In this document: in pieces, positions 1-64,000 of the stretch | How the letters are laid out: each line of letters opens with the position of its first letter | Numbering within the stretch: the first letter of the stretch is position 1 | Origin: Oscillatoria sp. FACHB-1407 | Lineage (GTDB): Bacteria; Cyanobacteriota; Cyanobacteriia; Elainellales; Elainellaceae | Reading direction: 5' to 3' | NCBI RefSeq assembly: GCF_014697545.1 | Contig: NZ_JACJSA010000002.1 | Location: forward strand, 62,001-126,000 | DNA: 64,000 nucleotides | Made by a program: the position numbers and the translations under genes | The notes under the pieces: model-generated | What the model was told of the DNA's origin: nothing | Databases searched by the model: none | The model's input: the letters and a program-made list of their open reading frames with translations, nothing else

Positions 1-377
1 TCAAAACCATCAACGACACCTATGGGCATCTCGTAGGCGATCGCGCTCTGCAACTGCTTGCCACCCGCCTGCGCCACAACCTGCGATTTTATGACACCCC
101 ATTTCGCTATGGAGGCGAAGAATTTGTCATTATCCTCAGTGATACGGGTTGCACTGAAGCCAACCTCGTCGCTCACCGGATCTGCTGCTTGATCGCTGAT
201 CAACCCTTTGTGATTGATGAAACCCTCGATCTCCAGATCACAGTTAGTGCTGGAACGGCTTCCCTGTTACCAGAAGACGATGCGAGAGGCATCAGTTTAC
301 TCAGACGAGCTGACCAAAACCTCCTCACCGCGAAGTCTCAGGGACGAAATCGGGTGGTGAGTGAGGGCAAAGGATGA
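1..377 (+). CDS. Diguanylate cyclase (GGDEF domain), C-terminal part only
   Basis: The reading frame is open from the first bases of the window (codons in phase from position 3) to a stop at 375-377. Its start lies outside the window. About 124 residues are visible. They contain the metal-binding NDTYGHLVGD stretch and the active-site signature RYGGEEF, a GGEEF form of GGDEF, followed by the conserved VSAGTA strand and the end-of-domain ADQNLLTAKSQGRN helix. The family joins two GTP into the second messenger c-di-GMP. The intact motif suggests an active enzyme. Any sensor domain (PAS, GAF, receiver or membrane) would lie upstream and cannot be seen. No I-site check is possible on this fragment. 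Confidence 0.9.
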   Translation, partial: KTINDTYGHLVGDRALQLLATRLRHNLRFYDTPFRYGGEEFVIILSDTGCTEANLVAHRICCLIADQPFVIDETLDLQITVSAGTASLLPEDDARGISLLRRADQNLLTAKSQGRNRVVSEGKG

Positions 378-433
378 GGAATAAGGGATAAACGATGAAG
401 GATAAGCGTTTTTCATCCTTTATCGTTCATCCC
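371..433. repeat. Heptanucleotide-type repeat forming a hairpin
   Basis: Short G/A-rich units (GGATGAG, GGATAAA, GATGAAGGATAA) are followed by their complement (TTCATCCTTTATCGTTCATCC, partly). They form an imperfect hairpin with a T-run at 409-413, just after the GGDEF stop codon. It is of the same type as the larger heptamer arrays elsewhere in the window. It may act as a terminator for the GGDEF gene. Confidence 0.6.
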
Positions 434-438
434 GCTTG

Positions 439-466
439 AACGTGAATTCGGGATAAGGATTTTGGC
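439..466. repeat. Terminal fragment of the MITE-like repeat family 1
   Basis: AACGTGAATTCGGGATAAGG and the next bases match, in inverted orientation, the right end of the element at 6191-6461 and the start of the copy at 56820. Only the terminal ~28 bp is present. It abuts the stop codon of the glycerophosphodiesterase gene on the minus strand. Confidence 0.65.
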
Positions 467-469
467 AAT

Positions 470-1189
470 TTATACCAACTCTGGATATGCCAACGCTCTT
501 TGTCGGAGTTGCAATCCTAGATCGGGTTTGTCGGTAATGATCCCCTCAATACGGCTGTCGTTCAAAAGATGCTCGATGACAGAGGCTTCGTTGACCGTCC
601 AGACCCAGATAGGCATACGTCCGGTAACGACCCTAGAGAGCAGATCGGTGTCTAATAGCTCCCAGTGGGGGGCAATAAAATCGGCTCTCATTTCTCGGAT
701 GCGATCGCTCACAGCTTTGGAGCCAAACCGCAATGAACGGCAAAAATCGACCGTTCCATAACCAAATAAAAACCCCGTCTTAATGTCGGGGCAGAGACGT
801 TTGACAGCGTTGATGGCAAACGGGTGGAACGAGGTGATAACAAATTCGTCTTTGGAGAAGTATCGCGATAACAGCTCAAGCACTCGTTTTTCGTAGCCTG
901 CTTCTTTGAGCTCCACGTCAAGGCGCACTCGACCGCGACATAAGGCGATCGCCTCTTCAAGTTTGGGAATATCTGGATCAAACGCCTGCACCTGGGCATA
1001 GGTTAGCTGCCGGATGGGCTTTTGATTAATCTCTGCATCGTGATGAATGATTAACACTCGATCACGGGTGCGTCTAACATCAAACTCGACCATATCAGCA
1101 CCAAGGGCGATCGCCTTATCAAAGGAAATCAGGGTGTTTTCCTTTGCGTAGGCGGATGCTCCTCGGTGAGCAATAACTAGTGGTTGCAT
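470..1189 (-). CDS. Glycerophosphodiester phosphodiesterase family protein
   Basis: About 239 residues. It hydrolyses glycerophosphodiesters to sn-glycerol 3-phosphate and an alcohol in the family at large. The GDPD signature is clear: an N-terminal AHRG followed by a KENT loop, then E-F-D (EFDVRRTRD) and HHDAEI, which supply the catalytic histidines and the Ca/Mg ligands. The C-terminal GIITDKPD strand closes the TIM barrel. I chose the ATG at 1187-1189 because the protein then begins MQPLVIAHRG, as is usual, and GAGGA lies just upstream. A longer frame to 1249 would add 20 unrelated residues and run into the neighbour's leader. It has no signal peptide, so it is probably cytoplasmic. It is divergent from the aldo/keto reductase gene at 1320. 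Confidence 0.9.
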   Translation of the reverse strand: MQPLVIAHRGASAYAKENTLISFDKAIALGADMVEFDVRRTRDRVLIIHHDAEINQKPIRQLTYAQVQAFDPDIPKLEEAIALCRGRVRLDVELKEAGYEKRVLELLSRYFSKDEFVITSFHPFAINAVKRLCPDIKTGFLFGYGTVDFCRSLRFGSKAVSDRIREMRADFIAPHWELLDTDLLSRVVTGRMPIWVWTVNEASVIEHLLNDSRIEGIITDKPDLGLQLRQRALAYPELV

Positions 1190-1319
1190 ATTCCTCACTA
1201 ACTCCTCATCGTGCCCACTGCTGCAAACTGTAGGGGCAAATTTGCTCAATGTCTACCCACGTCAGGTTTCCCTTTTTCCTGAATTTGTTACCGTTTATCT
1301 GTGGCAACCAGGCATCACT

Positions 1320-2285
1320 ATGGAAAAACGAACCTTAGGTAGATCGGGAATCGCAATTACGCCCATTATTCTGGGCACCTGGCAGGCAGGAAAACGGGGT
1401 TGGGTTGGCATCGAAGATGACGAAGTGATTCGGGCACTCAGAGCAGCATTAGATGCCGGAATCACCACCTTCGACACGGCGGAGGTCTATGGTAAGGGGT
1501 ATTCAGAACAGATTGTCGCCAAAGCTTTGAGTGATGTCCGGGATCAGGTTGTGCTGGCGACCAAGGTGTTTGCCAACCACATGAAATACGACCAGGTGTT
1601 AGAGGCGTGCGATCGCTCCCTACAAAATTTGAACACCGAGTACATCGACCTCTATCAAATTCACTGGCCCTCTGGCAGCTTTAACAGTGAGGTGGTGCCA
1701 ATTGGTGAAACCATGGAAGCTCTGACTAAGCTGCGAGATCAGGGCAAGATTCGGGCGATCGGGGTTTCTAACTTTTCTGGCAAGCAACTGGCTGAAGCCG
1801 CTCAATACGGGCAGATTGATAGCCTCCAGCCTCCCTATAACCTGTTCTGGCGGGGCGTTGAAACGGACGCCATGCCCTATTGCATTGAAAATAACATTTC
1901 CATTCTGGCTTATTCGCCACTGGCACAGGGATTGCTGACGGGAAAATTCAAGCCTGATCACCAGTTTCAAGAAGGCGACATTCGCGCCAAGAATAAACTC
2001 TTTAAGGGGCAAAACTACGAGCGAGCACAGGCTGCTTTGGATCGTCTGCGCCCCATTGCTGAACGACATCAGTGTACTCTGGCTCAACTGGCTCTGGCAT
2101 GGCTGATTGCTCAGCCTCAAACCAATGCGATCGCCGGGGCACGTAATACCGACCAGGCACTCCAAAACGCCAAAGCGACTGATGTGCAACTCTCACCTGA
2201 TGAACTGGCAGAGATCAGCACGATCGGGCGCACCGTTACTGACCACCTTGATAGCAATCCGGTCATGTGGGAGTTTGCAGCATAA
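1320..2285 (+). CDS. Aldo/keto reductase
   Basis: About 321 residues, a full-length NADPH-dependent aldo/keto reductase TIM barrel. The catalytic tetrad can be read: Asp and Tyr in FDTAEVYGKGYSE, Lys in VLATKVF and His in IDLYQIHWP. The cofactor-binding end carries AIAGARNTDQ and a helix near the C-terminus. The start is placed at the ATG giving MEKRTLGRSG, the usual N-terminus of the family; an upstream in-frame start at 1242 would overlap the divergent gene's 5' region. The substrate cannot be told from sequence. It resembles the YajO/Tas-like bacterial groups. It is followed 6 nt later by a VOC-fold gene, so the two are probably co-transcribed. Confidence 0.93.
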   Translation: MEKRTLGRSGIAITPIILGTWQAGKRGWVGIEDDEVIRALRAALDAGITTFDTAEVYGKGYSEQIVAKALSDVRDQVVLATKVFANHMKYDQVLEACDRSLQNLNTEYIDLYQIHWPSGSFNSEVVPIGETMEALTKLRDQGKIRAIGVSNFSGKQLAEAAQYGQIDSLQPPYNLFWRGVETDAMPYCIENNISILAYSPLAQGLLTGKFKPDHQFQEGDIRAKNKLFKGQNYERAQAALDRLRPIAERHQCTLAQLALAWLIAQPQTNAIAGARNTDQALQNAKATDVQLSPDELAEISTIGRTVTDHLDSNPVMWEFAA

Positions 2286-2291
2286 GATTTT

Positions 2292-2669
2292 ATGCAGATC
2301 GATCGCCTCGACCATCTCGTGTTAACTGTTCAAGACATCCCGACAACCTGCGACTTCTACACTCGTGTTTTGGGGCTGCAAGTGGTCACCTTTGGGGACA
2401 ATCGCACCGCCTTACAATTTGGGCGGCAAAAAATCAACCTGCATCAGGTCAGCAAAGAGTTTGAACCCAAAGCACTGCATCCCACGCCGGGGTCAGCGGA
2501 TTTGTGCTTCATTACGACAACTCCTTTGAAGCAAGTTGTCGAGCATCTTCAGGCATTGGGTATTGCGATTGAGGAGGGGATTGTTACTCGCACCGGAGCA
2601 TTGGGGGCGATCGCCTCTCTCTACATCCGTGATCCCGATGGCAACCTGCTGGAGATTTCAAACGACTAA
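2292..2669 (+). CDS. VOC-superfamily (glyoxalase/bleomycin-resistance-like) protein
   Basis: 125 residues with one vicinal-oxygen-chelate module pair. The first strand IDRLDHLVLTVQDI has the usual metal-ligand His, a FYTRVLGL helix follows, and the final strand is LYIRDPDGNLLEISN with the second-half Glu ligand. These match small dioxygenase/glyoxalase-like proteins. Its substrate is unknown. It starts 6 nt after the aldo/keto reductase and is likely in the same operon. Both neighbours act on small carbonyl compounds, so a shared detoxification role is plausible but inferred. Confidence 0.9.
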   Translation: MQIDRLDHLVLTVQDIPTTCDFYTRVLGLQVVTFGDNRTALQFGRQKINLHQVSKEFEPKALHPTPGSADLCFITTTPLKQVVEHLQALGIAIEEGIVTRTGALGAIASLYIRDPDGNLLEISND

Positions 2670-2836
2670 CATGCCCCCTTCCCCTTTCTCCCCGTCTCAC
2701 CCCCCCCGTTCCTTTACTCTCATGCCACCGGATGAATCAGCCAGGTGAAGTGAGTTATCAGTCCCAGTGGGTATTCTAAGAGTGTGAGTAGATCAAGGAT
2801 TCGCTCACAATCTGAATCGCTGAAGAGGTCACTCAA

Positions 2837-3148
2837 ATGGCAACCTACGAACATCGGATGCACTACACTCATCCGACTCACAAACCGGAATCATCGCTTC
2901 AAACCGAAAAATGGTTCCCATCTATCAGCTCCAAGGTGTTGTCACTGTTCAAGACCTTTGGCAACCAACTCTTCAATTTCTTCTCACGAGGTTCCGAACT
3001 TCGAGTTTGGCAAACTCAAGACCAGACTGGTGGCATCTGGTGGAACGTGTATGACCCAACCACTCAGCAGACGGCTCGTCTGTTGTCAGAAATGGAAGTG
3101 CGAGTCTGGATTGAGCAGCGTTACTACGGCAAAGCGGATTACCGCTAA
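2837..3148 (+). CDS. Conserved hypothetical protein, cyanobacterial type
   Basis: 103 residues. I do not recognise an enzyme or named domain. The N-terminal half is poorly structured (HYTHPTHKPESSLQ). The C-terminal half is compact and rich in Trp: ELRVWQTQDQ, GGIWWNVYDP, then EMEVRVWIEQRYY, which reads as a small beta-strand/helix module. The start ATG follows GAAGAGGTC. A strong hairpin with a T-run follows the stop at 3176. Codon use, the terminator and the ordered C-terminus favour a real gene over chance. Confidence 0.7.
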   Translation: MATYEHRMHYTHPTHKPESSLQTEKWFPSISSKVLSLFKTFGNQLFNFFSRGSELRVWQTQDQTGGIWWNVYDPTTQQTARLLSEMEVRVWIEQRYYGKADYR

Positions 3149-3175
3149 GCCCCCTCAATGACATCATCATTTCCC

Positions 3176-3210
3176 CCAAAAACCTCCAGCATGACTGGGG
3201 GTTTTTGGTT
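3176..3210 (+). terminator. Rho-independent terminator
   Basis: The arm CCAAAAACCTCCAG (3176-3189) pairs with CTGGGGGTTTTTGG (3195-3208), with one G-T mismatch and a five-base loop. The stem has A and T runs, so it can work in both directions. It ends the hypothetical gene at 2837-3148. Confidence 0.8.
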
Positions 3211-3616
3211 TGAAAGATATATAGCCCTACGCATATGCATTAGGACATAAGGGGGTGGGGTTGCACCCCTGCACCCCGTTCTAACCTTAGTGAATACTGC
3301 TATAGCTTTGGTCAGATCTGTTGCTACTGACCCCCGGCTGTTGCCGTCCCCCTCGGTAAGACTACCGTGTACACAAGTCCCCAACGGAGCGAACTTAGGT
3401 TTGGAACACCATCGGTCAAGGGTTTCGCCCCTGGGCTTTGTTCAACCAACAGGGTTATTGCTGGATTTAACTTGCGATTTAGCAATGATGGGGAAAAGTT
3501 ATGTCATTCTGGATCTACTCCAATTTGCACACATTCACGCTTAAATCGCCGGGTTCGATCGCACTGAAAGCACCGTAACACGCGATGCGTAGAGTTTTTA
3601 CAGGCAGGACAGACAG
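3211..3616. other. Intergenic stretch with repeat fragments
   Basis: No convincing gene. At 3249-3292 there is a G/C-rich hairpin-forming segment (GGGGTGGGG, then CACCCCTGCACCCC) of the same type as segments at 6095, 6265 and 61482. At 3299-3315, CTATAGCTTTGGTCAG matches the left end of repeat family 2 and then diverges. The segment 3330-3480 has short inverted motifs (for example GGTAAGACTACC) but no open frame I trust. The last ~100 bp should hold the promoter of the aminotransferase gene. Confidence 0.5.
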
Positions 3617-4768
3617 ATGGACGATAAGTTAATGCTCATGATTCCTGGTCCAACACCAGTACCAGAACAGGTTTTACGCGCCCTTGCTAAACATCCGATT
3701 GGGCATCGGAGTGGCGATTTTGGCAAAGTGATTGCTGAAGTGACCGCAGGGCTGAAGTGGTTGCACCAGACCCAAAACGATGTGTTGACCCTGGCTGCCA
3801 GTGGTACTGGAGCCATGGAAGCGGGCATTATCAACTTCCTTAGCCCTGGCGATCGCGTCTTAGTCGGTAACAACGGTAAGTTTGGCGAACGCTGGGCAAA
3901 GGTATGTCAGGCGTATAGCTATGCGGTTGAGGAAGTCAAGGCTGAATGGGGCAAACCCCTCGAACCTGAAGAGTTTCGCACCAAACTAGAAGCAGACACT
4001 AACAAAGAAATTAAGGCAGTCATTGTCACTCACAGTGAAACCTCAACTGGAGTTCTCAACGATCTACAAACCATTAGCCGTTATGTGAATGCTCATGGCG
4101 CGTTGATGATCGTGGATGCCGTGACTAGCCTCGGTGCTACCAGCGTACCAATGGATGAATGGGGACTGGATGTTATCGGTTCCGGTTCGCAAAAAGGCTT
4201 TATGTTGCCCCCTGGGTTAGGGTTTGTTGCGGTCAGTGCAAAAGCATGGGAGGCTTACGCGACTGCTAAATCACCCCGGTTCTACCTGGATTTGGGCAAG
4301 TATCGCAAGGAAACCGCTAAAAACAGTAGCCCCTTTACCCCTCCGGTCAATATGTTCTTTGGCTTACAAGTAGCCTTGCAAATGATGCAGAAGGAAGGAC
4401 TTGATGCTATTTTTGCCCGTCATCATCGGCACATGAGAGCCACTCGTGCAGCGATGAAGGCGTTGGGCTTGCCCCTCTTTACATCTGACGCAGTAGGTAG
4501 CCCAGCTATCACAGCCGTTGCCCCGGTGGATGTCGATGCAGAACAAATTCGCTCCATCATGCGGAAACGGTTTGATATCGCTTTGGCGGGTGGACAAGAC
4601 CATCTCAGTGGCAAGATCTTCCGGGTGGGACATTTGGGCTTCGTTAGCGATCGCGACATCTTGACCGCAGTCGGCGCACTCGAAGCTACTTTGCAAGAAC
4701 TGGGATATCAAAATGCCACTCTGGGGGCTGGCACAACGGCAGCGGCTCAAGTGTTGACTCAATCCTGA
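3617..4768 (+). CDS. Class V (serine/alanine-glyoxylate type) aminotransferase
   Basis: 383 residues, a typical length for fold-type I class V aminotransferases. The N-terminus MIPGPTPVPEQV and the glycine-rich ASGTGAMEAG loop bind the cofactor. VDAVTSLGATSV supplies the Asp that contacts the pyridine nitrogen, and Lys193 in GSGSQKGFM is the PLP-binding lysine. The C-terminal domain ends in a small-domain GHLGFVSDRD motif. In the family these enzymes move amino groups between serine or alanine and glyoxylate or pyruvate, which in cyanobacteria fits photorespiratory glycine/serine metabolism. Homologues have been annotated as a hydrogenase subunit, but the sequence is an aminotransferase. AGGACAG precedes the ATG. 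It is monocistronic, flanked by repeats. Confidence 0.95.
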   Translation: MDDKLMLMIPGPTPVPEQVLRALAKHPIGHRSGDFGKVIAEVTAGLKWLHQTQNDVLTLAASGTGAMEAGIINFLSPGDRVLVGNNGKFGERWAKVCQAYSYAVEEVKAEWGKPLEPEEFRTKLEADTNKEIKAVIVTHSETSTGVLNDLQTISRYVNAHGALMIVDAVTSLGATSVPMDEWGLDVIGSGSQKGFMLPPGLGFVAVSAKAWEAYATAKSPRFYLDLGKYRKETAKNSSPFTPPVNMFFGLQVALQMMQKEGLDAIFARHHRHMRATRAAMKALGLPLFTSDAVGSPAITAVAPVDVDAEQIRSIMRKRFDIALAGGQDHLSGKIFRVGHLGFVSDRDILTAVGALEATLQELGYQNATLGAGTTAAAQVLTQS

Positions 4769-4957
4769 CATCTACTTGCAATCGGAGTTCTGGCTGGGGA
4801 TTGTGGTGATTAAACCGCAGACCTTAGCGTGAGTCTTTAGACAAACGCTATGAGGGCAAAACCGCTTCCCGTTAGGTTGATCACTCCCTGAGGTTCTGTA
4901 GCTCTCGAATGCCGGAGTCCGTCCTAGATTTGTCAAGTTTCTACCCCGAATTGACTT

Positions 4958-5032
4958 GTATAGCCATAGCCCCATTCGATGGGGCGGAGGCGAGTCAGGA
5001 AGTTCCCCAGCATCAGTGTTTGAGCCACTACG
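4958..5032 (-). repeat. Repeat family 2, partial copy (minus orientation)
   Basis: The reverse complement reads GTGGCTCAAACACTGATGCT, then GGGGAACTTCCTGACTCGCC, CATCGAATG and GGCTATAC. It aligns with the right-hand ~75 bp of the copies at 45804, 53008 and 15966. The left part is missing or diverged. Confidence 0.75.
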
Positions 5033-5054
5033 GATAACAACTCTTAAATGCAAA

Positions 5055-5086
5055 AGAGCGAGTCGTAATTGACTCGCTCTCTTTTT
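5055..5086. terminator. Bidirectional Rho-independent terminator
   Basis: The perfect 10-bp stem AGAGCGAGTC / GACTCGCTCT has a six-base loop. It is flanked by AAAA on the left and CTTTTT on the right, so it forms a T-run-ended hairpin on both strands. It sits between the aminotransferase (plus) and the DUF2949 gene (minus) and can end both transcripts. Confidence 0.9.
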
Positions 5087-5212
5087 GCTTGGGTTTGCGT
5101 TTGAAATTGCAGATATTTTATTTTTCCGAGGCGTTTATTTCGTTGTCGTATCACATCAGCAATAATGTGCAGCCGACTTAACATCAATGGGTACTCCTGG
5201 AAATTGGGGACT

Positions 5213-5404
5213 TCAAGCCGTCTCTAGCCAATCATAGATACGATCGAGCTGTTCTAACGTAACCAAGCCGTATTGCCACAAAATCATGGGCAATGGTCCT
5301 GGATCTTGCTCAAGATGCCGGAGGGCGATCGCGATTTGAGAAGGCGAAATTGCTAATTCGTCTTGAAGAAATTGAAGAAATCGAGAGTGTTTTGCAGGCG
5401 TCAT
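5213..5404 (-). CDS. DUF2949 family protein
   Basis: 63 residues. The sequence matches the small cyanobacterial DUF2949 family: a helix RFLQFLQDELAISPSQIAIAL, then the hallmark EQDPGPLPMILWQYGLVTLEQL and a C-terminal IYDWLE. The function is unknown. The start is well supported by a strong Shine-Dalgarno, AGGAGGTG at 5415-5422, ten bases before the ATG. The bidirectional hairpin at 5055 ends the transcript. Family members are soluble, helical and single-domain. Confidence 0.88.
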   Translation of the reverse strand: MTPAKHSRFLQFLQDELAISPSQIAIALRHLEQDPGPLPMILWQYGLVTLEQLDRIYDWLETA

Positions 5405-5811
5405 TCCTAATATTCACCTCCTAAAGAAGTTCACTAATTTTTGCAATCGAAACAGACCTGACTATTGACCTATTGTGGAGTATCCAAACTTCTCGGATGA
5501 GAAATCAGAGCCACTCTTTGATCTGTCATGATGCCAGTAAGGGAACTTGCCCTTAACAAAGACAGTCAACAGATCAGCCGCAATAAAGAGCTATTTTCCA
5601 GTGAAATAGACAATCGTTATCGTTGCAATTTATCTATCTGCTGTTTCAGTATTTAGACAAACGACAACGGATTAGATGACTATCTGTAAAGCAGCCTTTC
5701 CGCTCGGATTTAGGTCATGTACCTGAGGATAGTTAAGTTCAATCCTGAACCCCTTTTGTTTTGACTAATCAACTAATTGACAAGTCAAACCCAGGTGAAG
5801 GAGGGGATTGA

Positions 5812-5892
5812 ATGACAGCGTTACGCATCATTAAACTGCCAACGCTGACTTTAACCTTCCGCGAGAGTACTCCTTTTTTTAATCGTGCTTAA
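5812..5892 (+). CDS. Candidate 26-residue small protein
   Basis: ATG at 5812 opens a 26-codon frame ending in TAA at 5890. The translation starts MTALRIIKLPTLTLTFRES and ends PFFNRA. It is preceded by a very good Shine-Dalgarno, GGAGGGG, eight bases upstream (GGAGGGGATTGAATG). It lies in an otherwise empty 1.2-kb gap. No known small photosynthetic subunit matches, and I see no full membrane helix. It could be a real small protein, a leader peptide, or chance. The strong ribosome-binding site is the only firm evidence. Confidence 0.35.
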   Translation: MTALRIIKLPTLTLTFRESTPFFNRA

Positions 5893-6094
5893 GGGAATAC
5901 TCGTGAAATCCAGGAGATTCTTAAGAAACCTGAAAGGCAATCTGTCTCTTAAGTTACATCCGGAAAGTTAGATTAACAAATCCTCAAGACTGTGTATAGT
6001 CTTTCCCTAATAAATTCACAGAAGTTTCCAATAACTTTTGTAAATGTAAAAAATATCCTGTTTGACTTAGTACAACTGGTCGTAAATAAGGGTG

Positions 6095-6176
6095 AAAATT
6101 TGGGGTGCAGGGTTGGAACCCCTGGATGGGGAAACATCCCCCACACCCCACTGGTTTTATTGCCAGACCCTACCTG
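6095..6176. repeat. G/C-rich hairpin repeat (family 3)
   Basis: GGGGTGCAGGGTTGGAACCCC is followed by GGATGGGGAAACATCCCCCA, a nearly perfect hairpin. Similar sequences lie at 3249, 6265, 8150 and 61482. The copies are poorly conserved and share a GTGCAGGG...CCACCCCTGCACCCC pattern. Confidence 0.5.
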
Positions 6177-6190
6177 TGAATAACAGTACC

Positions 6191-6461
6191 TAACGTCAGT
6201 TCGGTTTAAGAGCCCGGCGAATGAATTCGCGGCTACTAGTGTTGCGAACACAACGTTCTGCAATGTAGGGGGTTCGGGGGCTTCGCCCCTAAGAAGGGGT
6301 GAAACCCCTTCACCCCTTTCAAACCTTATTTTTTGCTGTATTAGAGGAAATCCGCCGACGCGGACTATGGAAAATGCAGGATTTGACGAACCGACGCAGG
6401 TCGGTTTTGCTCTGATAGAGGCGGTTTTAACCGCCGAAATCCTTATCCCGAATTCACGTTA
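6191..6461 (+). repeat. MITE-like repeat family 1, full copy with a nested insertion
   Basis: The element starts TAACGTCAGTTCGG and ends CCGAATTCACGTTA, so its ends are imperfect terminal inverted repeats (12 of 14 positions match). Inside are short palindromes: GAATGAATTCGCGG, TCCGCCGACGCGGA, AACCGACGCAGGTCGGTT and GCGGTTTTAACCGC. Compared with the copy at 51329, this copy is interrupted at about 6238-6347 by ~110 bp of G/C-rich hairpin sequence (family 3). There is no coding capacity. Confidence 0.75.
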
Positions 6462-6623
6462 CTTAGGATTGTGGACTTAATGTGGACTTAATAAATCTGC
6501 AAACGGTACGGGTGGGTTTAGCAGACTAATCTCTGCTCTGCCATGGATTTGACGGCAAAACCCACCTCTACCAAATATCGAACTTATTTAATTCCCATTC
6601 CTCAGGAGAGGGCACTATCCCTC

Positions 6624-7202
6624 CTACTGAGTATTGTTAGGAGCAGGCAACGTGCGAATGGTAATGCGATCGCCCACTTGTATCCCTAGCTCTGCCGCTC
6701 GTCCGCCCCGCAACTCAATCACCTGGTTGACAGGAACACCTGACTCATACAACGGGCAGGTGGGTGTGGTACAGGGAGCAGCATTGGCGGCGATCGCTTT
6801 GACCTCTCCGTTTAGCAGAAACAGCATATCTAACGGAATCAAGGTATTGCGCATCCAAAATTGAGCCGGACGGGGAAACGCAAACGGAAACAACATACCG
6901 CGATCGTCTGCGAGTTCCCGGCGATACATCAGCCCCATTGCCTGTTGTTCTGGTGTGCGTGCTACCTCCAGTTGAATACGCTGTCCTCGGATTTCGGCTT
7001 CTGCGGTGATGGGTAACATTTGTCCTGAACTGATATCCGATTCAGCAGAGGGAGATGGCGTTGCCGTCCCTTGAGCGACATCCGGGTTAACCGTCGTATT
7101 GGGAGAGGAGCACGCCAGCAATAGCAAGCTAAGCCCCAGGGTGACTCCAAATTGATAGGGACGGGTGGAACGAGTGAGGGAAAGCGGGAGTTGAACGGTC
7201 AT
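6624..7202 (-). CDS. DUF192 family lipoprotein
   Basis: 192 residues. The N-terminus has a short basic stretch, a hydrophobic run GVTLGLSLLLLA and Cys31, a lipobox (LLLAC) that predicts a lipid-anchored exported protein. After a Thr/Ser/Pro-rich linker the DUF192 domain covers about residues 65-185. Its conserved features are the ARTPEQQAMGLMYR strand-helix, FPRPAQFWMRNTLIPLDMLF, and the C-terminal VIELRGGRAAELGIQVGD. The two Cys in AAPCTTPTCPLY are also usual. The family's biochemical role is unknown. No close operon partner lies on the same strand; the regulator at 7345 is ~140 bp upstream and co-directional. Confidence 0.88.
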   Translation of the reverse strand: MTVQLPLSLTRSTRPYQFGVTLGLSLLLLACSSPNTTVNPDVAQGTATPSPSAESDISSGQMLPITAEAEIRGQRIQLEVARTPEQQAMGLMYRRELADDRGMLFPFAFPRPAQFWMRNTLIPLDMLFLLNGEVKAIAANAAPCTTPTCPLYESGVPVNQVIELRGGRAAELGIQVGDRITIRTLPAPNNTQ

Positions 7203-7344
7203 CAGATAAACCAGAGGAGAGGTGGGTTGAAGGATCAGAAGGTTCCGTAATTCCTAACTCATATCACGTCCCTTCGGGGGTTGCTTCAGCACCATTTTAA
7301 ATAAGGGTTGCAGTAATTGGGGTTTAGACCAAGCCAAAATCCCA

Positions 7345-8046
7345 TTAGCTTTCACGCAGCACGTAACCCACTCCACGCACCGTTTGAATTAAGCGTTTCT
7401 CTCCTTCGTCTTCGATTTTGAGCCGCAGATAGCGAATGTAGACCTCGATCACGTTCGACTCTCCCAAAAAGTCGTATCCCCAGACATTTTCGAGGATCTG
7501 CTCACGAGTGAGCACCTCACGAGGGTGCTCCATCAGGTATTTCAGGAGTTCAAATTCCTTCATGGTCAAGTCAACGATGCGCTCATTGCGGAAAGCCCGA
7601 CGGGTTGCCAGGTCAAGCATCAGATCGGCAAACCGGAGTTGTTCGTTGCTGGTGACTTCAGGTTGTAAATAAAGCTTGACCAGTTTGAGAAATTCTTCGC
7701 TGCGATAGGGCTTTAAGAAGTAATCATCTGCACCGGCTTCTAAACAGGCGATACGGTCGTCGATGCTATCACGTGCCATGAGCAACAAAACGGGTACTCG
7801 CGCCCCTCCCGTCCGCAACCGCTCGACCAAAACCAAGCCAGACTCGCCCGCTAACATCCGGTCGATGACGATCAGCGAGGGTTGAAACTCCTGTGCCTGG
7901 TGAAGACCTGTGGCTGCGTCATAGGCGATCGCCGTTTCATACCCTGACTCTCGTAAATCAGCACTGACATGCTGAGCCAGCGTTTCATCCGCCTCAATGA
8001 GAAGCACACGAGGACTATAATCCAGGTCACCTGAAGTCATAATCAT
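7345..8046 (-). CDS. nblR: OmpR-type response regulator, NblR-like
   Basis: 233 residues: a receiver domain (about 12-125) and a C-terminal winged helix (about 137-230). The winged helix has the usual MKEFELLKYLMEHP, REQILENVWGYDF, and IRYLRLKIEDE...IQTVRGVGYVL motifs. The receiver keeps a candidate phospho-acceptor Asp in VIDRMLAGESG and the Lys in LKPYRSEEF. However, the acidic pocket reads LIEADE instead of the usual DDD/DDE, and the Thr/Ser switch region reads LLLMARDS. This pattern and the LEAGADDYFLKPY block resemble cyanobacterial NblR, which controls phycobilisome degradation under stress. The symbol is a family guess. It could be another orphan cyanobacterial regulator. No histidine kinase is adjacent. 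Confidence 0.75.
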   Translation of the reverse strand: MIMTSGDLDYSPRVLLIEADETLAQHVSADLRESGYETAIAYDAATGLHQAQEFQPSLIVIDRMLAGESGLVLVERLRTGGARVPVLLLMARDSIDDRIACLEAGADDYFLKPYRSEEFLKLVKLYLQPEVTSNEQLRFADLMLDLATRRAFRNERIVDLTMKEFELLKYLMEHPREVLTREQILENVWGYDFLGESNVIEVYIRYLRLKIEDEGEKRLIQTVRGVGYVLRES

Positions 8047-8249
8047 TCAGAGAATAAGTATTAATACCCTGTTGTGACATGCCTCATCACCATAGCACTT
8101 CCCCCAGCTGTATAGATCCTGGGCTTGAATTTTTTAATGGTATAGCAACCGCAGGGTTGGTTCGGGCGGAATGCAGGGGTGGAACCTCTAACTGAGAGCC
8201 AACCCTCCAAATCCTCTTGTCTCAATGGTTTTGACAGTTACTACCGAAT

Positions 8250-9155
8250 TCATCGCCCCACCCGCAAATTTTGAAGGTAAGCCCCAGGGTCTTGAGCTAC
8301 CCAGCCTAAATCAGAGTTAGAACGTACCTCAAATCGCAGATACGGCTCTCTGGCAGACCCGGTTGCACCGACTGTACCGATGCGATCGCCCGCTCTTACG
8401 GCTTGTCCTATCTGGACGTCAATCGTCGCCAGTTGAGCATAACGGGTTTGTAAGCCTTCGTTGTGGTTAATCACGATCAGATTGCCATAGTTCCCCTGAT
8501 TAGCAGCAAAGGCAATGACCCCATCCCCGGTTGCCAGAACAGGTGTGCCTGCTGCTGCGGCTAACCGGACTCCGCTGTGAAACACCACCTCGCCTGAACT
8601 CGGATCAACCTGCCAGCCATGCCCCACCACGACTGGAACGACGCTCGGCAATGGATAACCCCTCAGTACGCGACTGGTTTGCCCCGCTACACTCGCCGGA
8701 ATCGGGTTGGGTGACCAGTTGACCCCCGGCACAAACACCACTCGCGGAGCCGTCTGACAACCATTGATTTCAAACAACACATCGGCTCGAACACCATAGG
8801 TTGTGGCGATGTCACGCCAGGTGCGTCCGGTGGGCACCTCCACCCGAATGCCGTTGTAAGGCGGAATGAGAATCTCCGTTCCTACAGGGGCAGAACCACT
8901 CCGCAGAACAGGATTCATCCCCATGAGTGTCTCTGGAATTAGATCAAAGCGTTGGGCGATCGATACTAAGGTTTCTCCTGGTTGAATGCGATGGCGGGTC
9001 ACCCGTGACAGAGCGGGTTGGGGGCAAAGTGAATCAGTTTGCTTTAACGCGATCGCCCCATCTGGGGAATTGCGTTGCATTGCCTGACTGTTGCCACTCA
9101 AGAGCAACCAGACCAGGACTGAACTACCTAACAACCAACGCCACACATTCATCAT
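8250..9155 (-). CDS. LysM protein with a degenerate M23 (LytM-like) domain
   Basis: 301 residues. A signal peptide (LLGSSVLVWLLLSGNSQA) predicts export. LysM modules lie at about 55-99 (HRIQPGETLVSIAQRF) and about 105-145, and would bind peptidoglycan. The C-terminal M23 fold (about 185-298) is clear in outline, but the zinc and catalytic residues are mostly lost. The HxxxD motif reads HSGVR (Asp to Arg), the YxHL motif reads YAQL, and the final HxH reads YLR. Only the first His remains. It therefore probably cannot cut peptidoglycan and may instead activate or localise an amidase, as EnvC/NlpD-type proteins do (inference). It is monocistronic. Confidence 0.88.
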   Translation of the reverse strand: MMNVWRWLLGSSVLVWLLLSGNSQAMQRNSPDGAIALKQTDSLCPQPALSRVTRHRIQPGETLVSIAQRFDLIPETLMGMNPVLRSGSAPVGTEILIPPYNGIRVEVPTGRTWRDIATTYGVRADVLFEINGCQTAPRVVFVPGVNWSPNPIPASVAGQTSRVLRGYPLPSVVPVVVGHGWQVDPSSGEVVFHSGVRLAAAAGTPVLATGDGVIAFAANQGNYGNLIVINHNEGLQTRYAQLATIDVQIGQAVRAGDRIGTVGATGSAREPYLRFEVRSNSDLGWVAQDPGAYLQNLRVGR

Positions 9156-9354
9156 TTGCAGAAGCCGATTAGCAATTATCTACTCCAAGATAGCGATTTC
9201 CAGATAAAACTCTCCACTGCCCGACTCCCCATTCCCTTTTGTGTACTGTTTCCATGGGGTCAATTAAAATAGAGGGGTCTGTAAAGACACTTCTTTAAAG
9301 AATGACTTTTTTTAGCATGGTAGGAAACCATTGCTGCGATTGCCCCGACTTATT

Positions 9355-10587
9355 ATGAAAAAAGAAACCATTGGCATGTCTTTCAAGCAACTGGGTATTT
9401 ATGCAGCAGTATTAGCGGCCGGTGGTGCTGCTGGGTTAGCAGGTGGTTACTATCTCAACGCTGAAAACCGCCCTAGTCAAGACACCGTCCTTTCCGCCGC
9501 ACTTGAGCCGCCAGCACAGCCACCCCAACCCTTACCAACAACATCAGTGGTGGTGCAAAACAACCCCAACTTTATTGCAGATGCGGTTGAAAAAGTGGGT
9601 CCGGCGGTGGTGCGAATTGACTCCGAGCGAACGGTGACCGGACAAGTGCCTGACCCGTTGCAAAACCCTTTCTTCAGACGGTTTTTTGGGGATGAGGCTC
9701 CTATTCCTCCTCAGGAGCGGGTTGAACAGGGAACAGGGTCTGGGTTTATTCTCACAGCGGATGGTCACGTTGTTACCAATGCCCATGTGGTTGAAGGAGC
9801 CGATACGGTCATCGTCACACTCAAGGATGGGCGCGAGTTTGAGGGGCAAGTTGTAGGCACAGACCCCGTCACTGATGTGGCAGCGATCAAAATTGAGGCA
9901 ACTAACTTGCCAACGGTGACTCTGGGGAACTCAGAGAATTTGATTCCAGGTCAGTGGGCGATCGCCATTGGTAACCCCCTTGGATTAGACAATACCGTCA
10001 CCGCAGGCATCATCAGTGCGACGGGTCGCTCTAGCTCTCAGGTGGGCGTGCCCGATCGCCGCGTGCGCTTTATTCAAACCGATGCAGCCATTAACCCCGG
10101 CAATTCCGGAGGTCCACTCCTCAACGATCGCGGCGAGGTGATCGGCATCAACACCGCCATTCGTGCCAACGCCCAGGGGCTAGGGTTCGCCATTCCGATT
10201 GAAACCGCTAAGCGTATCACTGAACAGCTTTTTTCCAATGGTCGGGTGCAGCATCCCTATCTGGGGATTCAAATGGTGGATCTCACGCCTAACCTGCGCG
10301 ACAAAATTAACCAGGACTCCACCAAGTTTGGTTTTAAAGTCACCCTGGATGAGGGGGTGTTGATTATTGAAGTGCTCCCCAACACGCCTGCGGCTCAGGC
10401 AGGTCTACAGAATGGGGATGTGATCTTAAAGGTAAACGGAACAGCAGTAACAACCGCCTCTGAGGTTCAAGAGCAGGTTGAGTCAAGCACGATTGGTGAG
10501 GTGTTGACGATGGAGGTCAACCGCAATGGGCAGACGCAAACCCTTGAAGTGCGTCCGGGAACGTTGCCTGCCAATCCAGACAATTAA
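9355..10587 (+). CDS. HtrA/Deg-type serine protease with PDZ domain
   Basis: About 410 residues. An N-terminal hydrophobic segment (YAAVLAAGGAAGLAGGYYL) acts as membrane anchor or signal. The trypsin-like domain has the full catalytic triad: His in VVTNAHVVEGA, Asp in DPVTDVAAIKI and Ser in INPGNSGGPLLN. One PDZ domain follows (about 300-395), with a carboxylate-binding YLGIQ strand and AAQAGLQNGDVILKVNG. It matches cyanobacterial HhoA/HhoB/HtrA, which degrade misfolded envelope or thylakoid-lumen proteins. The exact paralogue cannot be assigned. I start at the ATG of MKKETIGMSF; an in-frame TTG at 9331, with AGGA upstream, would add eight residues and is possible. A terminator follows at 10612. 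Confidence 0.93.
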   Translation: MKKETIGMSFKQLGIYAAVLAAGGAAGLAGGYYLNAENRPSQDTVLSAALEPPAQPPQPLPTTSVVVQNNPNFIADAVEKVGPAVVRIDSERTVTGQVPDPLQNPFFRRFFGDEAPIPPQERVEQGTGSGFILTADGHVVTNAHVVEGADTVIVTLKDGREFEGQVVGTDPVTDVAAIKIEATNLPTVTLGNSENLIPGQWAIAIGNPLGLDNTVTAGIISATGRSSSQVGVPDRRVRFIQTDAAINPGNSGGPLLNDRGEVIGINTAIRANAQGLGFAIPIETAKRITEQLFSNGRVQHPYLGIQMVDLTPNLRDKINQDSTKFGFKVTLDEGVLIIEVLPNTPAAQAGLQNGDVILKVNGTAVTTASEVQEQVESSTIGEVLTMEVNRNGQTQTLEVRPGTLPANPDN

Positions 10588-10611
10588 TGTGAAATTTGCC
10601 AAATTAAGACA

Positions 10612-10656
10612 AAAGGTTGAACTGGGCGATCGCCTAGCCCAGTCAACCTTTATTTC
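10612..10656. terminator. Rho-independent terminator between convergent genes
   Basis: AAAGGTTGA-A-CTGGGC (one bulged A) pairs with GCCCAGTCAACCTTT, a 15-bp stem with a nine-base loop containing GATCGCC. A T-rich tail (TTTATTTC) follows. The stem begins with an A-run, so the hairpin can also serve the DUF760 gene on the minus strand. Confidence 0.8.
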
Positions 10657-10670
10657 AATAGAGACAGAGA

Positions 10671-11036
10671 TTAGACCTCAAAGTCGTCGCTTTGAGGGTC
10701 GCGATTGAGGGAACTTGAGCCTGTCAGGCTAGACTCTAATTCCATCCGCTGTTCCATACGGCGGAGGAAATAACCTGTCATCATTGCGGAAGCCAGCAAA
10801 CCAGCCAGGTTGTCGCGATCGGTTGTGATCTGCACTCCAAAATCTTCAGCAGGCAGAACTCCAACCAAACCTTGTACGTTTTGAGAAATAATCTGCTTGA
10901 TTTCTGGGCTAACAGACCTAGCAACTCTCTCTAAAATCTCAGGTGACTGATGTTGAAGGTACTTCAACAGTTGGTTGCTCTGAGTACTCTCAGTGCTGTT
11001 GCTGAAAAAGTCGGCGCTGTCAGGGTTAAAGACCAT
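10671..11036 (-). CDS. DUF760 family protein
   Basis: 121 residues. It matches the cyanobacterial/plastid DUF760 family: LLKYLQHQSPEILERVARSVSPEIKQIISQNVQGLVGVLP, then FGVQITTDRDNLAGLLASAMMTGYFLRRMEQRMELE. The protein is soluble and helical with no signal peptide. The function is unknown; plant members are chloroplast proteins, so a photosynthesis-linked role is conceivable but unproven. The shared hairpin at 10612-10656 ends the transcript. The ~140 bp upstream, up to the ScpB stop, is AT-rich and should hold the promoter. Confidence 0.85.
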   Translation of the reverse strand: MVFNPDSADFFSNSTESTQSNQLLKYLQHQSPEILERVARSVSPEIKQIISQNVQGLVGVLPAEDFGVQITTDRDNLAGLLASAMMTGYFLRRMEQRMELESSLTGSSSLNRDPQSDDFEV

Positions 11037-11175
11037 AGAAGCCCTATGTATATTTAACTGATTAGACCTATTGTTACATTTATATTTGCTAGTGTGACCA
11101 GTGTTCTTACTCAGAACATGATTGATCTACCTTTTGGGCGACTGATTTGCATTAAAAAAAGTAACTCAATCTGGA

Positions 11176-11664
11176 TTAAGATGTAGAGCTATCAAAGGGT
11201 TGAGGCAATTTATCAACCTGGAAATATTGGTAGAATTTATCTGTCACTTGAAGGACTAATGATCGGCTATCCGCTTTCCGCCGTTTCCGAACGAGTCCTA
11301 ATTCCACCAATTCTGGGACATGTTGATAAATCCCTGACCCTCGAATTTCGACCAAATCGGTTTGGGTAATGGGTCCTTTGAGGGCGATCGCGGCTAACGT
11401 TCTTAATGCCCCAACACCTAAATCTAACGGCACGAGGGAATTGACCAACTCGCGAAACGACTCACGCAACTGTAAGCAATAGCCCTCTGGCGTCTCAACC
11501 ACCTCTAACGCGGTTTCCCGATGCGCGTAGTCGTTCATCAACTCAATTAGTCCCTCCTCCGCCGCTTTGCGATCGCACCGGGCAAACTCGGCAATTTTGG
11601 CGATCGGCAGAGGTTGGGCTTTGAGATAGAGAATGGCTTCAATCGTGTTCGCGAGACGGGTCAT
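11176..11664 (-). CDS. scpB: Segregation and condensation protein B
   Basis: About 162 residues. ScpB is the dimeric winged-helix subunit that joins ScpA and SMC in the bacterial condensin complex, which compacts and separates chromosomes. The N-terminal winged helix MTRLANTIEAILYLKAQPL and the second one, LRTLAAIALKGPITQTDLVEIRG, with the LVRKRRKADSRSLVLQVT wing, are typical. The start is set at the MTRLANTIEA ATG. A longer frame to 11709 adds 15 hydrophobic residues not expected in the family. scpA is not adjacent, as is common in cyanobacteria. Confidence 0.9.
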   Translation of the reverse strand: MTRLANTIEAILYLKAQPLPIAKIAEFARCDRKAAEEGLIELMNDYAHRETALEVVETPEGYCLQLRESFRELVNSLVPLDLGVGALRTLAAIALKGPITQTDLVEIRGSGIYQHVPELVELGLVRKRRKADSRSLVLQVTDKFYQYFQVDKLPQPFDSSTS

Positions 11665-11828
11665 AAGGGAAAAAGCAGGAGGCAGAGGATAGAAAAGTGA
11701 AGGGGTCAAGGGTGGAATGTAGGATGCGGTTAGCGATAGCGTAACGTACTGTGAGGCAATCAGTTATTACATCACAGACAAGGGCGAATCGCCATTCGCC
11801 CGTACAAAGAGTCATGATTCAAGCGTTT

Positions 11829-12680
11829 TTAGTCTAAGTTTCGTCCTGTGAGTTCTACAAAGATATCTTCCAGATTGGAGGGGCGCACCATCATTCCGGC
11901 TTTGTTGGGCTGCTGCTCCAGGTAAGTGTTGGCTTCGTCCATCGTGGGGAAGAATTTATAATCCCAGCGATCGCCCGCTTGTTTCATCACCAACCCCTCG
12001 CCGTGCTTTTGGCGGAAGTCTGTCAGGGTGCCAATTTCAATCAACTTGCCACCGTCCATGATGCCGATGCGATCGCACAGATATTCCACTTCTTCCATGT
12101 AGTGGGTTGTCAGGAGGATGGTCATACCCTGCTGGTTGAGTCCCTTAATAATCTCCCAAAGGCGGCGGCGAGTCTGGGGGTCTAGCCCAACGGTGGGTTC
12201 ATCGAGAAATAGAATTTGAGGCTGATGTAATAAGGCTCTAGCGATTTGCAGGCGACGTTTCATCCCACCGGAGAGGGTCTTCACCAGATCGTTACGGCGA
12301 TCGGCTAGCTCGACATACTCTAACCAGCGATCGATCTCCCTCTGTCGTTGGGGATTGGGGATGTGATGCATCCGTCCATGAAACTCCATGTTTTCCCACA
12401 CCGACAGATCTACATCAACGCTGGTTTGTTGCAACACCACCCCAATTTGTTTTTTGACGAGAAAGGGCTGACGCACCACGTCATAGCCAGAAATCGTAAT
12501 ATCGCCCTGGGTTGGCTTGGTCAAAGTCGTCAACATGCGGATGGTGGTAGACTTTCCTGCCCCATTGGGACCCAACAAGCCAAACACCTCACCCGGTTGA
12601 ATAGAAAAGCTCAGGTCGTTAACAACAGGGGTGTTATTGTAAACCTTGTGAACGTTTTGCAGCGCGATCGCAACGGTCAT
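11829..12680 (-). CDS. ABC transporter ATP-binding protein (ABC-2 / DrrA-CcmA type)
   Basis: About 283 residues. The nucleotide-binding domain is complete: Walker A GPNGAGKST, Q-loop VLQQTSVD, signature LSGGMKRRL, Walker B ILFLDEPTVGLD and H-loop TTHYMEE. The C-terminal extension (MVRPSNLEDIFVELTGR) is the usual tail of the DrrA/NodI/CcmA group, which powers export of drugs, polysaccharides or lipids through an ABC-2 permease. No permease gene is adjacent on the minus strand, so the partner must be encoded elsewhere. The start is the ATG of MTVAIALQNVHK; upstream codons in frame look non-coding. Confidence 0.93.
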   Translation of the reverse strand: MTVAIALQNVHKVYNNTPVVNDLSFSIQPGEVFGLLGPNGAGKSTTIRMLTTLTKPTQGDITISGYDVVRQPFLVKKQIGVVLQQTSVDVDLSVWENMEFHGRMHHIPNPQRQREIDRWLEYVELADRRNDLVKTLSGGMKRRLQIARALLHQPQILFLDEPTVGLDPQTRRRLWEIIKGLNQQGMTILLTTHYMEEVEYLCDRIGIMDGGKLIEIGTLTDFRQKHGEGLVMKQAGDRWDYKFFPTMDEANTYLEQQPNKAGMMVRPSNLEDIFVELTGRNLD

Positions 12681-12914
12681 GATATGAAATCGAAAACAAA
12701 TCTTAACTCCACGGTACAACAGAATTTAGAGCGGAAGGTCAAGAGAGCACAGAAAAGTGATCCGTGCTCCGTATGGAATTGAATCCTCAAGCGGTGTTGT
12801 GACATCTATCAGCCGCAGCTTGGTAATGAAACTGAGTTTTGCAAAGCATTGCATTCACTTGTTCTATTAATTCTCCCTGTTACGCTTAAATCTAGCTCTC
12901 TTTCCCATCTACGC

Positions 12915-13733
12915 ATGACGACATCTAGTAATCCTGGTTCATCTAAATCGGCTGCAACTCAACAAGCACTAGAGGCGATCGCCAAATTTGAGGGGTCGTC
13001 TAAACCGGGTGTGTGGCAACACCTCGACAAAAAAACGATTTTGGCGGAGATGCGATCGCGGGTGAATGACCCCTTCAAAATCAATCAAGGACAACAGCCA
13101 TTTTGTGGTCCTACCTCCGTTTTGTTTGAGTTAGTGCGAAAACAACCCCTGCGCTATGTCGAAATGTGTCGCAGCTTGTTTGAGGAAGGTTCCCTGAAAG
13201 GCAAGACCAAGACCATTCCTGCGCCCGATCGCCTGCGAGACTCCAGCAAAGGCAATCTGCTGATGGGGCAAGTCGATTGGATGGTGTTGGCGACCCTGCG
13301 ACAGGCCGAAAGTCTGATTTTTCCAGTTGACCCCGATGCCCCCAGTATCATCCGTAACCTGAGCGGCATGAGCTTTTCCTGGGAGATGAGTGGCTGGACT
13401 TCTGAAATTCTGGGTTACAACCAGATCAACTACAGCACAGCCTTTCGTAAGGGCGATTTGTTTGCCCTGCGAGATGCCAACAATATCGTCAAGCTGGGGG
13501 GAGTTGGGTTTGCTCTGATTACGGCTCAGGGCTTACTCGGCACCGCATCCACCACTGAAGCCGATATGCCCCTCTCATTGCCCAACCACTGGGTCGCTCT
13601 CCTGGGCAACGTCCAGGTAAAAGATGGTCGGGTCAGCTTCGATGTCTATTCCTGGGGCAAGAAAATGCCAGTAAACGTCACCGAAGACAACTTTGAACGC
13701 TCCTTCTGGGGCATCGTGACGGGAATGATGTAG
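12915..13733 (+). CDS. Putative papain-like cysteine peptidase fold protein
   Basis: About 272 residues. I do not recognise a named family, but the order of motifs fits a papain-like fold. QGQQPFCGPTSVLFEL gives an oxyanion Gln and a Cys at a helix start (CGPT, as in C39-like peptidases). LPNHWVALLG follows near residue 230 with a His before a strand, and FDVYSWGKKM supplies a late Asp/Trp-Gly motif. The first ~25 residues are Ser/Thr/Gly-rich and there is no signal peptide. The start is the ATG of MTTSSNPGSS. The active-site reading is inference from motif spacing. A heptamer array follows the stop. Confidence 0.7.
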   Translation: MTTSSNPGSSKSAATQQALEAIAKFEGSSKPGVWQHLDKKTILAEMRSRVNDPFKINQGQQPFCGPTSVLFELVRKQPLRYVEMCRSLFEEGSLKGKTKTIPAPDRLRDSSKGNLLMGQVDWMVLATLRQAESLIFPVDPDAPSIIRNLSGMSFSWEMSGWTSEILGYNQINYSTAFRKGDLFALRDANNIVKLGGVGFALITAQGLLGTASTTEADMPLSLPNHWVALLGNVQVKDGRVSFDVYSWGKKMPVNVTEDNFERSFWGIVTGMM

Positions 13734-13814
13734 GAAAAATCAAGGATAAAGAATAAGGGACGAAAGATAAAAAGTACTCTGCTCAAAGGATTTCATTCCT
13801 TCGTTCTTTGACCT

Positions 13815-13905
13815 TCATCCTTTAGCCTTTATCCCCTATCCTTCATCCTTTATCCTTCATCCTTTATCCTTTATCCTTCATCCTTTATCTTCCATCCCTC
13901 ATCGC
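13815..13905. repeat. Heptanucleotide array (13 units)
   Basis: About thirteen tandem 7-mers of the type TCATCCT / TTATCCT / TTATCCC run from 13815 to the stop codon of the glutathione transferase gene. A shorter stretch of the complementary type (AAGGATAAAGAATAAGGGACG) lies at 13741-13770. This is the short-tandem-repeat class common in filamentous cyanobacteria. Confidence 0.85.
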
Positions 13906-14513
13906 TATAGCTGTGGTACGTTCATCCCGCGTTGCACGGCAGGACGGGCTGCTACAGTTTCGACCCACCGTTTGAGGTTGGGGTGCTCGTCAAGCGTTAA
14001 ACCCTGAAAGTTGTAGATGGCAACCCAGGGGTAAGTCGCTATGTCAGCGATCGAGTAGTCCCCACAGATGTACTCGTGGTCTTGCAATTGCTTGTCGAGC
14101 ACCCCATAAAGGCGCAGCGTTTCCTTTTCGTAGCGGTTGATGGCGTAGGGAATCTGTTCAGGGGCAAATTTTTTGAAGTGGTTGAGTTGTCCAAACATCG
14201 GACCTACACCTCCCATCTGAAACATCAGCCATTGCAACACGTTGAAGCGGGCTTTTGCTTCAGTAGGCAGAAGTTGCCCTGTTTTTTCTGCCAAATAAAT
14301 CAAAATTGCACCCGATTCAAATACGGTGATGTCAGCATCGTGATCGACGATCGCCGGAATTTTGCTATTGGGGTTGATCGCAACGAACTCTGGCGTAAAC
14401 TGGTCGTTTTTACGAATGTCGATGACATGAGTCTGGTAGGGCAACCCCACCTCTTCGAGCATCACCGATGCTTTGCGCCCATTGGGAGTCGTAAACGTGT
14501 AGAGATCAATCAT
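13905..14513 (-). CDS. Glutathione S-transferase family protein (YfcG/Nu-like)
   Basis: 202 residues. The N-terminal thioredoxin-like half ([26 protein letters not shown]) has the TPNG loop of the Nu-class/YfcG disulfide-bond oxidoreductases. IPAIVD supplies the cis-proline and [13 protein letters not shown] binds the gamma-glutamyl part of glutathione. The all-helical C-terminal half has the usual N-capping motif [10 protein letters not shown]. It is likely cytosolic and handles glutathione-dependent disulfide or electrophile reactions. The stop codon lies at the edge of the heptamer array. No operon partner is on the same strand within 60 bp. Confidence 0.92.
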
Positions 14514-14575
14514 GAGTATGGGTTGTGAGTGAAATTGCTCAAGTGAAATCTTATGGGAATGACGTAAAGCTCTGC

Positions 14576-15247
14576 TTAAGGCATCACGATCACTTGAGTG
14601 CCGGGAGTAACCATATCGTAGAGTTGACGGACATGTTCATTTAACATGCGAATGCAGCCATGGGAGACAGCCTGCCCGACAGATTCTCGGTTGGGAGTGC
14701 CGTGAAAGCCAATGTAATCTTTGCCATCTGTCCAGAAGGCAATCCACCGCTCACCGAGGGGATTGGTGGGACCGGGGGGAACTAGCTCTCGTGTCAGGGG
14801 GTTTGTCCAACCGGGGTTAGTAACCATTTCCATCACTTGAAAGTTTCCGGTGGGGGTTTCCCATCCTTCTCTGCCCACAGCAACCGGATAGCTGATTTGC
14901 GGTTCATTGCCACGATAGACGTAGACACGCCGTTCGCCTAACCGCAACACGAGTCGTAACTCATAGCGCGATGGATCTGGCAGGTCAGGTCGCAGCGGTG
15001 GCACCTCCAGCACAGGCAGTTGTGGCTGAAGCACGAAATTGGAGCGGCTAATCTGAGCAGGATTGTTGGGTAAATCAGATTGAGCGCGACTGTCTTGCAA
15101 GCCAACGCTTTGAGAATCTATGGCTTGAGGACTGTCAACATACCCTGCGAAGGCTGCCTGCCCCTGTGCCTTGGGCTGAAACGAAACCAGGGCGATCGCC
15201 CCTACTAAACCAGTGAATAACAACTGATAAAACTGCCGACTCCTCAT
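14576..15247 (-). CDS. L,D-transpeptidase (YkuD domain)
   Basis: 223 residues. A signal sequence ([21 protein letters not shown]) predicts export. The YkuD domain covers about residues 95-222. The conserved [15 protein letters not shown] strand pair is followed by the active-site block [11 protein letters not shown]...SHGCIRM, with the catalytic Cys in SHGC. These enzymes make 3-3 cross-links in peptidoglycan or attach proteins to it. The stretch between signal and domain is Gln/Ser/Pro-rich and probably a flexible linker. Its start codon is ~65 bp from the Pro/Thr-rich gene on the same strand, so the two may form an envelope operon. Confidence 0.93.
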
Positions 15248-15311
15248 TGCACTCTAAAACCGAAACCTACCTCAATACTCTGATCACTACAAACTCGCCG
15301 CTTAAGGACAA

Positions 15312-15824
15312 TTACCACCGGGCTGGCGGGAATCGGTTTGGTGTCGTGTTGGGTGCAGCACTGGGGCGGGTCGTTGGAGATGCCGTCGGACGATTTGCTG
15401 GAGGTGCAGTATTGGGTGTTGTGTTAGGCGCAGCCGTCGGGGGAGCCGTCAGAGGTGCAGCTGGGGTGCGGGTCGTTGGAGAAGCCGTTGGGGTGGCTGT
15501 TGGAGTCGTCAGAGGAGTAGCGGTTGCCGTTGGGGATGGAGAGGGAAAGGGAGCCGTTGTCGGAGAAGCCGTTGGAGTGGCAGTTGGCGGTGTTTGCAGG
15601 GGAGTGGCCGTTGGTGTGGTGGTTGGAGCGATCGTCGGTGCAGTGGTTGGAGCAGTGGTTGGCGTGGTGGTTGGTGGCGTTTGAATCGTGCCCTGTGCAA
15701 TGGGTTGGGCTACAGAGCGTTGAATCCTCCACGTCAACTGAGGCAGGGTGCCAGCCGCAATACCAAAGACTGTGGCAGCAGCAACAAAAGCCCCACTCAC
15801 CGTTTGAAGCCATTCCTTGTTCAT
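15312..15824 (-). CDS. Pro/Thr/Ala-rich membrane-anchored protein
   Basis: About 170 residues. An N-terminal hydrophobic segment (TVSGAFVAAATVFGIAAGTLP) is a signal anchor. From about residue 55 to the end the protein is a low-complexity Thr-Pro-Thr-Ala tract (repeats like TAPTTAPT and ATPTASPT), as in wall-spanning or glycosylated linkers. No globular domain is present. I start at MNKEWLQTVSG because AAGAGGAG lies about ten bases upstream. An earlier ATG (15845) begins inside that ribosome-binding site. It may be a short wall-associated protein, or its length may vary by slippage within the repeats. The opposite strand is also open, but as a Val/Gly-rich mirror. Confidence 0.65.
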   Translation of the reverse strand: MNKEWLQTVSGAFVAAATVFGIAAGTLPQLTWRIQRSVAQPIAQGTIQTPPTTTPTTAPTTAPTIAPTTTPTATPLQTPPTATPTASPTTAPFPSPSPTATATPLTTPTATPTASPTTRTPAAPLTAPPTAAPNTTPNTAPPANRPTASPTTRPSAAPNTTPNRFPPARW

Positions 15825-15965
15825 ACTTTGCTCACTCCTCTTCACTCAGGTAAGGGCTGCGTCAGAATTATGCTGTCAACAATACGCTGAAAATATTTTA
15901 AGAGCTATGTTTCTAGAGACGTATTTCGAGCGGAAGATACACCACGAAGTATATCGCTTTGATCA

Positions 15966-16056
15966 GCCAGTTTAGGACAAGGACAATGCTCAAACATTGA
16001 TTCTGAGAGAGCTTCTTGACTCGCCTTTGCCTCATCAAATGCGGCTACAGCTACAC
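15966..16056 (+). repeat. Repeat family 2, diverged copy
   Basis: CAGTTTAGGACAAGGACAAT, GCTCAAACATTGATTCTGAG, CTTCTTGACTCGCC, TCATCAAATG and CGGCTACAGCTACACAAAC align with the copies at 45804 and 53008. It lies 8 bp from the stop codon of the MORN kinase gene. Confidence 0.7.
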
Positions 16057-16063
16057 AAACGCA

Positions 16064-18085
16064 CTAGTCGCGAATACAACTCAAATTAACGTCTCCGTCA
16101 ACGGAGTTGCCGTTTTGCCAGTTGCTTCGCTTGAGAGCCCCATTGGCGGAAATAAAGGTTCCCTGACCATGGCATCTGCCATTGCGAAACTCACCGATAT
16201 AGCGATCGCCCCCTGCAAATGAGAGGGTTCCTAATCCATTAAAAGCATTATTTTGAAATTGTCCAAGATAATTGCTGTAGTTTGTGTTTGCAGGATAGGT
16301 GTATTGACCACAACCACTAAATTCGCCGTTTTGAAATCCCCCGTCATAGCGACTGCCATTGGGGAAGAGCAACGTTCCCTGGCGATCGCTCGGCAAGTTT
16401 CCCTGTAGTCTGCCAAAGTACTGCGTGCCATCCGGGTAGATCAGCGGATTAACGAGTTGAGTTTTGGGCTGAAATGCCTGACAGGGCAGATTGAGCAACA
16501 ACACCTTTGACAAAGACTGCTGCGCCGGAGTGAAGACCGTCCTCAACCCGGTCATCTGTACCAGTGAGGGGTGCCCAATCGGTAAGACCCTAAACAGGGC
16601 GGGGATGCCGATGATGAGGGCTACCACCGCGCCAATACCGAGCCAGGCCGGTTGATGGGTCAGGCGAGCCAGGGAGAGGGGCGATCGCCCCTTTGTCTTT
16701 GACGTGGATGAAAGTGGGTCAGGGTCAATGCGAGTCGGGGGAAGGGGGTGCGTAACTGGCGAGATAGCGGCAGGTCGGTCTAGAGGCATGACCACGGGCG
16801 TAGACACAACCTTCTCAGGCACTTGTTCTTCTGGCAGTGGTTCAAATGGGTCAACGGTTGCATCTTCAAGTGGTGATGCTGCTGAGGGGGGTGATGTTGT
16901 ACCTCCATTCACCCATGCACCAGACCCAGACTGGACGGGTTGTGCGGGTTGCCCCGATGGCGGTGATCCCGATTGCGCTGATTGCCCCGATATTACAGTT
17001 GGCGTATCCTCCGTGACCTCCTCAAGCTGTGTTACTGCCATCAACGGTTGGGATGGGTTGGCTAAGTTGGTGACGGATGTTTCTAATGGACGGACTAAGT
17101 CTGTAGCAATGACTGGGTTGGTAACGCCTCCATTGGGCGCGGGAGCCAGTGGAGATGGAGGTTGGCTCAACCGGAGAGCTTTAGCCGCACTCATGGAGGC
17201 AACGTCTGGTGGAGCGTGAGACTCGACTTCAGCCAACAAATCCGGATGGCGTGTAAATAGCTCATCGAGAGCTTGCAGCACCTCGGTTGCTGACTGATAG
17301 CGATCTTTGAAGTGATAGCGCACCAGGCGATCGAGAATGGCAGCCAGATCGGGTCTGATCTGCTGTGCCCAGGGTTGCCAGACTAGTTCTCCCGTCTCGA
17401 CATCATCTTGCAACTGCCCCGGCAACAGCCCAGTTGCTGCTTGTAAGCTGATGATGCCCAGTGCATAGAGGTCGCTGTTGGGTCGAGGTTTGCCGTGATT
17501 TTGTTCGGTGGGCATGTAGCCCGGTGTCCCGACAGCGATCGTAATGTTGGATTGTCCTGTGTTTGAGCGTTGTGTGCGAATCTGTTTAACAGTGCCAAAG
17601 TCAACCAGCACCAGCCTTTGATCGGGTTGTCGTCGAATCAAATTTTCGGGCTTGATATCCCGATGAATTACCCCGCATTGATGCACAAATTCCAAAACAC
17701 TGAGGGCATCCCGCAGCAGTTGGCAGACCTGCGCTTCAGACCAGCGATACCCCATTTGTAGCTCGTGGGTGAGGGTGTGTCCCTCGATGAGATCTTGTAC
17801 GAGGTAAAACTCTCGCTCTTCTTCAAAGTAGGCAAGCAGGCGAGGAATCTGGTCGTGGGTGCCTAATTTCTCTAAAATCTCGGCTTCAGTCGAAAACAAA
17901 CGTCTGGCGTTTTCGAGGAACTTGGAGTCGCTGCTGGCGGGTCTGAGATGTTTGACAACACAACGGGGGTTGCCGGGACGACGAGTGTCTTCAGCAATGT
18001 AGGTTTGTCCAAACCCTCCTTTTGCTAGAGTTTGAACCACACGGTAGCGTCTGTCTAATAAACTGCCTGGTTTTAGGGTTGCCAT
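16064..18085 (-). CDS. Ser/Thr protein kinase with transmembrane segment and C-terminal MORN repeats
   Basis: 673 residues. The kinase domain (about 14-285) has a glycine loop AKGGFGQTY, the Lys in CVVKHL, HRDIKPENL with the catalytic Asp, DFG in VLVDFGTVKQI, and a TPGYMPTEQ activation end. It therefore looks active. A long Pro/Ser/Thr-rich linker follows, then one membrane helix (about 483-503, GIGAVVALIIGIPALF). Beyond it are three to four MORN units (about 549-660: YFGRLQGNL, YDGGFQNGEFSGCGQYTYP, YLGQFQNNAFNGLGTLSF, YIGEFRNGRCHGQGTFI). The MORN part should lie outside the plasma membrane. Such kinases are common in cyanobacteria. The ligand is unknown. Confidence 0.93.
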   Translation of the reverse strand: MATLKPGSLLDRRYRVVQTLAKGGFGQTYIAEDTRRPGNPRCVVKHLRPASSDSKFLENARRLFSTEAEILEKLGTHDQIPRLLAYFEEEREFYLVQDLIEGHTLTHELQMGYRWSEAQVCQLLRDALSVLEFVHQCGVIHRDIKPENLIRRQPDQRLVLVDFGTVKQIRTQRSNTGQSNITIAVGTPGYMPTEQNHGKPRPNSDLYALGIISLQAATGLLPGQLQDDVETGELVWQPWAQQIRPDLAAILDRLVRYHFKDRYQSATEVLQALDELFTRHPDLLAEVESHAPPDVASMSAAKALRLSQPPSPLAPAPNGGVTNPVIATDLVRPLETSVTNLANPSQPLMAVTQLEEVTEDTPTVISGQSAQSGSPPSGQPAQPVQSGSGAWVNGGTTSPPSAASPLEDATVDPFEPLPEEQVPEKVVSTPVVMPLDRPAAISPVTHPLPPTRIDPDPLSSTSKTKGRSPLSLARLTHQPAWLGIGAVVALIIGIPALFRVLPIGHPSLVQMTGLRTVFTPAQQSLSKVLLLNLPCQAFQPKTQLVNPLIYPDGTQYFGRLQGNLPSDRQGTLLFPNGSRYDGGFQNGEFSGCGQYTYPANTNYSNYLGQFQNNAFNGLGTLSFAGGDRYIGEFRNGRCHGQGTFISANGALKRSNWQNGNSVDGDVNLSCIRD

Positions 18086-18406
18086 CTAAGCCCAAATAAC
18101 AGCAACTCTAACCATATTAACTATCATTTTCACCAGTTTCGATTCAAAGGTGAAGGTTAAACGGTAGATTATCCAACCCTTTCAAGAATTTTTTCTCAAA
18201 AGAACGCAGGAACTGATCTGTTTTTGGCTCTTTTCATGTGGCTCTGGTATAGAGCGTGAGGCAGGTTCTGACTTATTGGCTCATCCTTTGGGATGAAGTG
18301 TAGCCCTATCAGAAGCCTTAAGCTAAGTAGTCGTTTTTCTTCGTTTGAGGCAGATTTGCTGATTCACTCATCCTGAAAAGCGATCGCCCACACACCCCTG
18401 CCATTT
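18086..18406. other. Divergent promoter region
   Basis: The ~320-bp spacer between the kinase (minus) and the FAD oxidoreductase (plus) contains no open frame of interest and no match to the repeat families. It should hold both promoters. I could not pick out reliable -10/-35 pairs. Confidence 0.4.
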
Positions 18407-20470
18407 ATGCTGCATCGGTATCTCCGTAATCTTTTTCTCCGGCGTCATAGAACCTGGCTGACCAGCATTGGCATTAGTGCTGCGTTGTTAGACCCCCTTC
18501 TATCGCCTGTCTTGGCGCAATCCTATCAAATCCCCGATCGAGAAGTCAGTTGTGAAGTATTGGTAGTCGGTGGAGGATTGGCGGGAGCTGCTGCTGCCTA
18601 TGAGGGGCTATTGGCAGGGCGAACGGTTTGTCTGACTGAAATTACCGATTGGGTGGGTGGACAGATTTCATCTCAAGGCACCTCAGCACTGGATGAACGC
18701 CCAACGCAGCGATCGCTCTCCTTTTATCCACGCGGTTATCTCGAATTGCGGAACCGGATTCAACGTCACTATCGTCAAACCGACCCTGGAGATTGTTGGG
18801 TGAGCGAAACCTGCTTCATGCCAGAGGATGGGCACGAGATTTTGTATGACATCCTGCGGGATGCAGCGCGACAGGGCAGAGGTGAACTGAAGTGGTTTCC
18901 CTCGACGGTGATTAAGACGCTGGATAGCTCCGGTTCGCAAATTCAGGGGGCGATCGCCATTCAACATCGCCCAGCAGCAGGTGCGCCTCCGCTCAATACG
19001 TTGCCACTGTCGCAAACCATTGAGGATTGGTATCGCTACGAAGATTCGGCTCAATTTGAGAAGACCGTGATTCGGTTTGTGCCGCAGCAACCCAGGCGAT
19101 CGCGCAATCAGGCGCAACAGCCACGACCCGCCGAGTGGTATGTGATCGACGCAACTGAGACAGGTGAAATCATTGCCTTAGCCGATGTGCCCTATCGTCT
19201 GGGCATTGATGCGCGATCGCACCTGGAACCCTCGTCCTCCAGTTCGACGAACGATCCCTACTGCACCCAGGGCTTCACCTACACCTTTGCGATGGAGGCG
19301 ACCGAACAGCCGCAAACTCATGTCATGCCCTCCTTCTACCCGCAATATCAGCCCTACTACAGCTACGAGTTGCCCCGATTAGCCGACTTTGAGTTGGTGT
19401 TTACCTACCGCCGCATCTTCAGTGCAGAGGAACCACCAGAGGGTCGCCGCTCGATTCAGGACTATGAGGTGAATCCGGGCGACATCTCCATGCAGAACTG
19501 GACGTGGGGCAATGACTATCGACCGGGCACCGCTCAGGACAACCTGGTCTACAGCCGTGACCAACTCCAGGCGACGGGACAACTCTCGCCTAATGGCTGG
19601 ACGGGTGGGTTACGGACGGAAACCCTCCGCAGAGCCGAAGAACATGCACTGGGTTACTTCTACTGGTTGGTGGCGGGAACGACCGACTCTCAACTGGGTG
19701 AAGGGGTAAAACAACTCCACCCCAACAACCGCTATCTCAGTGGCTTGAATTCTCCCATGGGGACAGTTCACGGGCTATCCAAATATCCCTACATGCGAGA
19801 GGGTCGGCGAATTATCGGTCGTCCGACCTCCAGTTATTCCCAGGGCTTTATGGTGTGGGAGATTGACATCTCGCGTCGCGACTATCGGGATCCCTATTAC
19901 CAACAGACACTTGCCCCAAACACGTATCGAAGTCTGCTGATAGCGATCGCCGGATTAGAGGCAACCTCAATTGTCGGTGGGACGCGACCCATTGAGCAGG
20001 CAACTCGACGGACGCGATCGACTATCTATCCCGATTCCGTTGGTATTGGGCACTATGCGATCGACTTTCACCCCTGCATGACCCTGTCACCACCAGAAGC
20101 TCCTGGCAACACTGAGCGGGCGGGTGAACGGCGCGGAGCAGGTAACGCCTATCCGTTCCAGATTCCACTGCGGGCTATGATTCCCCAAAAGATTGATAAC
20201 CTGCTGGTTGCAGGCAAGAGCATTGCCACCAGTCATATTGCGGCGGCTGCCTATCGGGTTCACTCCTTTGAGTGGTCATCGGGATCTGCTGCCGGAAATA
20301 CGGCTGCCTTTGCCCTGGAACAGGGCATCCTGCCCTACCAACTGGTGGATCAACTGCCATCACGAGAGCCTCAACTGGAGGTATTGCAGCAACGACTCCA
20401 GCAGCAAGGCAACCCCACAGCATTCCCCAATACATCTGTGTTTAATGAGTCGTGGGAAGGGTGGCAGTAG
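18407..20470 (+). CDS. Exported FAD-dependent oxidoreductase
   Basis: 687 residues. The N-terminus (RRHRTWLTSIGISAALLDPLLSPVLAQ) is a signal peptide, so the protein acts outside the cytoplasm. A Rossmann FAD-binding motif follows at once (CEVLVVGGGLAGAAAAYEGLLAGRTVCLTE), then DWVGGQISSQGTS. The C-terminal half has the second FAD contact (PQKIDNLLVAGKSIATSH) and AYRVHSFEWSSGSAAG. It belongs to the FAD_oxidored family, which covers xanthan-lyase-like and other extracellular oxidoreductases of unknown substrate. The start is the first ATG before the signal. No close partner gene on the same strand. Confidence 0.88.
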   Translation: MLHRYLRNLFLRRHRTWLTSIGISAALLDPLLSPVLAQSYQIPDREVSCEVLVVGGGLAGAAAAYEGLLAGRTVCLTEITDWVGGQISSQGTSALDERPTQRSLSFYPRGYLELRNRIQRHYRQTDPGDCWVSETCFMPEDGHEILYDILRDAARQGRGELKWFPSTVIKTLDSSGSQIQGAIAIQHRPAAGAPPLNTLPLSQTIEDWYRYEDSAQFEKTVIRFVPQQPRRSRNQAQQPRPAEWYVIDATETGEIIALADVPYRLGIDARSHLEPSSSSSTNDPYCTQGFTYTFAMEATEQPQTHVMPSFYPQYQPYYSYELPRLADFELVFTYRRIFSAEEPPEGRRSIQDYEVNPGDISMQNWTWGNDYRPGTAQDNLVYSRDQLQATGQLSPNGWTGGLRTETLRRAEEHALGYFYWLVAGTTDSQLGEGVKQLHPNNRYLSGLNSPMGTVHGLSKYPYMREGRRIIGRPTSSYSQGFMVWEIDISRRDYRDPYYQQTLAPNTYRSLLIAIAGLEATSIVGGTRPIEQATRRTRSTIYPDSVGIGHYAIDFHPCMTLSPPEAPGNTERAGERRGAGNAYPFQIPLRAMIPQKIDNLLVAGKSIATSHIAAAAYRVHSFEWSSGSAAGNTAAFALEQGILPYQLVDQLPSREPQLEVLQQRLQQQGNPTAFPNTSVFNESWEGWQ

Positions 20471-20638
20471 AAGCGGGAAGGGAAAAAAGAAGAAGGGATA
20501 AAAGGAATGGGGAGTGATGGGGTGATGGAGTGATGGGTTGCAATTCCCTCCCCTACTCCCTCACTCCTCACTTCAAGTTAGACTGATAAGGTGGAGTATT
20601 GATGTATTTTTGTTAAGTCGCTTTTAGATCAATTGCTT

Positions 20639-20962
20639 ATGACGACGGTAAAAGTAGCAACCTATGCAATGGCAACTGCGCCCACGGTGGCTCCCGATAA
20701 GTCTAGCCAAGTGACTCGCAAGCCTTATCCCAACTACAAAGTCATCGTGTTAAATGATGATTTCAATACCTTTGAGCACGTTGCTGCGTGTTTGATGAAA
20801 TATATTCCCTGTATGACAAGCGATCGCGCCTGGGACCTAACGAATCAGGTTCACTTTGAGGGGCAGGCGACGGTTTGGGTCGGTCCTCAAGAGCCAGCAG
20901 AGCTTTATCACATGCAGTTGAGCCGTGCCGGGTTGACGATGGCTCCGTTAGAACAGGCGTAG
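20639..20962 (+). CDS. clpS: ATP-dependent Clp protease adaptor ClpS
   Basis: 107 residues. ClpS binds N-degron substrates and delivers them to the ClpC/ClpA ATPase. The fold is recognised by YKVIVLNDDFNTFEHVAACLMKYIP, where the NDD and the following residues line the N-degron pocket, then the AWDLTNQVHFEGQATVWVGPQEPAELYHMQL helix and strand. The first ~30 residues are a flexible Ala/Thr-rich tail. The start is the ATG at 20639 (MTTVKVATY). It converges on the J-domain gene, which heads a block with three clp genes on the opposite strand, so protein-quality genes cluster here. Confidence 0.93.
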   Translation: MTTVKVATYAMATAPTVAPDKSSQVTRKPYPNYKVIVLNDDFNTFEHVAACLMKYIPCMTSDRAWDLTNQVHFEGQATVWVGPQEPAELYHMQLSRAGLTMAPLEQA

Positions 20963-21002
20963 GTATTGGACAAGAGGTGGTTCCCTCAGCCCTCAGCACT
21001 TC

Positions 21003-21689
21003 CTAATAAATTTCGATCTGCTCGATGCGGCGGAAATCTCGCTCGACCTCATACCACAGGGCTTTGTTGTGGGGATCGGTGCGCAAAGCCTTTTTGAGGT
21101 AAATCCGGGCTTTCTCCGATTGCTTGGCGTCTACCAGATGTCGCCCAAAGCGTTGATAGGTGATGGCTTGCCACTGCCGCACTTCGGTGTCGTTGGGCAA
21201 GCGTTGCGCTAACCCCTCTACCAGGGCGATCGCTCTAGGATAACGCTGTGCTCGTAACAACCGTTGCAACTGCTCATAGGAATTTTGTTTGAGGTCATAG
21301 TCCGTTTGCGAGATCTCAGGGTTGCGCTCAATCGGCGGAGCTTTGCGCGTGATTTTGACCTGTGCTGGTGATTTAGATGCCGCAGATTTAGCTGTGGAGG
21401 GGGAAGGCGATCGCGTCTTGGAAGAGGTTGATGATGAGGCAGCCGATGGGGTGGATTTCGGTTTTGCCTTACTCCCCTTCTCATCAGAAGTTTGCTTGGG
21501 TTGAACCGCCTCCATCAAGATTCGGTAGGCTTCGCTCAGTTGAATAAATTTTTCTTTTGCCTGCTGCTGATTATCAGGATTGACATCCGGGTGATATTGC
21601 CGTGCCAAACGCCGATAAGACGCTTTAATCTCATCATAAGACGCGCCAGTCCTCAACCCTAATAATCGATAACAGTCCGCCAGGTTCAT
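21003..21689 (-). CDS. J-domain protein with TPR-like C-terminus
   Basis: 228 residues. The J domain is N-terminal (about 3-66): CYRLLGLRTGASYDEIKASYRRLARQYHPDVNPD has the HPD motif needed to stimulate DnaK ATPase. A low-complexity Lys/Ser/Pro linker (about 72-115) follows. The C-terminal ~110 residues are helical and TPR-like (YEQLQRLLRAQRYPRAIALVEGLAQRLP, QWQAITYQRFGRHLVDAKQSEKARIYLKKALRTDPHN). It is not a full DnaJ because no Gly/Phe or zinc-finger region is present, so it is probably a specialised DnaK co-chaperone. It lies 96 bp downstream of clpP on the same strand. Confidence 0.92.
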   Translation of the reverse strand: MNLADCYRLLGLRTGASYDEIKASYRRLARQYHPDVNPDNQQQAKEKFIQLSEAYRILMEAVQPKQTSDEKGSKAKPKSTPSAASSSTSSKTRSPSPSTAKSAASKSPAQVKITRKAPPIERNPEISQTDYDLKQNSYEQLQRLLRAQRYPRAIALVEGLAQRLPNDTEVRQWQAITYQRFGRHLVDAKQSEKARIYLKKALRTDPHNKALWYEVERDFRRIEQIEIY

Positions 21690-21785
21690 TTGCTGAGAAA
21701 AAATGGCAGAATCATTCCAAATTCTGCCATCTCCTACGTAAAATTAACAGCTCGAACAGTAAATATGTCACTCTGAAACTGATCT

Positions 21786-22379
21786 TTAGGGAGTCTGTTC
21801 GACTACGCGATCGATCAGTCCGTATTCTTTGGCTTCGTCAGCCGACATGAAATAGTCGCGATCGGTGTCTTTCTGAATCTGTTCAATGGTTTTGCCCGTG
21901 TGGTGCGCCAACATTTCGTTGAGTTCGCTCCGCATCCGCAAAATTTGCCGAGCTTCGATTTCGATGTCAGTCGCCTGACCCCGTGCACCGCCCAGCGGTT
22001 GGTGAATCATGATGCGTGAGTGGGGTAGAGCTAACCGCTTACCACGGCTACCTGCTGCGAGCAGAAACGCACCCATCGAAGCCGCTAGACCAACACAGAT
22101 CGTCACCACTTCGGATTTGATGTGCTGCATCGTGTCGTAGATTGCCATCCCTGCGGTGACAGAGCCACCGGGTGAGTTGATGTAGAGGTAGATGGGCTTG
22201 CTGGAGTCATCGGAATCGAGATAGAGCATATAGGCGACGATCGCATTGGCAATGCCATCATCGACTTCTTCTGCTAGGAAGATAATGCGCTCCCGAAAGA
22301 GCCGTTCATAAATGCTGATCCACTGCTCATAGGAGCTACCTGGAAGGCGATAGGGAACACTGGGGATACCGATAGGCAT
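21786..22379 (-). CDS. clpP: ATP-dependent Clp protease proteolytic subunit, active (ClpP3-like)
   Basis: 197 residues. The catalytic triad is complete: Ser101 in GLAASMGAF, His126 in [10 protein letters not shown] and Asp175 in [13 protein letters not shown]. The N-terminus ([14 protein letters not shown]) and the [12 protein letters not shown] handle match the cyanobacterial subunit partnered with ClpR. In cyanobacteria ClpP3 and ClpR form a mixed double ring driven by ClpC, an essential housekeeping protease. It is third in the order clpR, clpR-like, clpP on the minus strand with short gaps (19 and 51 bp), so a single operon is likely. Confidence 0.95.
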
Positions 22380-22430
22380 AGTTCTAAGGAGGGTAAGGAG
22401 TGTAGTGAATAGGAAGGAGTAGCCGTTGTC

Positions 22431-23099
22431 TCAAGACAGGGTACTGGCGAGCTTGGGTAGCTCTTTGGTGCTCTCTAAAACCCGGTCAATCAAGCCATAT
22501 TCCTTCGCTTCTTGAGGAGACATATAAAAGGTGCGATCGGTATCCTTGAGAATTTTATCAACCGATTGCCCTGTCTTCTGGGAGAAGATATCCAAAATTA
22601 ACGCCTTCTTCTCCAGCATCTCAGCAGCATTGACCTGAATATCCGTAGCTTGCCCCTGAGTGCCGAGTTTGGGTGTTTCCAAAGCAATCAGGGAATGGGG
22701 GAGACTGGCACGTTTTCCTTTGGAACCCGATGCCAGGATGAGAGCTGCCATCCCGACTGCTTGCCCTAAGCAGATGGTCAACACCTCTGACTTAATGTGT
22801 TGGATCGTGTCATACACCGCCAGTCCAGCCGTGATCGAAATCATTCCGGCAGTTACCGATGCCATGCCTGCGGCGATCGGGTCGCCCAGAGAATTGATAT
22901 AGAGGTAAATGGGCTTACTCTGGTCTTGCGACTCCAGATATAACATTCCAGAAATGAGTGAGTTCGCCACGCCATCGGTCAGGGGCTGATTGAGAAACAG
23001 GATACGCTCCTGGCTCAGCCGTGTATAGATGTTGATCCATTGCCAGTAGGGGCTACCGGGAATGTTGTACGGGACTCGCAAAATATCATCAACAGGCAT
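22431..23099 (-). CDS. Second ClpR-like, catalytically inactive Clp subunit with an insertion
   Basis: 222 residues. It is clearly ClpP-like, but all three catalytic residues are replaced: Ser to Gly116 (GQAVGMAAL), His to Glu141 (IALETPKL) and Asp to Thr190 (DTDRTFYM). Relative to ClpP it has about 14 extra residues before the handle, built of three 7-residue units (AAGMASV, TAGMISI, TAGLAVY). It sits between clpR and clpP, only 19 bp from clpR. It may be a structural subunit of a mixed ClpP/R ring. Similar inserted forms exist in other cyanobacteria as far as I recall. It is distinct from the clpR next to it. Confidence 0.85.
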   Translation of the reverse strand: MPVDDILRVPYNIPGSPYWQWINIYTRLSQERILFLNQPLTDGVANSLISGMLYLESQDQSKPIYLYINSLGDPIAAGMASVTAGMISITAGLAVYDTIQHIKSEVLTICLGQAVGMAALILASGSKGKRASLPHSLIALETPKLGTQGQATDIQVNAAEMLEKKALILDIFSQKTGQSVDKILKDTDRTFYMSPQEAKEYGLIDRVLESTKELPKLASTLS

Positions 23100-23118
23100 A
23101 GCAATGCTCTCAAACAGG

Positions 23119-23808
23119 TTAGATCAATGAAGGAACGGGAGTCGGCAGATCTTTAACCCCTTCTAAAACGCGATCGATCAGCCCGTATTCCTTTGCCTCC
23201 TGTGGGGTCAGGTAAAACATGCGATCGGTGTCTTTAGCAAGTTTTTCGGGGGACTGACCCGTATTTTTGGAGAAGATATCAAGGGTTGCGGCTCGGTTCG
23301 CCAAAACTTCTTTCGCCCGAATTTGAACATCGCTGGCCTGACTGCGTCCAAATCCTGTCTTGGGTTGATTGAGCACGATTGTGGCGTGGGGCAAGCTGGC
23401 GCGAAAGCCTTTGGTCCCAGCCGACAGGATCATGGCAGCTGTGCCCATGGCTTGACCGATGCAAATCGTATGGACGGGCGGCTTGATGTAGTTAATCGTG
23501 TCACAAATGGCAAAAGCTTCTGTTTCGTAGCCGATCGCCTCTCCGCCATACCAGGAAGTGCCTGTGGAGTTGATGTAGAAGAAGATGGGCTTCTCAGGAT
23601 CGTCAAATTGCAGGTACAACAACTGAGCAATAATCAGCTTGGTGACATCGACCCCCATCTGACGCTTGTAGTCATCGGACGAGACGAGGGGCAACCCCAG
23701 GTAAACAATACGCTCCTTCAAAAGCAGCGAAGGGAGATCAGGTGGGGGAGTCCGGTAGTAGGCATCCCCACCATAGTAATTCGATTGAACAGCCTTAATT
23801 GAACTCAT
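23119..23808 (-). CDS. clpR: Clp protease non-catalytic subunit ClpR
   Basis: 229 residues. It matches cyanobacterial ClpR: INSTGTSWYGGEAIGYETEAFAICDTINYIKPPVHTICIGQAMG is the family's signature region. The triad is lost: Ser to Gly122 (GQAMGTAAM), His to Asn147 (IVLNQPKTG) and Asp to Met197 (DTDRMFYL). ClpR joins ClpP3 in mixed rings and supports assembly but not cleavage. The first ~25 residues (SSIKAVQSNYYGGDAYYRTPPP) are the usual ClpR-specific extension. It heads the clpR, clpR-like, clpP operon. Confidence 0.93.
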   Translation of the reverse strand: MSSIKAVQSNYYGGDAYYRTPPPDLPSLLLKERIVYLGLPLVSSDDYKRQMGVDVTKLIIAQLLYLQFDDPEKPIFFYINSTGTSWYGGEAIGYETEAFAICDTINYIKPPVHTICIGQAMGTAAMILSAGTKGFRASLPHATIVLNQPKTGFGRSQASDVQIRAKEVLANRAATLDIFSKNTGQSPEKLAKDTDRMFYLTPQEAKEYGLIDRVLEGVKDLPTPVPSLI

Positions 23809-24247
23809 AGATTCAAACCGCCTGGGCAGTTGCCTGAAACAATGGCATTATTTCTAACATAGTAGCGTGAACCTAGAGTCGCTTTTGGATTTGGGCAGTT
23901 AGGGGTATCCGAACAGAGGGAGGAGGAGGAAGGATAAAGGATGAAGGATGAAGGATAAAAGAGAAGAAAGGATAAAGGATGAAGGATAAAAAAGAGAAGA
24001 GGCGCGATTTATCGCGTCTGTCCGAATAAAAGGTTGATCTCCCCGGTCTCTTGTTGAGCATCCTAAAAAGGGGTTGGATTTTCTATTACAGAGACCAGGG
24101 AGCTAGGAGAAAGTCACACATGGAGTTTATTAGCTGCTCAACAAATTTGACTCGATCTCGTTTATCAATTTCTCCTGGGTATTGGTTATTTTCTGCTGAT
24201 CTGAGGATAATTGGATTAAAAAGCTTCTAACACCCTGATTAACTACC
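23809..24247. other. Intergenic region with heptamer repeats (23930-23999)
   Basis: Between clpR and the EACC1-like gene. The segment 23930-23999 is a run of GGATAAAGGATGAAG units, the complement of the TCATCCT/TTATCCT class, broken by AGAGAAGA tracts. The rest is AT-rich. No gene is supported: the open frame on the minus strand here is a translation of the repeat. Confidence 0.65.
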
Positions 24248-24622
24248 ATGTCCTCTGGTAACATCAAGCTGACGATCGCCTTTATTGACCCTGACCTCGA
24301 TTTGGACGAACGCGAGGAGCAGACGCAACGCTTCATCGCTGAATTGAAGGAATTGGATGAAATTAATACGGTCGATCGCGTGCCTGATCCCAATCCACCG
24401 GAAGGCAATAAAGCGATCGCCAGTTTTTTGATGGGTATTTTGACCACCGAGGTGAATCCTGCAAATGCCGCAAAATTACTGGGGTTTCTGGGCGATCGCC
24501 TGGGCAATAAACCGATTGAGCTATCAGTAGAAGGTAACGGTAAGAAGCTGTCTGTGAAAGCCAGTAGCCGTGAAGAGTTAACTGCTGCCATCCAAGCTGA
24601 CAAAGAGTTTATTGATGGCTAG
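24248..24622 (+). CDS. EACC1-like small protein (effector-associated constant component)
   Basis: 124 residues. The plan fits the EACC1 family described in surveys of bacterial conflict systems. A first strand (IKLTIAFIDP) is followed by an acidic helix (QTQRFIAELKEL), a Pro/Gly-containing turn (DPNPPEGNKA), a long hydrophobic helix and the LGFLGDRLGNKPIELSVEGNGKKLSVKASSREEL strand pair. EACC1 is usually found next to an effector gene such as a caspase-like peptidase, and here the next gene (5 nt later) is exactly that. The assignment rests on pattern and context, not on a search. Its role is unknown; it may couple recognition to effector activation. No signal peptide or membrane segment. Confidence 0.65.
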   Translation: MSSGNIKLTIAFIDPDLDLDEREEQTQRFIAELKELDEINTVDRVPDPNPPEGNKAIASFLMGILTTEVNPANAAKLLGFLGDRLGNKPIELSVEGNGKKLSVKASSREELTAAIQADKEFIDG

Positions 24623-24627
24623 ATGAC

Positions 24628-26649
24628 ATGAGCAAGATCGCGTTACTGATTGGGGTCAGCGAGTATGAACCAGTGCTAGAGCCGTTGCCATCTGCGGTTA
24701 AGGATGTGGTGGCTCTGCAAGAGGTGTTAGCCCATCCAGAGATGGGTGAGTTTAATGCAGCAGATATTACTGTGCTACAAAACCCTGATAGGCAAACAAT
24801 GGAAACGGCAATCTATACCTTGTTTGCTAATCGTCAAAAAGACGATCTAGTGTTGTTGTACTTTTCTGGGCATGGTGTGCTGGACGATAGCAGCGAGTTT
24901 TACTTTGCTAGCCGCTCAACGAGAAAAGATCAGGGAAAATTGGTGCCTCCAACAGCAGTGGCGGCGCGATCAGTACAAGGTTGGATGGAGCAAAGTCGAT
25001 CGCAGCGGCAGGTAATCATTCTCGACAGTTGCTTTAGTGGAGCCTTTGCCAAAGGCGTTAAAGCGAAAGACAGTGGCAGCGTTAACCTGGAACAATTATT
25101 GGGCGGCAAAGGCAGAGCCATTCTCACCGCTTCAACCTCGACCCAATATGCCCTAACGCAAGAAGGACTGGAGCTGTCAGTCTACACTCACTATTTGGTG
25201 GAGGGCATTCGCACAGGTGGGGCAGACCAGGATGACGATGGTTGGATTGCGGCAGACGAACTGCATACCTATGCCAGCAGTAAGGTTAGGGAAGCAGCTC
25301 CTGCCATGACACCAGAGTTTTATCCAGTGAAGGAGGGTTACAAAATCCTGCTGGCAAAGTCGCCTAAAGATGATCCGCAATTGAAATATCGCAAACAAGT
25401 CAAACAGTTAGCCGAAGAAGATGAAGGTAATTTCTCTTTTATCAATCGTGAATATTTGTTTGAATTGCAGCGTAGCTTGGGCTTGTCGATAGAAGTTGCG
25501 ACCGCCATTGAAAATGAGGAGCTAGAACCCTTTCGCCAACGTCAAGCCAAAGTCGATCGCTATCGAGCAGTGTTTGCTGGTGCGATCGCCCATCGATTTC
25601 CGTTAACGCCACGCGATCGCGCTGGGTTACAGCGGCTACAACAGCTTCTTAGTCTGCGAGATGAGGATATTGAAGCGATCGAAGCTCCTATTCTTGCTGC
25701 CAAGCAGGCTGAGACAGGACAAATAAGCCAGCCCACCTCCCCTCCACGCGATCGCAAACAGGCTGATTTTTTTGCCGAAGACCTGGGCAATGGCATAACG
25801 CTAGACATGGCCAGGATTCCGGCAGGGGAGTTTTTGATAGGGACGGCAGATGGCGATCGCGCTACTATTATTCAAGAATACACACGGCATGGAGCAAAAC
25901 AGGAGGATGTAGAGCGATGGATATCTTGGGAAATACCTCAGCATCGCGTAACTGTGCCTGAATTTTGGCTGGGTAAGTTTGCCGTCACTCAAGCTCAGTG
26001 GAAGCAGGTTGCAGAGTTACCCAAAGTTAAGTTTGATCTCAATCCCGATCCATCCAACTTTAAAGGGGCAAAGCGTCCGGCCGAGCAAGTATCGTGGGAT
26101 GAAGCAGTGGAGTTTTGCGATCGTCTCAACGGCTTCGTAGAAGCTCGCCTTTCTAAAAAAACAGGCAGAACCTATCGCCTGCCCACCGAAGCCGAATGGG
26201 AATATGCCTGTCGCGCTGGAACCACCACTCCTTTCCATTTTGGAGACACCGTAACCACCGAGCTAGTGAACTGCAATGGCAATTACCCCTACGGCAATGC
26301 TCCCGGAGGCGAGTATCGATCGCAAACAACAGAGGTCGGTAGCTTTCCCGCTAATGCCTTTGGGCTATACGATATGCACGGCAATGTCTGGGAGTGGTGT
26401 GCCGATCAGTGGTATGACAGCTATGCCAATAAACCAGAGCAACTAAAGCAGAATGGGGCGATCGCCTGGACGGAGGAAATTACGGGAATAGCACCAACCG
26501 ACAATAAAAATTACCGCCTCCTGCGCGGTGGTTCGTGGCGCAGCAATCCGAGGAACTGCCGCTCCGCTAATCGCAACTGGTTCGCGCGCGACTCTCGTCT
26601 CAACTTCATCGGTTTTCGGGTTGTTTGTTCTATTCCGAGGGCTCTTTAA
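24628..26649 (+). CDS. Caspase-like peptidase fused to an FGE-sulfatase/C-type-lectin domain; probable DGR variable protein
   Basis: 673 residues. Residues ~3-245 are a caspase/metacaspase fold with the catalytic His82 (YFSGHG) and Cys135 (LDSCFSG), so it looks active. A helical linker (~255-355) follows. Residues ~388-668 are an FGE-sulfatase (SUMF) C-type-lectin fold: MARIPAGEFLIGT, WLGKFAVTQAQW, RLPTEAEWEYACRAG, YDMHGNVWEWCADQW. The end, LLRGGSWRSNPRNCRSANRN then ARDSRLNFIGFRVVC, has the layout of the variable region in targets of diversity-generating retroelements. The CxxxxC copper pair of true formylglycine enzymes is absent (one Cys, NCRSA), which suggests binding instead of catalysis. 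With the EACC1-like gene 5 nt upstream it forms a likely two-gene recognition/suicide module (inference). Confidence 0.88.
   Translation: MSKIALLIGVSEYEPVLEPLPSAVKDVVALQEVLAHPEMGEFNAADITVLQNPDRQTMETAIYTLFANRQKDDLVLLYFSGHGVLDDSSEFYFASRSTRKDQGKLVPPTAVAARSVQGWMEQSRSQRQVIILDSCFSGAFAKGVKAKDSGSVNLEQLLGGKGRAILTASTSTQYALTQEGLELSVYTHYLVEGIRTGGADQDDDGWIAADELHTYASSKVREAAPAMTPEFYPVKEGYKILLAKSPKDDPQLKYRKQVKQLAEEDEGNFSFINREYLFELQRSLGLSIEVATAIENEELEPFRQRQAKVDRYRAVFAGAIAHRFPLTPRDRAGLQRLQQLLSLRDEDIEAIEAPILAAKQAETGQISQPTSPPRDRKQADFFAEDLGNGITLDMARIPAGEFLIGTADGDRATIIQEYTRHGAKQEDVERWISWEIPQHRVTVPEFWLGKFAVTQAQWKQVAELPKVKFDLNPDPSNFKGAKRPAEQVSWDEAVEFCDRLNGFVEARLSKKTGRTYRLPTEAEWEYACRAGTTTPFHFGDTVTTELVNCNGNYPYGNAPGGEYRSQTTEVGSFPANAFGLYDMHGNVWEWCADQWYDSYANKPEQLKQNGAIAWTEEITGIAPTDNKNYRLLRGGSWRSNPRNCRSANRNWFARDSRLNFIGFRVVCSIPRAL
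26527..26625 (+). other. Candidate DGR variable region (VR)
   Basis: This 3' segment encodes Gly634 to about Gly662-Phe663 of the lectin fold. Surface positions (R638, S639, W651, F652, A653, R654, S656, R657, L658, F660) use codons such as CGC, AGC, TTC, CTC, TCT. Most of these could arise from AAY asparagine codons by changing only the two adenines. Invariant motifs (GGSW, NPRNCRSANRN, IGFRVVC) flank them. Adenine-directed change is the DGR hallmark. No template repeat or reverse transcriptase is visible in the window, so the call rests on pattern only. Confidence 0.55.
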
Positions 26650-26659
26650 ACTTTATACT

Positions 26660-26860
26660 CTTTCCCCTCGTTCCCAGGCTCCGCCTGGGAATGCTCAAGT
26701 AGCGGCTCTGCCGCTTGATTTCAGAAGAGGCAGAGCCTCAAAATCATGTTCCCAGGCAGAGCCTGAGGAACGAGCAGTTGTTTCTCCCTCGTTTTCAGGT
26801 AGAGCCTGAAAAGGCTGTCGGTTTGAGGTAGCGGCTACGTCTGGGAATGCTAATCGTGAG
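26660..26860. repeat. REP-like palindromes upstream of the transposase
   Basis: Several inverted repeats occur: TTCCCAGGC/GCCTGGGAA at 26672-26692, AGCGGCTCTGCCGCT at 26701-26715, a CAGGCAGAGCCTG core in TTCCCAGGCAGAGCCTGAGGAA at 26749-26771, and TTTTCAGGTAGAGCCTGAAAA near 26794. Similar palindromes follow the transposase gene. They match REP sequences mobilised by RAYT-type transposases. Confidence 0.75.
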
Positions 26861-26892
26861 ACTCTACCTCCTCCTCAACCAACAAAACCGCT

Positions 26893-27426
26893 ATGGGACG
26901 TAGCCGTTACCGCTTCCTAGACCAACATCCTCATTTCTTAACCTGCACTGTTGTCAATTGGCTTCCCCTATTAAGTAATCCGGAACTGGTTCAAATCCTT
27001 TTCGATTCCCTCATTTTTCTACACACTCACCAACGCATCGCCCTACACGGCTATGTCGTTATGGAAAACCATCTCCATCTGATTGCATCGTCTAACAAAT
27101 TGTCAAAAGAAATAAGGACATTTAAATCATTTACAGCCCGTTCGATCGTGGATTGGCTTCAGGCAAATAATAAGACACATTGGCTGACTCAACTCGCGTT
27201 TTATAAAAAAGCGCACAAACTAGAGCAAGATTACCAGGTTTGGCAAGAGGGTTCACATCCGCAAGCCCTATTAACGGTAGAGATGTTTCAGCAGAAATTA
27301 GAGTATGTGCATCATAATCCCGTCTGTAGAGGGTATGTGGATGATCCAGGGCATTGGCGTTATTCTAGCTACCGGGACTACCACGAGCAGAAGGGGCTTT
27401 TGCCGATTGTGTTTCTAGAGCTTTAG
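26893..27426 (+). CDS. REP-associated tyrosine transposase (IS200/TnpA-REP like, RAYT)
   Basis: 177 residues. The HUH motif is present as ENHLHLI, after the usual GYVVM strand. The N-terminus GRSRYRFLDQHPHFLTCTVV and the C-terminal KLEYVHHNPVCRGYV...HWRYSS block match the Y1 transposase family that processes REP elements. The usual WQ-x-x-(F/Y)Y region reads WQEGSHPQAL, so the catalytic Tyr may instead be the Tyr of QDYQVWQ. REP palindromes lie on both sides, which supports a RAYT. It is probably domesticated and moves REPs rather than itself. It lies ~240 bp after the caspase-lectin gene. Confidence 0.88.
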   Translation: MGRSRYRFLDQHPHFLTCTVVNWLPLLSNPELVQILFDSLIFLHTHQRIALHGYVVMENHLHLIASSNKLSKEIRTFKSFTARSIVDWLQANNKTHWLTQLAFYKKAHKLEQDYQVWQEGSHPQALLTVEMFQQKLEYVHHNPVCRGYVDDPGHWRYSSYRDYHEQKGLLPIVFLEL

Positions 27427-27434
27427 AAGAGAAA

Positions 27435-27486
27435 AAGGCGGAGGCAGAGCCTCTAAAACGGCATTTCCAGGCAGAGCCTGGAAACG
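27435..27486. repeat. REP-like palindromes downstream of the transposase
   Basis: GGAGGCAGAGCCTCT followed by TTTCCAGGCAGAGCCTGGAAA is a two-hairpin unit with the same GGCAGAGCC core as the upstream repeats. Together they frame the transposase gene. Confidence 0.75.
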
Positions 27487-27610
27487 AAAGAACAGATCTG
27501 AAACACTACCCATTAGACTGCCAACTCCCCACTCTTTTGCTATCCTTCCGAAATGAAATCACGCTACTGTGAAATTATTCGTATCGGTTTTTGATTAGGA
27601 GCATGAAGCT

Positions 27611-28849
27611 ATGAAGGTGGGACTGCAAGCGGCACTGAACGATGCCAATTTGGACGCTGCCCAGGCGAGTAGCCAACGGCAGATGGCAGTCTCCATTTCA
27701 GCGATCGCAGATTCGGTGGGTCGTACGGCTTCCCTCAATCTCTGCTTGATTCTCGATCACAGCGGTTCGATGAATGGGCGACCGTTGGAGACGGTCAAGC
27801 AAGCCGCCCACCGAATTGTAGATAGCTTGTCTCCGGGCGATCGCATCTCGATTGTGGTGTTTGACCACAAAGCAAAAGTACTCGTTCCCAATCAGGTGAT
27901 TGAAAACCCTGCTGGTATTAAGGTCGAGATCAACAAGCTCAAAGCCAGTGGGGGTACGGCGATCGACGAAGGAATGCGATTGGGTGTCGAAGAGATGGCA
28001 AAGGGCAAACGCGACACGATTTCGCAAGCGTTCCTTTTGACCGATGGCGAAAATGAGCATGGCGATAACGATCGCTGCCTGAAACTGGCGGAACTTGCCG
28101 CAGGCTATAACCTCACCATCAATACCTTTGGATTTGGCGACCACTGGAACCAGGACATTCTGGAGAAGATTGCAGATGCGGGTGGTGGGACGCTGTCCTA
28201 CATTCAACAACCGGAAGAAGCCGTGAGTGAGTTTAGCCGTTTGTTTAGCCGGATTCAATCGGTGGGATTAACCAATGCACACCTGTTGATCTCATTGGCT
28301 CCTTACGTGAGACTGGCAGAACTTAAGCCGATCGCCCAGGTTGTACCCGACACGATTGAGCTACCCCTGATGAAGGAAGGGCATCAATTTATGGTGAGAT
28401 TGGGCGATCTCATGATTGATACGCCTCGTGTTGTGTTAGCTAATCTATACGCCAGTCAGCTACCGGAAGGCAAACAGGCGATCGCTCATCTTCAGGTGCG
28501 CTATGACGATCCAGCCCAGAATCGCGAGGGATTGCTGTCTGACACGATTATTGTGGATGCCAATGTGTTGAGCCAGTTTCAATCAGACCCTAATGCTCAG
28601 GTACAGCAGCATGTGTTAGCCCTCGCTAAATATCGCCAGACTCAAATTGCGGAGGTCAAACTACAACAGGGCGATCGCGCTGGAGCCGCAACCATGCTGC
28701 AATCGGCGGCAAAAACAGCTCTGCAAATGGGCGATCAAAATGCGGCAACGGTGTTGCAAAAGAGCGCAACGGTATTGCAATCGGGGGAAGAGTTGTCAGA
28801 GAGCGATCGCAAGAAGACTCGAATTGTGTCCAAAACAATTTTGCAGTAG
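27611..28849 (+). CDS. Von Willebrand factor A domain protein
   Basis: 412 residues. The vWA domain (about 40-215) has a complete metal-ion-dependent adhesion site: DHSGSM, the Thr in ASGGTAIDEG, and the Asp in LLTDGENEHGD. It is a TerD-free, soluble form with no signal peptide, so it acts in the cytoplasm. The C-terminal part (~220-400) has beta-strands followed by helices rich in Ala/Gln (QQGDRAGAATMLQSAAKTALQMG). A good AGGAG site precedes the ATG by ten bases. Such proteins are protein-binding scaffolds often paired with AAA ATPases, Ser/Thr kinases or conflict modules. It lies near the caspase/EACC1 pair, but a functional link is only inferred. Confidence 0.9.
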   Translation: MKVGLQAALNDANLDAAQASSQRQMAVSISAIADSVGRTASLNLCLILDHSGSMNGRPLETVKQAAHRIVDSLSPGDRISIVVFDHKAKVLVPNQVIENPAGIKVEINKLKASGGTAIDEGMRLGVEEMAKGKRDTISQAFLLTDGENEHGDNDRCLKLAELAAGYNLTINTFGFGDHWNQDILEKIADAGGGTLSYIQQPEEAVSEFSRLFSRIQSVGLTNAHLLISLAPYVRLAELKPIAQVVPDTIELPLMKEGHQFMVRLGDLMIDTPRVVLANLYASQLPEGKQAIAHLQVRYDDPAQNREGLLSDTIIVDANVLSQFQSDPNAQVQQHVLALAKYRQTQIAEVKLQQGDRAGAATMLQSAAKTALQMGDQNAATVLQKSATVLQSGEELSESDRKKTRIVSKTILQ

Positions 28850-28870
28850 GGGTGAAGCATTCGGTTGAAC

Positions 28871-30388
28871 TCACCGATTTGGGCGGGTATAGCGGTGCTT
28901 AATCCCGATCGGGAAATAGTCTGGATCACCCGTGTTGTGTAGTGTCACAACGGGCATCTGGTAGGCAGTCGGAACATAGTTGGCAAATTCGCTATTCAAT
29001 CGCTGAAGTTGGGAATGAATTGACGTGGCAATCTGTTGCTGTTTCGTGTCGTCGGGTTCGACTCCGGGGGCAAGTTCTACGGCGATCGCCAAAAACTCGT
29101 TCAAATCCTCGTCCTGCTGCACTTGCAAGACAAACTTGCCCGTTACCCAGTCACAAATGGGAGATTGCTCCAACCCAACGGTGACATTTTCAGGGTAGAT
29201 ATTGGCTCCAAAGTAGGACACCGTGAAGTGCGATCGCCCAAAGACATAGACAAAGGGCAAGGCGTGATTGCCTCGTTCGCTGGTGAGAGAGCTAATGGGA
29301 TCAAAGCCCCACTCAGCCAGGAATTTCAGCATGTCGTCGTAAGCGATCAAACCGCCCTGATCGGAAATGTGGTAGCGGATTAGGGGAATGCCATTGTCTC
29401 CGGAGAACAGCAGCGTGCCATCCTGGACTTCAAAGTAGCGGTTCAAGGGATCGTACTGCACTAAGGTTGGCAGACGCGATTCCCCAAACAGCGATCGCGC
29501 CGCATCTGGATGATCGGCTAACCAACGGCGAATCACAATACTCAAGGGCGTTTCATTCCCTAACACTCCGGCATCGGCAGTGCCATAGAGAGATGCGGAG
29601 GAATAACACACCTCTGAGGCTCCTAACCGTTGACTCACCAGCGATCGCCACTCTTCACTAAAGACTTCCCCAGCCATCACCAGTTTGACGTTGTAGGCAG
29701 ACCAGTCAATACCTTGAGCCATGCCGCGATCGATTACATCCTTCAAAAAGGGAGGATATCCCAGCAAAACGACTTGCTCAAACTGTGGCGCAAGGGCTTG
29801 AATCACACGAAAGATTTCGGTCGGGTTGTTGCCGGGAGTGATCACGGTGATGGGGTAGCCCTTACTCGCCAGGTAACGACAGCAGTTGGTGGTATACATG
29901 CCTCCAACCCAGGTGCCCAGGGCAAAGCAGATCACAGCCAAGGTACGGTGGCGATCGGCTTGAAAACTATCGTGAAAAATTTGCTCAAATCGGGTAGCGA
30001 TTTGCAATTCGTCAGGGAGCGATCGCGCCCAAAAGCTGGGTTGTCCGGTGGAACCCGAAGACACCGCAATCATGTCACACTGCTCCAGTTGACCCTGACG
30101 ACACAACTGCGCCAAAGAATGTTGCCGCAGATAATTGTCTTTAGTCGTTAAAGGAATCTGCTGAAAGTCTTTCCAGGTTTGGATCGTGGCTGGATCGATG
30201 CCCTGAGTTTTTAAGAAGCGTTGGTAGGCAGGAACGGTAGCCGCAACCTGCTGAAACATGGCCAACAAAGCCGTCTCAGGATTGACCTGACGATGGCGTT
30301 GTAGGGTAGTTTCCAGAGGGGTAGTCAGAAAGGACTGCCATGCCTGAAGCGAGGCTGTGACCGGGGTGTGATCAGACACTTCAACCAT
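28871..30388 (-). CDS. Phenylacetate-CoA ligase-like (PaaK-type) AMP-forming enzyme
   Basis: 505 residues. The adenylate-forming fold is visible: the P-loop SSGSTGQPSFWAR, an aromatic motif YSSASLYGTADAG, and a C-terminal domain with GDNGIPLIRYHISDQGG and VFGRSHFTVSYFGANIYPENV. It resembles PaaK, which activates aryl or acyl acids to CoA thioesters. Because the N-terminal ~60 residues are helical and unlike PaaK, the true substrate may differ. It converges on the vWA gene (22 bp gap). No phenylacetate-catabolism genes are adjacent, so a different acyl substrate is likely. Confidence 0.85.
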   Translation of the reverse strand: MVEVSDHTPVTASLQAWQSFLTTPLETTLQRHRQVNPETALLAMFQQVAATVPAYQRFLKTQGIDPATIQTWKDFQQIPLTTKDNYLRQHSLAQLCRQGQLEQCDMIAVSSGSTGQPSFWARSLPDELQIATRFEQIFHDSFQADRHRTLAVICFALGTWVGGMYTTNCCRYLASKGYPITVITPGNNPTEIFRVIQALAPQFEQVVLLGYPPFLKDVIDRGMAQGIDWSAYNVKLVMAGEVFSEEWRSLVSQRLGASEVCYSSASLYGTADAGVLGNETPLSIVIRRWLADHPDAARSLFGESRLPTLVQYDPLNRYFEVQDGTLLFSGDNGIPLIRYHISDQGGLIAYDDMLKFLAEWGFDPISSLTSERGNHALPFVYVFGRSHFTVSYFGANIYPENVTVGLEQSPICDWVTGKFVLQVQQDEDLNEFLAIAVELAPGVEPDDTKQQQIATSIHSQLQRLNSEFANYVPTAYQMPVVTLHNTGDPDYFPIGIKHRYTRPNR

Positions 30389-30451
30389 TCTCCGATTGGG
30401 GTAGGAGTGACGGATAGATCAGCAATTCGTAGGGACGAACCACCTTCCCAA

Positions 30452-33400
30452 TCACTCCGTCACCTCTAGAGTAGCCGAAGTCGATCGCCCAAATTCCTCA
30501 GGAGCATATTGCAGGTGAGCCTCGGCACCGGGGTAGGAAAAAGTGCCGGGGGTGACGGAGCGGACGAGGTAATGCAGGGTGTAGACACCGGGTTCCAGGT
30601 GGTCGCCATAGGCAACGACGCGATCGCGGTAAATGGTCTGATAGCCGATCTGCCAGCTATCGCCGCGTGATTGGAAGTAAGGCGTTGCGGTCTGGAAGCT
30701 GGTATCAACGGCTTCAAATCCGGCAGGGAGGGGGTCGGTGATGAGGACGTGATCAACAGGGCGATCGCTGATCACTTCTAAGCCCACGTCGATCACCTGT
30801 CCTGGTTTGACGGTTAGTGGTTTCTCGTCGTCAAACAATCCGTATCGTTTCAACACGTCGGGTTTGTTGGCTGGACGCAGGGTGCGAGTCACCCGCAAGC
30901 CGTTAAATCGTCCCGGTGGATTGCCCTGCAAGCGATAGCGATAGGCCGCCAGGTAGTGCAGCGTCCCCTGACCTGACTTTTGCAGCGTCAGAGTGTTCTC
31001 GCCTTGAGGTAAATCCGCCATTGGCACGGTTAGGCTTTCGCTGGAGTCTTCGTAGCCTCGAAACTGGGTAGAAGTCAGGGTTTTGCCTGCCAGTTGAGCG
31101 GTGGCTGTGAAGTTGGGTGGCTCCGGTTGCAGTTGGCTGTAATCTACCAGAGCCGTGAGGGCTTCAGCCGTGTCGTAGGTATTGCCCCAGGTGCCGTTGC
31201 GCCGCTGCGAGAGTAATCCCTGCACCAGGCGATCGACTACAGCGCGATCGCTCTGACGAGTGACAAACAACCGCAGTGCCTCAGATTGAGCCACCGTAGG
31301 GGAACTGAGCCAACGCCAGGTATTCGGCAGGTTCACTGTAGCAGTGCGTCCCGTTTCAGCGATCGCCTCTTGTACCTGGCTAGTCAGGTCAGTTGCTTCT
31401 GCCCGCCAATCAGGGAACTTCGACAGATATCGAGCCAACTTGATCTGCATTAGCGGATCAAATTGAGCACGCCGCTCGTACAAATCCGCGAGATAGTCTG
31501 TTCGGGTGGTGCCCAACTCATCTAACGCCAACAACATCTCCAGACGAACCCGGTCTTTGCAGGGTTGCTCTTTGCAAAAGTCGTACTGACCGGGGTCTGC
31601 CAGAATCCGTTGGAGGTAGCCTACTAACCGAGTCACCATGTCCTGCTTCAGTTGCAGATTAGCCGGAGCAGTCACTCCCTCAAACGTCGTTCGAGCCGTG
31701 GCGATCGCCCGTGCAGCATAGGGCGTAACAAAGGGATCAGACTGTTGCCCTCCGGGATAAGCCGCAAATCCACCATCGCCTTGTTGCAGTGCAACTAACT
31801 TGTCTAAAGCGGCATTCGCTTGTGCCACCGGAATGAACTGAGCGTCCGTCTGTCCGTAGGTGAGGGCGAGGAACTGAAGATTCGCCGCGATCGCCAACTG
31901 ACTAGCCACAGGTTCTAAAAAGGGTAGTTGCTCTTCCTGGAGAATCTGACGGGCAGGCACCTGAATGTCGGCAACCAGTGTGCTCGCTAGCGACAGATCC
32001 AATCCACCGAGATCGCGCAGAACGTTGGCATCTACCTTTAAGGGAATCTGCACCTGCGTTTCCGTTGTACCCGACTCCACGACCTGTTCGGTCACGGCTA
32101 GAGGCTTGATTTCTAGCGTTTCCCGGAAGGCATCCGATTCATTGTTGAGCTTCGTGGAGAATTGAATACTGGCCTCGCCTGCCGTGGTCGCCACCACCGG
32201 GAAGCGGTAAGCCGTTGTACCCGACTGGATTTGACCCTGCTGAGACATTGACGTATCGTCTGCTTGCAATCCACCGTCGAGAGCACCTTCGATCGCCACG
32301 GTTCCCTGCTGATTCGTCGTGTTCGTGACGGATAGACCCGCTTCTAAGCGATCGCCCGGACGGGCAAACTGCGGCAGGATGGCGTTCGTAATCAACGGCT
32401 GTGTGGTGATGAAGGTGGCTTCCCCGTTGCCAAAGTGAAGTTGCCCATCGGTGGCGATCGCCATCACCCGCCAGGTAGTCAGGTTATCCGGCACGGTAAA
32501 GGTCACGCTTGCCTGACCATTCGCATCAGTGAGGACAGACCCGTTGTAGTAGGCGATCGGCTGAAAGTTTGTCCGAATCCGCGTGTTACCTGCCCCCGTG
32601 GAATAGCCCCCACCAAAGCCCCATCCCTTATCAATTGGGGAGGTCAGCGGTTGCAGCACCACATCCGGGCGGTTGTCGGCAAAGCGAGTCGAGATGGGTT
32701 GCTCGGCGTAGACCGTCTCCACCAAATCGGGAGGACGATAGCCCGTCAGTTGCAACACCGCCTCATTCACTACCATCACAGTGACTTGTCCCTGAACGGG
32801 TTGCCCTTGCGGATCTTTGACCGTTAATTGTACGGTTTGGGAAGTGCTGGGGGCTACTGACTCTGATTGTGGCGTTGCCGTCACTGTCAGATATTGCTCT
32901 GCCAGATTCACCTTAAATGGGGCAAATCCAATTCGCACTAAATCTTCCAGGCTGTCAGGTTCTACCTGCTCCAGGGGTGCTCCCTGTCGCACCAACACCA
33001 CCTCCACAGCCGCATTGGGCAACATCTCTGGTGTCACCTGGAACTGAATTTGGGGTGCCCCTCCTTTCACTTTGGTCACACTCTTGTACAGCGTGTCGTG
33101 GCGCACCACCGCAAAGTAGAGTTCCGCATCCTGGTAAGGCGACTGAATCAAAGCACGGGCTGTCTCTCCAACCTGATACGTTTCCTGATCGAGTTGGATG
33201 TCGATGCGCTCATCGGTGTAGCGATCGCCCCAATTCACTTCGTTTGCCCCGGTGATCCAGATTTGGACATCGGTGGCAGTCGCTTCATTGCGAGCGTTGG
33301 TGAAGTTGGCACGAATCCGATAGGCTCCTGCTTCGGTCGCAGTTAGCGAAACGGGTTCAGGTGTCTTACCGGAGCGGGTTTCCACCTGCGCTACGGTTTT

Positions 33401-36214
33401 GTATTCCACCTGATCGCGGTTGGTGCGACTCCCCTCGATCACTTGCGTCACATTGCTGTAAATCATTTGTTGCAGTTCCACTCGCACCCGCTCATTCGCC
33501 TGGGTTTCCCCCTGCGGGTTGAGCACGCCTACTGTCACCTCAAAGGGTTGCCCTGCTTCGGCAACAAAGTCACTCTTGAGGGCAATCAGGCGATCGCTGG
33601 GTAATGCGGTGAACGTCTGAGAATTGCCAACCGACAGATTCGACACATCCGACACCTGCACATCGACTTGATAGGTCATGGGATAGGGCAAATCATCCGC
33701 CACTGTGATCGTCTCGCTGCCCTTTCCCTGTTCATCCAACAAAGCTGCCGCTTGCAGCACATCTGCCGAAACGCTGGGTTCCTCTTCCGGCCAGAACCAC
33801 TGTCGCCCAATCGAAAAGTCTTCCCAACCGGGAGGTACAAACTCGGCGCGATCGCGAGTGACGTAATATTCTGCCTGACCCTCCTCCACCGGAGCACCAA
33901 ACAGGTAGCTGCTCTGTGCCTCGGCTTTGACCGTCTCGCCCACTACCGCAAACGACTTGTCGAGGGACAAATCGACCTTAAAGTTGGGTGGCTTGAACTC
34001 CGCTACGCGAAACTCGCCAGAAATCTCCAGATCGCCACTCTTAGCCACAATGGTGTAGAAGCCGAGCGGTTGCGTCGTGGCTAAGGGAACCTCCAACGAG
34101 AATGTGCCAAACTCATTCGTAGGTTGCTTTCCCAGACTCGTCTCACTGCCATCGGGTTGGCGCAGACTGACACTGTAGGTCGCATTCTTGCCTTGACGCA
34201 GTTCTCCATTTTGCAGGTAATACATAAACCCGGTGAACCAGGCCGTCTCTCCCGGTTGATACAACTGCCGATCCGAGACGATCGCCCCCCGTGTTTCGGA
34301 ACGGTTGCCTGCCCATCCGGTATTCACGTCATAGCCATAGGCTCCGCTCCACTCCTGCACCCGGATAAATGCCCAATCCTGACCTTCACGAGCGATCGCC
34401 AACAAGTTTGGCGCATCCGTGAATCCCGTTCCTGCATTAGGAATGCAGCGTTGTATCGCTTCTAAATTGAGCAGCAGTGCTCCCGTTGCATCTGTTCTAC
34501 CCGTGGCACAGGGAGTCGGCGTTGGTCGGTTCTTCTCCCCTAACTTCGACTGATAGATCTCTACCTGCGCTCCATTTACAGGGGAGCCATCCGCTAAGTG
34601 ATGAACTCGCACTAAACCCGACTCTGGGAACCACTGAGCAAACACGCCTAGGTTTGTCAATTGCACCAATCCGTAGTAAGTCGGTTCCCGCCAAAAGGTT
34701 TGCCCCTCCTGCTGATACTGGTTGGCTCGCGCCTGCACGCCATAGGCTAACAACCCAGTGGAGCCGCCCAACCTTTCTCTCAGGGGCACTGCGACTTCAG
34801 TAGACTGATTCTTCGTTCCTTGAATTGGGAAAGACTGCCACGCGGTAGGTTGGGGCAACAGATCATTCCCCTCACCTGACGGATAGGCAGAATCGGTATA
34901 CACCAGATCTGTTGGCTGCACGACGCGGTATGTCGCTTTGTATTGATTTTGCGGCAGGTTGACCGTTGAGATATTCAGTTGCAGATCTTTTGTATTGGGG
35001 AAGATGTGCAGTCCCGACGGTGCCCACAACTCCGGAGCTACATCCCCGGTTTCGTAATCCACCGTGACGGGTTGCCCCAGTGTTTGCCCAAACTTGTCTT
35101 TGAGGTTAGCCCCCAGCGTAATCGTGTAGCGAGTGGCAGGCTCCAATGTCCAGGGGTTAAGACCCACCAATGTATCGCCATCGTATGCCTGGAGCGATCG
35201 CCCCACTTCTTGAGGGGCAGGTTGAATGGTGATATTTTCTTGGACAGAGGCCGCATCCAAGCCATTGTTGAAACTCAATTGCGGACTGCCCTTCGTGAAC
35301 CGTCCGTAGACTCCTCCCGCATCCGGTTGACCGACGTATTGCACACCCCGAAAGGTGAGCGGTGAGTAGGTTTCAAGCTGACTATTAAAGGGCATTTCAC
35401 TGACTAAATTGCCCTGTGTGGGACGTAATCCCGGTGCAAATTCCAGCTTGTAACGAGTGGCTTTTGCCAGTTCTCGCTCTGGCGTCAGGGTATAAATCCA
35501 GGGGCGTTGCGACGGATCAAACGTCTCTTGCGGTTGGTTGTAGGTTTCGCCTGTGTCACTCTCGTTAGTGTCTTCCTGCAACTCCATCTTCAGCGGCACC
35601 GATTCGTTAGTACCATCGGGAATCAGCTTGGCTCGTTCCTTCACTGAATTCAAATCCAACTCCACGTTGGAGGTGACTTGAAACACAGGCTTGAGATCAA
35701 ACGGCTCTGGTGTACTGCCCGATTCTGGAGTAGCCCCCGGCAGGTTCGTGAGGGCGATCGCTTCTGTATTAAACGTCCACGCTAGATCCTGCTCTAGCTG
35801 GTGATTGTTGAGATCCGCCAATCCTGCTTTTAGCGTCACCCGAAATCGGGTTGCTTTGGGTAGAGCTTGATCTGCCTGGAAGCCCACCATGCGAGGGGTT
35901 AAAAATCGAAACCGCCCAGGAATCGGCGGAATTACCTCAAACTTGCTCAGTTGGTCTTGCTGATCGGGGCTATCCAGACTCTCCACCGGAATCAGCGGGT
36001 CTTTGAAGCGCACCCGAATCTGTGCCAGCGGATCTGCCTGATCCAGTGGGCTAATCTGCTCAATCCACTCCGGGAGTTGTGGTAACGGCAACGGATCGAC
36101 GGAGGCCAGCGGCTGACTCGATCGAAACGCAGCGATATCACAACTGGCAATGCCAAACACCAGTGCCAACCCCAAAACAAAGTTTCGCCAAAATCTCCCC
36201 ATGCGAACAGACAT
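30452..36214 (-). CDS. Alpha-2-macroglobulin family lipoprotein
   Basis: About 1920 residues. The start is set at MSVRMGRFWRN because GAGGGG lies seven bases upstream; a longer frame reaches 36325. The signal VLGLALVFGIASC is a lipobox, so the protein is anchored outside the cytoplasm. Many Ig-like macroglobulin domains follow, including ATRYKLEFAPGLRP and the A2M block (TDANGQASVTFTVPDNLTTWRVMA). The thioester motif CxEQ is missing: the aligned region reads LEPVASQL. It may thus trap proteases by conformational change or play a structural role. Bacterial A2M genes are usually next to PBP1C, which here lies at 40355 beyond intervening genes. Confidence 0.9.
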   Translation of the reverse strand: MSVRMGRFWRNFVLGLALVFGIASCDIAAFRSSQPLASVDPLPLPQLPEWIEQISPLDQADPLAQIRVRFKDPLIPVESLDSPDQQDQLSKFEVIPPIPGRFRFLTPRMVGFQADQALPKATRFRVTLKAGLADLNNHQLEQDLAWTFNTEAIALTNLPGATPESGSTPEPFDLKPVFQVTSNVELDLNSVKERAKLIPDGTNESVPLKMELQEDTNESDTGETYNQPQETFDPSQRPWIYTLTPERELAKATRYKLEFAPGLRPTQGNLVSEMPFNSQLETYSPLTFRGVQYVGQPDAGGVYGRFTKGSPQLSFNNGLDAASVQENITIQPAPQEVGRSLQAYDGDTLVGLNPWTLEPATRYTITLGANLKDKFGQTLGQPVTVDYETGDVAPELWAPSGLHIFPNTKDLQLNISTVNLPQNQYKATYRVVQPTDLVYTDSAYPSGEGNDLLPQPTAWQSFPIQGTKNQSTEVAVPLRERLGGSTGLLAYGVQARANQYQQEGQTFWREPTYYGLVQLTNLGVFAQWFPESGLVRVHHLADGSPVNGAQVEIYQSKLGEKNRPTPTPCATGRTDATGALLLNLEAIQRCIPNAGTGFTDAPNLLAIAREGQDWAFIRVQEWSGAYGYDVNTGWAGNRSETRGAIVSDRQLYQPGETAWFTGFMYYLQNGELRQGKNATYSVSLRQPDGSETSLGKQPTNEFGTFSLEVPLATTQPLGFYTIVAKSGDLEISGEFRVAEFKPPNFKVDLSLDKSFAVVGETVKAEAQSSYLFGAPVEEGQAEYYVTRDRAEFVPPGWEDFSIGRQWFWPEEEPSVSADVLQAAALLDEQGKGSETITVADDLPYPMTYQVDVQVSDVSNLSVGNSQTFTALPSDRLIALKSDFVAEAGQPFEVTVGVLNPQGETQANERVRVELQQMIYSNVTQVIEGSRTNRDQVEYKTVAQVETRSGKTPEPVSLTATEAGAYRIRANFTNARNEATATDVQIWITGANEVNWGDRYTDERIDIQLDQETYQVGETARALIQSPYQDAELYFAVVRHDTLYKSVTKVKGGAPQIQFQVTPEMLPNAAVEVVLVRQGAPLEQVEPDSLEDLVRIGFAPFKVNLAEQYLTVTATPQSESVAPSTSQTVQLTVKDPQGQPVQGQVTVMVVNEAVLQLTGYRPPDLVETVYAEQPISTRFADNRPDVVLQPLTSPIDKGWGFGGGYSTGAGNTRIRTNFQPIAYYNGSVLTDANGQASVTFTVPDNLTTWRVMAIATDGQLHFGNGEATFITTQPLITNAILPQFARPGDRLEAGLSVTNTTNQQGTVAIEGALDGGLQADDTSMSQQGQIQSGTTAYRFPVVATTAGEASIQFSTKLNNESDAFRETLEIKPLAVTEQVVESGTTETQVQIPLKVDANVLRDLGGLDLSLASTLVADIQVPARQILQEEQLPFLEPVASQLAIAANLQFLALTYGQTDAQFIPVAQANAALDKLVALQQGDGGFAAYPGGQQSDPFVTPYAARAIATARTTFEGVTAPANLQLKQDMVTRLVGYLQRILADPGQYDFCKEQPCKDRVRLEMLLALDELGTTRTDYLADLYERRAQFDPLMQIKLARYLSKFPDWRAEATDLTSQVQEAIAETGRTATVNLPNTWRWLSSPTVAQSEALRLFVTRQSDRAVVDRLVQGLLSQRRNGTWGNTYDTAEALTALVDYSQLQPEPPNFTATAQLAGKTLTSTQFRGYEDSSESLTVPMADLPQGENTLTLQKSGQGTLHYLAAYRYRLQGNPPGRFNGLRVTRTLRPANKPDVLKRYGLFDDEKPLTVKPGQVIDVGLEVISDRPVDHVLITDPLPAGFEAVDTSFQTATPYFQSRGDSWQIGYQTIYRDRVVAYGDHLEPGVYTLHYLVRSVTPGTFSYPGAEAHLQYAPEEFGRSTSATLEVTE

Positions 36215-36488
36215 ACCCATTCCCCTCACCAACACATTTAACCCTTGCAGAATTGGTTTTTGAAAGTGTGGATTGATGCGCGGTTTGACGCACACCAATT
36301 CACGCAAGAAGTTCATTTCTGTCATAGCCGACGCATTATGGCTGCGTGGAGAGATACCTATAATTCTTAATCTGTAAGGGTTTTAACGATATTAATCTTT
36401 ACTCAATCAGCGAGAAAGTACGTGCTGTTGGGTGAGGGCATCGTCTGTTACTGTAAAGTCATCAACCCCTGTCAATCAGGAGTTAACC

Positions 36489-37223
36489 ATGTCTGTCACT
36501 ACTGAGTCTATTACTGCTGATTCAACTGCCACTCAACCCGTTGAGGTGATTGCTGATCTGCCCAGCCACGTTGTTTTGCCCCCCTGCGATTTATTTAGTG
36601 ATGAACCGCCCTTGGAAACCGATCTGCATCTACAACAAATCATTCTGCTGTTGGAATGTTTGAACTGGCTCTGGCGCAATCGCACCGACTTTTATGCCAG
36701 TGCTAACTCCACTATTTATTTCAGCGAAAAACAGCTGAAGTCGCGTGACTTTCGCGGACCCGATTTCTTTGTGGTGTTGGGCGTTGAGCGCAGACCCCGC
36801 AAAAGCTGGGTGGTGTGGGCAGAAGATGGCAAAACGCCAAACGTTATTGTTGAGGTTTTATCTGAAAGTACGGCAGAGGTTGATCGCGGCTTAAAGAAAC
36901 AGCTTTATCAAGATGTCCTCAAGGTCTACGATTACTTCTGGTTTGACCCAGAAACGCTGGAGTTTGCCGGATTTCACCTCGTCAATGGACACTACGAACC
37001 ACTTGAACCCAGCAGTGACGGATATCTCTGGAGCGAACAGCTCGAACTGTTCTTGGGCATCTACGAAAACCAGTTGCGCTACTTCACCCCGGATGGCGAC
37101 TTGGTGCCCTCTCCACAAGAAGTGGCGATCGCTGCCCAACAAGAACGAGAACAAGCCGAACAACGAGCTGAGCGTTTGGCAGCAAAACTGCGAGAACTCA
37201 ATATTGACCCAGATGAGTTGTAA
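36489..37223 (+). CDS. Uma2 family (DUF820) putative endonuclease-fold protein
   Basis: About 244 residues. The PD-(D/E)xK-like Uma2 core covers about 40-190: GPDFFVVLGVERRP gives the PD, VIVEVLSESTAEVDRGLKKQLY gives the E-x-x and following Lys, and YFWFDPE gives the late strand. The C-terminus (EQQ...EQAEQRAERLAAKLREL) is a coiled coil. The Uma2 family is much expanded in cyanobacteria and its function is unproven; structures look like restriction endonucleases. The start at 36489 has AGGAG seven bases upstream. It is divergent from the macroglobulin gene. Confidence 0.88.
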   Translation: MSVTTESITADSTATQPVEVIADLPSHVVLPPCDLFSDEPPLETDLHLQQIILLLECLNWLWRNRTDFYASANSTIYFSEKQLKSRDFRGPDFFVVLGVERRPRKSWVVWAEDGKTPNVIVEVLSESTAEVDRGLKKQLYQDVLKVYDYFWFDPETLEFAGFHLVNGHYEPLEPSSDGYLWSEQLELFLGIYENQLRYFTPDGDLVPSPQEVAIAAQQEREQAEQRAERLAAKLRELNIDPDEL

Positions 37224-37365
37224 AGAGCGATCGCCCACAGATCCCCAGCTTTTGACCTAACCCTTTTGGTCAGTAGAACCCCTATGCTAAAAAACCGGGA
37301 ATCTTTGCCCTAAATTCCACTCTTTACTCCCTACTCCCATACTCCCTATCCTCATGCACACACGA

Positions 37366-37476
37366 TTAATCGCGTCCCTCCACAATCTCCTTTAACACCG
37401 CCTGAGTGATGGGATCATCTGACAATTCCTCAGCCTGCCCTGCCTTAATCGCCTGCTGCACCAAATACAAAATTGA
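37366..37476 (-). pseudogene. Unidentified C-terminal coding remnant
   Basis: A short frame ending at TAA (37366-37368) reads ILYLVQQAIKAGQAEELSDD and then PITQAVLKEIVEGRD. It looks protein-like and helical but has no start codon or ribosome-binding site. It is probably the tail of a decayed gene. I do not recognise the family. Confidence 0.4.
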
Positions 37477-37519
37477 ATCCTGCCTGAATGTAAGGGTGGT
37501 TTTCTGGCAAGGTTTTCAC

Positions 37520-37656
37520 TCAAACTTGTAAACATCGCACAAAGAAGGGTTCTGCCTCACTGTAGCGTCCCTGTGAGTCGTAGAGTAATGCCAGATTGTT
37601 GAGACTGGTGGCAATTTCAAAATAGTCATCTCTGTGACAGTATTGATCGAGTGACT
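37520..37656 (-). pseudogene. Decayed tetratricopeptide-repeat fragment
   Basis: A frame ending at TGA (37520-37522) reads EIATSLNNLALLYDSQGRYS and then EAEPFFVRCLQV. This is one full TPR of the kinesin-light-chain type common in cyanobacterial NB-ARC/CHAT proteins. A stop lies just upstream of it in frame, and no start is visible. It is a gene remnant. Nothing else is supported between 37223 and 37966. Confidence 0.6.
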
Positions 37657-37966
37657 ACCTTAGGAGAAGATCCCCAGTAGATTGAGAAGAGTATTAAAAT
37701 GATTCCAACTCCTCCTTTAAATATATTGAAGATCTCTCATTGGAAAAGTTGGATAACTAAACGAGAGCTTGAATTTTAACTTCCTTGGAGATAAAATTTA
37801 ATATTCTATCGTAAAATATAGCTTTTGCTCGATTAGAGTGTGTAGTGGCAAGCCAAGTTTGGTACTGAAAGTTACTTCACATATTAGTGTGATTTTAGGA
37901 TAATGATTGTTGCGGCTTCATTTCTAATGCAAGCACTATTAGATTGACATATACATTTACTATTCT

Positions 37967-40057
37967 ATGAGTAATCAGCCCCCAAATAATCCCTTGCAGT
38001 TGATACTTAGCATACTGCAAGGGATTCTCGAATTATTTATTTCAGCTATTCAATCAAGAGATGCTGCAAAATTAACCTTGCTAGTCATGGCTGTTTTGAT
38101 ATTGTGCTTCAACTTCGATATCGGAGGTCTGAAGCAGAAAGTTGAGCAATCGCCCGCAAAAGAAGTTTTTTGGGGTGGGATAGCGGTCCTCTTTGTTACT
38201 AGTCTTCTCTTTGAATTGAGGAAACGATCACAACAGCAAGTTAGCATTGGTCGAAATAGATCAAGGCTCAACTGGATGCAATCTCATTGGGTTCGCTACT
38301 GTTTGTTTGGTCTAATTACTGCTACTCTAACTCTTCTAATTTCGGAGGTATTTGAACCTGTTTTTGCTACTCAAATAAGCGAGTACATATGTAACCCTAG
38401 AACTGGTCAAGACTGCTTTAGCTGGGGGGAGAACATTCTTATAGATAAAGATCCTGCTTTTACAGTTGAAGTTGGAGACCCACCTACTTCTTGGAAAAAG
38501 AGATGTGAGGGTGCATGGGATTGGAAAATCAATGGTGTTTTGTCGTATAAAGATAGTCATTCAACTAGTGACATTAATGTCAATTCACGTGAAGAGCAAC
38601 TTGATAAAGCTATTAGTAACTTTACAACTTTTTTGCTTCCGGAAAATTGTCCTAATGATCCTGAAACACTGATTTATTTGAATAATGCAAAAGCTGAAAA
38701 AGAGAAGGATTTTTTAAGGGTTGTTGTGAGCGTTCCTATAAGCAGAAAATATGAGGATGAGAAAGGAGATGGTACTTCTGTTTCCTTAGAAATTCTAAGA
38801 GGAGTTGCGTTAGCACAGGATGAAAACAATGCAGATAACAGTTCAGAAATTGGTTCAAGGAAGAGGAAGTTGGTAGTTGGCATTGTTGATGACGGACCTA
38901 TTGGAGAGAATAAGCCATCAGGCGAATCAAAAATAGATTATGAGCGCAGAGTAGCTGAAGAAGCAGCTAAATTTGTAGTACAAAATCAGGATGTTTTAGG
39001 AGTCATTGGTCATTTTACAAGTGATACGACTCAAGCAGCTTCTCAAATTTATGGACATCACAAACTTGTTAGTATTTCTCCAACAAGTACTGCCATTAGG
39101 AAAACTACTAATAATGTTGATGGTATTGACTTTCTCTTCGGGCAAAGTCAACAAGGTACAGAAGGTGCAAACTACGTATTTCGTACGGCTACAGATGACT
39201 CAATCGCTATTCAAAGTTTGAAAGCTGAGATCTTAAACCGTAAACAAGACTTTCGTAAAATGGCCGTTATTTATGAAAGCGGCTCCAGATATAGTGAGTC
39301 TTTCAGGGATGCATTTACAAAGGATTACACAGGGAACAATGTTAAGGGAGTGATGTTTACCAGTGCAGACAATCAATGCAATCTTGCTCCAACAAATGTT
39401 CAACAAAATTCAGAAGATTGCTCAAACCTTCTGAAGAATGAGCCGGGCTTGAAGGCATTGCTGCTTGTACCTCCTAATGCAAGTTCAGGTAAACTACGTG
39501 AGATCTTGGAAATTAAGGATGAGCAAAACAAGGGGTCGGAACAGCAATTTTTTCTAAGCTTGCTTGGCGCAGATAGCATGTATGACAAAACATTCCTCAC
39601 GAAGGCAACTGAAGGCATGGTGGTTGCAGTCCCTTGGCATCGCCCTGATACATCAACATCATTATTTGAGAAGAAGGCGACAGATCGATTTGGTTATGGA
39701 GAGGGTGATAACAGACAACCTTTCGAGGTCAATTGGCGAACAGCGATGGCTTATGATGCAACAAAAGCAATATCCGAGGGGCTAGCTAGAGCCTCAATAT
39801 CTTGCAGATTTTCATCCCTACAATTTTGGGATCGTCAAGCTAAATCCAAATGTCTTCGAGAAAAGCTTCGCAATGCTTTATCAGACATTCAAAATTTTAA
39901 GGCAGATGGAGTGTTAGGAGAAGGCACCGTCCAATTTGATGAGAAAGGCGATCGCAAAAAAATTGATGGTTTAGATATTGGAGTTCTGGTAGAGGTTTGT
40001 AAGAAAGATAATGGTAGTGGGTATGCCTTTAAGCGAGTTGGGTGTGAATCTACCTAA
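37967..40057 (+). CDS. Membrane-anchored type 1 periplasmic-binding-fold protein
   Basis: 696 residues. Three membrane helices lie near the N-terminus (about 34-50, LTLLVMAVLILCFNF; about 68-86, VFWGGIAVLFVTSLLF; about 107-133, YCLFGLITATLTLLISEV). A Cys-bearing spacer (YICNPRTGQDCFSWGENILID) and a TPR-like stretch (CPNDPETLIYLNNAKAEKEKD) follow. From about 255 to the end is a branched-chain-amino-acid-type substrate-binding fold: VGIVDDGPIGE, VLGVIGHFTSD, KLVSISPTSTA, YVFRTATDD, KMAVIYESGSRYSESF. Such proteins occur in cyanobacteria without a transporter and are probably ligand sensors. The gene is clearly more AT-rich than its neighbours, which suggests transfer. It lies between macroglobulin and PBP1C genes. 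Confidence 0.85.
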   Translation: MSNQPPNNPLQLILSILQGILELFISAIQSRDAAKLTLLVMAVLILCFNFDIGGLKQKVEQSPAKEVFWGGIAVLFVTSLLFELRKRSQQQVSIGRNRSRLNWMQSHWVRYCLFGLITATLTLLISEVFEPVFATQISEYICNPRTGQDCFSWGENILIDKDPAFTVEVGDPPTSWKKRCEGAWDWKINGVLSYKDSHSTSDINVNSREEQLDKAISNFTTFLLPENCPNDPETLIYLNNAKAEKEKDFLRVVVSVPISRKYEDEKGDGTSVSLEILRGVALAQDENNADNSSEIGSRKRKLVVGIVDDGPIGENKPSGESKIDYERRVAEEAAKFVVQNQDVLGVIGHFTSDTTQAASQIYGHHKLVSISPTSTAIRKTTNNVDGIDFLFGQSQQGTEGANYVFRTATDDSIAIQSLKAEILNRKQDFRKMAVIYESGSRYSESFRDAFTKDYTGNNVKGVMFTSADNQCNLAPTNVQQNSEDCSNLLKNEPGLKALLLVPPNASSGKLREILEIKDEQNKGSEQQFFLSLLGADSMYDKTFLTKATEGMVVAVPWHRPDTSTSLFEKKATDRFGYGEGDNRQPFEVNWRTAMAYDATKAISEGLARASISCRFSSLQFWDRQAKSKCLREKLRNALSDIQNFKADGVLGEGTVQFDEKGDRKKIDGLDIGVLVEVCKKDNGSGYAFKRVGCEST

Positions 40058-40354
40058 AACTTAAGAATCCCTCATCCGTGACTTTTTAATAGATTTGTGA
40101 TTTCTTGATCCAAGTATTGAAGCCACTTAATGTTCTGCTAGAGGAGTTGAGAATATAGTCTGTATCGTTTAAATTGCAGCTATTTCATTAATAGCTAGAA
40201 TCATCAAATTTGAAATAGGAGCGATCGCCCTTTCAACAGAAATACTCCAACTTCAAACAGAAACACTTCTACTCTCATCAAAAGCAATCGCACATCCAAT
40301 AAAAACTTTTCCACTTGAGCCTAGACCAGTCTTTTACCTTCTGCCCGTTGCCTC

Positions 40355-42703
40355 TTATTGTCCTACCACCGAAAATCCTCGTTGTGGGTTATTGCTCGGC
40401 TCAGCCACTCGCACCTCAAACATCACCTGATCTGTCATTTCACCGCTTTTAACCTGCAACCTCCAATCCCCAGGACGTAATGCCCAAAATAAGGAATCCG
40501 CTGATTGCGTGGCAAGTTTCTCTCCATTTAGCCACCATTCCACGGGTTGGTTTTGTCGTCCTGTCACTTTGAACTCTAGACGGGAATTACTCTCCGATGA
40601 GGCATTGGCAGCTAAGAAATAATCGCCGTTGCGAGGAGTCAGAATACGGAGTTGGTCAGGGTTGAGCGTGGGTTGTTGTTGCGTTGCCAACCACTCGTTG
40701 TATTCCGGGGGCAACCGCAGTTGAGAGGAACTATTTCCTGTAGCAACAGCCCCATAAAACGGGTCAGGCTCATGCTCATAGGCGTAGAGGTCTTCCGGAT
40801 AAAGATATTCTTGCACCACCGTTGGGCAAGCAGGAGTGGGACGTGCCCCCGATATCGCACATATGGGACGCTGCACCAATCCGCTAGGAGGGAGGAATGC
40901 ACTCGGTTCCTGCTGTTCGTGCAGATGCAACAGAATGCGGCTCCATAGCGGTGCGGCTCCCGTCACTCCCGAAACTTGATGCATCGGTGAACCATCAAAA
41001 TTGCCAACCCAGGTTGCGACGGTGTAATCAGTCGTAAACCCAACCGTCCAGGTATCCCGAAAATCCGAGGAAGTCCCCGTTTTCACCGCTACCGGAAACG
41101 GCAGACTCAACACCGAATCCACCCCAAACGATCGCGCCCGTGCATGGCGATCGCTCAGCATATCTGTAATCAGTGCCCAGGTTGCCTCAGCGTGTTCTGT
41201 GTAGCGGGATAAGCTCTCTCCTGTTTTAGTACAGACGCGATTAATCGTGCCTCTTCCACCCTGACATGCCATCATCCGATACGCCTGTGCCAACTCCCAC
41301 AAATTGACTTCGCCACTTCCCAGCGTCAGTCCCAAACCATAGTGTTCGGGAGTTTCTGTGAGGTGGCGAAACCCCAATTCATGTAGCCGTTCCAGAAAGG
41401 AAGGTACGCCTACTTTTTCGAGAACCCGTACCGCAGGTACATTCAACGAATTGGCGAGGGCAACTCGCACCCGCACGGGTCCCTGAAACGTCTCACTATA
41501 ATCTGTCGGGCTATAGAGCTTCGCACCGGGAATGGCATAGTAGGTGGGCACATCTGCCAGAATCGTGTTAGGGCGGATCGTCCGCTTTTCGAGAGCCAGT
41601 TCATACAGAAATGGCTTCAAAGTAGAACCCGGTTGTCGTAAGGCTTGCACACCATCATTGCGCCCCATCTGAGCATCCGAAAAATAATCGGTAGAACCGA
41701 CATACGCCAGCACCTCCCCAGAATGGTTGTCCAACACGATCGCTGCTGCCTGATGGACGTTGTTCGTTGCCAACGACTGAATCACCTGCTTCACTTGCGC
41801 TTCGACAAACTGTTGCAGCGGCAAGTCAATCGTTGTCCGAATGTCGGGTAGATGATCGGGTGGTAGCTGATCTGCTAACCAAAACAGATAGTGGGGAGCC
41901 GCAACAATGCCCTGTTCTCGCGATCGCACCGCGATTCCTCCAGTTGTGGCACGATCGGCTTGAGCTTGGGTGATGTAACCATCCTCCACCATCCGCGCCA
42001 ACACGTATCCCTGTCGGCGTTGCAGAGGAATTAACCGCGTGTAGGGATTGAGATTATTGGGATCATTGGGCAAACCCGCTAGCAAACTCGCCTGGGCGAT
42101 CGTCAAATCTCGTGCAGGCACGCCAAAATACACTCGTGACGCGGCTTCCACACCATACACATTGCCGCCCATGGGCAAACGGTTGACATACGCCTGCAAG
42201 ATCTCATCCTTGCTCATACCCGCCGCGAGTCGCCACGCCAGCCAAATTTCTTGTGCTTTGCCCCACAGCGTTACAGGAGTGGGTTCTAGCATTCGTGCCA
42301 GTTGCATGGTGATGGTCGAAGCACCGCTAACAATATGACGCGCCTGAATTGCCTCTGCGATCGCCCGTCCCACAGCCCACAGATCCACTGCTCCATGTTG
42401 ATAAAACCGCTTGTCCTCAGCGGCAATGATGGCATGGAGAAAATGGGGTGAAACCTGCTCCAGAGGCACAACAGCAGTATGCTCCTGGTCACGGGTGAGC
42501 AACGTTCCCAACAACGCACCGTGGCGATCGCGAAAGGTCACTGCCTGGTCATCCTGCGCGATATCGGTTGCAGGAATGGGAGCCAAATAAGGGAGCGATC
42601 GCACCATCAACCCCAACAGCAGAACCACCAGGAGAAGCCGCACTCCTCCCCGTTGCCAACGGTTGAGCTTACGCCAGATTCGATGTCCCCAGTTCCAGTT
42701 CAT
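40355..42703 (-). CDS. pbpC: Penicillin-binding protein 1C (bifunctional glycosyltransferase/transpeptidase)
   Basis: 782 residues. An N-terminal anchor (VRLLLVVLLLGLMVRSLPYL) is followed by the GT51 glycosyltransferase: AIIAAEDKRFYQHGAVDLWAVGRA and SGASTITMQLARML. The transpeptidase has Ser in RQPGSTLKPFLYELAL (SxxK), an SxN in ANSLNVPAVR, and KTGTSSDFRDTW. The C-terminal ~100 residues form a BiPBP_C beta domain (RILTPRNGDYFLAANASSE). It polymerises and cross-links peptidoglycan. PBP1C is the classic partner of bacterial alpha-2-macroglobulin, which is 4 kb away on the same strand with three other loci between. It looks intact. Confidence 0.94.
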   Translation of the reverse strand: MNWNWGHRIWRKLNRWQRGGVRLLLVVLLLGLMVRSLPYLAPIPATDIAQDDQAVTFRDRHGALLGTLLTRDQEHTAVVPLEQVSPHFLHAIIAAEDKRFYQHGAVDLWAVGRAIAEAIQARHIVSGASTITMQLARMLEPTPVTLWGKAQEIWLAWRLAAGMSKDEILQAYVNRLPMGGNVYGVEAASRVYFGVPARDLTIAQASLLAGLPNDPNNLNPYTRLIPLQRRQGYVLARMVEDGYITQAQADRATTGGIAVRSREQGIVAAPHYLFWLADQLPPDHLPDIRTTIDLPLQQFVEAQVKQVIQSLATNNVHQAAAIVLDNHSGEVLAYVGSTDYFSDAQMGRNDGVQALRQPGSTLKPFLYELALEKRTIRPNTILADVPTYYAIPGAKLYSPTDYSETFQGPVRVRVALANSLNVPAVRVLEKVGVPSFLERLHELGFRHLTETPEHYGLGLTLGSGEVNLWELAQAYRMMACQGGRGTINRVCTKTGESLSRYTEHAEATWALITDMLSDRHARARSFGVDSVLSLPFPVAVKTGTSSDFRDTWTVGFTTDYTVATWVGNFDGSPMHQVSGVTGAAPLWSRILLHLHEQQEPSAFLPPSGLVQRPICAISGARPTPACPTVVQEYLYPEDLYAYEHEPDPFYGAVATGNSSSQLRLPPEYNEWLATQQQPTLNPDQLRILTPRNGDYFLAANASSESNSRLEFKVTGRQNQPVEWWLNGEKLATQSADSLFWALRPGDWRLQVKSGEMTDQVMFEVRVAEPSNNPQRGFSVVGQ

Positions 42704-42913
42704 AACCGATCGGATTGCCTACTACCCAATTATGGGTGGCGCAATGGGGCGATCGCTCTGAATGTAATGAAGCTCTTAACGTTGATGGATCGGATTTAAT
42801 GTAGGGAGCGATTGCAATTGGTGCGTGAAATGGGGCGATCGCCGTATTAAATGAGATGCTTAGCTTAGAGTTTTGTAGAATAGGAAGCAAAGTTAGCCCG
42901 CAATCCGCAAACA

Positions 42914-43177
42914 ATGCCACAAGCCATTCTGAATCAAATACTTAGTCAGTTACAGGCACTGGAACTGTCTGAATTACAACAACTCAGTCAAGTCATTCAA
43001 AACTATTTGAGAGATGGTGAAGCAACCACTAAGCGAACTGCGTTCCATCAAGCATTGGTAGAGACTGGTTTGGTTCGACAGATTAAGAACCCAACTTTTG
43101 AACACAGGATGCACCAACATCTTATCCAGGTTCAGGGTGAGCCTGTTTCTCAAACGATTGTTGGGGAACGTCGATAG
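42914..43177 (+). CDS. Putative antitoxin of a PIN-type toxin-antitoxin pair
   Basis: 87 residues. The N-terminal half is a leucine-rich helix (AILNQILSQLQALELSELQQLSQVIQNYL), and the tail (LIQVQGEPVSQTIVGERR) is basic. It has no clear DNA-binding domain I recognise. Its stop codon (TAG at 43175-43177) touches the start of the PIN toxin gene with no gap. This tight coupling, small size and order (antitoxin first) support its role. Without the context I would call it hypothetical. Confidence 0.7.
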   Translation: MPQAILNQILSQLQALELSELQQLSQVIQNYLRDGEATTKRTAFHQALVETGLVRQIKNPTFEHRMHQHLIQVQGEPVSQTIVGERR

Positions 43178-43642
43178 ATGGCAATCTACTTTCTAGATAG
43201 TAGTGCGCTTGTAAAGCGATATGTTGGTGAAACTGGTTCAAGTTGGGTTGTAGGGTTATTCGATGCTGCGTTAGGTAATGAATTTTTTGTTGCAGCAATT
43301 ACAGGGGTTGAGATTATTGCAGCAGTCACGCGAAGGGTACGCAACGGTAGTATTGCTGTCACAGATGCAAAATTGGTTTGTAATCAGTTGAGGAGCGATT
43401 TGCAAACCGACTATCAAGTTATTGAAATCACAGAACAGATTATTAACTCTGGAATGGCACTGGCTGAGGCACAAGGGCTACGTGGTTATGATGCAATTCA
43501 GTTGGCGGCAGGATGTGCAGTTAATAAGCTCTGTATTGATAATGGTTTGTCGCCCATTATTCTTGTATCGGCAGACAACGAATTAAATTCAGCCGCTGCT
43601 CATCAGGGGCTATTGATTGAAAATCCCAATATCTACCCATAG
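43178..43642 (+). CDS. VapC-like PIN domain toxin
   Basis: 154 residues. The PIN fold carries four acidic residues in the expected places: Asp in IYFLDSSALVKRY, Glu in AAITGVEIIAAV, Asp in LRGYDAIQLAAG, and Asp in LVSADNELN. These bind Mg and give ribonuclease activity; VapC toxins cut tRNA or rRNA and stop growth until the antitoxin neutralises them. Translation is coupled to the upstream antitoxin gene. The cognate target is unknown. No signal or membrane segment. Confidence 0.88.
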   Translation: MAIYFLDSSALVKRYVGETGSSWVVGLFDAALGNEFFVAAITGVEIIAAVTRRVRNGSIAVTDAKLVCNQLRSDLQTDYQVIEITEQIINSGMALAEAQGLRGYDAIQLAAGCAVNKLCIDNGLSPIILVSADNELNSAAAHQGLLIENPNIYP

Positions 43643-43806
43643 CGCAGGACGACAACACAACAGAAACCTTATTTTAAGGCTGGTATTTGCCTTTTATTAT
43701 GGTAGCTAGTCAGCGATTGTGGTTAGTGCATGAATTGGGCGATCGTCAAGATCGATTCCAAGTGCTAATGCTAAAATTAAGCTTTTTTGTTGCTTCCCTA
43801 AGTTCA

Positions 43807-44070
43807 ATGGAAATAACCCGTTTATCAGATGAGGGACAAGTAACCATCCCAGAAACATTACGGACTGCTCATCGTTGGGAGGCAGGGCAAGAACTAGTCG
43901 CGATCGATGTTGGAGATGGTATTCTGCAAAAGCCTAAAAAGCCTTTTGCAGAGACAACCTTGGCACAAGTCGCAGGATGCTTGAGATATCAGGGAAACCC
44001 AAAGAGCTTAGATGAACTAGATGATGCGATTCGTCAAGGAATAATGGAGAGAGCTAATTTCATAACTTAA
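43807..44070 (+). CDS. AbrB/SpoVT-type antitoxin-like DNA-binding protein
   Basis: About 87 residues. The N-terminus MEITRLSDEGQVTIPETLRT is the swapped-hairpin beta-barrel DNA-binding fold (AbrB/MazE). Its C-terminal tail (PFAETTLAQVAGCLRYQGNPKSLDELDDAIRQGI) matches VapB-like antitoxins that usually precede a PIN toxin. Here no toxin follows; the next gene is an HNH protein 20 bp later. It may be an orphan antitoxin that lost its partner, or it may regulate the HNH gene. The start is the ATG of MEITRL; a longer frame from 43687 adds 40 unlikely residues. Confidence 0.75.
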   Translation: MEITRLSDEGQVTIPETLRTAHRWEAGQELVAIDVGDGILQKPKKPFAETTLAQVAGCLRYQGNPKSLDELDDAIRQGIMERANFIT

Positions 44071-44090
44071 TTAGACGGACGCAAGTTGTG

Positions 44091-45050
44091 ATGGGTATTA
44101 AGCAAAAGGATCTGAAATTACTTTGGGGGAAAGCAGCTAATCGTTGCTCTATCTGTCGAACTAAACTCGCTTATGATAGTTCTTCTACGTCAAATACTTT
44201 TCCGATTGGAGAGCAAGCGCACATAGTTGCCGAGGAGAATTCTGGTCCTCGAGGTGAAAGTATCTTAACTTCAGAGCAACGGAACTCCTACCCTAACCTC
44301 ATTTTGTTATGCCCAACTTGCCACACCAAAATTGATAAAGCTCCAAGCGATTATCCTATCGAGGAGCTTCATCGATATAAAACAGAACATGAGTTATGGG
44401 TAGATGAATGCCTCACTAACTATGACTCGGAAGATCCGTCACAGCTTATTTACTCCCACCTGATTGACGAAGTAGTTGTTTTGGCTAACTTAGTTGAGTG
44501 GAATAGGTGGGCAAGTAATGCTGTTAGCTCCAACTCGCAGTGGCCCCGTGACATTAGTAGTCGCCTATTTGTTCTTCAGCAGCGTATGCAGTTAGCTATC
44601 TGGCCAGGTACTCTACTAGAGCTTGAACTATCAATGCAGGTGTTCGTCAAATTTATAGCAGCCGCTTTCAATCTGTTCCGTGAACACTCTGAGCGATGTG
44701 GTGACTACCTCACTGTTGATTATTTTTACCGAATTCGCTCTTATGACCCTGCCAAGTATCACAGATTGCTAAACCAATTTGATGCATGGGAAAAAGCTTG
44801 GAATGAGCTTGTTCGTGAGGCAACAAAAGCAGCTAACTGGTTTGCTGATGTTGTTCACCAAGATATAAATTCGACCTTCTTCCTAACAGATGGACGCTTT
44901 GCACTTGTTGAGGGCATGTTCTCAGATATGTCATATCGAAGCATACTCTATGAGTATGATGCAGAAACTAAACCAACCTCGATTGAACAGGTTGATGAAG
45001 TAATTGAAAGAATGATCGAGCCATATGTAAAGTTGAAGAATTTGAAATAG
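44091..45050 (+). CDS. HNH endonuclease domain protein with helical C-terminus
   Basis: About 319 residues. The HNH domain (about 15-90) binds zinc through RCSICRTKL and CPTCHTKID, with the catalytic His in GEQAHIVAEE and Asn in YPNLILLC. The GEQAHIVAEENSGPRG version is typical of defence and mobile HNH proteins. Residues ~110-319 are helical, rich in Trp/Tyr, and match nothing I know. It lies directly after the AbrB-like gene, in an island with toxin-antitoxin genes. It could be a stand-alone nuclease effector whose activity is gated by the C-terminal half (inference). Confidence 0.85.
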   Translation: MGIKQKDLKLLWGKAANRCSICRTKLAYDSSSTSNTFPIGEQAHIVAEENSGPRGESILTSEQRNSYPNLILLCPTCHTKIDKAPSDYPIEELHRYKTEHELWVDECLTNYDSEDPSQLIYSHLIDEVVVLANLVEWNRWASNAVSSNSQWPRDISSRLFVLQQRMQLAIWPGTLLELELSMQVFVKFIAAAFNLFREHSERCGDYLTVDYFYRIRSYDPAKYHRLLNQFDAWEKAWNELVREATKAANWFADVVHQDINSTFFLTDGRFALVEGMFSDMSYRSILYEYDAETKPTSIEQVDEVIERMIEPYVKLKNLK

Positions 45051-45111
45051 ACCTCATCTATGTGGGATGTGGGTTGGGTTGGGAGTGACGACAACAAAAG
45101 AACGATCGCCC

Positions 45112-45411
45112 CTACTCCAATAACCAGCCAAACACCGACCCAACATTCAAATTCAATTCATTCGCAAATGAGGGAACTGGAAGCTGCTGTTCTAGCTCAT
45201 CAAATACTTTGGTTTGTTGCTTTGGAATATTCACAAAAATCGTTTGCTCATCCGGATCAATCAGCCAACCCATTTGAGTGCCATGATTCAAACTATGGAG
45301 AATGGTTTTGGTGACTTTTGTTTGGCTTTGATCCGGCGATAGAATTTCGATTGTCCAGTCAGGGGCGATCGCATTCCTACCCAAAGGAACTCGCGATCGC
45401 CCCCCACACAA
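45112..45411 (-). pseudogene. C-terminal remnant of an Uma2 family gene
   Basis: About 99 codons open. The sequence begins APDWTIEILSPDQSQTKVTK and continues MGWLIDPDEQTIFVNIP, which is the second half of an Uma2 (DUF820) protein; the N-terminal half is missing. The stop lies in AT-rich spacer. It begins within a few bases of the thioredoxin stop codon, so an upstream break removed the rest. Another, complete Uma2 gene lies at 36489. Confidence 0.7.
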
Positions 45412-45417
45412 CCCGAT

Positions 45418-45744
45418 CTACGCTTCTAGATACTTGCTTAAAGCAGCATCATATTCGTCATACTTTTTCGCACCAACCAGGGTTTCTGCCACATCACCCT
45501 GAGTAAAGAACATCACAGCGGGAATACTGCGAATGCCATATCGCTTAGCGACTTCTTTATTAGAATCTAAGTCTAACTTGAGAACCTTGACGCGATCGCC
45601 GTATGTATCGGCGAGTTGATCGATCAGCGGAGCAATGAGTTTGCAGGGACCACACCAGGATGCAGTGCAATCGACCACAAACAAGGACTCTGAATTCAGT
45701 AAGGCATCAAACTCGGCTTCATTTTGGATGTAAGCAGCAGGCAT
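45418..45744 (-). CDS. Thioredoxin
   Basis: 108 residues. The active-site motif is WCGPC (Trp30, Cys31, Cys34) in DCTASWCGPCKLIAPL. IPAVMFF supplies the cis-proline. It is a full-length, cytosolic disulfide reductase. The TASWCGPC and KLDLDSNKE variants resemble a secondary cyanobacterial thioredoxin instead of the standard TrxA/m type, but I cannot name the paralogue. The promoter should lie between 45745 and the repeat at 45804. Confidence 0.93.
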   Translation of the reverse strand: MPAAYIQNEAEFDALLNSESLFVVDCTASWCGPCKLIAPLIDQLADTYGDRVKVLKLDLDSNKEVAKRYGIRSIPAVMFFTQGDVAETLVGAKKYDEYDAALSKYLEA

Positions 45745-45803
45745 AAATAAGTCTCATGAAAGACTTATTCTCCCATGGCGATCGCACTTTAATCCAATCC
45801 CCT

Positions 45804-45911
45804 TTATAGCTTTGGTCAGAAAGCTTAAGGCAGAGGCAATAGCTCAAACCTGGATGCTGGGAAAGCTTCCTGACTCGCCTCCGTCCCATCGAATGTAGCT
45901 ACGGCTATAGA
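45804..45911 (+). repeat. Repeat family 2, full copy
   Basis: TTATAGCTTTGGTCAGAAAG starts a ~108-bp element ending in AATGTAGCTACGGCTATAG. The ends TATAGC and GCTATA are inverted. It aligns along its length with 53008-53113, and in part with 4958 and 15966. It is non-coding and lies between the thioredoxin and tricorn genes. Confidence 0.8.
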
Positions 45912-45929
45912 GGGACAAATCTGTTTTAT

Positions 45930-46001
45930 CCCTCATCCTTTATCCTTCAGCCTTTTTCTCTCTTCTCTCTTCTCTCTTCTTTTTTCCTTCTTCTCTCTTC
46001 C
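45930..46001. repeat. Heptamer and TCTTCTC tract
   Basis: CCCTCATCCTTTATCCTTCA units are followed by a pyrimidine tract of repeated TCTCTTC. It ends at the stop codon of the tricorn gene. It is the same class as the arrays at 13815 and 57876. Confidence 0.75.
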
Positions 46002-49000
46002 TTACGGCAATGGCAGTCGAGGGCGATCGCTAAAGTCAGGTAACGCTACAGGATTCTTCTCCAACTGCTCCAAAACGAGTTGAATGGCTTTGTCGAGTTG
46101 CGGGTCTTTGCCCTGTGCCCACTCGTGAGGAGCGATGTCGATTTCGATGTCGGGGTCAGTGCCGTAGTTCTCAACACCCCAACCGACATCCTGGAACCAG
46201 AAGGAATATTCGGGTTGAGTGACGACGCTGTGATCGACCAGGGTGTGTCGCGGGAAGATACCAATCACACCACCCCAGGTGCGTTTGCCGATGAGCGTAC
46301 CAACGCCCATCAGTTTGAAGCAGTGGCTAAAGATATCCCCGTCAGAGCCTGCGTGTTCGTTGGCGATCGCCACCATTGGCCCCAACACTGAATCAGCGGG
46401 ATAAGGTTCGGGTTGTCCCCAGCGTGAGATGTCGTAACCGATGCGTTGTCGTGCCAGTTTTTCAAGAATGAGTTGCGAGACGTGACCACCGCCGTTGTAG
46501 CGTACATCTACGATTAATCCCGGTTTGTGGACTTCCGCCAGATAGTAACGGTGAAACTCGGCATAGCCTTTGGGGCCCATGTCAGGGATGTGGACGTAGC
46601 CAATTCTGCCGTCAGTAGCCTCGGTGACGACACGATGATTGTGCTCAACCCATTCCCGATAACGGGCTTGCGTTTCGTCTCCTAACGTCTTCACGGTCAG
46701 CGTGTGGGAGGCGTCTGATTCAGCACTGGCAAAGGTTAGAGTGACTTCACAATGAGCCTGATGCACGAGCAGTTCTTGGGGGCAACGGTGGCGATTCACA
46801 CGGCGTCCAGCAACGGCTAACAACACATCGCCTTCCTGCAAGTTCAGCCCGACTTGATTGAGGGGTGAGTCTGACTCATCGCTCCAGCCATCACCGCGCA
46901 CAATGTGTTCGATGCGGTAAACGTCTTGCTCTGCATCGTAGACAAAATCGGCTCCTAAAAAGCCCAGTCGATAGTCGGGTTCTTTGCGGTAGTCACCGCC
47001 CATTTCGTAAGCATGAGAGGTGCCCAATTCGCCCTGCATCTCCCAGATCAGGTCAGAAAATTCGGAGCGAGTGGTCACTTTTTCTAACCAAGGAGTGTAG
47101 CGATCGTAGACGTGATCCCAATCGACGCCAGACATATCTGCTGTCCAAAACTGCTCGCGTTGCAATCGCCAGATCTCGCGAAACATCTGCCGCCACTCTT
47201 GCTGAGGCACGACAGCAGAGCGAATTCGCTTGAGGTCGAGCCAACCTGTTTTGCGACTGGGTTTGTGATCCTCTTTGCCTTTACCGTTGCCATTGAGGGG
47301 GGCGATCGCACACACTCTCAAGCGATTGCCAGAACGGTAGATCAGCGTGCCGTCTTTGGAGACTTTAAAGCTAGTGACATCATTGGCAACCCGGTCTTGC
47401 TTTTGTTCGCTGAAATCGTACATATCAATAACAGCTTTGGCTTCTGGCTCTGAGCTTGTCCAACCCCGGCGATCGAGGCTTCCCTGAATGGGCACAGAAC
47501 TGAACAGCACCTTGCCTTTGACCCCAATGATTTGGTGATAACGTCCCTCTGGCACCGGAAAGCCGACGATGCGGTGCTCGATACCATCCAGGTCAATGGT
47601 GACTGTTTTAGGAGCGGGTTGATCAGATCCCGTTTCTTCCGGCGGTACATCCGTCGAGGCATCGCTATCTTCAGACTTTGCAGCCTCAGATTTGCCGTTA
47701 GAGCCGTTTTTGCCGTTCGCCCGGAATGGCTTTGGAACCGGAATAAACGGAGATGGCGTATCCTTTTGCAGCGTAATCAGAAAAGGACGCATCCCCAGGG
47801 GGAACCCCAGATCAAAGTAAATGCTGTCGTAGACGGGGTTAAACTCGCGCACCGAGAGGAAGTAGAGAAACTTACCTTCTGGATCAAAGTTGGGTTCGAT
47901 ATCGCGGAAACGGGGAGGCGTGAGGCGATGCACCGTGCCATCCTGCACATGGCATAGCTTGATGGAGAAGGTCTGCGGCGTTTCTGCACAACTGTAAGCC
48001 ACCCACTGACCATCGGGCGACCAGCAAAATCCAGCGATGCGGTAATACGGGCTGCGATCGAGCACGCGGCTCTGGCGAGTTTCTAAGTCAACCCAGATTA
48101 GCTCATAGCGATGGTTCGATAACACCACCTGATCCGCCACAGGCGACACCTCCAAATCGATCGATCGCCCCAGATCTAGCCCATCTAACCGCTCAGAGGG
48201 AAAGTCAGTGTCAGTGTTGAAGATCTCCAGTGCCTCTATCCCTGCGCGATCGGTGATGGTAACAAAGCGTTTTTGGTCGTTGAGCCAGCGCGTCAGGCGA
48301 TAGCGTCCCTCATCAGGTTGCCCCAGTTGCAGCACGGCTCCTTCCCAGTTGCCGAAGTGAAAGCTTTTGCCCCGTGTGGTGATCAGGGTTGAATGGCTTT
48401 CGGGATGCAGGTTGTAGTCCTCTAAGTAGCGACCGGCTTCAACAAACTTGCGTTGCCGCTGCACCTGTGGACTGTGAAACTCTACCTCAATTTTCTGAGT
48501 CGAAGCGATCGCTGGATCAAAGCAAAACAGCTCTGCTCCGGCATGATAGACAATGCGGGAACCATCGGTTGAAGCGTTACGGGCATAGTATTCCGAGTGA
48601 TCGGTGTGTCGCTGCACATCCTCACCCTGGGGCGTGCAGGAATAGAGGTTGCCAATGCCCTCATGGTCGGAGATGAAGTAGATGCGATCGCCCACCCACA
48701 TGGGCGCAGTCAGGTTGCCATTTAAGTCTAAGAGTTTGTGGAATGTGCCACTACCCTCCGGGTCTATCCACAGGACGCCTGCCGTACCGCCGCGATAGCG
48801 TTTCCACCGGGCTGGATCACCTGTGTTTCTGCCCAGCACGACCCCACCATTGGCTCCCAGGGCAATGTGATGCGCCAGACCATAGGGCAATCGCTCTGGT
48901 AAGCCTCCTTGCGGGTCAATGGCATAGAGATTGAAGATGCGCCGAAACGGTTGCGCTGAATTGCTGGAAAACAAGATGGACTGTCCATCGCGACTCCAAC

Positions 49001-49280
49001 CCACCACGGACGTTTGCGCTCCCAAAAAGGTTAATCGCTGAGCCACACCCCCTTCGGCAGGCAGACAATACACCTCGGCGTGCCCTTCTTCTCGCCCAAT
49101 AAATGCCAACTGACTCCCATCTGGGGACAAATAGGGACGACTGACCTCACCCAGGTTGGCTGTTAACCGACTTGCCACACCCCCCGCAGCAGGAACACTC
49201 CACAGATCGTCCTCACAGACAAAAACAACGCGATCGCCATGAATCGTGGGGAACCGATAATAACCTGCTTGTCTAGTCAT
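46002..49280 (-). CDS. Tricorn protease homologue (S41 family)
   Basis: 1092 residues. Two N-terminal beta-propellers (about 1-640) have repeated YLSPDGSQLAFIG and CWSPDGQWVAYS blades that gate substrate. A tricorn C1 domain follows with the catalytic His region GTSHAYEMGG, then a PDZ domain (LNLQEGDVLLAVAGRRVNRH) and the S41 peptidase core: VDVRYNGGGHVSQLI, ANEHAGSDGD with Ser979 as the nucleophile, and GKRTWGGVIG. Tricorn proteases degrade peptides released by other proteases such as Clp or the proteasome. An acidic, Ser/Lys-rich insert lies near 530-570. No signal peptide. The protein looks complete. Confidence 0.93.
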   Translation of the reverse strand: MTRQAGYYRFPTIHGDRVVFVCEDDLWSVPAAGGVASRLTANLGEVSRPYLSPDGSQLAFIGREEGHAEVYCLPAEGGVAQRLTFLGAQTSVVGWSRDGQSILFSSNSAQPFRRIFNLYAIDPQGGLPERLPYGLAHHIALGANGGVVLGRNTGDPARWKRYRGGTAGVLWIDPEGSGTFHKLLDLNGNLTAPMWVGDRIYFISDHEGIGNLYSCTPQGEDVQRHTDHSEYYARNASTDGSRIVYHAGAELFCFDPAIASTQKIEVEFHSPQVQRQRKFVEAGRYLEDYNLHPESHSTLITTRGKSFHFGNWEGAVLQLGQPDEGRYRLTRWLNDQKRFVTITDRAGIEALEIFNTDTDFPSERLDGLDLGRSIDLEVSPVADQVVLSNHRYELIWVDLETRQSRVLDRSPYYRIAGFCWSPDGQWVAYSCAETPQTFSIKLCHVQDGTVHRLTPPRFRDIEPNFDPEGKFLYFLSVREFNPVYDSIYFDLGFPLGMRPFLITLQKDTPSPFIPVPKPFRANGKNGSNGKSEAAKSEDSDASTDVPPEETGSDQPAPKTVTIDLDGIEHRIVGFPVPEGRYHQIIGVKGKVLFSSVPIQGSLDRRGWTSSEPEAKAVIDMYDFSEQKQDRVANDVTSFKVSKDGTLIYRSGNRLRVCAIAPLNGNGKGKEDHKPSRKTGWLDLKRIRSAVVPQQEWRQMFREIWRLQREQFWTADMSGVDWDHVYDRYTPWLEKVTTRSEFSDLIWEMQGELGTSHAYEMGGDYRKEPDYRLGFLGADFVYDAEQDVYRIEHIVRGDGWSDESDSPLNQVGLNLQEGDVLLAVAGRRVNRHRCPQELLVHQAHCEVTLTFASAESDASHTLTVKTLGDETQARYREWVEHNHRVVTEATDGRIGYVHIPDMGPKGYAEFHRYYLAEVHKPGLIVDVRYNGGGHVSQLILEKLARQRIGYDISRWGQPEPYPADSVLGPMVAIANEHAGSDGDIFSHCFKLMGVGTLIGKRTWGGVIGIFPRHTLVDHSVVTQPEYSFWFQDVGWGVENYGTDPDIEIDIAPHEWAQGKDPQLDKAIQLVLEQLEKNPVALPDFSDRPRLPLP

Positions 49281-49524
49281 GCCCGTAACTCTTAGAGGGG
49301 TGGTAGGAACGTCATAATAAACCCAAAAAAAGAGGTACTGCTGATCTCACAGATTTCCTTTAGGGACAGGGAGTAGGGAATGGGGAGTGGAGAGTAGGGT
49401 TATTTCTTTTCTTCTTCTCTTTTTATCCTTCATCCCTTATCCTTTTCCCTACTCTTCCTCCATCTTCGGTCTTGAAGTAAAGTAGGGTCTGGATTCTCTC
49501 TGTGGCTTCTGGACTGACCGTTTG

Positions 49525-51315
49525 ATGAAATCTCCCACACATCTCTTCGATTCCCTCCTGCGATCCTTTGAAAAGCGACCGTCTCGGTTGTGGCTGTTCT
49601 CAGTGGGTTGGGTGGGGTTAGTGTGTGGCATCGCCTTCTTGTGGCGATTGGGCAGTACTGGGTTGGTGGATGAGACGGAACCGCTGTTTGCCGAAGCGGC
49701 GCGACAGATGACGGTTACTGGAGACTGGATCACGCCCTACTTCAACAATGCGACGCGCTTTGATAAGCCTCCACTGGTCTATTGGTTCATGGCGATCGCC
49801 TACCACATCATCGGGGTGAATGAATGGGCAGTGCGGTTGCCCTCGGCACTCTCCGCGATCGCCCTGACCGTGTTTGGATGGTTGACGCTCCAACGGTTTG
49901 CCGTTCTGCCACAGTCCTCTAATGAGGGTGGGATGTCTCGACTGCAACCCCATCACCAGCGATGGCTTGCCGCCTGGATTGGGGCAGTCCTGATGGCGTT
50001 TAATCTGCAAACCATTCTCTGGGCGAGGACGGGAGTGTCCGATATGCTCTTGAGTGGCTGTATCGGGACGGCAATGCTGGCATTCTTCTGGGGCTACACT
50101 GAACCGACTGACTCACCCGCAAAACCGCGATGGTATCTGGCGTGCTATGTGCTGCTGGCGTTGGCGGTGTTAACTAAAGGCCCCATTGGTGTGGTGTTGC
50201 CGGGGTTGGCGATCGCCCTGTTCTTGCTCTACGTCGGTCAGTTTCGGGCAGTGCTGCGAGAACTGCGGCTCTGGCAGGGAGCGTTGATTTTCCTGGGGTT
50301 GACCTTACCGTGGTATATCCTCGTGACGTTGGCAAATGGGGATGCCTTTATCGATTCTTTCTTTGGCTATCACAACTTTCAGCGGTTTACCCGCGCGGTC
50401 AACAACCACACAGCCCCGTGGTTCTTCTACTTTGGGGTGGTGTTGGTGGGGTTTGCGCCCTGGTCGCTCTATTTGCCCAGTGCGATCGCCCGTTTGCGGT
50501 TTTGGCGACCTGCCCTCTGGCGCAACCAACCCCGCACGGCGCATTTGAGTGTGTTTGCTTTGAGTTGGTTCGTGGCGGTGTTTGGCTTTTTTACAATCGC
50601 TGAAACCAAGCTGCCGAGTTATGTGCTCCCACTAATTCCGGCAGCGGCGATGCTGGTGGCGGTGTTGTGGAGTGAAGAGGTGGAGCGATCGCGCCTGAGT
50701 CGAGGCGTATGGATCAGCAGCCTGTTCAGTGTTGGGTTTCTGGCGATATTGGCAGTTGTGATCGCGATCAGTCCTCGCTGGTTGTCGGGCGATCCGGCAA
50801 TGCCCAACTTCCCCGAAATCGTGCAGCAATCGGGTATTCTCACGGGGGGTGCGGTGATTGTGGCGATCGCGGCTCTGCTACAACTCGTTGCGTTGCTATT
50901 GCGGCAGGGGCGTTGGGGTTGGCTAATTCACACCGTGGCGATCGGCGTGTTCATCCTGTTCACCGCCATGCCCTTTATGACCCTGATTGACGCGCAACGT
51001 CAGCTACCCCTGCGGCAACTAGCGGCAACTGCCTTGCAACAGCAACAGCCCACTGAGCAACTGATTATGGTTGGCTTCCCCAAGCCCAGCCTTGTGTTTT
51101 ATACCCAGTTGCCGATTACCTATGTCGTTCACACCGAAGATTTAGCCCCTTGGTTGCGTCGTCCCTTCCGATTTCGCCGCAATGCCCCAACGTCAGTCAT
51201 GGTTTTGGGTCTGCCCCGCAAGTTGCAGGAGTTAAATCTGAAACCGGGGGAATTCACAACCCTTCAGCGATCGGGTGCCTATGAGTTGATTCGGGTCAAG
51301 CAACCGTTGGAATAA
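49525..51315 (+). CDS. Family 39 glycosyltransferase (PMT/ArnT-like)
   Basis: About 596 residues. It has about 12 membrane helices. The first periplasmic loop carries the catalytic DETEPLFAEAARQM and a FNNATRFDKPPLVYW motif, both typical of polyprenyl-phosphate-dependent mannosyl/arabinosyl transferases. The C-terminal soluble part (LPITYVVHTEDLAPWLR) is ~100 residues. These enzymes transfer sugar from a lipid carrier to protein, lipid A or wall polymers on the outer face of the membrane. The start is the ATG at 49525, one codon after a TTG. No partner gene on the same strand nearby. Confidence 0.9.
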   Translation: MKSPTHLFDSLLRSFEKRPSRLWLFSVGWVGLVCGIAFLWRLGSTGLVDETEPLFAEAARQMTVTGDWITPYFNNATRFDKPPLVYWFMAIAYHIIGVNEWAVRLPSALSAIALTVFGWLTLQRFAVLPQSSNEGGMSRLQPHHQRWLAAWIGAVLMAFNLQTILWARTGVSDMLLSGCIGTAMLAFFWGYTEPTDSPAKPRWYLACYVLLALAVLTKGPIGVVLPGLAIALFLLYVGQFRAVLRELRLWQGALIFLGLTLPWYILVTLANGDAFIDSFFGYHNFQRFTRAVNNHTAPWFFYFGVVLVGFAPWSLYLPSAIARLRFWRPALWRNQPRTAHLSVFALSWFVAVFGFFTIAETKLPSYVLPLIPAAAMLVAVLWSEEVERSRLSRGVWISSLFSVGFLAILAVVIAISPRWLSGDPAMPNFPEIVQQSGILTGGAVIVAIAALLQLVALLLRQGRWGWLIHTVAIGVFILFTAMPFMTLIDAQRQLPLRQLAATALQQQQPTEQLIMVGFPKPSLVFYTQLPITYVVHTEDLAPWLRRPFRFRRNAPTSVMVLGLPRKLQELNLKPGEFTTLQRSGAYELIRVKQPLE

Positions 51316-51328
51316 TCAGGAATAGCGT

Positions 51329-51488
51329 TAACATCAATTTGGGTTGACCACCTGACGAATTAATTCGCGGCTATCAGAACCAAGTCTGCCGACGCAGACT
51401 ACGGAAAATCAAGGTTTGCCGAACCGACGCAGGTCGGTTTTGCTCTTGTAGCTGCGGTTTCAACCGCCAAGACCTCAGGTTAACGTTA
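51329..51488 (+). repeat. MITE-like repeat family 1, full uninterrupted copy
   Basis: The copy begins TAACATCAATTTGGG and ends GGTTAACGTTA. It contains GAATTAATTCGCGG, TCTGCCGACGCAGA, AACCGACGCAGGTCGGTT and GCGGTTTCAACCGC, four short palindromes in the same order as at 6191. It is ~160 bp, has no coding capacity, and shows the family without the nested insert. Confidence 0.8.
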
Positions 51489-51621
51489 CAATCGCATCGG
51501 CGTTATCTAGCCTTTTCAGGGGTTACCTCGACAATCACCCAAACTTATCAGTAACCTTAAGCAAAGCGAGATTGTAATTGGCTGCAATCCCTGATTCTCC
51601 TGATTTACTGAGAGGTAGACC

Positions 51622-52971
51622 TTGGATTACAACTCATTCATGCACAAACTACCCCATCACTACGAGAATTGGGGTTCTCCCTCCGTGAGTTTAAAGTCAG
51701 ATGAATTTCAAACCATTCTGATAGAAACTAAGGGCAAAACAACAGCTTATCTGTTGCAATTGTTAAACATCGCAACCAGTGCTTTAGAGCCAGATGAACT
51801 GATTTGTTTCATTGGGACTCAACAAGCTCCTAACCTTGTAGCTGCGCTGTTAAATCATCCAACTCGACAGGTGATTTATAATGTCATTCCGGCTGATGGT
51901 GATGCGCCAGAAGACGATTTTGAAACTTTAGCAAGCACTCTGGCTAGGTTTGGACTTGAAGATCAAGTTTTTCTATATAACCAAGACTTTGAAGATTTCT
52001 TACTGGAATTACGGACTCTAGAAATCTCGGAAAAGATCGGTATTTTGGTGTATGACGGTTTGCATGATTACCGCTCCCATTTGATGGCGTTGCTATTAGC
52101 GAAGCCTGCGTTAGCTGAGCGAGCATTAATCATGATGGGAGGGACTGATCTAAACACAACAAATCAGGCAACGCAAGATTTCGTCGCATCTCACCCTGAG
52201 TGCCAACTGCTGTTAGATTTCTCAGCCAAAGATTGGACTAAACCCTGGGGAAATATTCAGATTTTGAGTTGGGATTGTCACCCCAAAGCAGCTTCAACTG
52301 ATGAACAACCTGAGTTAATTAAAAACCCAACGGCTATCAAAATTCTGTCAGATGTCGCCGTGAGATTTGACGAGAATGCTGTGCAAGCTCAACAAGTGGC
52401 AGAACAAAATCAAGTTGTTATTCAAACTTTGTTAGACGGTGAAGACCCCATTCAGTTAGAGCTAGGGGCAGGTGGGCGAACCCTTCCGGGATGGACGTCG
52501 ATCGACATGGGGGGAAACTCTGATTTGGTACTCGACCTGACGCAGCCATTACCCTTTCCCGATGAGTCAGTCACCCAGATTTATTCGTCTCATGTCTTAG
52601 AACACTTCTACTATCCTTATGAGTTAGGTTTTTTATTAGCAGAATCCTACCGTGTCTTAAAGCCAGGAGGACGCTTTAGAGCTGCTGTTCCTGACGCCTC
52701 AATTTACATCAATGGGTATCTCAACCCTGACCAGTTTGATCCCGATCGCTACTGTTTATTTAAGCCTGCACTTCACTATCATTCACCTATTGATTATGTT
52801 AATTACATCGCCTATATGGCAGGACAACACTGCCATCTATTTGATGCTAATAATTTAGTTGCAGTCATACAAAAAGCCGGATTTCGAGATGTCAAATTAC
52901 GAGAGTTTGACTCCTCGATTGATCTAGAAGAACGACATTATGAATCGCTCTATGTTGAAGGGGCAAAATGA
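51622..52971 (+). CDS. Two-domain protein with C-terminal SAM-dependent methyltransferase
   Basis: 449 residues. The C-terminal domain (about 270-449) is a class I methyltransferase of the Methyltransf_11 type: LELGAGGRTLPGWTSIDMGG binds SAM, then LPFPDESVTQIYSSHVLEHFYYPYEL and RVLKPGGRFRAAVPD. The N-terminal ~240 residues also look like a Rossmann fold (LICFIGTQQAPNLVAALL, IGILVYDGLHDYRSHLMALL). Its substrate is unknown; such proteins often lie in surface-glycan loci. The start is a TTG with GAGAGG about six bases upstream; an ATG at 51640 is the alternative. Confidence 0.85.
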   Translation: MDYNSFMHKLPHHYENWGSPSVSLKSDEFQTILIETKGKTTAYLLQLLNIATSALEPDELICFIGTQQAPNLVAALLNHPTRQVIYNVIPADGDAPEDDFETLASTLARFGLEDQVFLYNQDFEDFLLELRTLEISEKIGILVYDGLHDYRSHLMALLLAKPALAERALIMMGGTDLNTTNQATQDFVASHPECQLLLDFSAKDWTKPWGNIQILSWDCHPKAASTDEQPELIKNPTAIKILSDVAVRFDENAVQAQQVAEQNQVVIQTLLDGEDPIQLELGAGGRTLPGWTSIDMGGNSDLVLDLTQPLPFPDESVTQIYSSHVLEHFYYPYELGFLLAESYRVLKPGGRFRAAVPDASIYINGYLNPDQFDPDRYCLFKPALHYHSPIDYVNYIAYMAGQHCHLFDANNLVAVIQKAGFRDVKLREFDSSIDLEERHYESLYVEGAK

Positions 52972-53007
52972 GTGGTGAGATGCCAACTCTTCTTAGGAAT
53001 GGGAATT

Positions 53008-53113
53008 ATAAGCTTTGGTCAGAAAGCTTAAGGCAAAGGCAGTGGCTCAAACCCTAGTGTTGGGAAAACTTCCTGACTCGCCTTCGCTTATCGCATGTGG
53101 CTGCGGCTATACA
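53008..53113 (+). repeat. Repeat family 2, full copy
   Basis: TATAAGCTTTGGTCAGAAAG to GTGGCTGCGGCTATACA, highly similar to 45804-45911. It is directly followed, a few bases on, by a truncated family 1 element in opposite orientation, so the two families lie side by side here. Confidence 0.8.
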
Positions 53114-53116
53114 AAC

Positions 53117-53230
53117 AAAACCGATCTGCGTTGATTGAGTAAACCTTTGATTTCCGGTAGTCCGCGTCGGCGGACTTCGCTTTGATAGCCGCGAATTGAT
53201 TCGCCAGGTGCTCAACCCGAATTGACGTCA
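53117..53230 (-). repeat. MITE-like repeat family 1, truncated copy (minus orientation)
   Basis: The reverse complement reads TGACGTCAATTCGGG, GGCGAATCAATTCGCGG, GTCCGCCGACGCGGAC and ACGCAGATCGGTTTTG, then stops. The right-hand third (GCGGTT...AACCGC to ACGTTA) is missing, cut off at the junction with the family 2 copy. Confidence 0.75.
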
Positions 53231-53266
53231 GATATAGCTCCAACCTTTAGATGGAATGACATTCAA

Positions 53267-53646
53267 TGGAGCTGACGGGAGTCGAACCCGTGTCCGCCCT
53301 GGGTATTAGTACTTCACTCATTCACAGGTTTAGCTTTTCTGATCCTCAAAGCGGGAACCGTCCCTTATCCCGGACGGTGGGATGCTCTGGTGAAGTCTTA
53401 GCTAATGTGCGACCAGAGGCACACAATTAGAGCATCCGTTGAATTTTGTCCACAGCCCTTAACGGAGTCAAACTGTAGACGCTCGAACCTATAAGAGGTG
53501 TTTAAGCAACAGCAGCTGCCTTACGAGCAAAAGGAACGATGTTGTTTGCATCTATTCTTTTGAGCCTTTGATTTTCGAGAGACGACTCACTCTCGACCTG
53601 CATCACAAAGTAGCGTTCGCCAAAACGTCGAAACCGTTACAGCCCC
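53267..53646 (-). ncRNA. ssrA: tmRNA (transfer-messenger RNA)
   Basis: On the minus strand the RNA begins GGGGCTGTAACGGTTTCGAC and ends with GGGTTCGACTCCCGTCAGCTCCA. The 5' GGGGCTG pairs with 3' CAGCTCC to form the tRNA-like acceptor stem, and CCA is encoded. The tag frame (53502-53549) reads ANNIVPFARKAAAVA followed by TAA, a typical cyanobacterial tag. tmRNA frees ribosomes stuck on broken mRNA and marks the unfinished protein for Clp proteases, two of whose subunits are encoded at 21.8-23.8 kb. The gene is a one-piece form of about 380 nt. Confidence 0.97.
53502..53549 (-). other. tmRNA proteolysis-tag reading frame
   Basis: The resume codon GCA (53547-53549) starts a 15-codon tag ANNIVPFARKAAAVA and the TAA stop at 53502-53504. 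The Ala-Ala-Val-Ala end is the degradation signal read by ClpX/ClpC-type unfoldases. Confidence 0.95.
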
Positions 53647-53676
53647 TTGCTTGACTTAACTCAACTTAGCTCAACC

Positions 53677-53682
53677 ATTATA
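53677..53682 (-). promoter_or_regulatory. Predicted -10 element of ssrA
   Basis: A perfect TATAAT (minus strand) lies about 30 bp before the mature 5' end, which fits a short precursor leader removed by RNase P. No good -35 hexamer is seen about 17 bp further upstream. Confidence 0.55.
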
Positions 53683-54106
53683 GCGAATTTAAATGAGTGT
53701 TAGGGCAAGATGAAATTTAACCAAAATTACAGACATCAATGGACTGGTAGTGTTAAAACTCTGTTTAGTTCTAAAGTTTTTAACGAAAAATTACGCAAGT
53801 ACAAAAAAATACAGAGACATAGGGATCATGACGTTACTATTTTTTCTCCATAAGTGATAAAAGTTCCTAACTTAGCTCACGATTAAGTTAGCTTTATTAG
53901 TTAGCTGAAGTTTAGTTAGCTCAATTGACTCACTCCAGTTGGTTCTAATCTGTTCTACCGTTAAGAATCAACACAGGTGCCGACCGATTTTTCAAGTTTC
54001 TACTGAACCTAATTATTAAAGCTAATCCCTGATTCAGGGAAATCACTAGAACGATGTCGGCATTAGTGATTGCTTATTCGAGTGGTTGCTGATATTGATC
54101 CTCGCC

Positions 54107-54195
54107 CTACTGAGCGATTAACTCCAACAGGGAACGTTGCACTGCCCTCAGGAAAATGGCTTCGCATCGCCAGCAGCAGGTTGATCCCTCAGTAG
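54107..54195. ncRNA. Candidate structured RNA element (strand uncertain)
   Basis: CTACTGAG (54107-54114) pairs with CTCAGTAG (54188-54195). Inside it GATTAAC (54116-54122) pairs with GTTGATC (54180-54186, one G-U). Together they give a 15-bp stem broken only by a C-C mismatch. The enclosed 57 bases can form AGGG...CCCT and TGGC...GCCA hairpins, so a branched fold is likely. It lies ~310 bp before the PBP2 gene and could be a 5'-UTR element or a separate RNA. It does not match tRNA, and I recognise no riboswitch class. Confidence 0.35.
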
Positions 54196-54508
54196 ATGAG
54201 CTGAATTGTCGTAACCGTCCGGATGGTAACCCACTCCTATAGGTAATGAAGCAAGTAGCCCATTCGATCAGGAAGATCAGTAAAGCTACCAAATTTTCCT
54301 AAGACTTGATCGGTTTGAAAACTGATGGCTTGAAAACTGATAGTAGGGATGGGTGAGTTGAGTTAACAGAACCTTTACAAAGCAGGGTTTGAATGGCAAT
54401 CTGCCCCTACAAATCTGAACTCTTTAATTTGGACTAATCGGATTTCATATCACGTTAGACCCCATTCAATTGTGTCAACCCAATTAGATCGCTGAAACCG
54501 AGGTCAAG

Positions 54509-56290
54509 ATGGCTGGTGGAATCTATCCTTCCTCAGGAAGACGCACAAACGCATCGTTGATGCAAAACGCTGTGAGTCGAGACAACCTAACTCGACGGGC
54601 GTTAATTTTTATGTTTTTCATAACGGCGTTTATGAGTGCGCACCTCTTTCGCCTAACGCAATTGCAGTTAGTTGAAGGGGCGTATAATCGACAACTCGCC
54701 GAGCAAAATCGGGTGCGTCTGGTGCCTATTCCTGCCGATCGCGGCAACATTACCGATCGCCACGGTAGGTTATTGGCTTCCAATCAACTCTCGCGTGCGG
54801 TGTATCTGTGGCCGCGACAGCAAACTCGTGAACAGTGGCAAGCTACGGCTGCTCGTCTGGAGGCGATTTTAGACATTCCTGCGGCTGAGATCATGGGTCG
54901 GTTAGAGCAATCTGGGTTTGATTCGCCGTTGCCCGTACGCATCAGTCAACAACTCGATCAGACAGCGTTTGTGGCGATCGCGGAGCAATCAGCTCAGCTT
55001 CCGGGCGTAGAGATTGTAGCGGGGTCGGTGCGCTACTATCCCCATCGCAGTCTGGCATCCCACGTGCTGGGCTACATTGGCGAGGCGAGTGAGGCAGACA
55101 TGGCGGCTAACCCTGACTATCCCAATGGCATGATTGTTGGGCAGATGGGGATCGAGCGCATCGCCAATGCTCAGCTAGAGGGGGTATGGGGCAGTCGTCT
55201 GGTAGAAGTAGATGCCAGAGGACGAGAGTCTCGCATTTTGGGGTCGAATCCGACTGTGGGAGGCAACCCCATTCAACTGACGCTGGATCTGGAGCTACAA
55301 CAAGCCGCAGAACGAGCCTTAAATGGTCGGCGCGGTGCAGTCGTCGCGTTGGATGTTAAGACGGGAGCCGTTTTAGTTCTGGCAAGCGGCCCTAGCTTTG
55401 ATCCCAGCATCTTTACTCGGCGGGTGACCCAAGCCGAATGGCAACGCTTGCAGGAGGGAGATCAACCGTTCCTCAATCGGGCATTGCAAACCTATCCACC
55501 GGGAAGCACGTTTAAGGTCGTCACAGCGACAGCGGGGATGGAATCGGGTCACTTTTCCCCAAATTCCACCATTGGTACTTCTGCGTTTATCAGTTTGGGG
55601 GGTATCCAGTTTTGGGAACACAGCAAACACGGTTATGGGGCGATTGGCTTTCGCAAAGCTCTGGCGGTCAGCAGCAATACTTTCTTCTATCAAATCGGGC
55701 TACGGGTAGGGCCAGAGGCAATCTCCAAATGGGGACGCCTTTTGGGGATCGGCACCACCTCTAACATGGGCTTAGATGGCGGTAGTCACGGGCTGTTGCC
55801 GACTCCGCAGGATAAGGAGGAACTGTATGGCGAACCCTGGTATGGCGGCGATACGGTGAGTATGTCAATTGGTCAGGGGGTTGTGCAGGTGACTCCGCTG
55901 GAACTGGCAGTCATGGCATCGACGATCGCCAATGGTGGTCAGCGCGTGCATCCTCATCTGCTGGCTAGCGAGACAAATACCCCCGCGATGCAGCCTGAAG
56001 CCACAGGGATCAAACCCGGCACCATCAATGCCATTCGTTCCGGCATGACGGCTGCTGTTCAAGAGGGCACCGCCCGTCGTCTGAATGATGGCTCTATTCC
56101 TCTGACCGCTGGTAAAACGGGCACCGCTGAAGTGGTAGGACGTAAGCCCCATGCTCTATTTGTTGGATATGGGCCGGCGAGCGATCCCCAGATTGCGATC
56201 GCCGTTATTGTAGAGAATGGGGGCTATGGTGGGGTGGCAGCCTTGCCCATCGCCCACGAAATCTACAAAGCTTATTTCGATCGCGACTAA
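54509..56290 (+). CDS. mrdA: Penicillin-binding protein 2 (elongation transpeptidase)
   Basis: 593 residues. A single N-terminal membrane helix (RALIFMFFITAFMSAHLFRL) is followed by the dimerisation/PBP2 pedestal (IPADRGNITDRHGRLLASN). The transpeptidase has Ser333 in YPPGSTFKV, SSN in AVSSNTFFYQIG, and KTGTAEVVG. Its length and SxxK/SxN/KTG spacing match PBP2, which works with RodA to build the side wall during elongation. GAGG lies six bases before the ATG. The lipoprotein gene downstream starts 18 bp after its stop. Together with the RodZ-like protein at 61993 it fits an elongation-type wall synthesis theme. Confidence 0.94.
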   Translation: MAGGIYPSSGRRTNASLMQNAVSRDNLTRRALIFMFFITAFMSAHLFRLTQLQLVEGAYNRQLAEQNRVRLVPIPADRGNITDRHGRLLASNQLSRAVYLWPRQQTREQWQATAARLEAILDIPAAEIMGRLEQSGFDSPLPVRISQQLDQTAFVAIAEQSAQLPGVEIVAGSVRYYPHRSLASHVLGYIGEASEADMAANPDYPNGMIVGQMGIERIANAQLEGVWGSRLVEVDARGRESRILGSNPTVGGNPIQLTLDLELQQAAERALNGRRGAVVALDVKTGAVLVLASGPSFDPSIFTRRVTQAEWQRLQEGDQPFLNRALQTYPPGSTFKVVTATAGMESGHFSPNSTIGTSAFISLGGIQFWEHSKHGYGAIGFRKALAVSSNTFFYQIGLRVGPEAISKWGRLLGIGTTSNMGLDGGSHGLLPTPQDKEELYGEPWYGGDTVSMSIGQGVVQVTPLELAVMASTIANGGQRVHPHLLASETNTPAMQPEATGIKPGTINAIRSGMTAAVQEGTARRLNDGSIPLTAGKTGTAEVVGRKPHALFVGYGPASDPQIAIAVIVENGGYGGVAALPIAHEIYKAYFDRD

Positions 56291-56308
56291 CAGGGCATGA
56301 GATGAGTT

Positions 56309-56719
56309 ATGAGCACTGTGAAGGTTTTGAAGCTGGGTTGTCTGGTGGTGGTGTTGATGTTGGCGATCGCCTGTAGCCCATCGACCGTATCCATCACACC
56401 TGTCAGTCCTTCTCCGACAACCGTCATGTCACCCAGCACCACGGGGTCTGCTTCAAGTGAACCCTCAGCCACCTGGATTCAGCAAGCTCAAACAACCCTG
56501 GCTGAACAGCTAGGATTATCACCCGATCAAATTCAGCTGCAAACGTCAACCCCAATGGAATGGGGCGATGCTTGCTTGGGGTTGCCTCGACCAGATGAGG
56601 TATGTGCTCAAGTGATCACTCCAGGCTATCAAGCCACGTTTAGCACACCCCAGGGCAACTATGTCATTCACAGCGATCGCACAGGGCGATCGATTCGTAT
56701 TGCCGAGCCTGCCTCTTAA
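56309..56719 (+). CDS. Conserved cyanobacterial lipoprotein
   Basis: 136 residues. The signal KLGCLVVVLMLAIAC is a lipobox with Cys22 as the modified residue, so it is membrane-anchored outside the cytoplasm. A Ser/Pro/Thr-rich linker (about 23-55) follows. The C-terminal domain carries the motif MEWGDACLGLPRPDEVCAQVITPGYQ, with two Cys that could form a disulfide. This WGDxCLG...CAQxxTPGY pattern recurs in cyanobacterial proteins of unknown function. The gene is close to mrdA and may be co-transcribed. Confidence 0.8.
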   Translation: MSTVKVLKLGCLVVVLMLAIACSPSTVSITPVSPSPTTVMSPSTTGSASSEPSATWIQQAQTTLAEQLGLSPDQIQLQTSTPMEWGDACLGLPRPDEVCAQVITPGYQATFSTPQGNYVIHSDRTGRSIRIAEPAS

Positions 56720-56819
56720 CCGCTTTAAGGAGATTTCTGAGAAAGAATGTACCAGTCGGTTTCTGGTAGGGACGTTTCACGAAACGCCCTTACAGGTATT
56801 TTGTTTCCTGGAAATCTCC

Positions 56820-56982
56820 TAACGTGAATTCGGGATCAGGATTTTGACGGTTAAACCCGCTGCCATAGGAGCAAAACCGACCTGCGTCGGTTCATCAAAA
56901 CCTGCCTCTTCCAGAGTCCGTGTCGGCGAACCTTCCCCTATCCGCGAATTCATTTGCCAGGCTCTTAAACCGCACTACGTTA
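56820..56982 (-). repeat. MITE-like repeat family 1, full copy (minus orientation)
   Basis: On the plus strand it begins TAACGTGAATTCGGGATCAG and ends CTTAAACCGCACTACGTTA. It contains AACCGACCTGCGTCGGTT and a GCGAATTCATTTGCC palindrome. It is ~163 bp and ends two bases short of the universal stress protein's stop codon. Confidence 0.8.
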
Positions 56983-56984
56983 CC

Positions 56985-57551
56985 TCAGTGGCTAGTCAGA
57001 TGATGATCCACTTTCAGGGATGGGTGAGCGACATCGGAAGCACTGGATGCAGGGTTGGAGGTTGGGTGCGATCGGCTCGACTGAACAATTAAAACCGTAC
57101 AATCAGCGTGGTGTAACACGTAGTTGCTCACACTGCCCAATAGCACCTCGGTTAACCCCCGTCGTCCCCGTCGCCCCAACACGATTAAATCTGCCTGCCA
57201 CGATTGCGCTGCCTGACAAAGACCCTGTCCGGCATCGGCGATCTGATAGCTAGATTCAGCAACAACTCCCTGTTGTGCAGCGGTTTCGCAGTAACCTCGT
57301 AACAGGGATTGAATGTCCTGCATCCGCTGTTCCAAATAAATCTGCTGAGCTTGATAGGCCTGGTTGACGATGCGTGGCAACAAGCCCAACTCACCCGAAA
57401 AGGGACTGCTACCTGTCATGGTTTCTTCAGAAACGCAGTGAAACAGCATTAATTTGGCGTTATTTGACCGGGCAAGGTCGAGGGCTTGAGTAAAGACTTC
57501 TTGACTTAAGGGAGAATAATCGATCGCCGCCAAAATCCTTTGAAACCCCAT
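56985..57551 (-). CDS. Universal stress protein (UspA family)
   Basis: 188 residues. The alpha/beta fold starts RILAAIDYSPLSQEVFTQALDLA. The ATP-binding loop reads LIVLGRRGRRGLTEVLLGSVSNYVLHHADCTVLIV, with the G-x2-G-x9-G-(S/T) pattern of nucleotide-binding members. The C-terminal ~25 residues (RSHPTSNPASSASDVAHPS) are disordered. Such proteins aid survival under stress or starvation. It is monocistronic. A family 1 repeat abuts its stop codon. Confidence 0.92.
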   Translation of the reverse strand: MGFQRILAAIDYSPLSQEVFTQALDLARSNNAKLMLFHCVSEETMTGSSPFSGELGLLPRIVNQAYQAQQIYLEQRMQDIQSLLRGYCETAAQQGVVAESSYQIADAGQGLCQAAQSWQADLIVLGRRGRRGLTEVLLGSVSNYVLHHADCTVLIVQSSRSHPTSNPASSASDVAHPSLKVDHHLTSH

Positions 57552-57875
57552 GACTTTCTCCTTTGTCTTAGCTCAGCGTTTTCTGTCTTTACCCATCAAC
57601 CTAACTCACTTCCTTGAGAATCATTCATTATCGCAATACAGCTTTAAGTGAAGAGGGGCAAAAGGCAAAAAGCAGAGGGGAGAGGGGAATTTTTTAGGAA
57701 CGTCTCAATCCCAAATGACTATACCCAGCATCTAATGCCATCTTAGATTTTGGATTTGCAATTTTGGATGGCTGGAGCCTTGTACGTCGAAGGCTTCAAG
57801 CCATCATGTGTCATGTTTTCTATTTCAATTGGTATAAGTATGAAAGTTTTCTGAAACTCCCTTCAGATCTAACCC

Positions 57876-58015
57876 TCATCCTTTATCCCTCATCCTTTAT
57901 CCTTCATCCCTTATCCTTCATCCTTTATCCTTCATCCCTCATCCTTTATCCCTTATCCTTCATCCTTCATCCCTTATCCTTTATCCCTTATCCTTTATCC
58001 TTTCTTCTTCATCCC
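57876..58015. repeat. Heptanucleotide array (20 units) overlapping a gene end
   Basis: Twenty consecutive 7-mers, almost all of the form T(C/T)ATCC(C/T), without interruption except one TTCTTCT unit near the end. It runs into the last codons of the double glycosyltransferase gene, whose stop codon (57995-57997) is supplied by the array. Confidence 0.92.
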
Positions 58016-59386
58016 CGATCGATACCACCGGGCAATGCGATCGCGTCTGACTCCCAAAAAGTAAGTCATGATGATGAACTGATTAATCAAGGTTGTTCGC
58101 AGCACACCCAATTTTTCCCAGCGGCGGGCTGAGGTGACAACTGAGGCAGGAGCGATCGCCACTCGTCCCAGGTGTTGTAACCGCCGAACAAAATCAAAGT
58201 CCTCCATAATCGGTAGCTCGGCAAAGCCTCCCACCTGTTGAAACTGAGTGGCTTTAAGAAACAGAGCTTGATCGCCGTAGGGCAACTGCAACAGGAGCGA
58301 TCGCCACTTCACCCCCCATTCCACTAAACGCAACCCAGGGATCGAGCTATCGATAGCCAGGTTAAAGGCTCCCAGAACAACGTTAGGTTGAGCCAGAGTT
58401 TGGTGTATCTGTTCGACAAATCTTTGAGGCAACTGGCTGTCAGCATGCAAAAAGAGCAACACACTGCCTGTGGCGACAGTAGCTCCCGTATTCATCTGGT
58501 GGGCGCGTCCGGGTGGGGTCTGGAGGACGATGGCTCCATAGGCTTGAGCCACAGCAACCGTATCATCCTGACTACCGCCATCGACGACGATCGCCTCCAC
58601 CTGGGGCACTGCCTTAAGATGCTGTAATGTTTTGGCAATCTTATCGGCTTCGTTGAGCACAGGAATGATCACCGAAATTCGGTCGTGCGGCGTTACCTGG
58701 GCTGGCTTTCCATCGCGAATTGCCTCCCACACCGCTACATCTTCGGGGCGATCGATATCTGTGAGGGGTTGCAGATAGGCAAGCGTGAGGTTGAGGGCTT
58801 GGGCGATCGCCACGGTTTGTCGAAACACGTCACTGGTTCCCCAGGCAACATCTGAAAATAGTGCCGGGATCAGTCGGCTGAATCGATCCTCCCGACTCTG
58901 GTCAGGGGGAGCGTCAGCAACCCGCAAGCCAATCAGGTAATATCCTCCGTCGGTCGCCGGACCCAACACCCCATCACTGATGCAGAGTGCGGCGAATGCC
59001 TGTGCCAGTCGCTCTGCATCCACTCCGGGGCAGTCGGTGCCAATGATAACGATTTCTGTTGCCCCTGCTGCAAACGCCGTTTGGGATGCCCAACTCAGCC
59101 TTGCGCCCAAATCCCCCTTGCTCTGGGGACGATAATCCAGGTCAGACCCCAGCCAATCCTGAAGGAGCGATCGATAGTCGGCTTCACGGTCTGCATCACC
59201 CCCCGCAAACCAAACCGTGACCGTCAGGGTGGGATGAGTGGTTTGTAAAATGCGGATCTGGGCGATCGCATGTTCCGTCATTTGTCGCTGTAGGTCGGCG
59301 GCTGCCTCTGCGCCTAATGCTGGAATTAGCCTGGTTTTGGTCTTTCCAGGCTCAGGATATCGGGTAAATACCAGTAAATGTTGCAC
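57995..59386 (-). CDS. Fused glycosyltransferase: TIGR04282-type plus TIGR04283-type domains
   Basis: 463 residues. The first half (1-~205) is a DUF2064/TIGR04282 domain: LLVFTRYPEPGKTKTRLIPALG, EIVIIGTDCPG, LGPATDGGYYLIGL. The second half (about 230-455) is a family 2 glycosyltransferase: ISVIIPVLNEADKIAKTL, EAIVVDGGSQDDTV, LLFLHADSQLP, GYDQA-like YGDQALFL, and MEDFDFVRRLQ. The two usually occur as neighbouring genes and are fused here, a known arrangement. The products are unknown; related clusters act on small glycosides or lipids. The C-terminal KKKG and stop lie in the heptamer array, so the end may have been altered by repeat growth. Confidence 0.9.
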   Translation of the reverse strand: MQHLLVFTRYPEPGKTKTRLIPALGAEAAADLQRQMTEHAIAQIRILQTTHPTLTVTVWFAGGDADREADYRSLLQDWLGSDLDYRPQSKGDLGARLSWASQTAFAAGATEIVIIGTDCPGVDAERLAQAFAALCISDGVLGPATDGGYYLIGLRVADAPPDQSREDRFSRLIPALFSDVAWGTSDVFRQTVAIAQALNLTLAYLQPLTDIDRPEDVAVWEAIRDGKPAQVTPHDRISVIIPVLNEADKIAKTLQHLKAVPQVEAIVVDGGSQDDTVAVAQAYGAIVLQTPPGRAHQMNTGATVATGSVLLFLHADSQLPQRFVEQIHQTLAQPNVVLGAFNLAIDSSIPGLRLVEWGVKWRSLLLQLPYGDQALFLKATQFQQVGGFAELPIMEDFDFVRRLQHLGRVAIAPASVVTSARRWEKLGVLRTTLINQFIIMTYFLGVRRDRIARWYRSGMKKKG

Positions 59387-59488
59387 CTAATTGGGGTCAG
59401 CGTGATTACAGAATTTTTGTGGCTCTCTCCATCATCTTCTGCTCAAGCTTCTTTACAATCAAGACTAACGTCTCTGTAACGAAGTGCG

Positions 59489-60430
59489 ATGGCAACAATG
59501 AAGGCAGTCCGAATTCACGCTTACGGAGGGTTAGAAACCCTAACTTACGAAGAGGTTCCTTTACCTGCGATCGCCCAGGATGATGTGTTGATTCGAGTCC
59601 ATGCGACAGCCGTAAACCCCGTCGATTGGAAAATTCGGGAAGGGTATTTGCAAGGGTTTATTGATTACGACCTGCCCTTAACGTTGGGGTGGGATGTGTC
59701 TGGCGTGATAGAGGCGATCGGTGCTGAGGTAACTGATTTTAAACCAGGCGATGAGGTCTATGCTCGCCCCGATATCAAACGGGATGGGGCTTACGCAGAA
59801 TACATTGCTGTCAAAGCCTCAGAGGTTGCCTTCAAACCAAAGGCGATCGACCACATTCATGCGGCAGCTGTGCCACTGGCAGGTATCACAGCATGGCACT
59901 GCTTGTTTGAATCTGCCAATTTGACCGCTGGACAACGGGTTTTGATCCATGCAGCCGCAGGGGGTGTTGGTAGCTACGCCGTTCAATTGGCTCGTTGGAA
60001 AGGGGCGTATGTCATTGGCACTGCGTCAGCCCGCAATCGCGATTTTCTAATGGAGTTGGGAGCCAATGAGGTCATTGATTACCAGACAACTCCCTTTGAA
60101 GAGGCGATCGCGCCTGTGGATATGGTGTTTGACACGATGGGTGGAGATGTGCAAGAGCGTTCGTGGCAGGTGGTTAAACCAGGAGGAATTTTAGTCTCGA
60201 TTGTGTCTCCGCCACCAGAGGAAAAAGTTGCGGCTCATCAGTGTCGCAGTGCCTATGTGTTTATTCAGCCCAGAGCCGACTGGTTGACCGAAATGGCACA
60301 ACTCATCGATGCAGGAACCATAAAGCCAATCGTTGAGACAGTGCTCCCGCTCAGTCAAGCGGCTGAGGCGCACAAGCTGAGCCAGAGCGGACGCACACGC
60401 GGCAAGATCGTTTTCCAGGTCAGAGATTAA
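59489..60430 (+). CDS. Zinc-type (MDR) alcohol dehydrogenase / quinone oxidoreductase
   Basis: 313 residues. The GroES-like N-terminus (VLIRVHATAVNPVDWKIREG, LGWDVSGVIEAIG) and the Rossmann NADP-binding stretch (VLIHAAAGGVGSYAVQLARWKGAYVIGTAS) are clear. It lacks the four-Cys structural zinc loop, so it belongs with quinone-oxidoreductase-like MDR enzymes, which reduce enones or quinones with NADPH. It ends with the usual QAAEAHKLSQSGRTRGKIVF. It is monocistronic and divergent from the glycosyltransferase gene. Confidence 0.93.
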   Translation: MATMKAVRIHAYGGLETLTYEEVPLPAIAQDDVLIRVHATAVNPVDWKIREGYLQGFIDYDLPLTLGWDVSGVIEAIGAEVTDFKPGDEVYARPDIKRDGAYAEYIAVKASEVAFKPKAIDHIHAAAVPLAGITAWHCLFESANLTAGQRVLIHAAAGGVGSYAVQLARWKGAYVIGTASARNRDFLMELGANEVIDYQTTPFEEAIAPVDMVFDTMGGDVQERSWQVVKPGGILVSIVSPPPEEKVAAHQCRSAYVFIQPRADWLTEMAQLIDAGTIKPIVETVLPLSQAAEAHKLSQSGRTRGKIVFQVRD

Positions 60431-60938
60431 TGGTCAGCAGGAGCTTGGAGAGGTTTGTGGGAGATTTGTTTGCAGCGAGAGTGACAGACGAGAGACAGAG
60501 ACGGTAACAGAATCTCTAAATTTCATAACAAACCCACTTTTAATGGAAATTTTTTTGGGAATGTTCGGGTTTAGAGCTGTGGCAATTGAAAGAAAACGAT
60601 CAGCAGTAAGTCGTTCTTTGCTGCCCAAATCTACTCTCTCGCGATCGCCATCTCAGTGAGGACAGAAGACTTGGGGCGATGTCCCAACCAGAGGTTCACC
60701 TCGGCACCCTGTTTTCACGTTGATGACAAAACTGTAAACAAATCATCTCGCTGAGATGATTAACTTTCGGCTGCGACATCCAATCGTTCTGTGAAGTCTG
60801 ACATAAAACTTCAATATGGAGTTGCCCGATATGGAAAATCAGAGTGTAGATTTGGGCATTGTATAGAAGAGCCTTTAAGTTCTACCTTTTGGTAGATGCT
60901 GAGGGTCACTGCCCAGTCCTTCCTAGCTCCTACTCACC

Positions 60939-61118
60939 ATGAACTCAAACTACAACGGCTTTGCCTTTCCCCTTTGGCAATTTCTAAATCAACCGATTGG
61001 GTGCAAAAATTCACCACTGGTTCTAAATCCTTACAAGTTTTGGTCTACCTTTAAAGTGAGACATTTAGAACGCTGCTGGTCTAAAGTGTATCGACCGGAA
61101 GAGCATCACCGTAGTTAA
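60939..61118 (+). CDS. Candidate 59-residue protein
   Basis: ATG at 60939 to TAA at 61116. The translation starts MNSNYNGFAFPLWQFLNQPI and ends YRPEEHHRS. It is rich in aromatics and Pro (LWQFLNQP, NPYKFWSTF), a composition more like a protein than chance AT-rich DNA. No Shine-Dalgarno is seen, and I recognise no family. It may be a small cyanobacterial protein or the remnant of one. Confidence 0.35.
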   Translation: MNSNYNGFAFPLWQFLNQPIGCKNSPLVLNPYKFWSTFKVRHLERCWSKVYRPEEHHRS

Positions 61119-61189
61119 GCGATCGCACTTCTATGATACAGGTCAAGGTTTGATGTGAGCTTCCTTTGCAGAAGTAAAATTGTGTATTA

Positions 61190-61231
61190 ACTCTAAATCT
61201 TAAAACAAATAGGGTAATAGAGATTTAGAGT
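61190..61231. repeat. Perfect 11-bp inverted repeat
   Basis: ACTCTAAATCT (61190-61200) and AGATTTAGAGT (61221-61231) are exact complements separated by 20 bases. It could be a regulator site or a weak RNA hairpin. No gene boundary explains it. Confidence 0.6.
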
Positions 61232-61358
61232 ACTCACTTGGTATAGGGATAGCAAGCCGCTTCTAGAGACTCGACCTGATGTCGATCGTTGAAGACGTTA
61301 TGGAATAAATTGCAATCATTAGTTGCGATCGCAACTCATCAATAATATTTAATATTTG

Positions 61359-61399
61359 AGGCACAGAGAGATGGATTTTTTCCGATCGATGTGCCTTTT
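61359..61399 (+). terminator. Terminator-like hairpin
   Basis: AGGCACA pairs with TGTGCCT, enclosing a smaller GATGGA/TCCGATC stem and a T-run, and is followed by TTTTGTGTTGTT. It could end a transcript that starts at or after the 59-codon frame. Confidence 0.5.
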
Positions 61400-61481
61400 G
61401 TGTTGTTAAGCGACTGTCTGAAATGGAGTGGTCACAACGCGCACAGCCATGTGTACGTTGATTCAGTACAGGTACTGCAAA

Positions 61482-61535
61482 GGGGCACTGTCGCCTGCGT
61501 GGGATTCCACCCCTGCACCCCATCCTAACCAACCT
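61482..61535. repeat. G/C-rich repeat (family 3)
   Basis: GGGGCACTGTCGCCTGCGTG, then GGATTCCACCCCTGCACCCC. The second part matches the element at 3249 (CACCCCTGCACCCC, then TCTAACC/TCCTAACC). It is non-coding. Confidence 0.55.
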
Positions 61536-61992
61536 CTCAGTTGCCACAGGTAATTTATTACACCTGAAATGTTAGCGTTATTCGTGAATTTCGGGATTCA
61601 ACAAGTTATATTGATGACTCGTTTAAATGAATCTATAACTGCCACTATCCTTCGTTGAAAAACCAGGTAGACCTGAGTGGGTAAGGATTTTGGGTGATGC
61701 GGTTTGCCATCCCAAACCCTCGGCACACATAGCCTTAGACAAAACAAACGATATAAAACGAACACCATAAATCACTCAATCCTGATTCTTGAGAAAAATC
61801 TTGGAATTCCTACAATCGCTTCCGGAGCTAATCTTAAGCCCTAGAAGAATTTACATAGACAAACTGGGCTTCATTAAATTAGCTATTTACAGCAGGCGAG
61901 TTTATATCGGTGTGAAGGTCTTTTAGAGTGATGCTTCCACGCAGCCCAGGTCGAAGCAAACCGCTCACTAGAGCTTGTAGGGAGGATGTGAA

Positions 61993-63111
61993 ATGGTGGT
62001 AGCAGCATCTCCATCTGTATTAGATGGTGTTGGAAGCATGAAACTGGCAATCTCGCAGGAGGGATTGCGATCGCTATTGAGTCAAGTTGAAGCAGAGCTT
62101 CATCGCAGTGAGGCATACCAAGCCGCATTGAGCAACTTGCAACACGAGGGTACAGATGTATTGAATGGTTCTCAGGCACTCAAAATTGTTGGTAGAGAAG
62201 CCATTCGGTTAGCCTTACGCTATCTGGCAAAGCACTATTCCACCCACTCAGCCAGTGCTTTAGAGACGGCTACACCAGCCATGCGGAGCAACTCCCCCGA
62301 TGGGGAAGTCACCAGACGCACCGTAGAGTCAACGACTCAGCCTGAGGCTTCAGCCCAACCCTCCGCGTTGATAACCGACAATCATCGGGTTATGGCGACT
62401 GCTGTGGTGGCAAATCAGCCCATCAAAGAAACGGTTCAACCCACAAGGGCTCATTTGGCGCGGGTCGAACCGCGTGTGATTGTGTCTCAAACGAAAAAGA
62501 CAGGACGGGTGGAAGCTGCCCCCAGTCCTGCGGCGCAAAAACGAGCGACTGTTTTGCGGCAAATCGGATTAGAACTGGGGCATATGCGCCAACAAAAGGG
62601 AATATCGCTCGATCGCTTGCATACCCAGACCTGGGTGCCGATTCATCTGATCCGGGCACTGGAATCGGGGGATGTCGATCACTTGCCTGAAGACATCTAT
62701 GTCCGTGGCTTTATTCGTCGCATTGCAGATGCTCTGGGTTTAGATGGGGCAAGCATGGCAAATTCTTTGATGGTGCTCGAACAGCCAAAGACCATCGTGC
62801 CATCATGGCAACAGCGATCGCCCGAACCGCCTACACTCCGTCCGGTACACCTTTACCTCAGTTACGCTGCTTTGATGGCGGGTGCGTTAGGTGGGTTAGC
62901 CTGGATGTCTAATGAAACAGGTTCAACATCGTTGAGTACCCCTGTCGTGCCGGATATGCAGCCACAGCCCATTCCAGAAGCTGTGCAATCAGTCACTCCG
63001 GTCGGTGGGGCTGTTTCAGGAACCGCTTCCCCCACGACTCAACGAGAAGGGGCGATCGCGAATCCAGAAGTCATTCCTCCTGAAACCTCAAGAACCGATA
63101 GTAATCGGTAG
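61993..63111 (+). CDS. RodZ-like helix-turn-helix membrane protein
   Basis: 372 residues. The N-terminal ~80 residues are helical (LAISQEGLRSLLSQVEAELHRSEAYQAALSNLQ). After a long variable linker, the RodZ-type HTH (about 192-260) reads LGHMRQQKGISLDRLHTQTWVPIHLIRALESGDVDHLP and YVRGFIRRIADALGLD. One membrane helix follows (about 290-306, YLSYAALMAGALGGLAWM), then a Pro/Thr-rich external tail. RodZ links MreB to the wall machinery in rod-shaped bacteria. The extra N-terminal domain is unlike RodZ, so this is a related cyanobacterial form. GGGAGGA lies eight bases before the ATG. Confidence 0.88.
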   Translation: MVVAASPSVLDGVGSMKLAISQEGLRSLLSQVEAELHRSEAYQAALSNLQHEGTDVLNGSQALKIVGREAIRLALRYLAKHYSTHSASALETATPAMRSNSPDGEVTRRTVESTTQPEASAQPSALITDNHRVMATAVVANQPIKETVQPTRAHLARVEPRVIVSQTKKTGRVEAAPSPAAQKRATVLRQIGLELGHMRQQKGISLDRLHTQTWVPIHLIRALESGDVDHLPEDIYVRGFIRRIADALGLDGASMANSLMVLEQPKTIVPSWQQRSPEPPTLRPVHLYLSYAALMAGALGGLAWMSNETGSTSLSTPVVPDMQPQPIPEAVQSVTPVGGAVSGTASPTTQREGAIANPEVIPPETSRTDSNR

Positions 63112-63575
63112 TCATCATTAGAAATCAATTGGGAGGCGATGATTCTCGTTTTGAGAACCTGCACTACATCGTGTGGGTGATTCCCAAAGCAAATTGATTG
63201 CAAAAGAGTCTGATTAGCGTCTGTATTGTTAAATATGGTTTAATATTTTGACCTAGCCTTGGGTAAACTTGAGGTTATAGCAATGCTAAGTTCTTCAGTG
63301 AGTTTTCGCAGGATGGACAACGTTACGAAGTTAACCTTGCCGTATCCGTAGTTCTCCTAGCTTTTTCATCAAAAGCAAAGTTAGTGCGATAATCTAAACA
63401 GTAAGGTGGAGATCCTGAAGTCACTGTTTTTAGCATTGTGATAGTCTTAGTTTTTCGCCAGCGAGGTCGTAGCCTATCTACTCTGAGTGAGCTATTGGGC
63501 AGCTAAAGTAACGTTAGCTACTCTCGATCCGACCGGGCACCTTCTCATTGACTCAGAGTTCGACGCGATGACTCC
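63112..63575. other. Intergenic region before the Crp/Fnr gene
   Basis: 464 bp, AT-rich in its first half. No gene, repeat family or clear Crp-type palindrome was seen. It should hold the regulator's promoter. Confidence 0.4.
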
Positions 63576-64000
63576 ATGCAAGATCGGTACAACCCACGAG
63601 ACAATAGAGACAACTCTCTAATTCGCTCAGCTCCCTTCTTTGAAGGGTTGCCTGAGACGGTTGTGGAGAAGGCGACTTCTCACGTTGTCACTCGCAGCCA
63701 CCCTCCTAACCAGGTCATTTTGCTTGAAAATGACTGGGGAAGTTCCGTTTACTTCATTTTGGAGGGGTGGGTCAAGATTCGGACTTACAACTTAGACGGC
63801 AAGGAAGTCACCCTTAATATTCTGGGTAAGGGTGAGGTTTTTGGTGAGATGGCTCCTCTGGATGAGGTGCCTCGCTCTACTGACGTGATTACGCTGGCTC
63901 CGACGATCATCGGTAATATGCCAGCCCAAGACTTTGTGCAGTTGATTAACACCGAGCCGCAAGCTGGAATTCGACTGGCTCAATTCATGGCACGACGGCT
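63576..64000 (+). CDS. Crp/Fnr family transcriptional regulator, 5' part
   Basis: The frame opens at ATG 63576 and runs off the window; about 141 residues are visible. The cyclic-nucleotide-binding beta-barrel is present: LIRSAPFFEGLPETVVEKATSH, VILLENDWGSSVYFILEGWVKIRTYNLDGKEVTLNILGKGEVFGEMAPLDEVPRSTDVITL. The cAMP-contact Glu/Arg pair of the classic phosphate-binding cassette (GExALL/MPRSAT) reads GEMAPLDEVPRSTD, so ligand binding is uncertain. The HTH lies beyond the window edge. It resembles widely conserved cyanobacterial Crp-like regulators. Confidence 0.93.
   Translation, partial: MQDRYNPRDNRDNSLIRSAPFFEGLPETVVEKATSHVVTRSHPPNQVILLENDWGSSVYFILEGWVKIRTYNLDGKEVTLNILGKGEVFGEMAPLDEVPRSTDVITLAPTIIGNMPAQDFVQLINTEPQAGIRLAQFMARR

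Follow-up and report, generated by a model that had tools for sequence, protein, structure and literature searches.

A probable fossil DGR variable region in a caspase–C-type-lectin gene of Oscillatoria sp. FACHB-1407

The 3′ end of a gene for a caspase–C-type-lectin sensor in Oscillatoria sp. FACHB-1407 is probably a fossil DGR variable region (VR), left over from an ancestral locus of target, avd, reverse transcriptase (RT) and template repeat (TR) that lost its machinery, and the gene is now followed by a RAYT/REP unit. It lies in a 64,000-nucleotide stretch of one contig, hereafter the window. A sequence-only reading of this stretch had offered two interpretations of the segment, a target served in trans or a relic frozen after RT loss. 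Our analysis supports the relic: the adenine-specific signature is present, RT, avd, TR and TR RNA are absent from an assembly of 100% completeness, and sister loci in relatives have decayed to avd and RT remnants.

A variable region with an adenine signature

The target gene (24628-26649, + strand) is an intact open reading frame of 673 aa, in which Pfam searches identify a Peptidase_C14 domain (PF00656, E 1.3e-18) and, C-terminally, an FGE-sulfatase/C-type-lectin domain (PF03781, E 1.8e-47). The caspase-like p20 domain spans residues 3-225 and retains both catalytic motifs, SGHG and DSCFSG, while the lectin domain spans residues 393-666; a structure model (pLDDT 81) did no more than confirm the FGE/C-type-lectin fold. 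The protein is thus built like cyanobacterial variable proteins, with an orthocaspase as its N-terminal signalling/effector domain, a C-terminal C-type-lectin/FGE domain and the VR close to the 3′ end of the gene. Upstream lies a small gene of 124 aa (24248-24622, + strand), which blastn finds kept beside the target in two loci of relatives, L057 and L058. Its L057 homologue weakly matches PF19953 (EACC1, effector-associated constant component 1), with an E of 0.005 that falls short of the family cut-off. Three tandem ClpP-like genes are found at 21786-23808, also upstream of the target. Plasmid records hold FGE/caspase relatives of the target only at <60% identity and are uninformative for the FACHB-1407 strain; a scan of a contig collection by target domain was set aside, the conserved peptides being too general and cyanobacteria few.

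The VR (26527-26625, + strand) is the RGGSW ... IGFRVV part of the C-terminus. Its peptide, RGGSW RSN P RN CRSAN RN WFARDSRLNF IGFRVVCSIPRAL, forms the C-terminal end of the FGE-sulfatase/C-type-lectin domain, with the codons CGC AGC AAT CCG AGG AAC TGC CGC TCC GCT AAT CGC AAC TGG TTC GCG CGC GAC TCT CGT CTC AAC TTC. The remaining 3′ end of the target (26626-26649, + strand) terminates in CCGAGGGCTCTTTAA and is IMH-like; comparison with the BPP-1 IMH suggests its role. In alignments, target VRs typically read CCGAGGACTCTT at this end, and templates read CGAGTACTCTT or CGAGCACTCTT.

For comparison we used 35 relatives of the same family. The closest homologues of the target occur in G020 (locus L058) and G021 (locus L057), with 73-76% identity over the domain and a TR beside the target; in both loci this TR is a non-coding copy, RGGSWNNNPRNCRSANRNRNLR(N/D)NRNNNIGFRVVC, downstream of the target. 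Measured against the G020 copy as reference TR, 13/27 template adenines are changed in the VR, compared with 11/78 other bases (Fisher p=0.0006). Within the core alone, the changes affect 12/25 adenines and 2/21 non-adenine first or second codon positions (p=0.005). The 11 non-adenine differences, which are counted against the TR of another species and not against the VR's own true template, fall mostly at third codon positions (in the core, two at first or second positions and five at third). Against relatives' TRs, the VR therefore differs at adenines as expected of a functional DGR, with mostly third-position drift elsewhere. The adenine-directed change claimed from the sequence is real, but it is partial, as about half of the template adenines stand unmutated (AAT, AGG AAC, AAT CGC AAC).

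Codon endings provide a second line of evidence. At template AAY positions, 11/11 codons of the window VR end in C or T, which alone is only suggestive (P=0.048; NNY expectations were conditioned on the amino acids and on local codon usage). Across the five FGE paralogues of the genome, however, 55/55 template-AAY codons end in this way, against 42.7 expected (P=2e-9); over the rest of the domain in the same paralogues, 128 NNY codons are observed vs 124.8 expected. The five comprise the window gene on contig C2, one gene each on C4 (L061) and C19 (L060), and two adjacent genes on C40 (L059, G000:C40). The DGR-like codons that the sequence-only reading had pointed out are as described. Given the A-specific VR/TR differences and the NNY signature in all five paralogues, 26527-26625 is a true DGR target and belongs to a class already described in cyanobacteria (PMC7517822).

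Outside the window, the four sister paralogues lie on three other contigs, and all have NNY codons at template positions. We report them as more frozen variable regions.

Absence of DGR machinery from the assembly

The searched assembly is an 8.13 Mb draft of 66 contigs with a completeness of 100%. No RVT_1 was found in it, and a DGR-RT profile had zero matches at E<=10. The same profile was positive in nine relatives (G004, G008, G010, G011, G017, G020, G021, G028, G031), with a best E of about 1e-220; absence of RT in relatives is defined by the RVT_1 search together with the DGR-RT profile at E<=1e-20. No avd was found in the assembly by a search that was positive in eight relatives, all of them RT-bearing. 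With the VR as query, only other targets and no template rose above noise, and with a relative's TR as query, the window VR was the sole match and no TR DNA was recovered. A covariance model of the TR RNA (R1) had matches at E<1e-20 in 17 relatives, while in the FACHB-1407 genome it found no TR RNA, the best match (E=3.74) being rejected as noise. DGR searches were therefore positive in 8 to 17 of the 35 relatives, and RT, avd and a TR with A-rich codons, the components of a functional DGR, are all lacking from the assembly. TRs from related genomes match the window VR at 75-77% identity over 133 bp; the rule for remote targets (PMC7517822) calls for a TR of >50% identity in the same genome, and the assembly contains none. 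It is unlikely that a DGR locus is hidden in a gap of the 66-contig draft.

The earlier observation that neither an RT nor a near-copy of the VR occurs within the 64 kb thus holds, and it is true of the whole assembly as well, since the proposed genome-wide search for a DGR RT and an A-rich repeat of ~100 bp found neither. The sequence-only reading had also stated that a complete genome lacking both, together with an identical site in all relatives, would speak against it. The first half of this is what we observe, and it argues against an active system only, not against a relic. The VR sequence is known from one strain, the sole genome of its genus in the comparison set.

The RAYT/REP unit and decayed loci in relatives

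About 20 bp past the stop codon lies a REP-like palindrome (26671-26691, TTCCCAGGC-TCC-GCCTGGGAA), at a place where relatives have a C/T tract and a GCGC hairpin. A second REP-like palindrome, TTTTCAGG-TAGAG-CCTGAAAA, is found at 26792-26812, and another, TTTCCAGGC-AGA-GCCTGGAAA, closes the unit at 27464-27484. The open reading frame that these REPs flank (26893-27426, + strand, 177 aa) appears to be RAYT-like, with a Y1_Tnp match (E 0.003) that falls below the Pfam cut-off. RAYTs are REP-associated Y1 transposases. The unit occupies the place of avd-RT-TR in intact loci, and no avd, RT or TR remnants are present in the window, where weak avd and RT fragments (E>1) were rejected as noise. Directly after the RAYT unit is a gene with a vWA domain (27611-28849); vWA partners have been reported for clade 5E DGR systems (PMC10907252).

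The window VR also lacks the hairpin or cruciform that a functional DGR would be expected to have on the 3′ side of the VR, and the REP-like palindrome stands there instead. Among RT-bearing genomes, a GC-rich hairpin follows the end of the variable core at a distance of 76-147 nt in 12/20 VRs, compared with 1.8% of random stretches. Efficient homing in BPP-1 is known to depend on such a hairpin (PMC3240598). A paralogue VR on C40 does have a 3′ hairpin.

The intact order target-avd-RT-TR is seen in relatives at L067, L062 and L302. At L057 and L058, the avd match ends after residue 59 and the RT is left only as residues 327-366, while a RAYT and REP palindromes lie between the two remnants (L057:8144-9449, L058:3468-4773) and the TR is intact. 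Judged from this arrangement, most of avd and RT has given way, at the same locus, to a RAYT/REP transposase unit, and these sister loci show RT loss in progress. The target-RAYT-TR block is 94% alike between them, and their downstream neighbours differ. The RAYT unit of the window is different from theirs and is bordered by other palindromes (the L057 RAYT is bordered by AGATCTGCGACTTCT/AGAAGTCGCAGATCT). The same end state as in the window is shown by G030, a closed genome of one contig whose target is orthologous to that of its RT-bearing congener G031 (87-89% DNA identity). In its VR, 14/24 adenines of the G031 TR are changed, along with 3/81 other bases; its avd-RT-TR block is gone, and a transposase-like open reading frame lies within the target gene.

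TR RNA, RT-less pairs and collapsed targets

The ~160 nt 3′ of cyanobacterial DGR TRs constitute a conserved, structured RNA with compensatory changes in 29/41 pairs. Alignment A4 and model R1 were built from L067:9939-10104 and 13 homologues; L250, a coding C-terminus without scaffold, was left out of R1 though first in the TR pattern list. Rfam yielded no match for the TR RNA in the five loci tested. This covarying RNA offers a search handle for DGR templates that does not need the RT.

VR/TR pairs without RT occur in three genera (L066:6786-7558 in G005, L065:7289-7842 in G009 and L064:6353-6885 in G022). All VR/TR differences within each pair fall on adenines (0/78-83 other bases), and in these genomes neither a DGR RT nor avd was detected, G005 being without any RVT_1. 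The RT might have been lost recently three times, might reside on a missing replicon, or might be of an unrecognised kind; we prefer none of these options. Five genomes, all without DGR RT, contain collapsed targets, in which the open reading frame runs straight into the TR RNA scaffold (L280/L300 in G029, L283/L304 in G015, L285/L303 in G026, L286 in G032 and L284 in G033). In G029, which is closed in one contig and has no RVT_1, the C-terminus of the collapsed target is the unmutated template NNNPRNCRSANRNRNLPDNRNNN. Collapsed targets are what one would expect if VR and TR had recombined and the RT between them had been deleted in the process. They are found in 5/27 RT-less genomes vs 0/9 RT-bearing ones, a contrast that is not significant (p=0.30). 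Neither TR RNA in genomes lacking a DGR RT nor collapsed targets are described in the open-access literature searched; their novelty is unproven.

Origin of the frozen variable region

Adenine-mutagenic retrohoming would have diversified the C-terminal, ligand-binding lectin face in an ancestor whose locus had the order target-avd-RT-TR. The lineage of FACHB-1407 would later have lost avd, RT and TR, plausibly via RAYT/REP activity, and the last VR written would persist as a putative, fixed binding site. The gene is intact in other respects, and the caspase to which this surface is coupled has kept its two catalytic motifs. Because the window is without avd, RT or TR remnants, it is the sister loci that suggest that this locus itself once held avd-RT-TR, and the RAYT unit may have had a part in the removal. 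The target protein presumably still works, with fixed specificity, and by analogy with described systems (PMC7517822, PMC10907252) its lectin–caspase coupling might serve cell death or defence.

We consider it unlikely that the locus never had a DGR of its own, the gene having either been diversified before it arrived by horizontal transfer or been a remote target from the start. Such an origin would fit the lack of remnants in the window, and target cassettes do change context, as the shared block of L057 and L058 illustrates. However, four more signature-bearing paralogues on three other contigs point to a resident, once active DGR, and the upstream gene has been conserved alongside the target at loci where avd and RT survive as remnants. 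Less probable still is a target that remains live because a gap in the assembly, or a replicon missing from it, contains the RT and TR that serve it in trans. The assembly does consist of 66 contigs, plasmid-borne cyanobacterial DGRs are known (PMC7517822), and RT-less assemblies can hold active-looking pairs, because three RT-less relatives have adenine-only VR/TR differences. Nonetheless, the template is missing too, by both DNA and RNA model, as are avd and the 3′ hairpin common beside VRs of RT-bearing relatives. The trans-served half of the sequence-only reading is therefore unsupported, since RT, avd, TR and TR-RNA scaffold are all lacking from the assembly. That the gene is an ordinary FGE/C-type-lectin paralogue whose adenine pattern reflects ordinary divergence at exposed positions is hardly credible: probable non-DGR family members do vary at the same positions (e.g. 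NSSPRACRSAFRSKLDS), but this account is contradicted by the NNY bias in all five paralogues given their amino acids, by A-specific differences from an actual TR found at a locus of this type, and by the 72-76% domain identity to targets with an adjoining TR.

Beyond the fossil VR of the window, we tentatively raise the possibility that DGRs of this cyanobacterial family have repeatedly been switched off by at least two routes, the frozen receptors then being kept as fixed-specificity sensors (diversification, then fixation). One route would be RAYT/REP replacement of avd-RT, as in L057, L058 and, probably, the window. The other would be VR-TR recombination that deletes the RT and fuses the target to the TR RNA scaffold, as in G029 (closed), G015, G026, G032 and G033.

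DGR surveys miss genomes that keep only targets or templates, because they start from the reverse transcriptase. The window offers a putative receptor frozen in one version, and its relatives illustrate how such DGR systems get switched off. Together they can be arranged in grades, from intact loci through loci whose RT is replaced while the template is kept, and targets fused to the template scaffold, to a target on its own; this makes the fate of these systems after an optimal variant has been found a testable question.

Comparison with known systems

Remnant targets without a nearby RT, such as all3226 (PMC7517822), and degenerate loci in Thiohalocapsa, for which other loci in that genome apparently provide complementation in trans (PMC10907252), are already known; what the window contributes is an example where the machinery is missing from the entire assembly. 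The all3226 protein of Nostoc sp. PCC 7120 is a remote or remnant DGR variable protein paralogue, and N-terminal orthocaspase domains have been described among cyanobacterial DGR variable proteins (PMC7517822). Like all3226, the window target has a C-terminal C-type-lectin domain and remnant TR-VR homology, with no RT adjoining. Unlike FACHB-1407, whose assembly is without RT or TR, PCC 7120 keeps two DGR RTs elsewhere. Cyanobacterial DGRs of RT clade 5E are proposed antigen sensors of conflict systems (PMC10907252); the window resembles them in having a caspase/TIR-type effector domain with the target and an adaptor-like gene beside it, and differs in that its machinery is missing. The IMH-like end and, in relatives, the hairpin 3′ of the VR recall the target site of Bordetella phage BPP-1 (PMC3240598), although the hairpin of this family lies 76-147 nt past the variable core and is absent in the window. 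Finally, the lectin domain shares its FGE-type C-type-lectin fold with the DGR variable protein TvpA of Treponema denticola (PDB 2y3c), and the VR aligns to the same C-terminal stretch; TvpA stands alone, whereas the lectin domain of the window is fused to a caspase domain.
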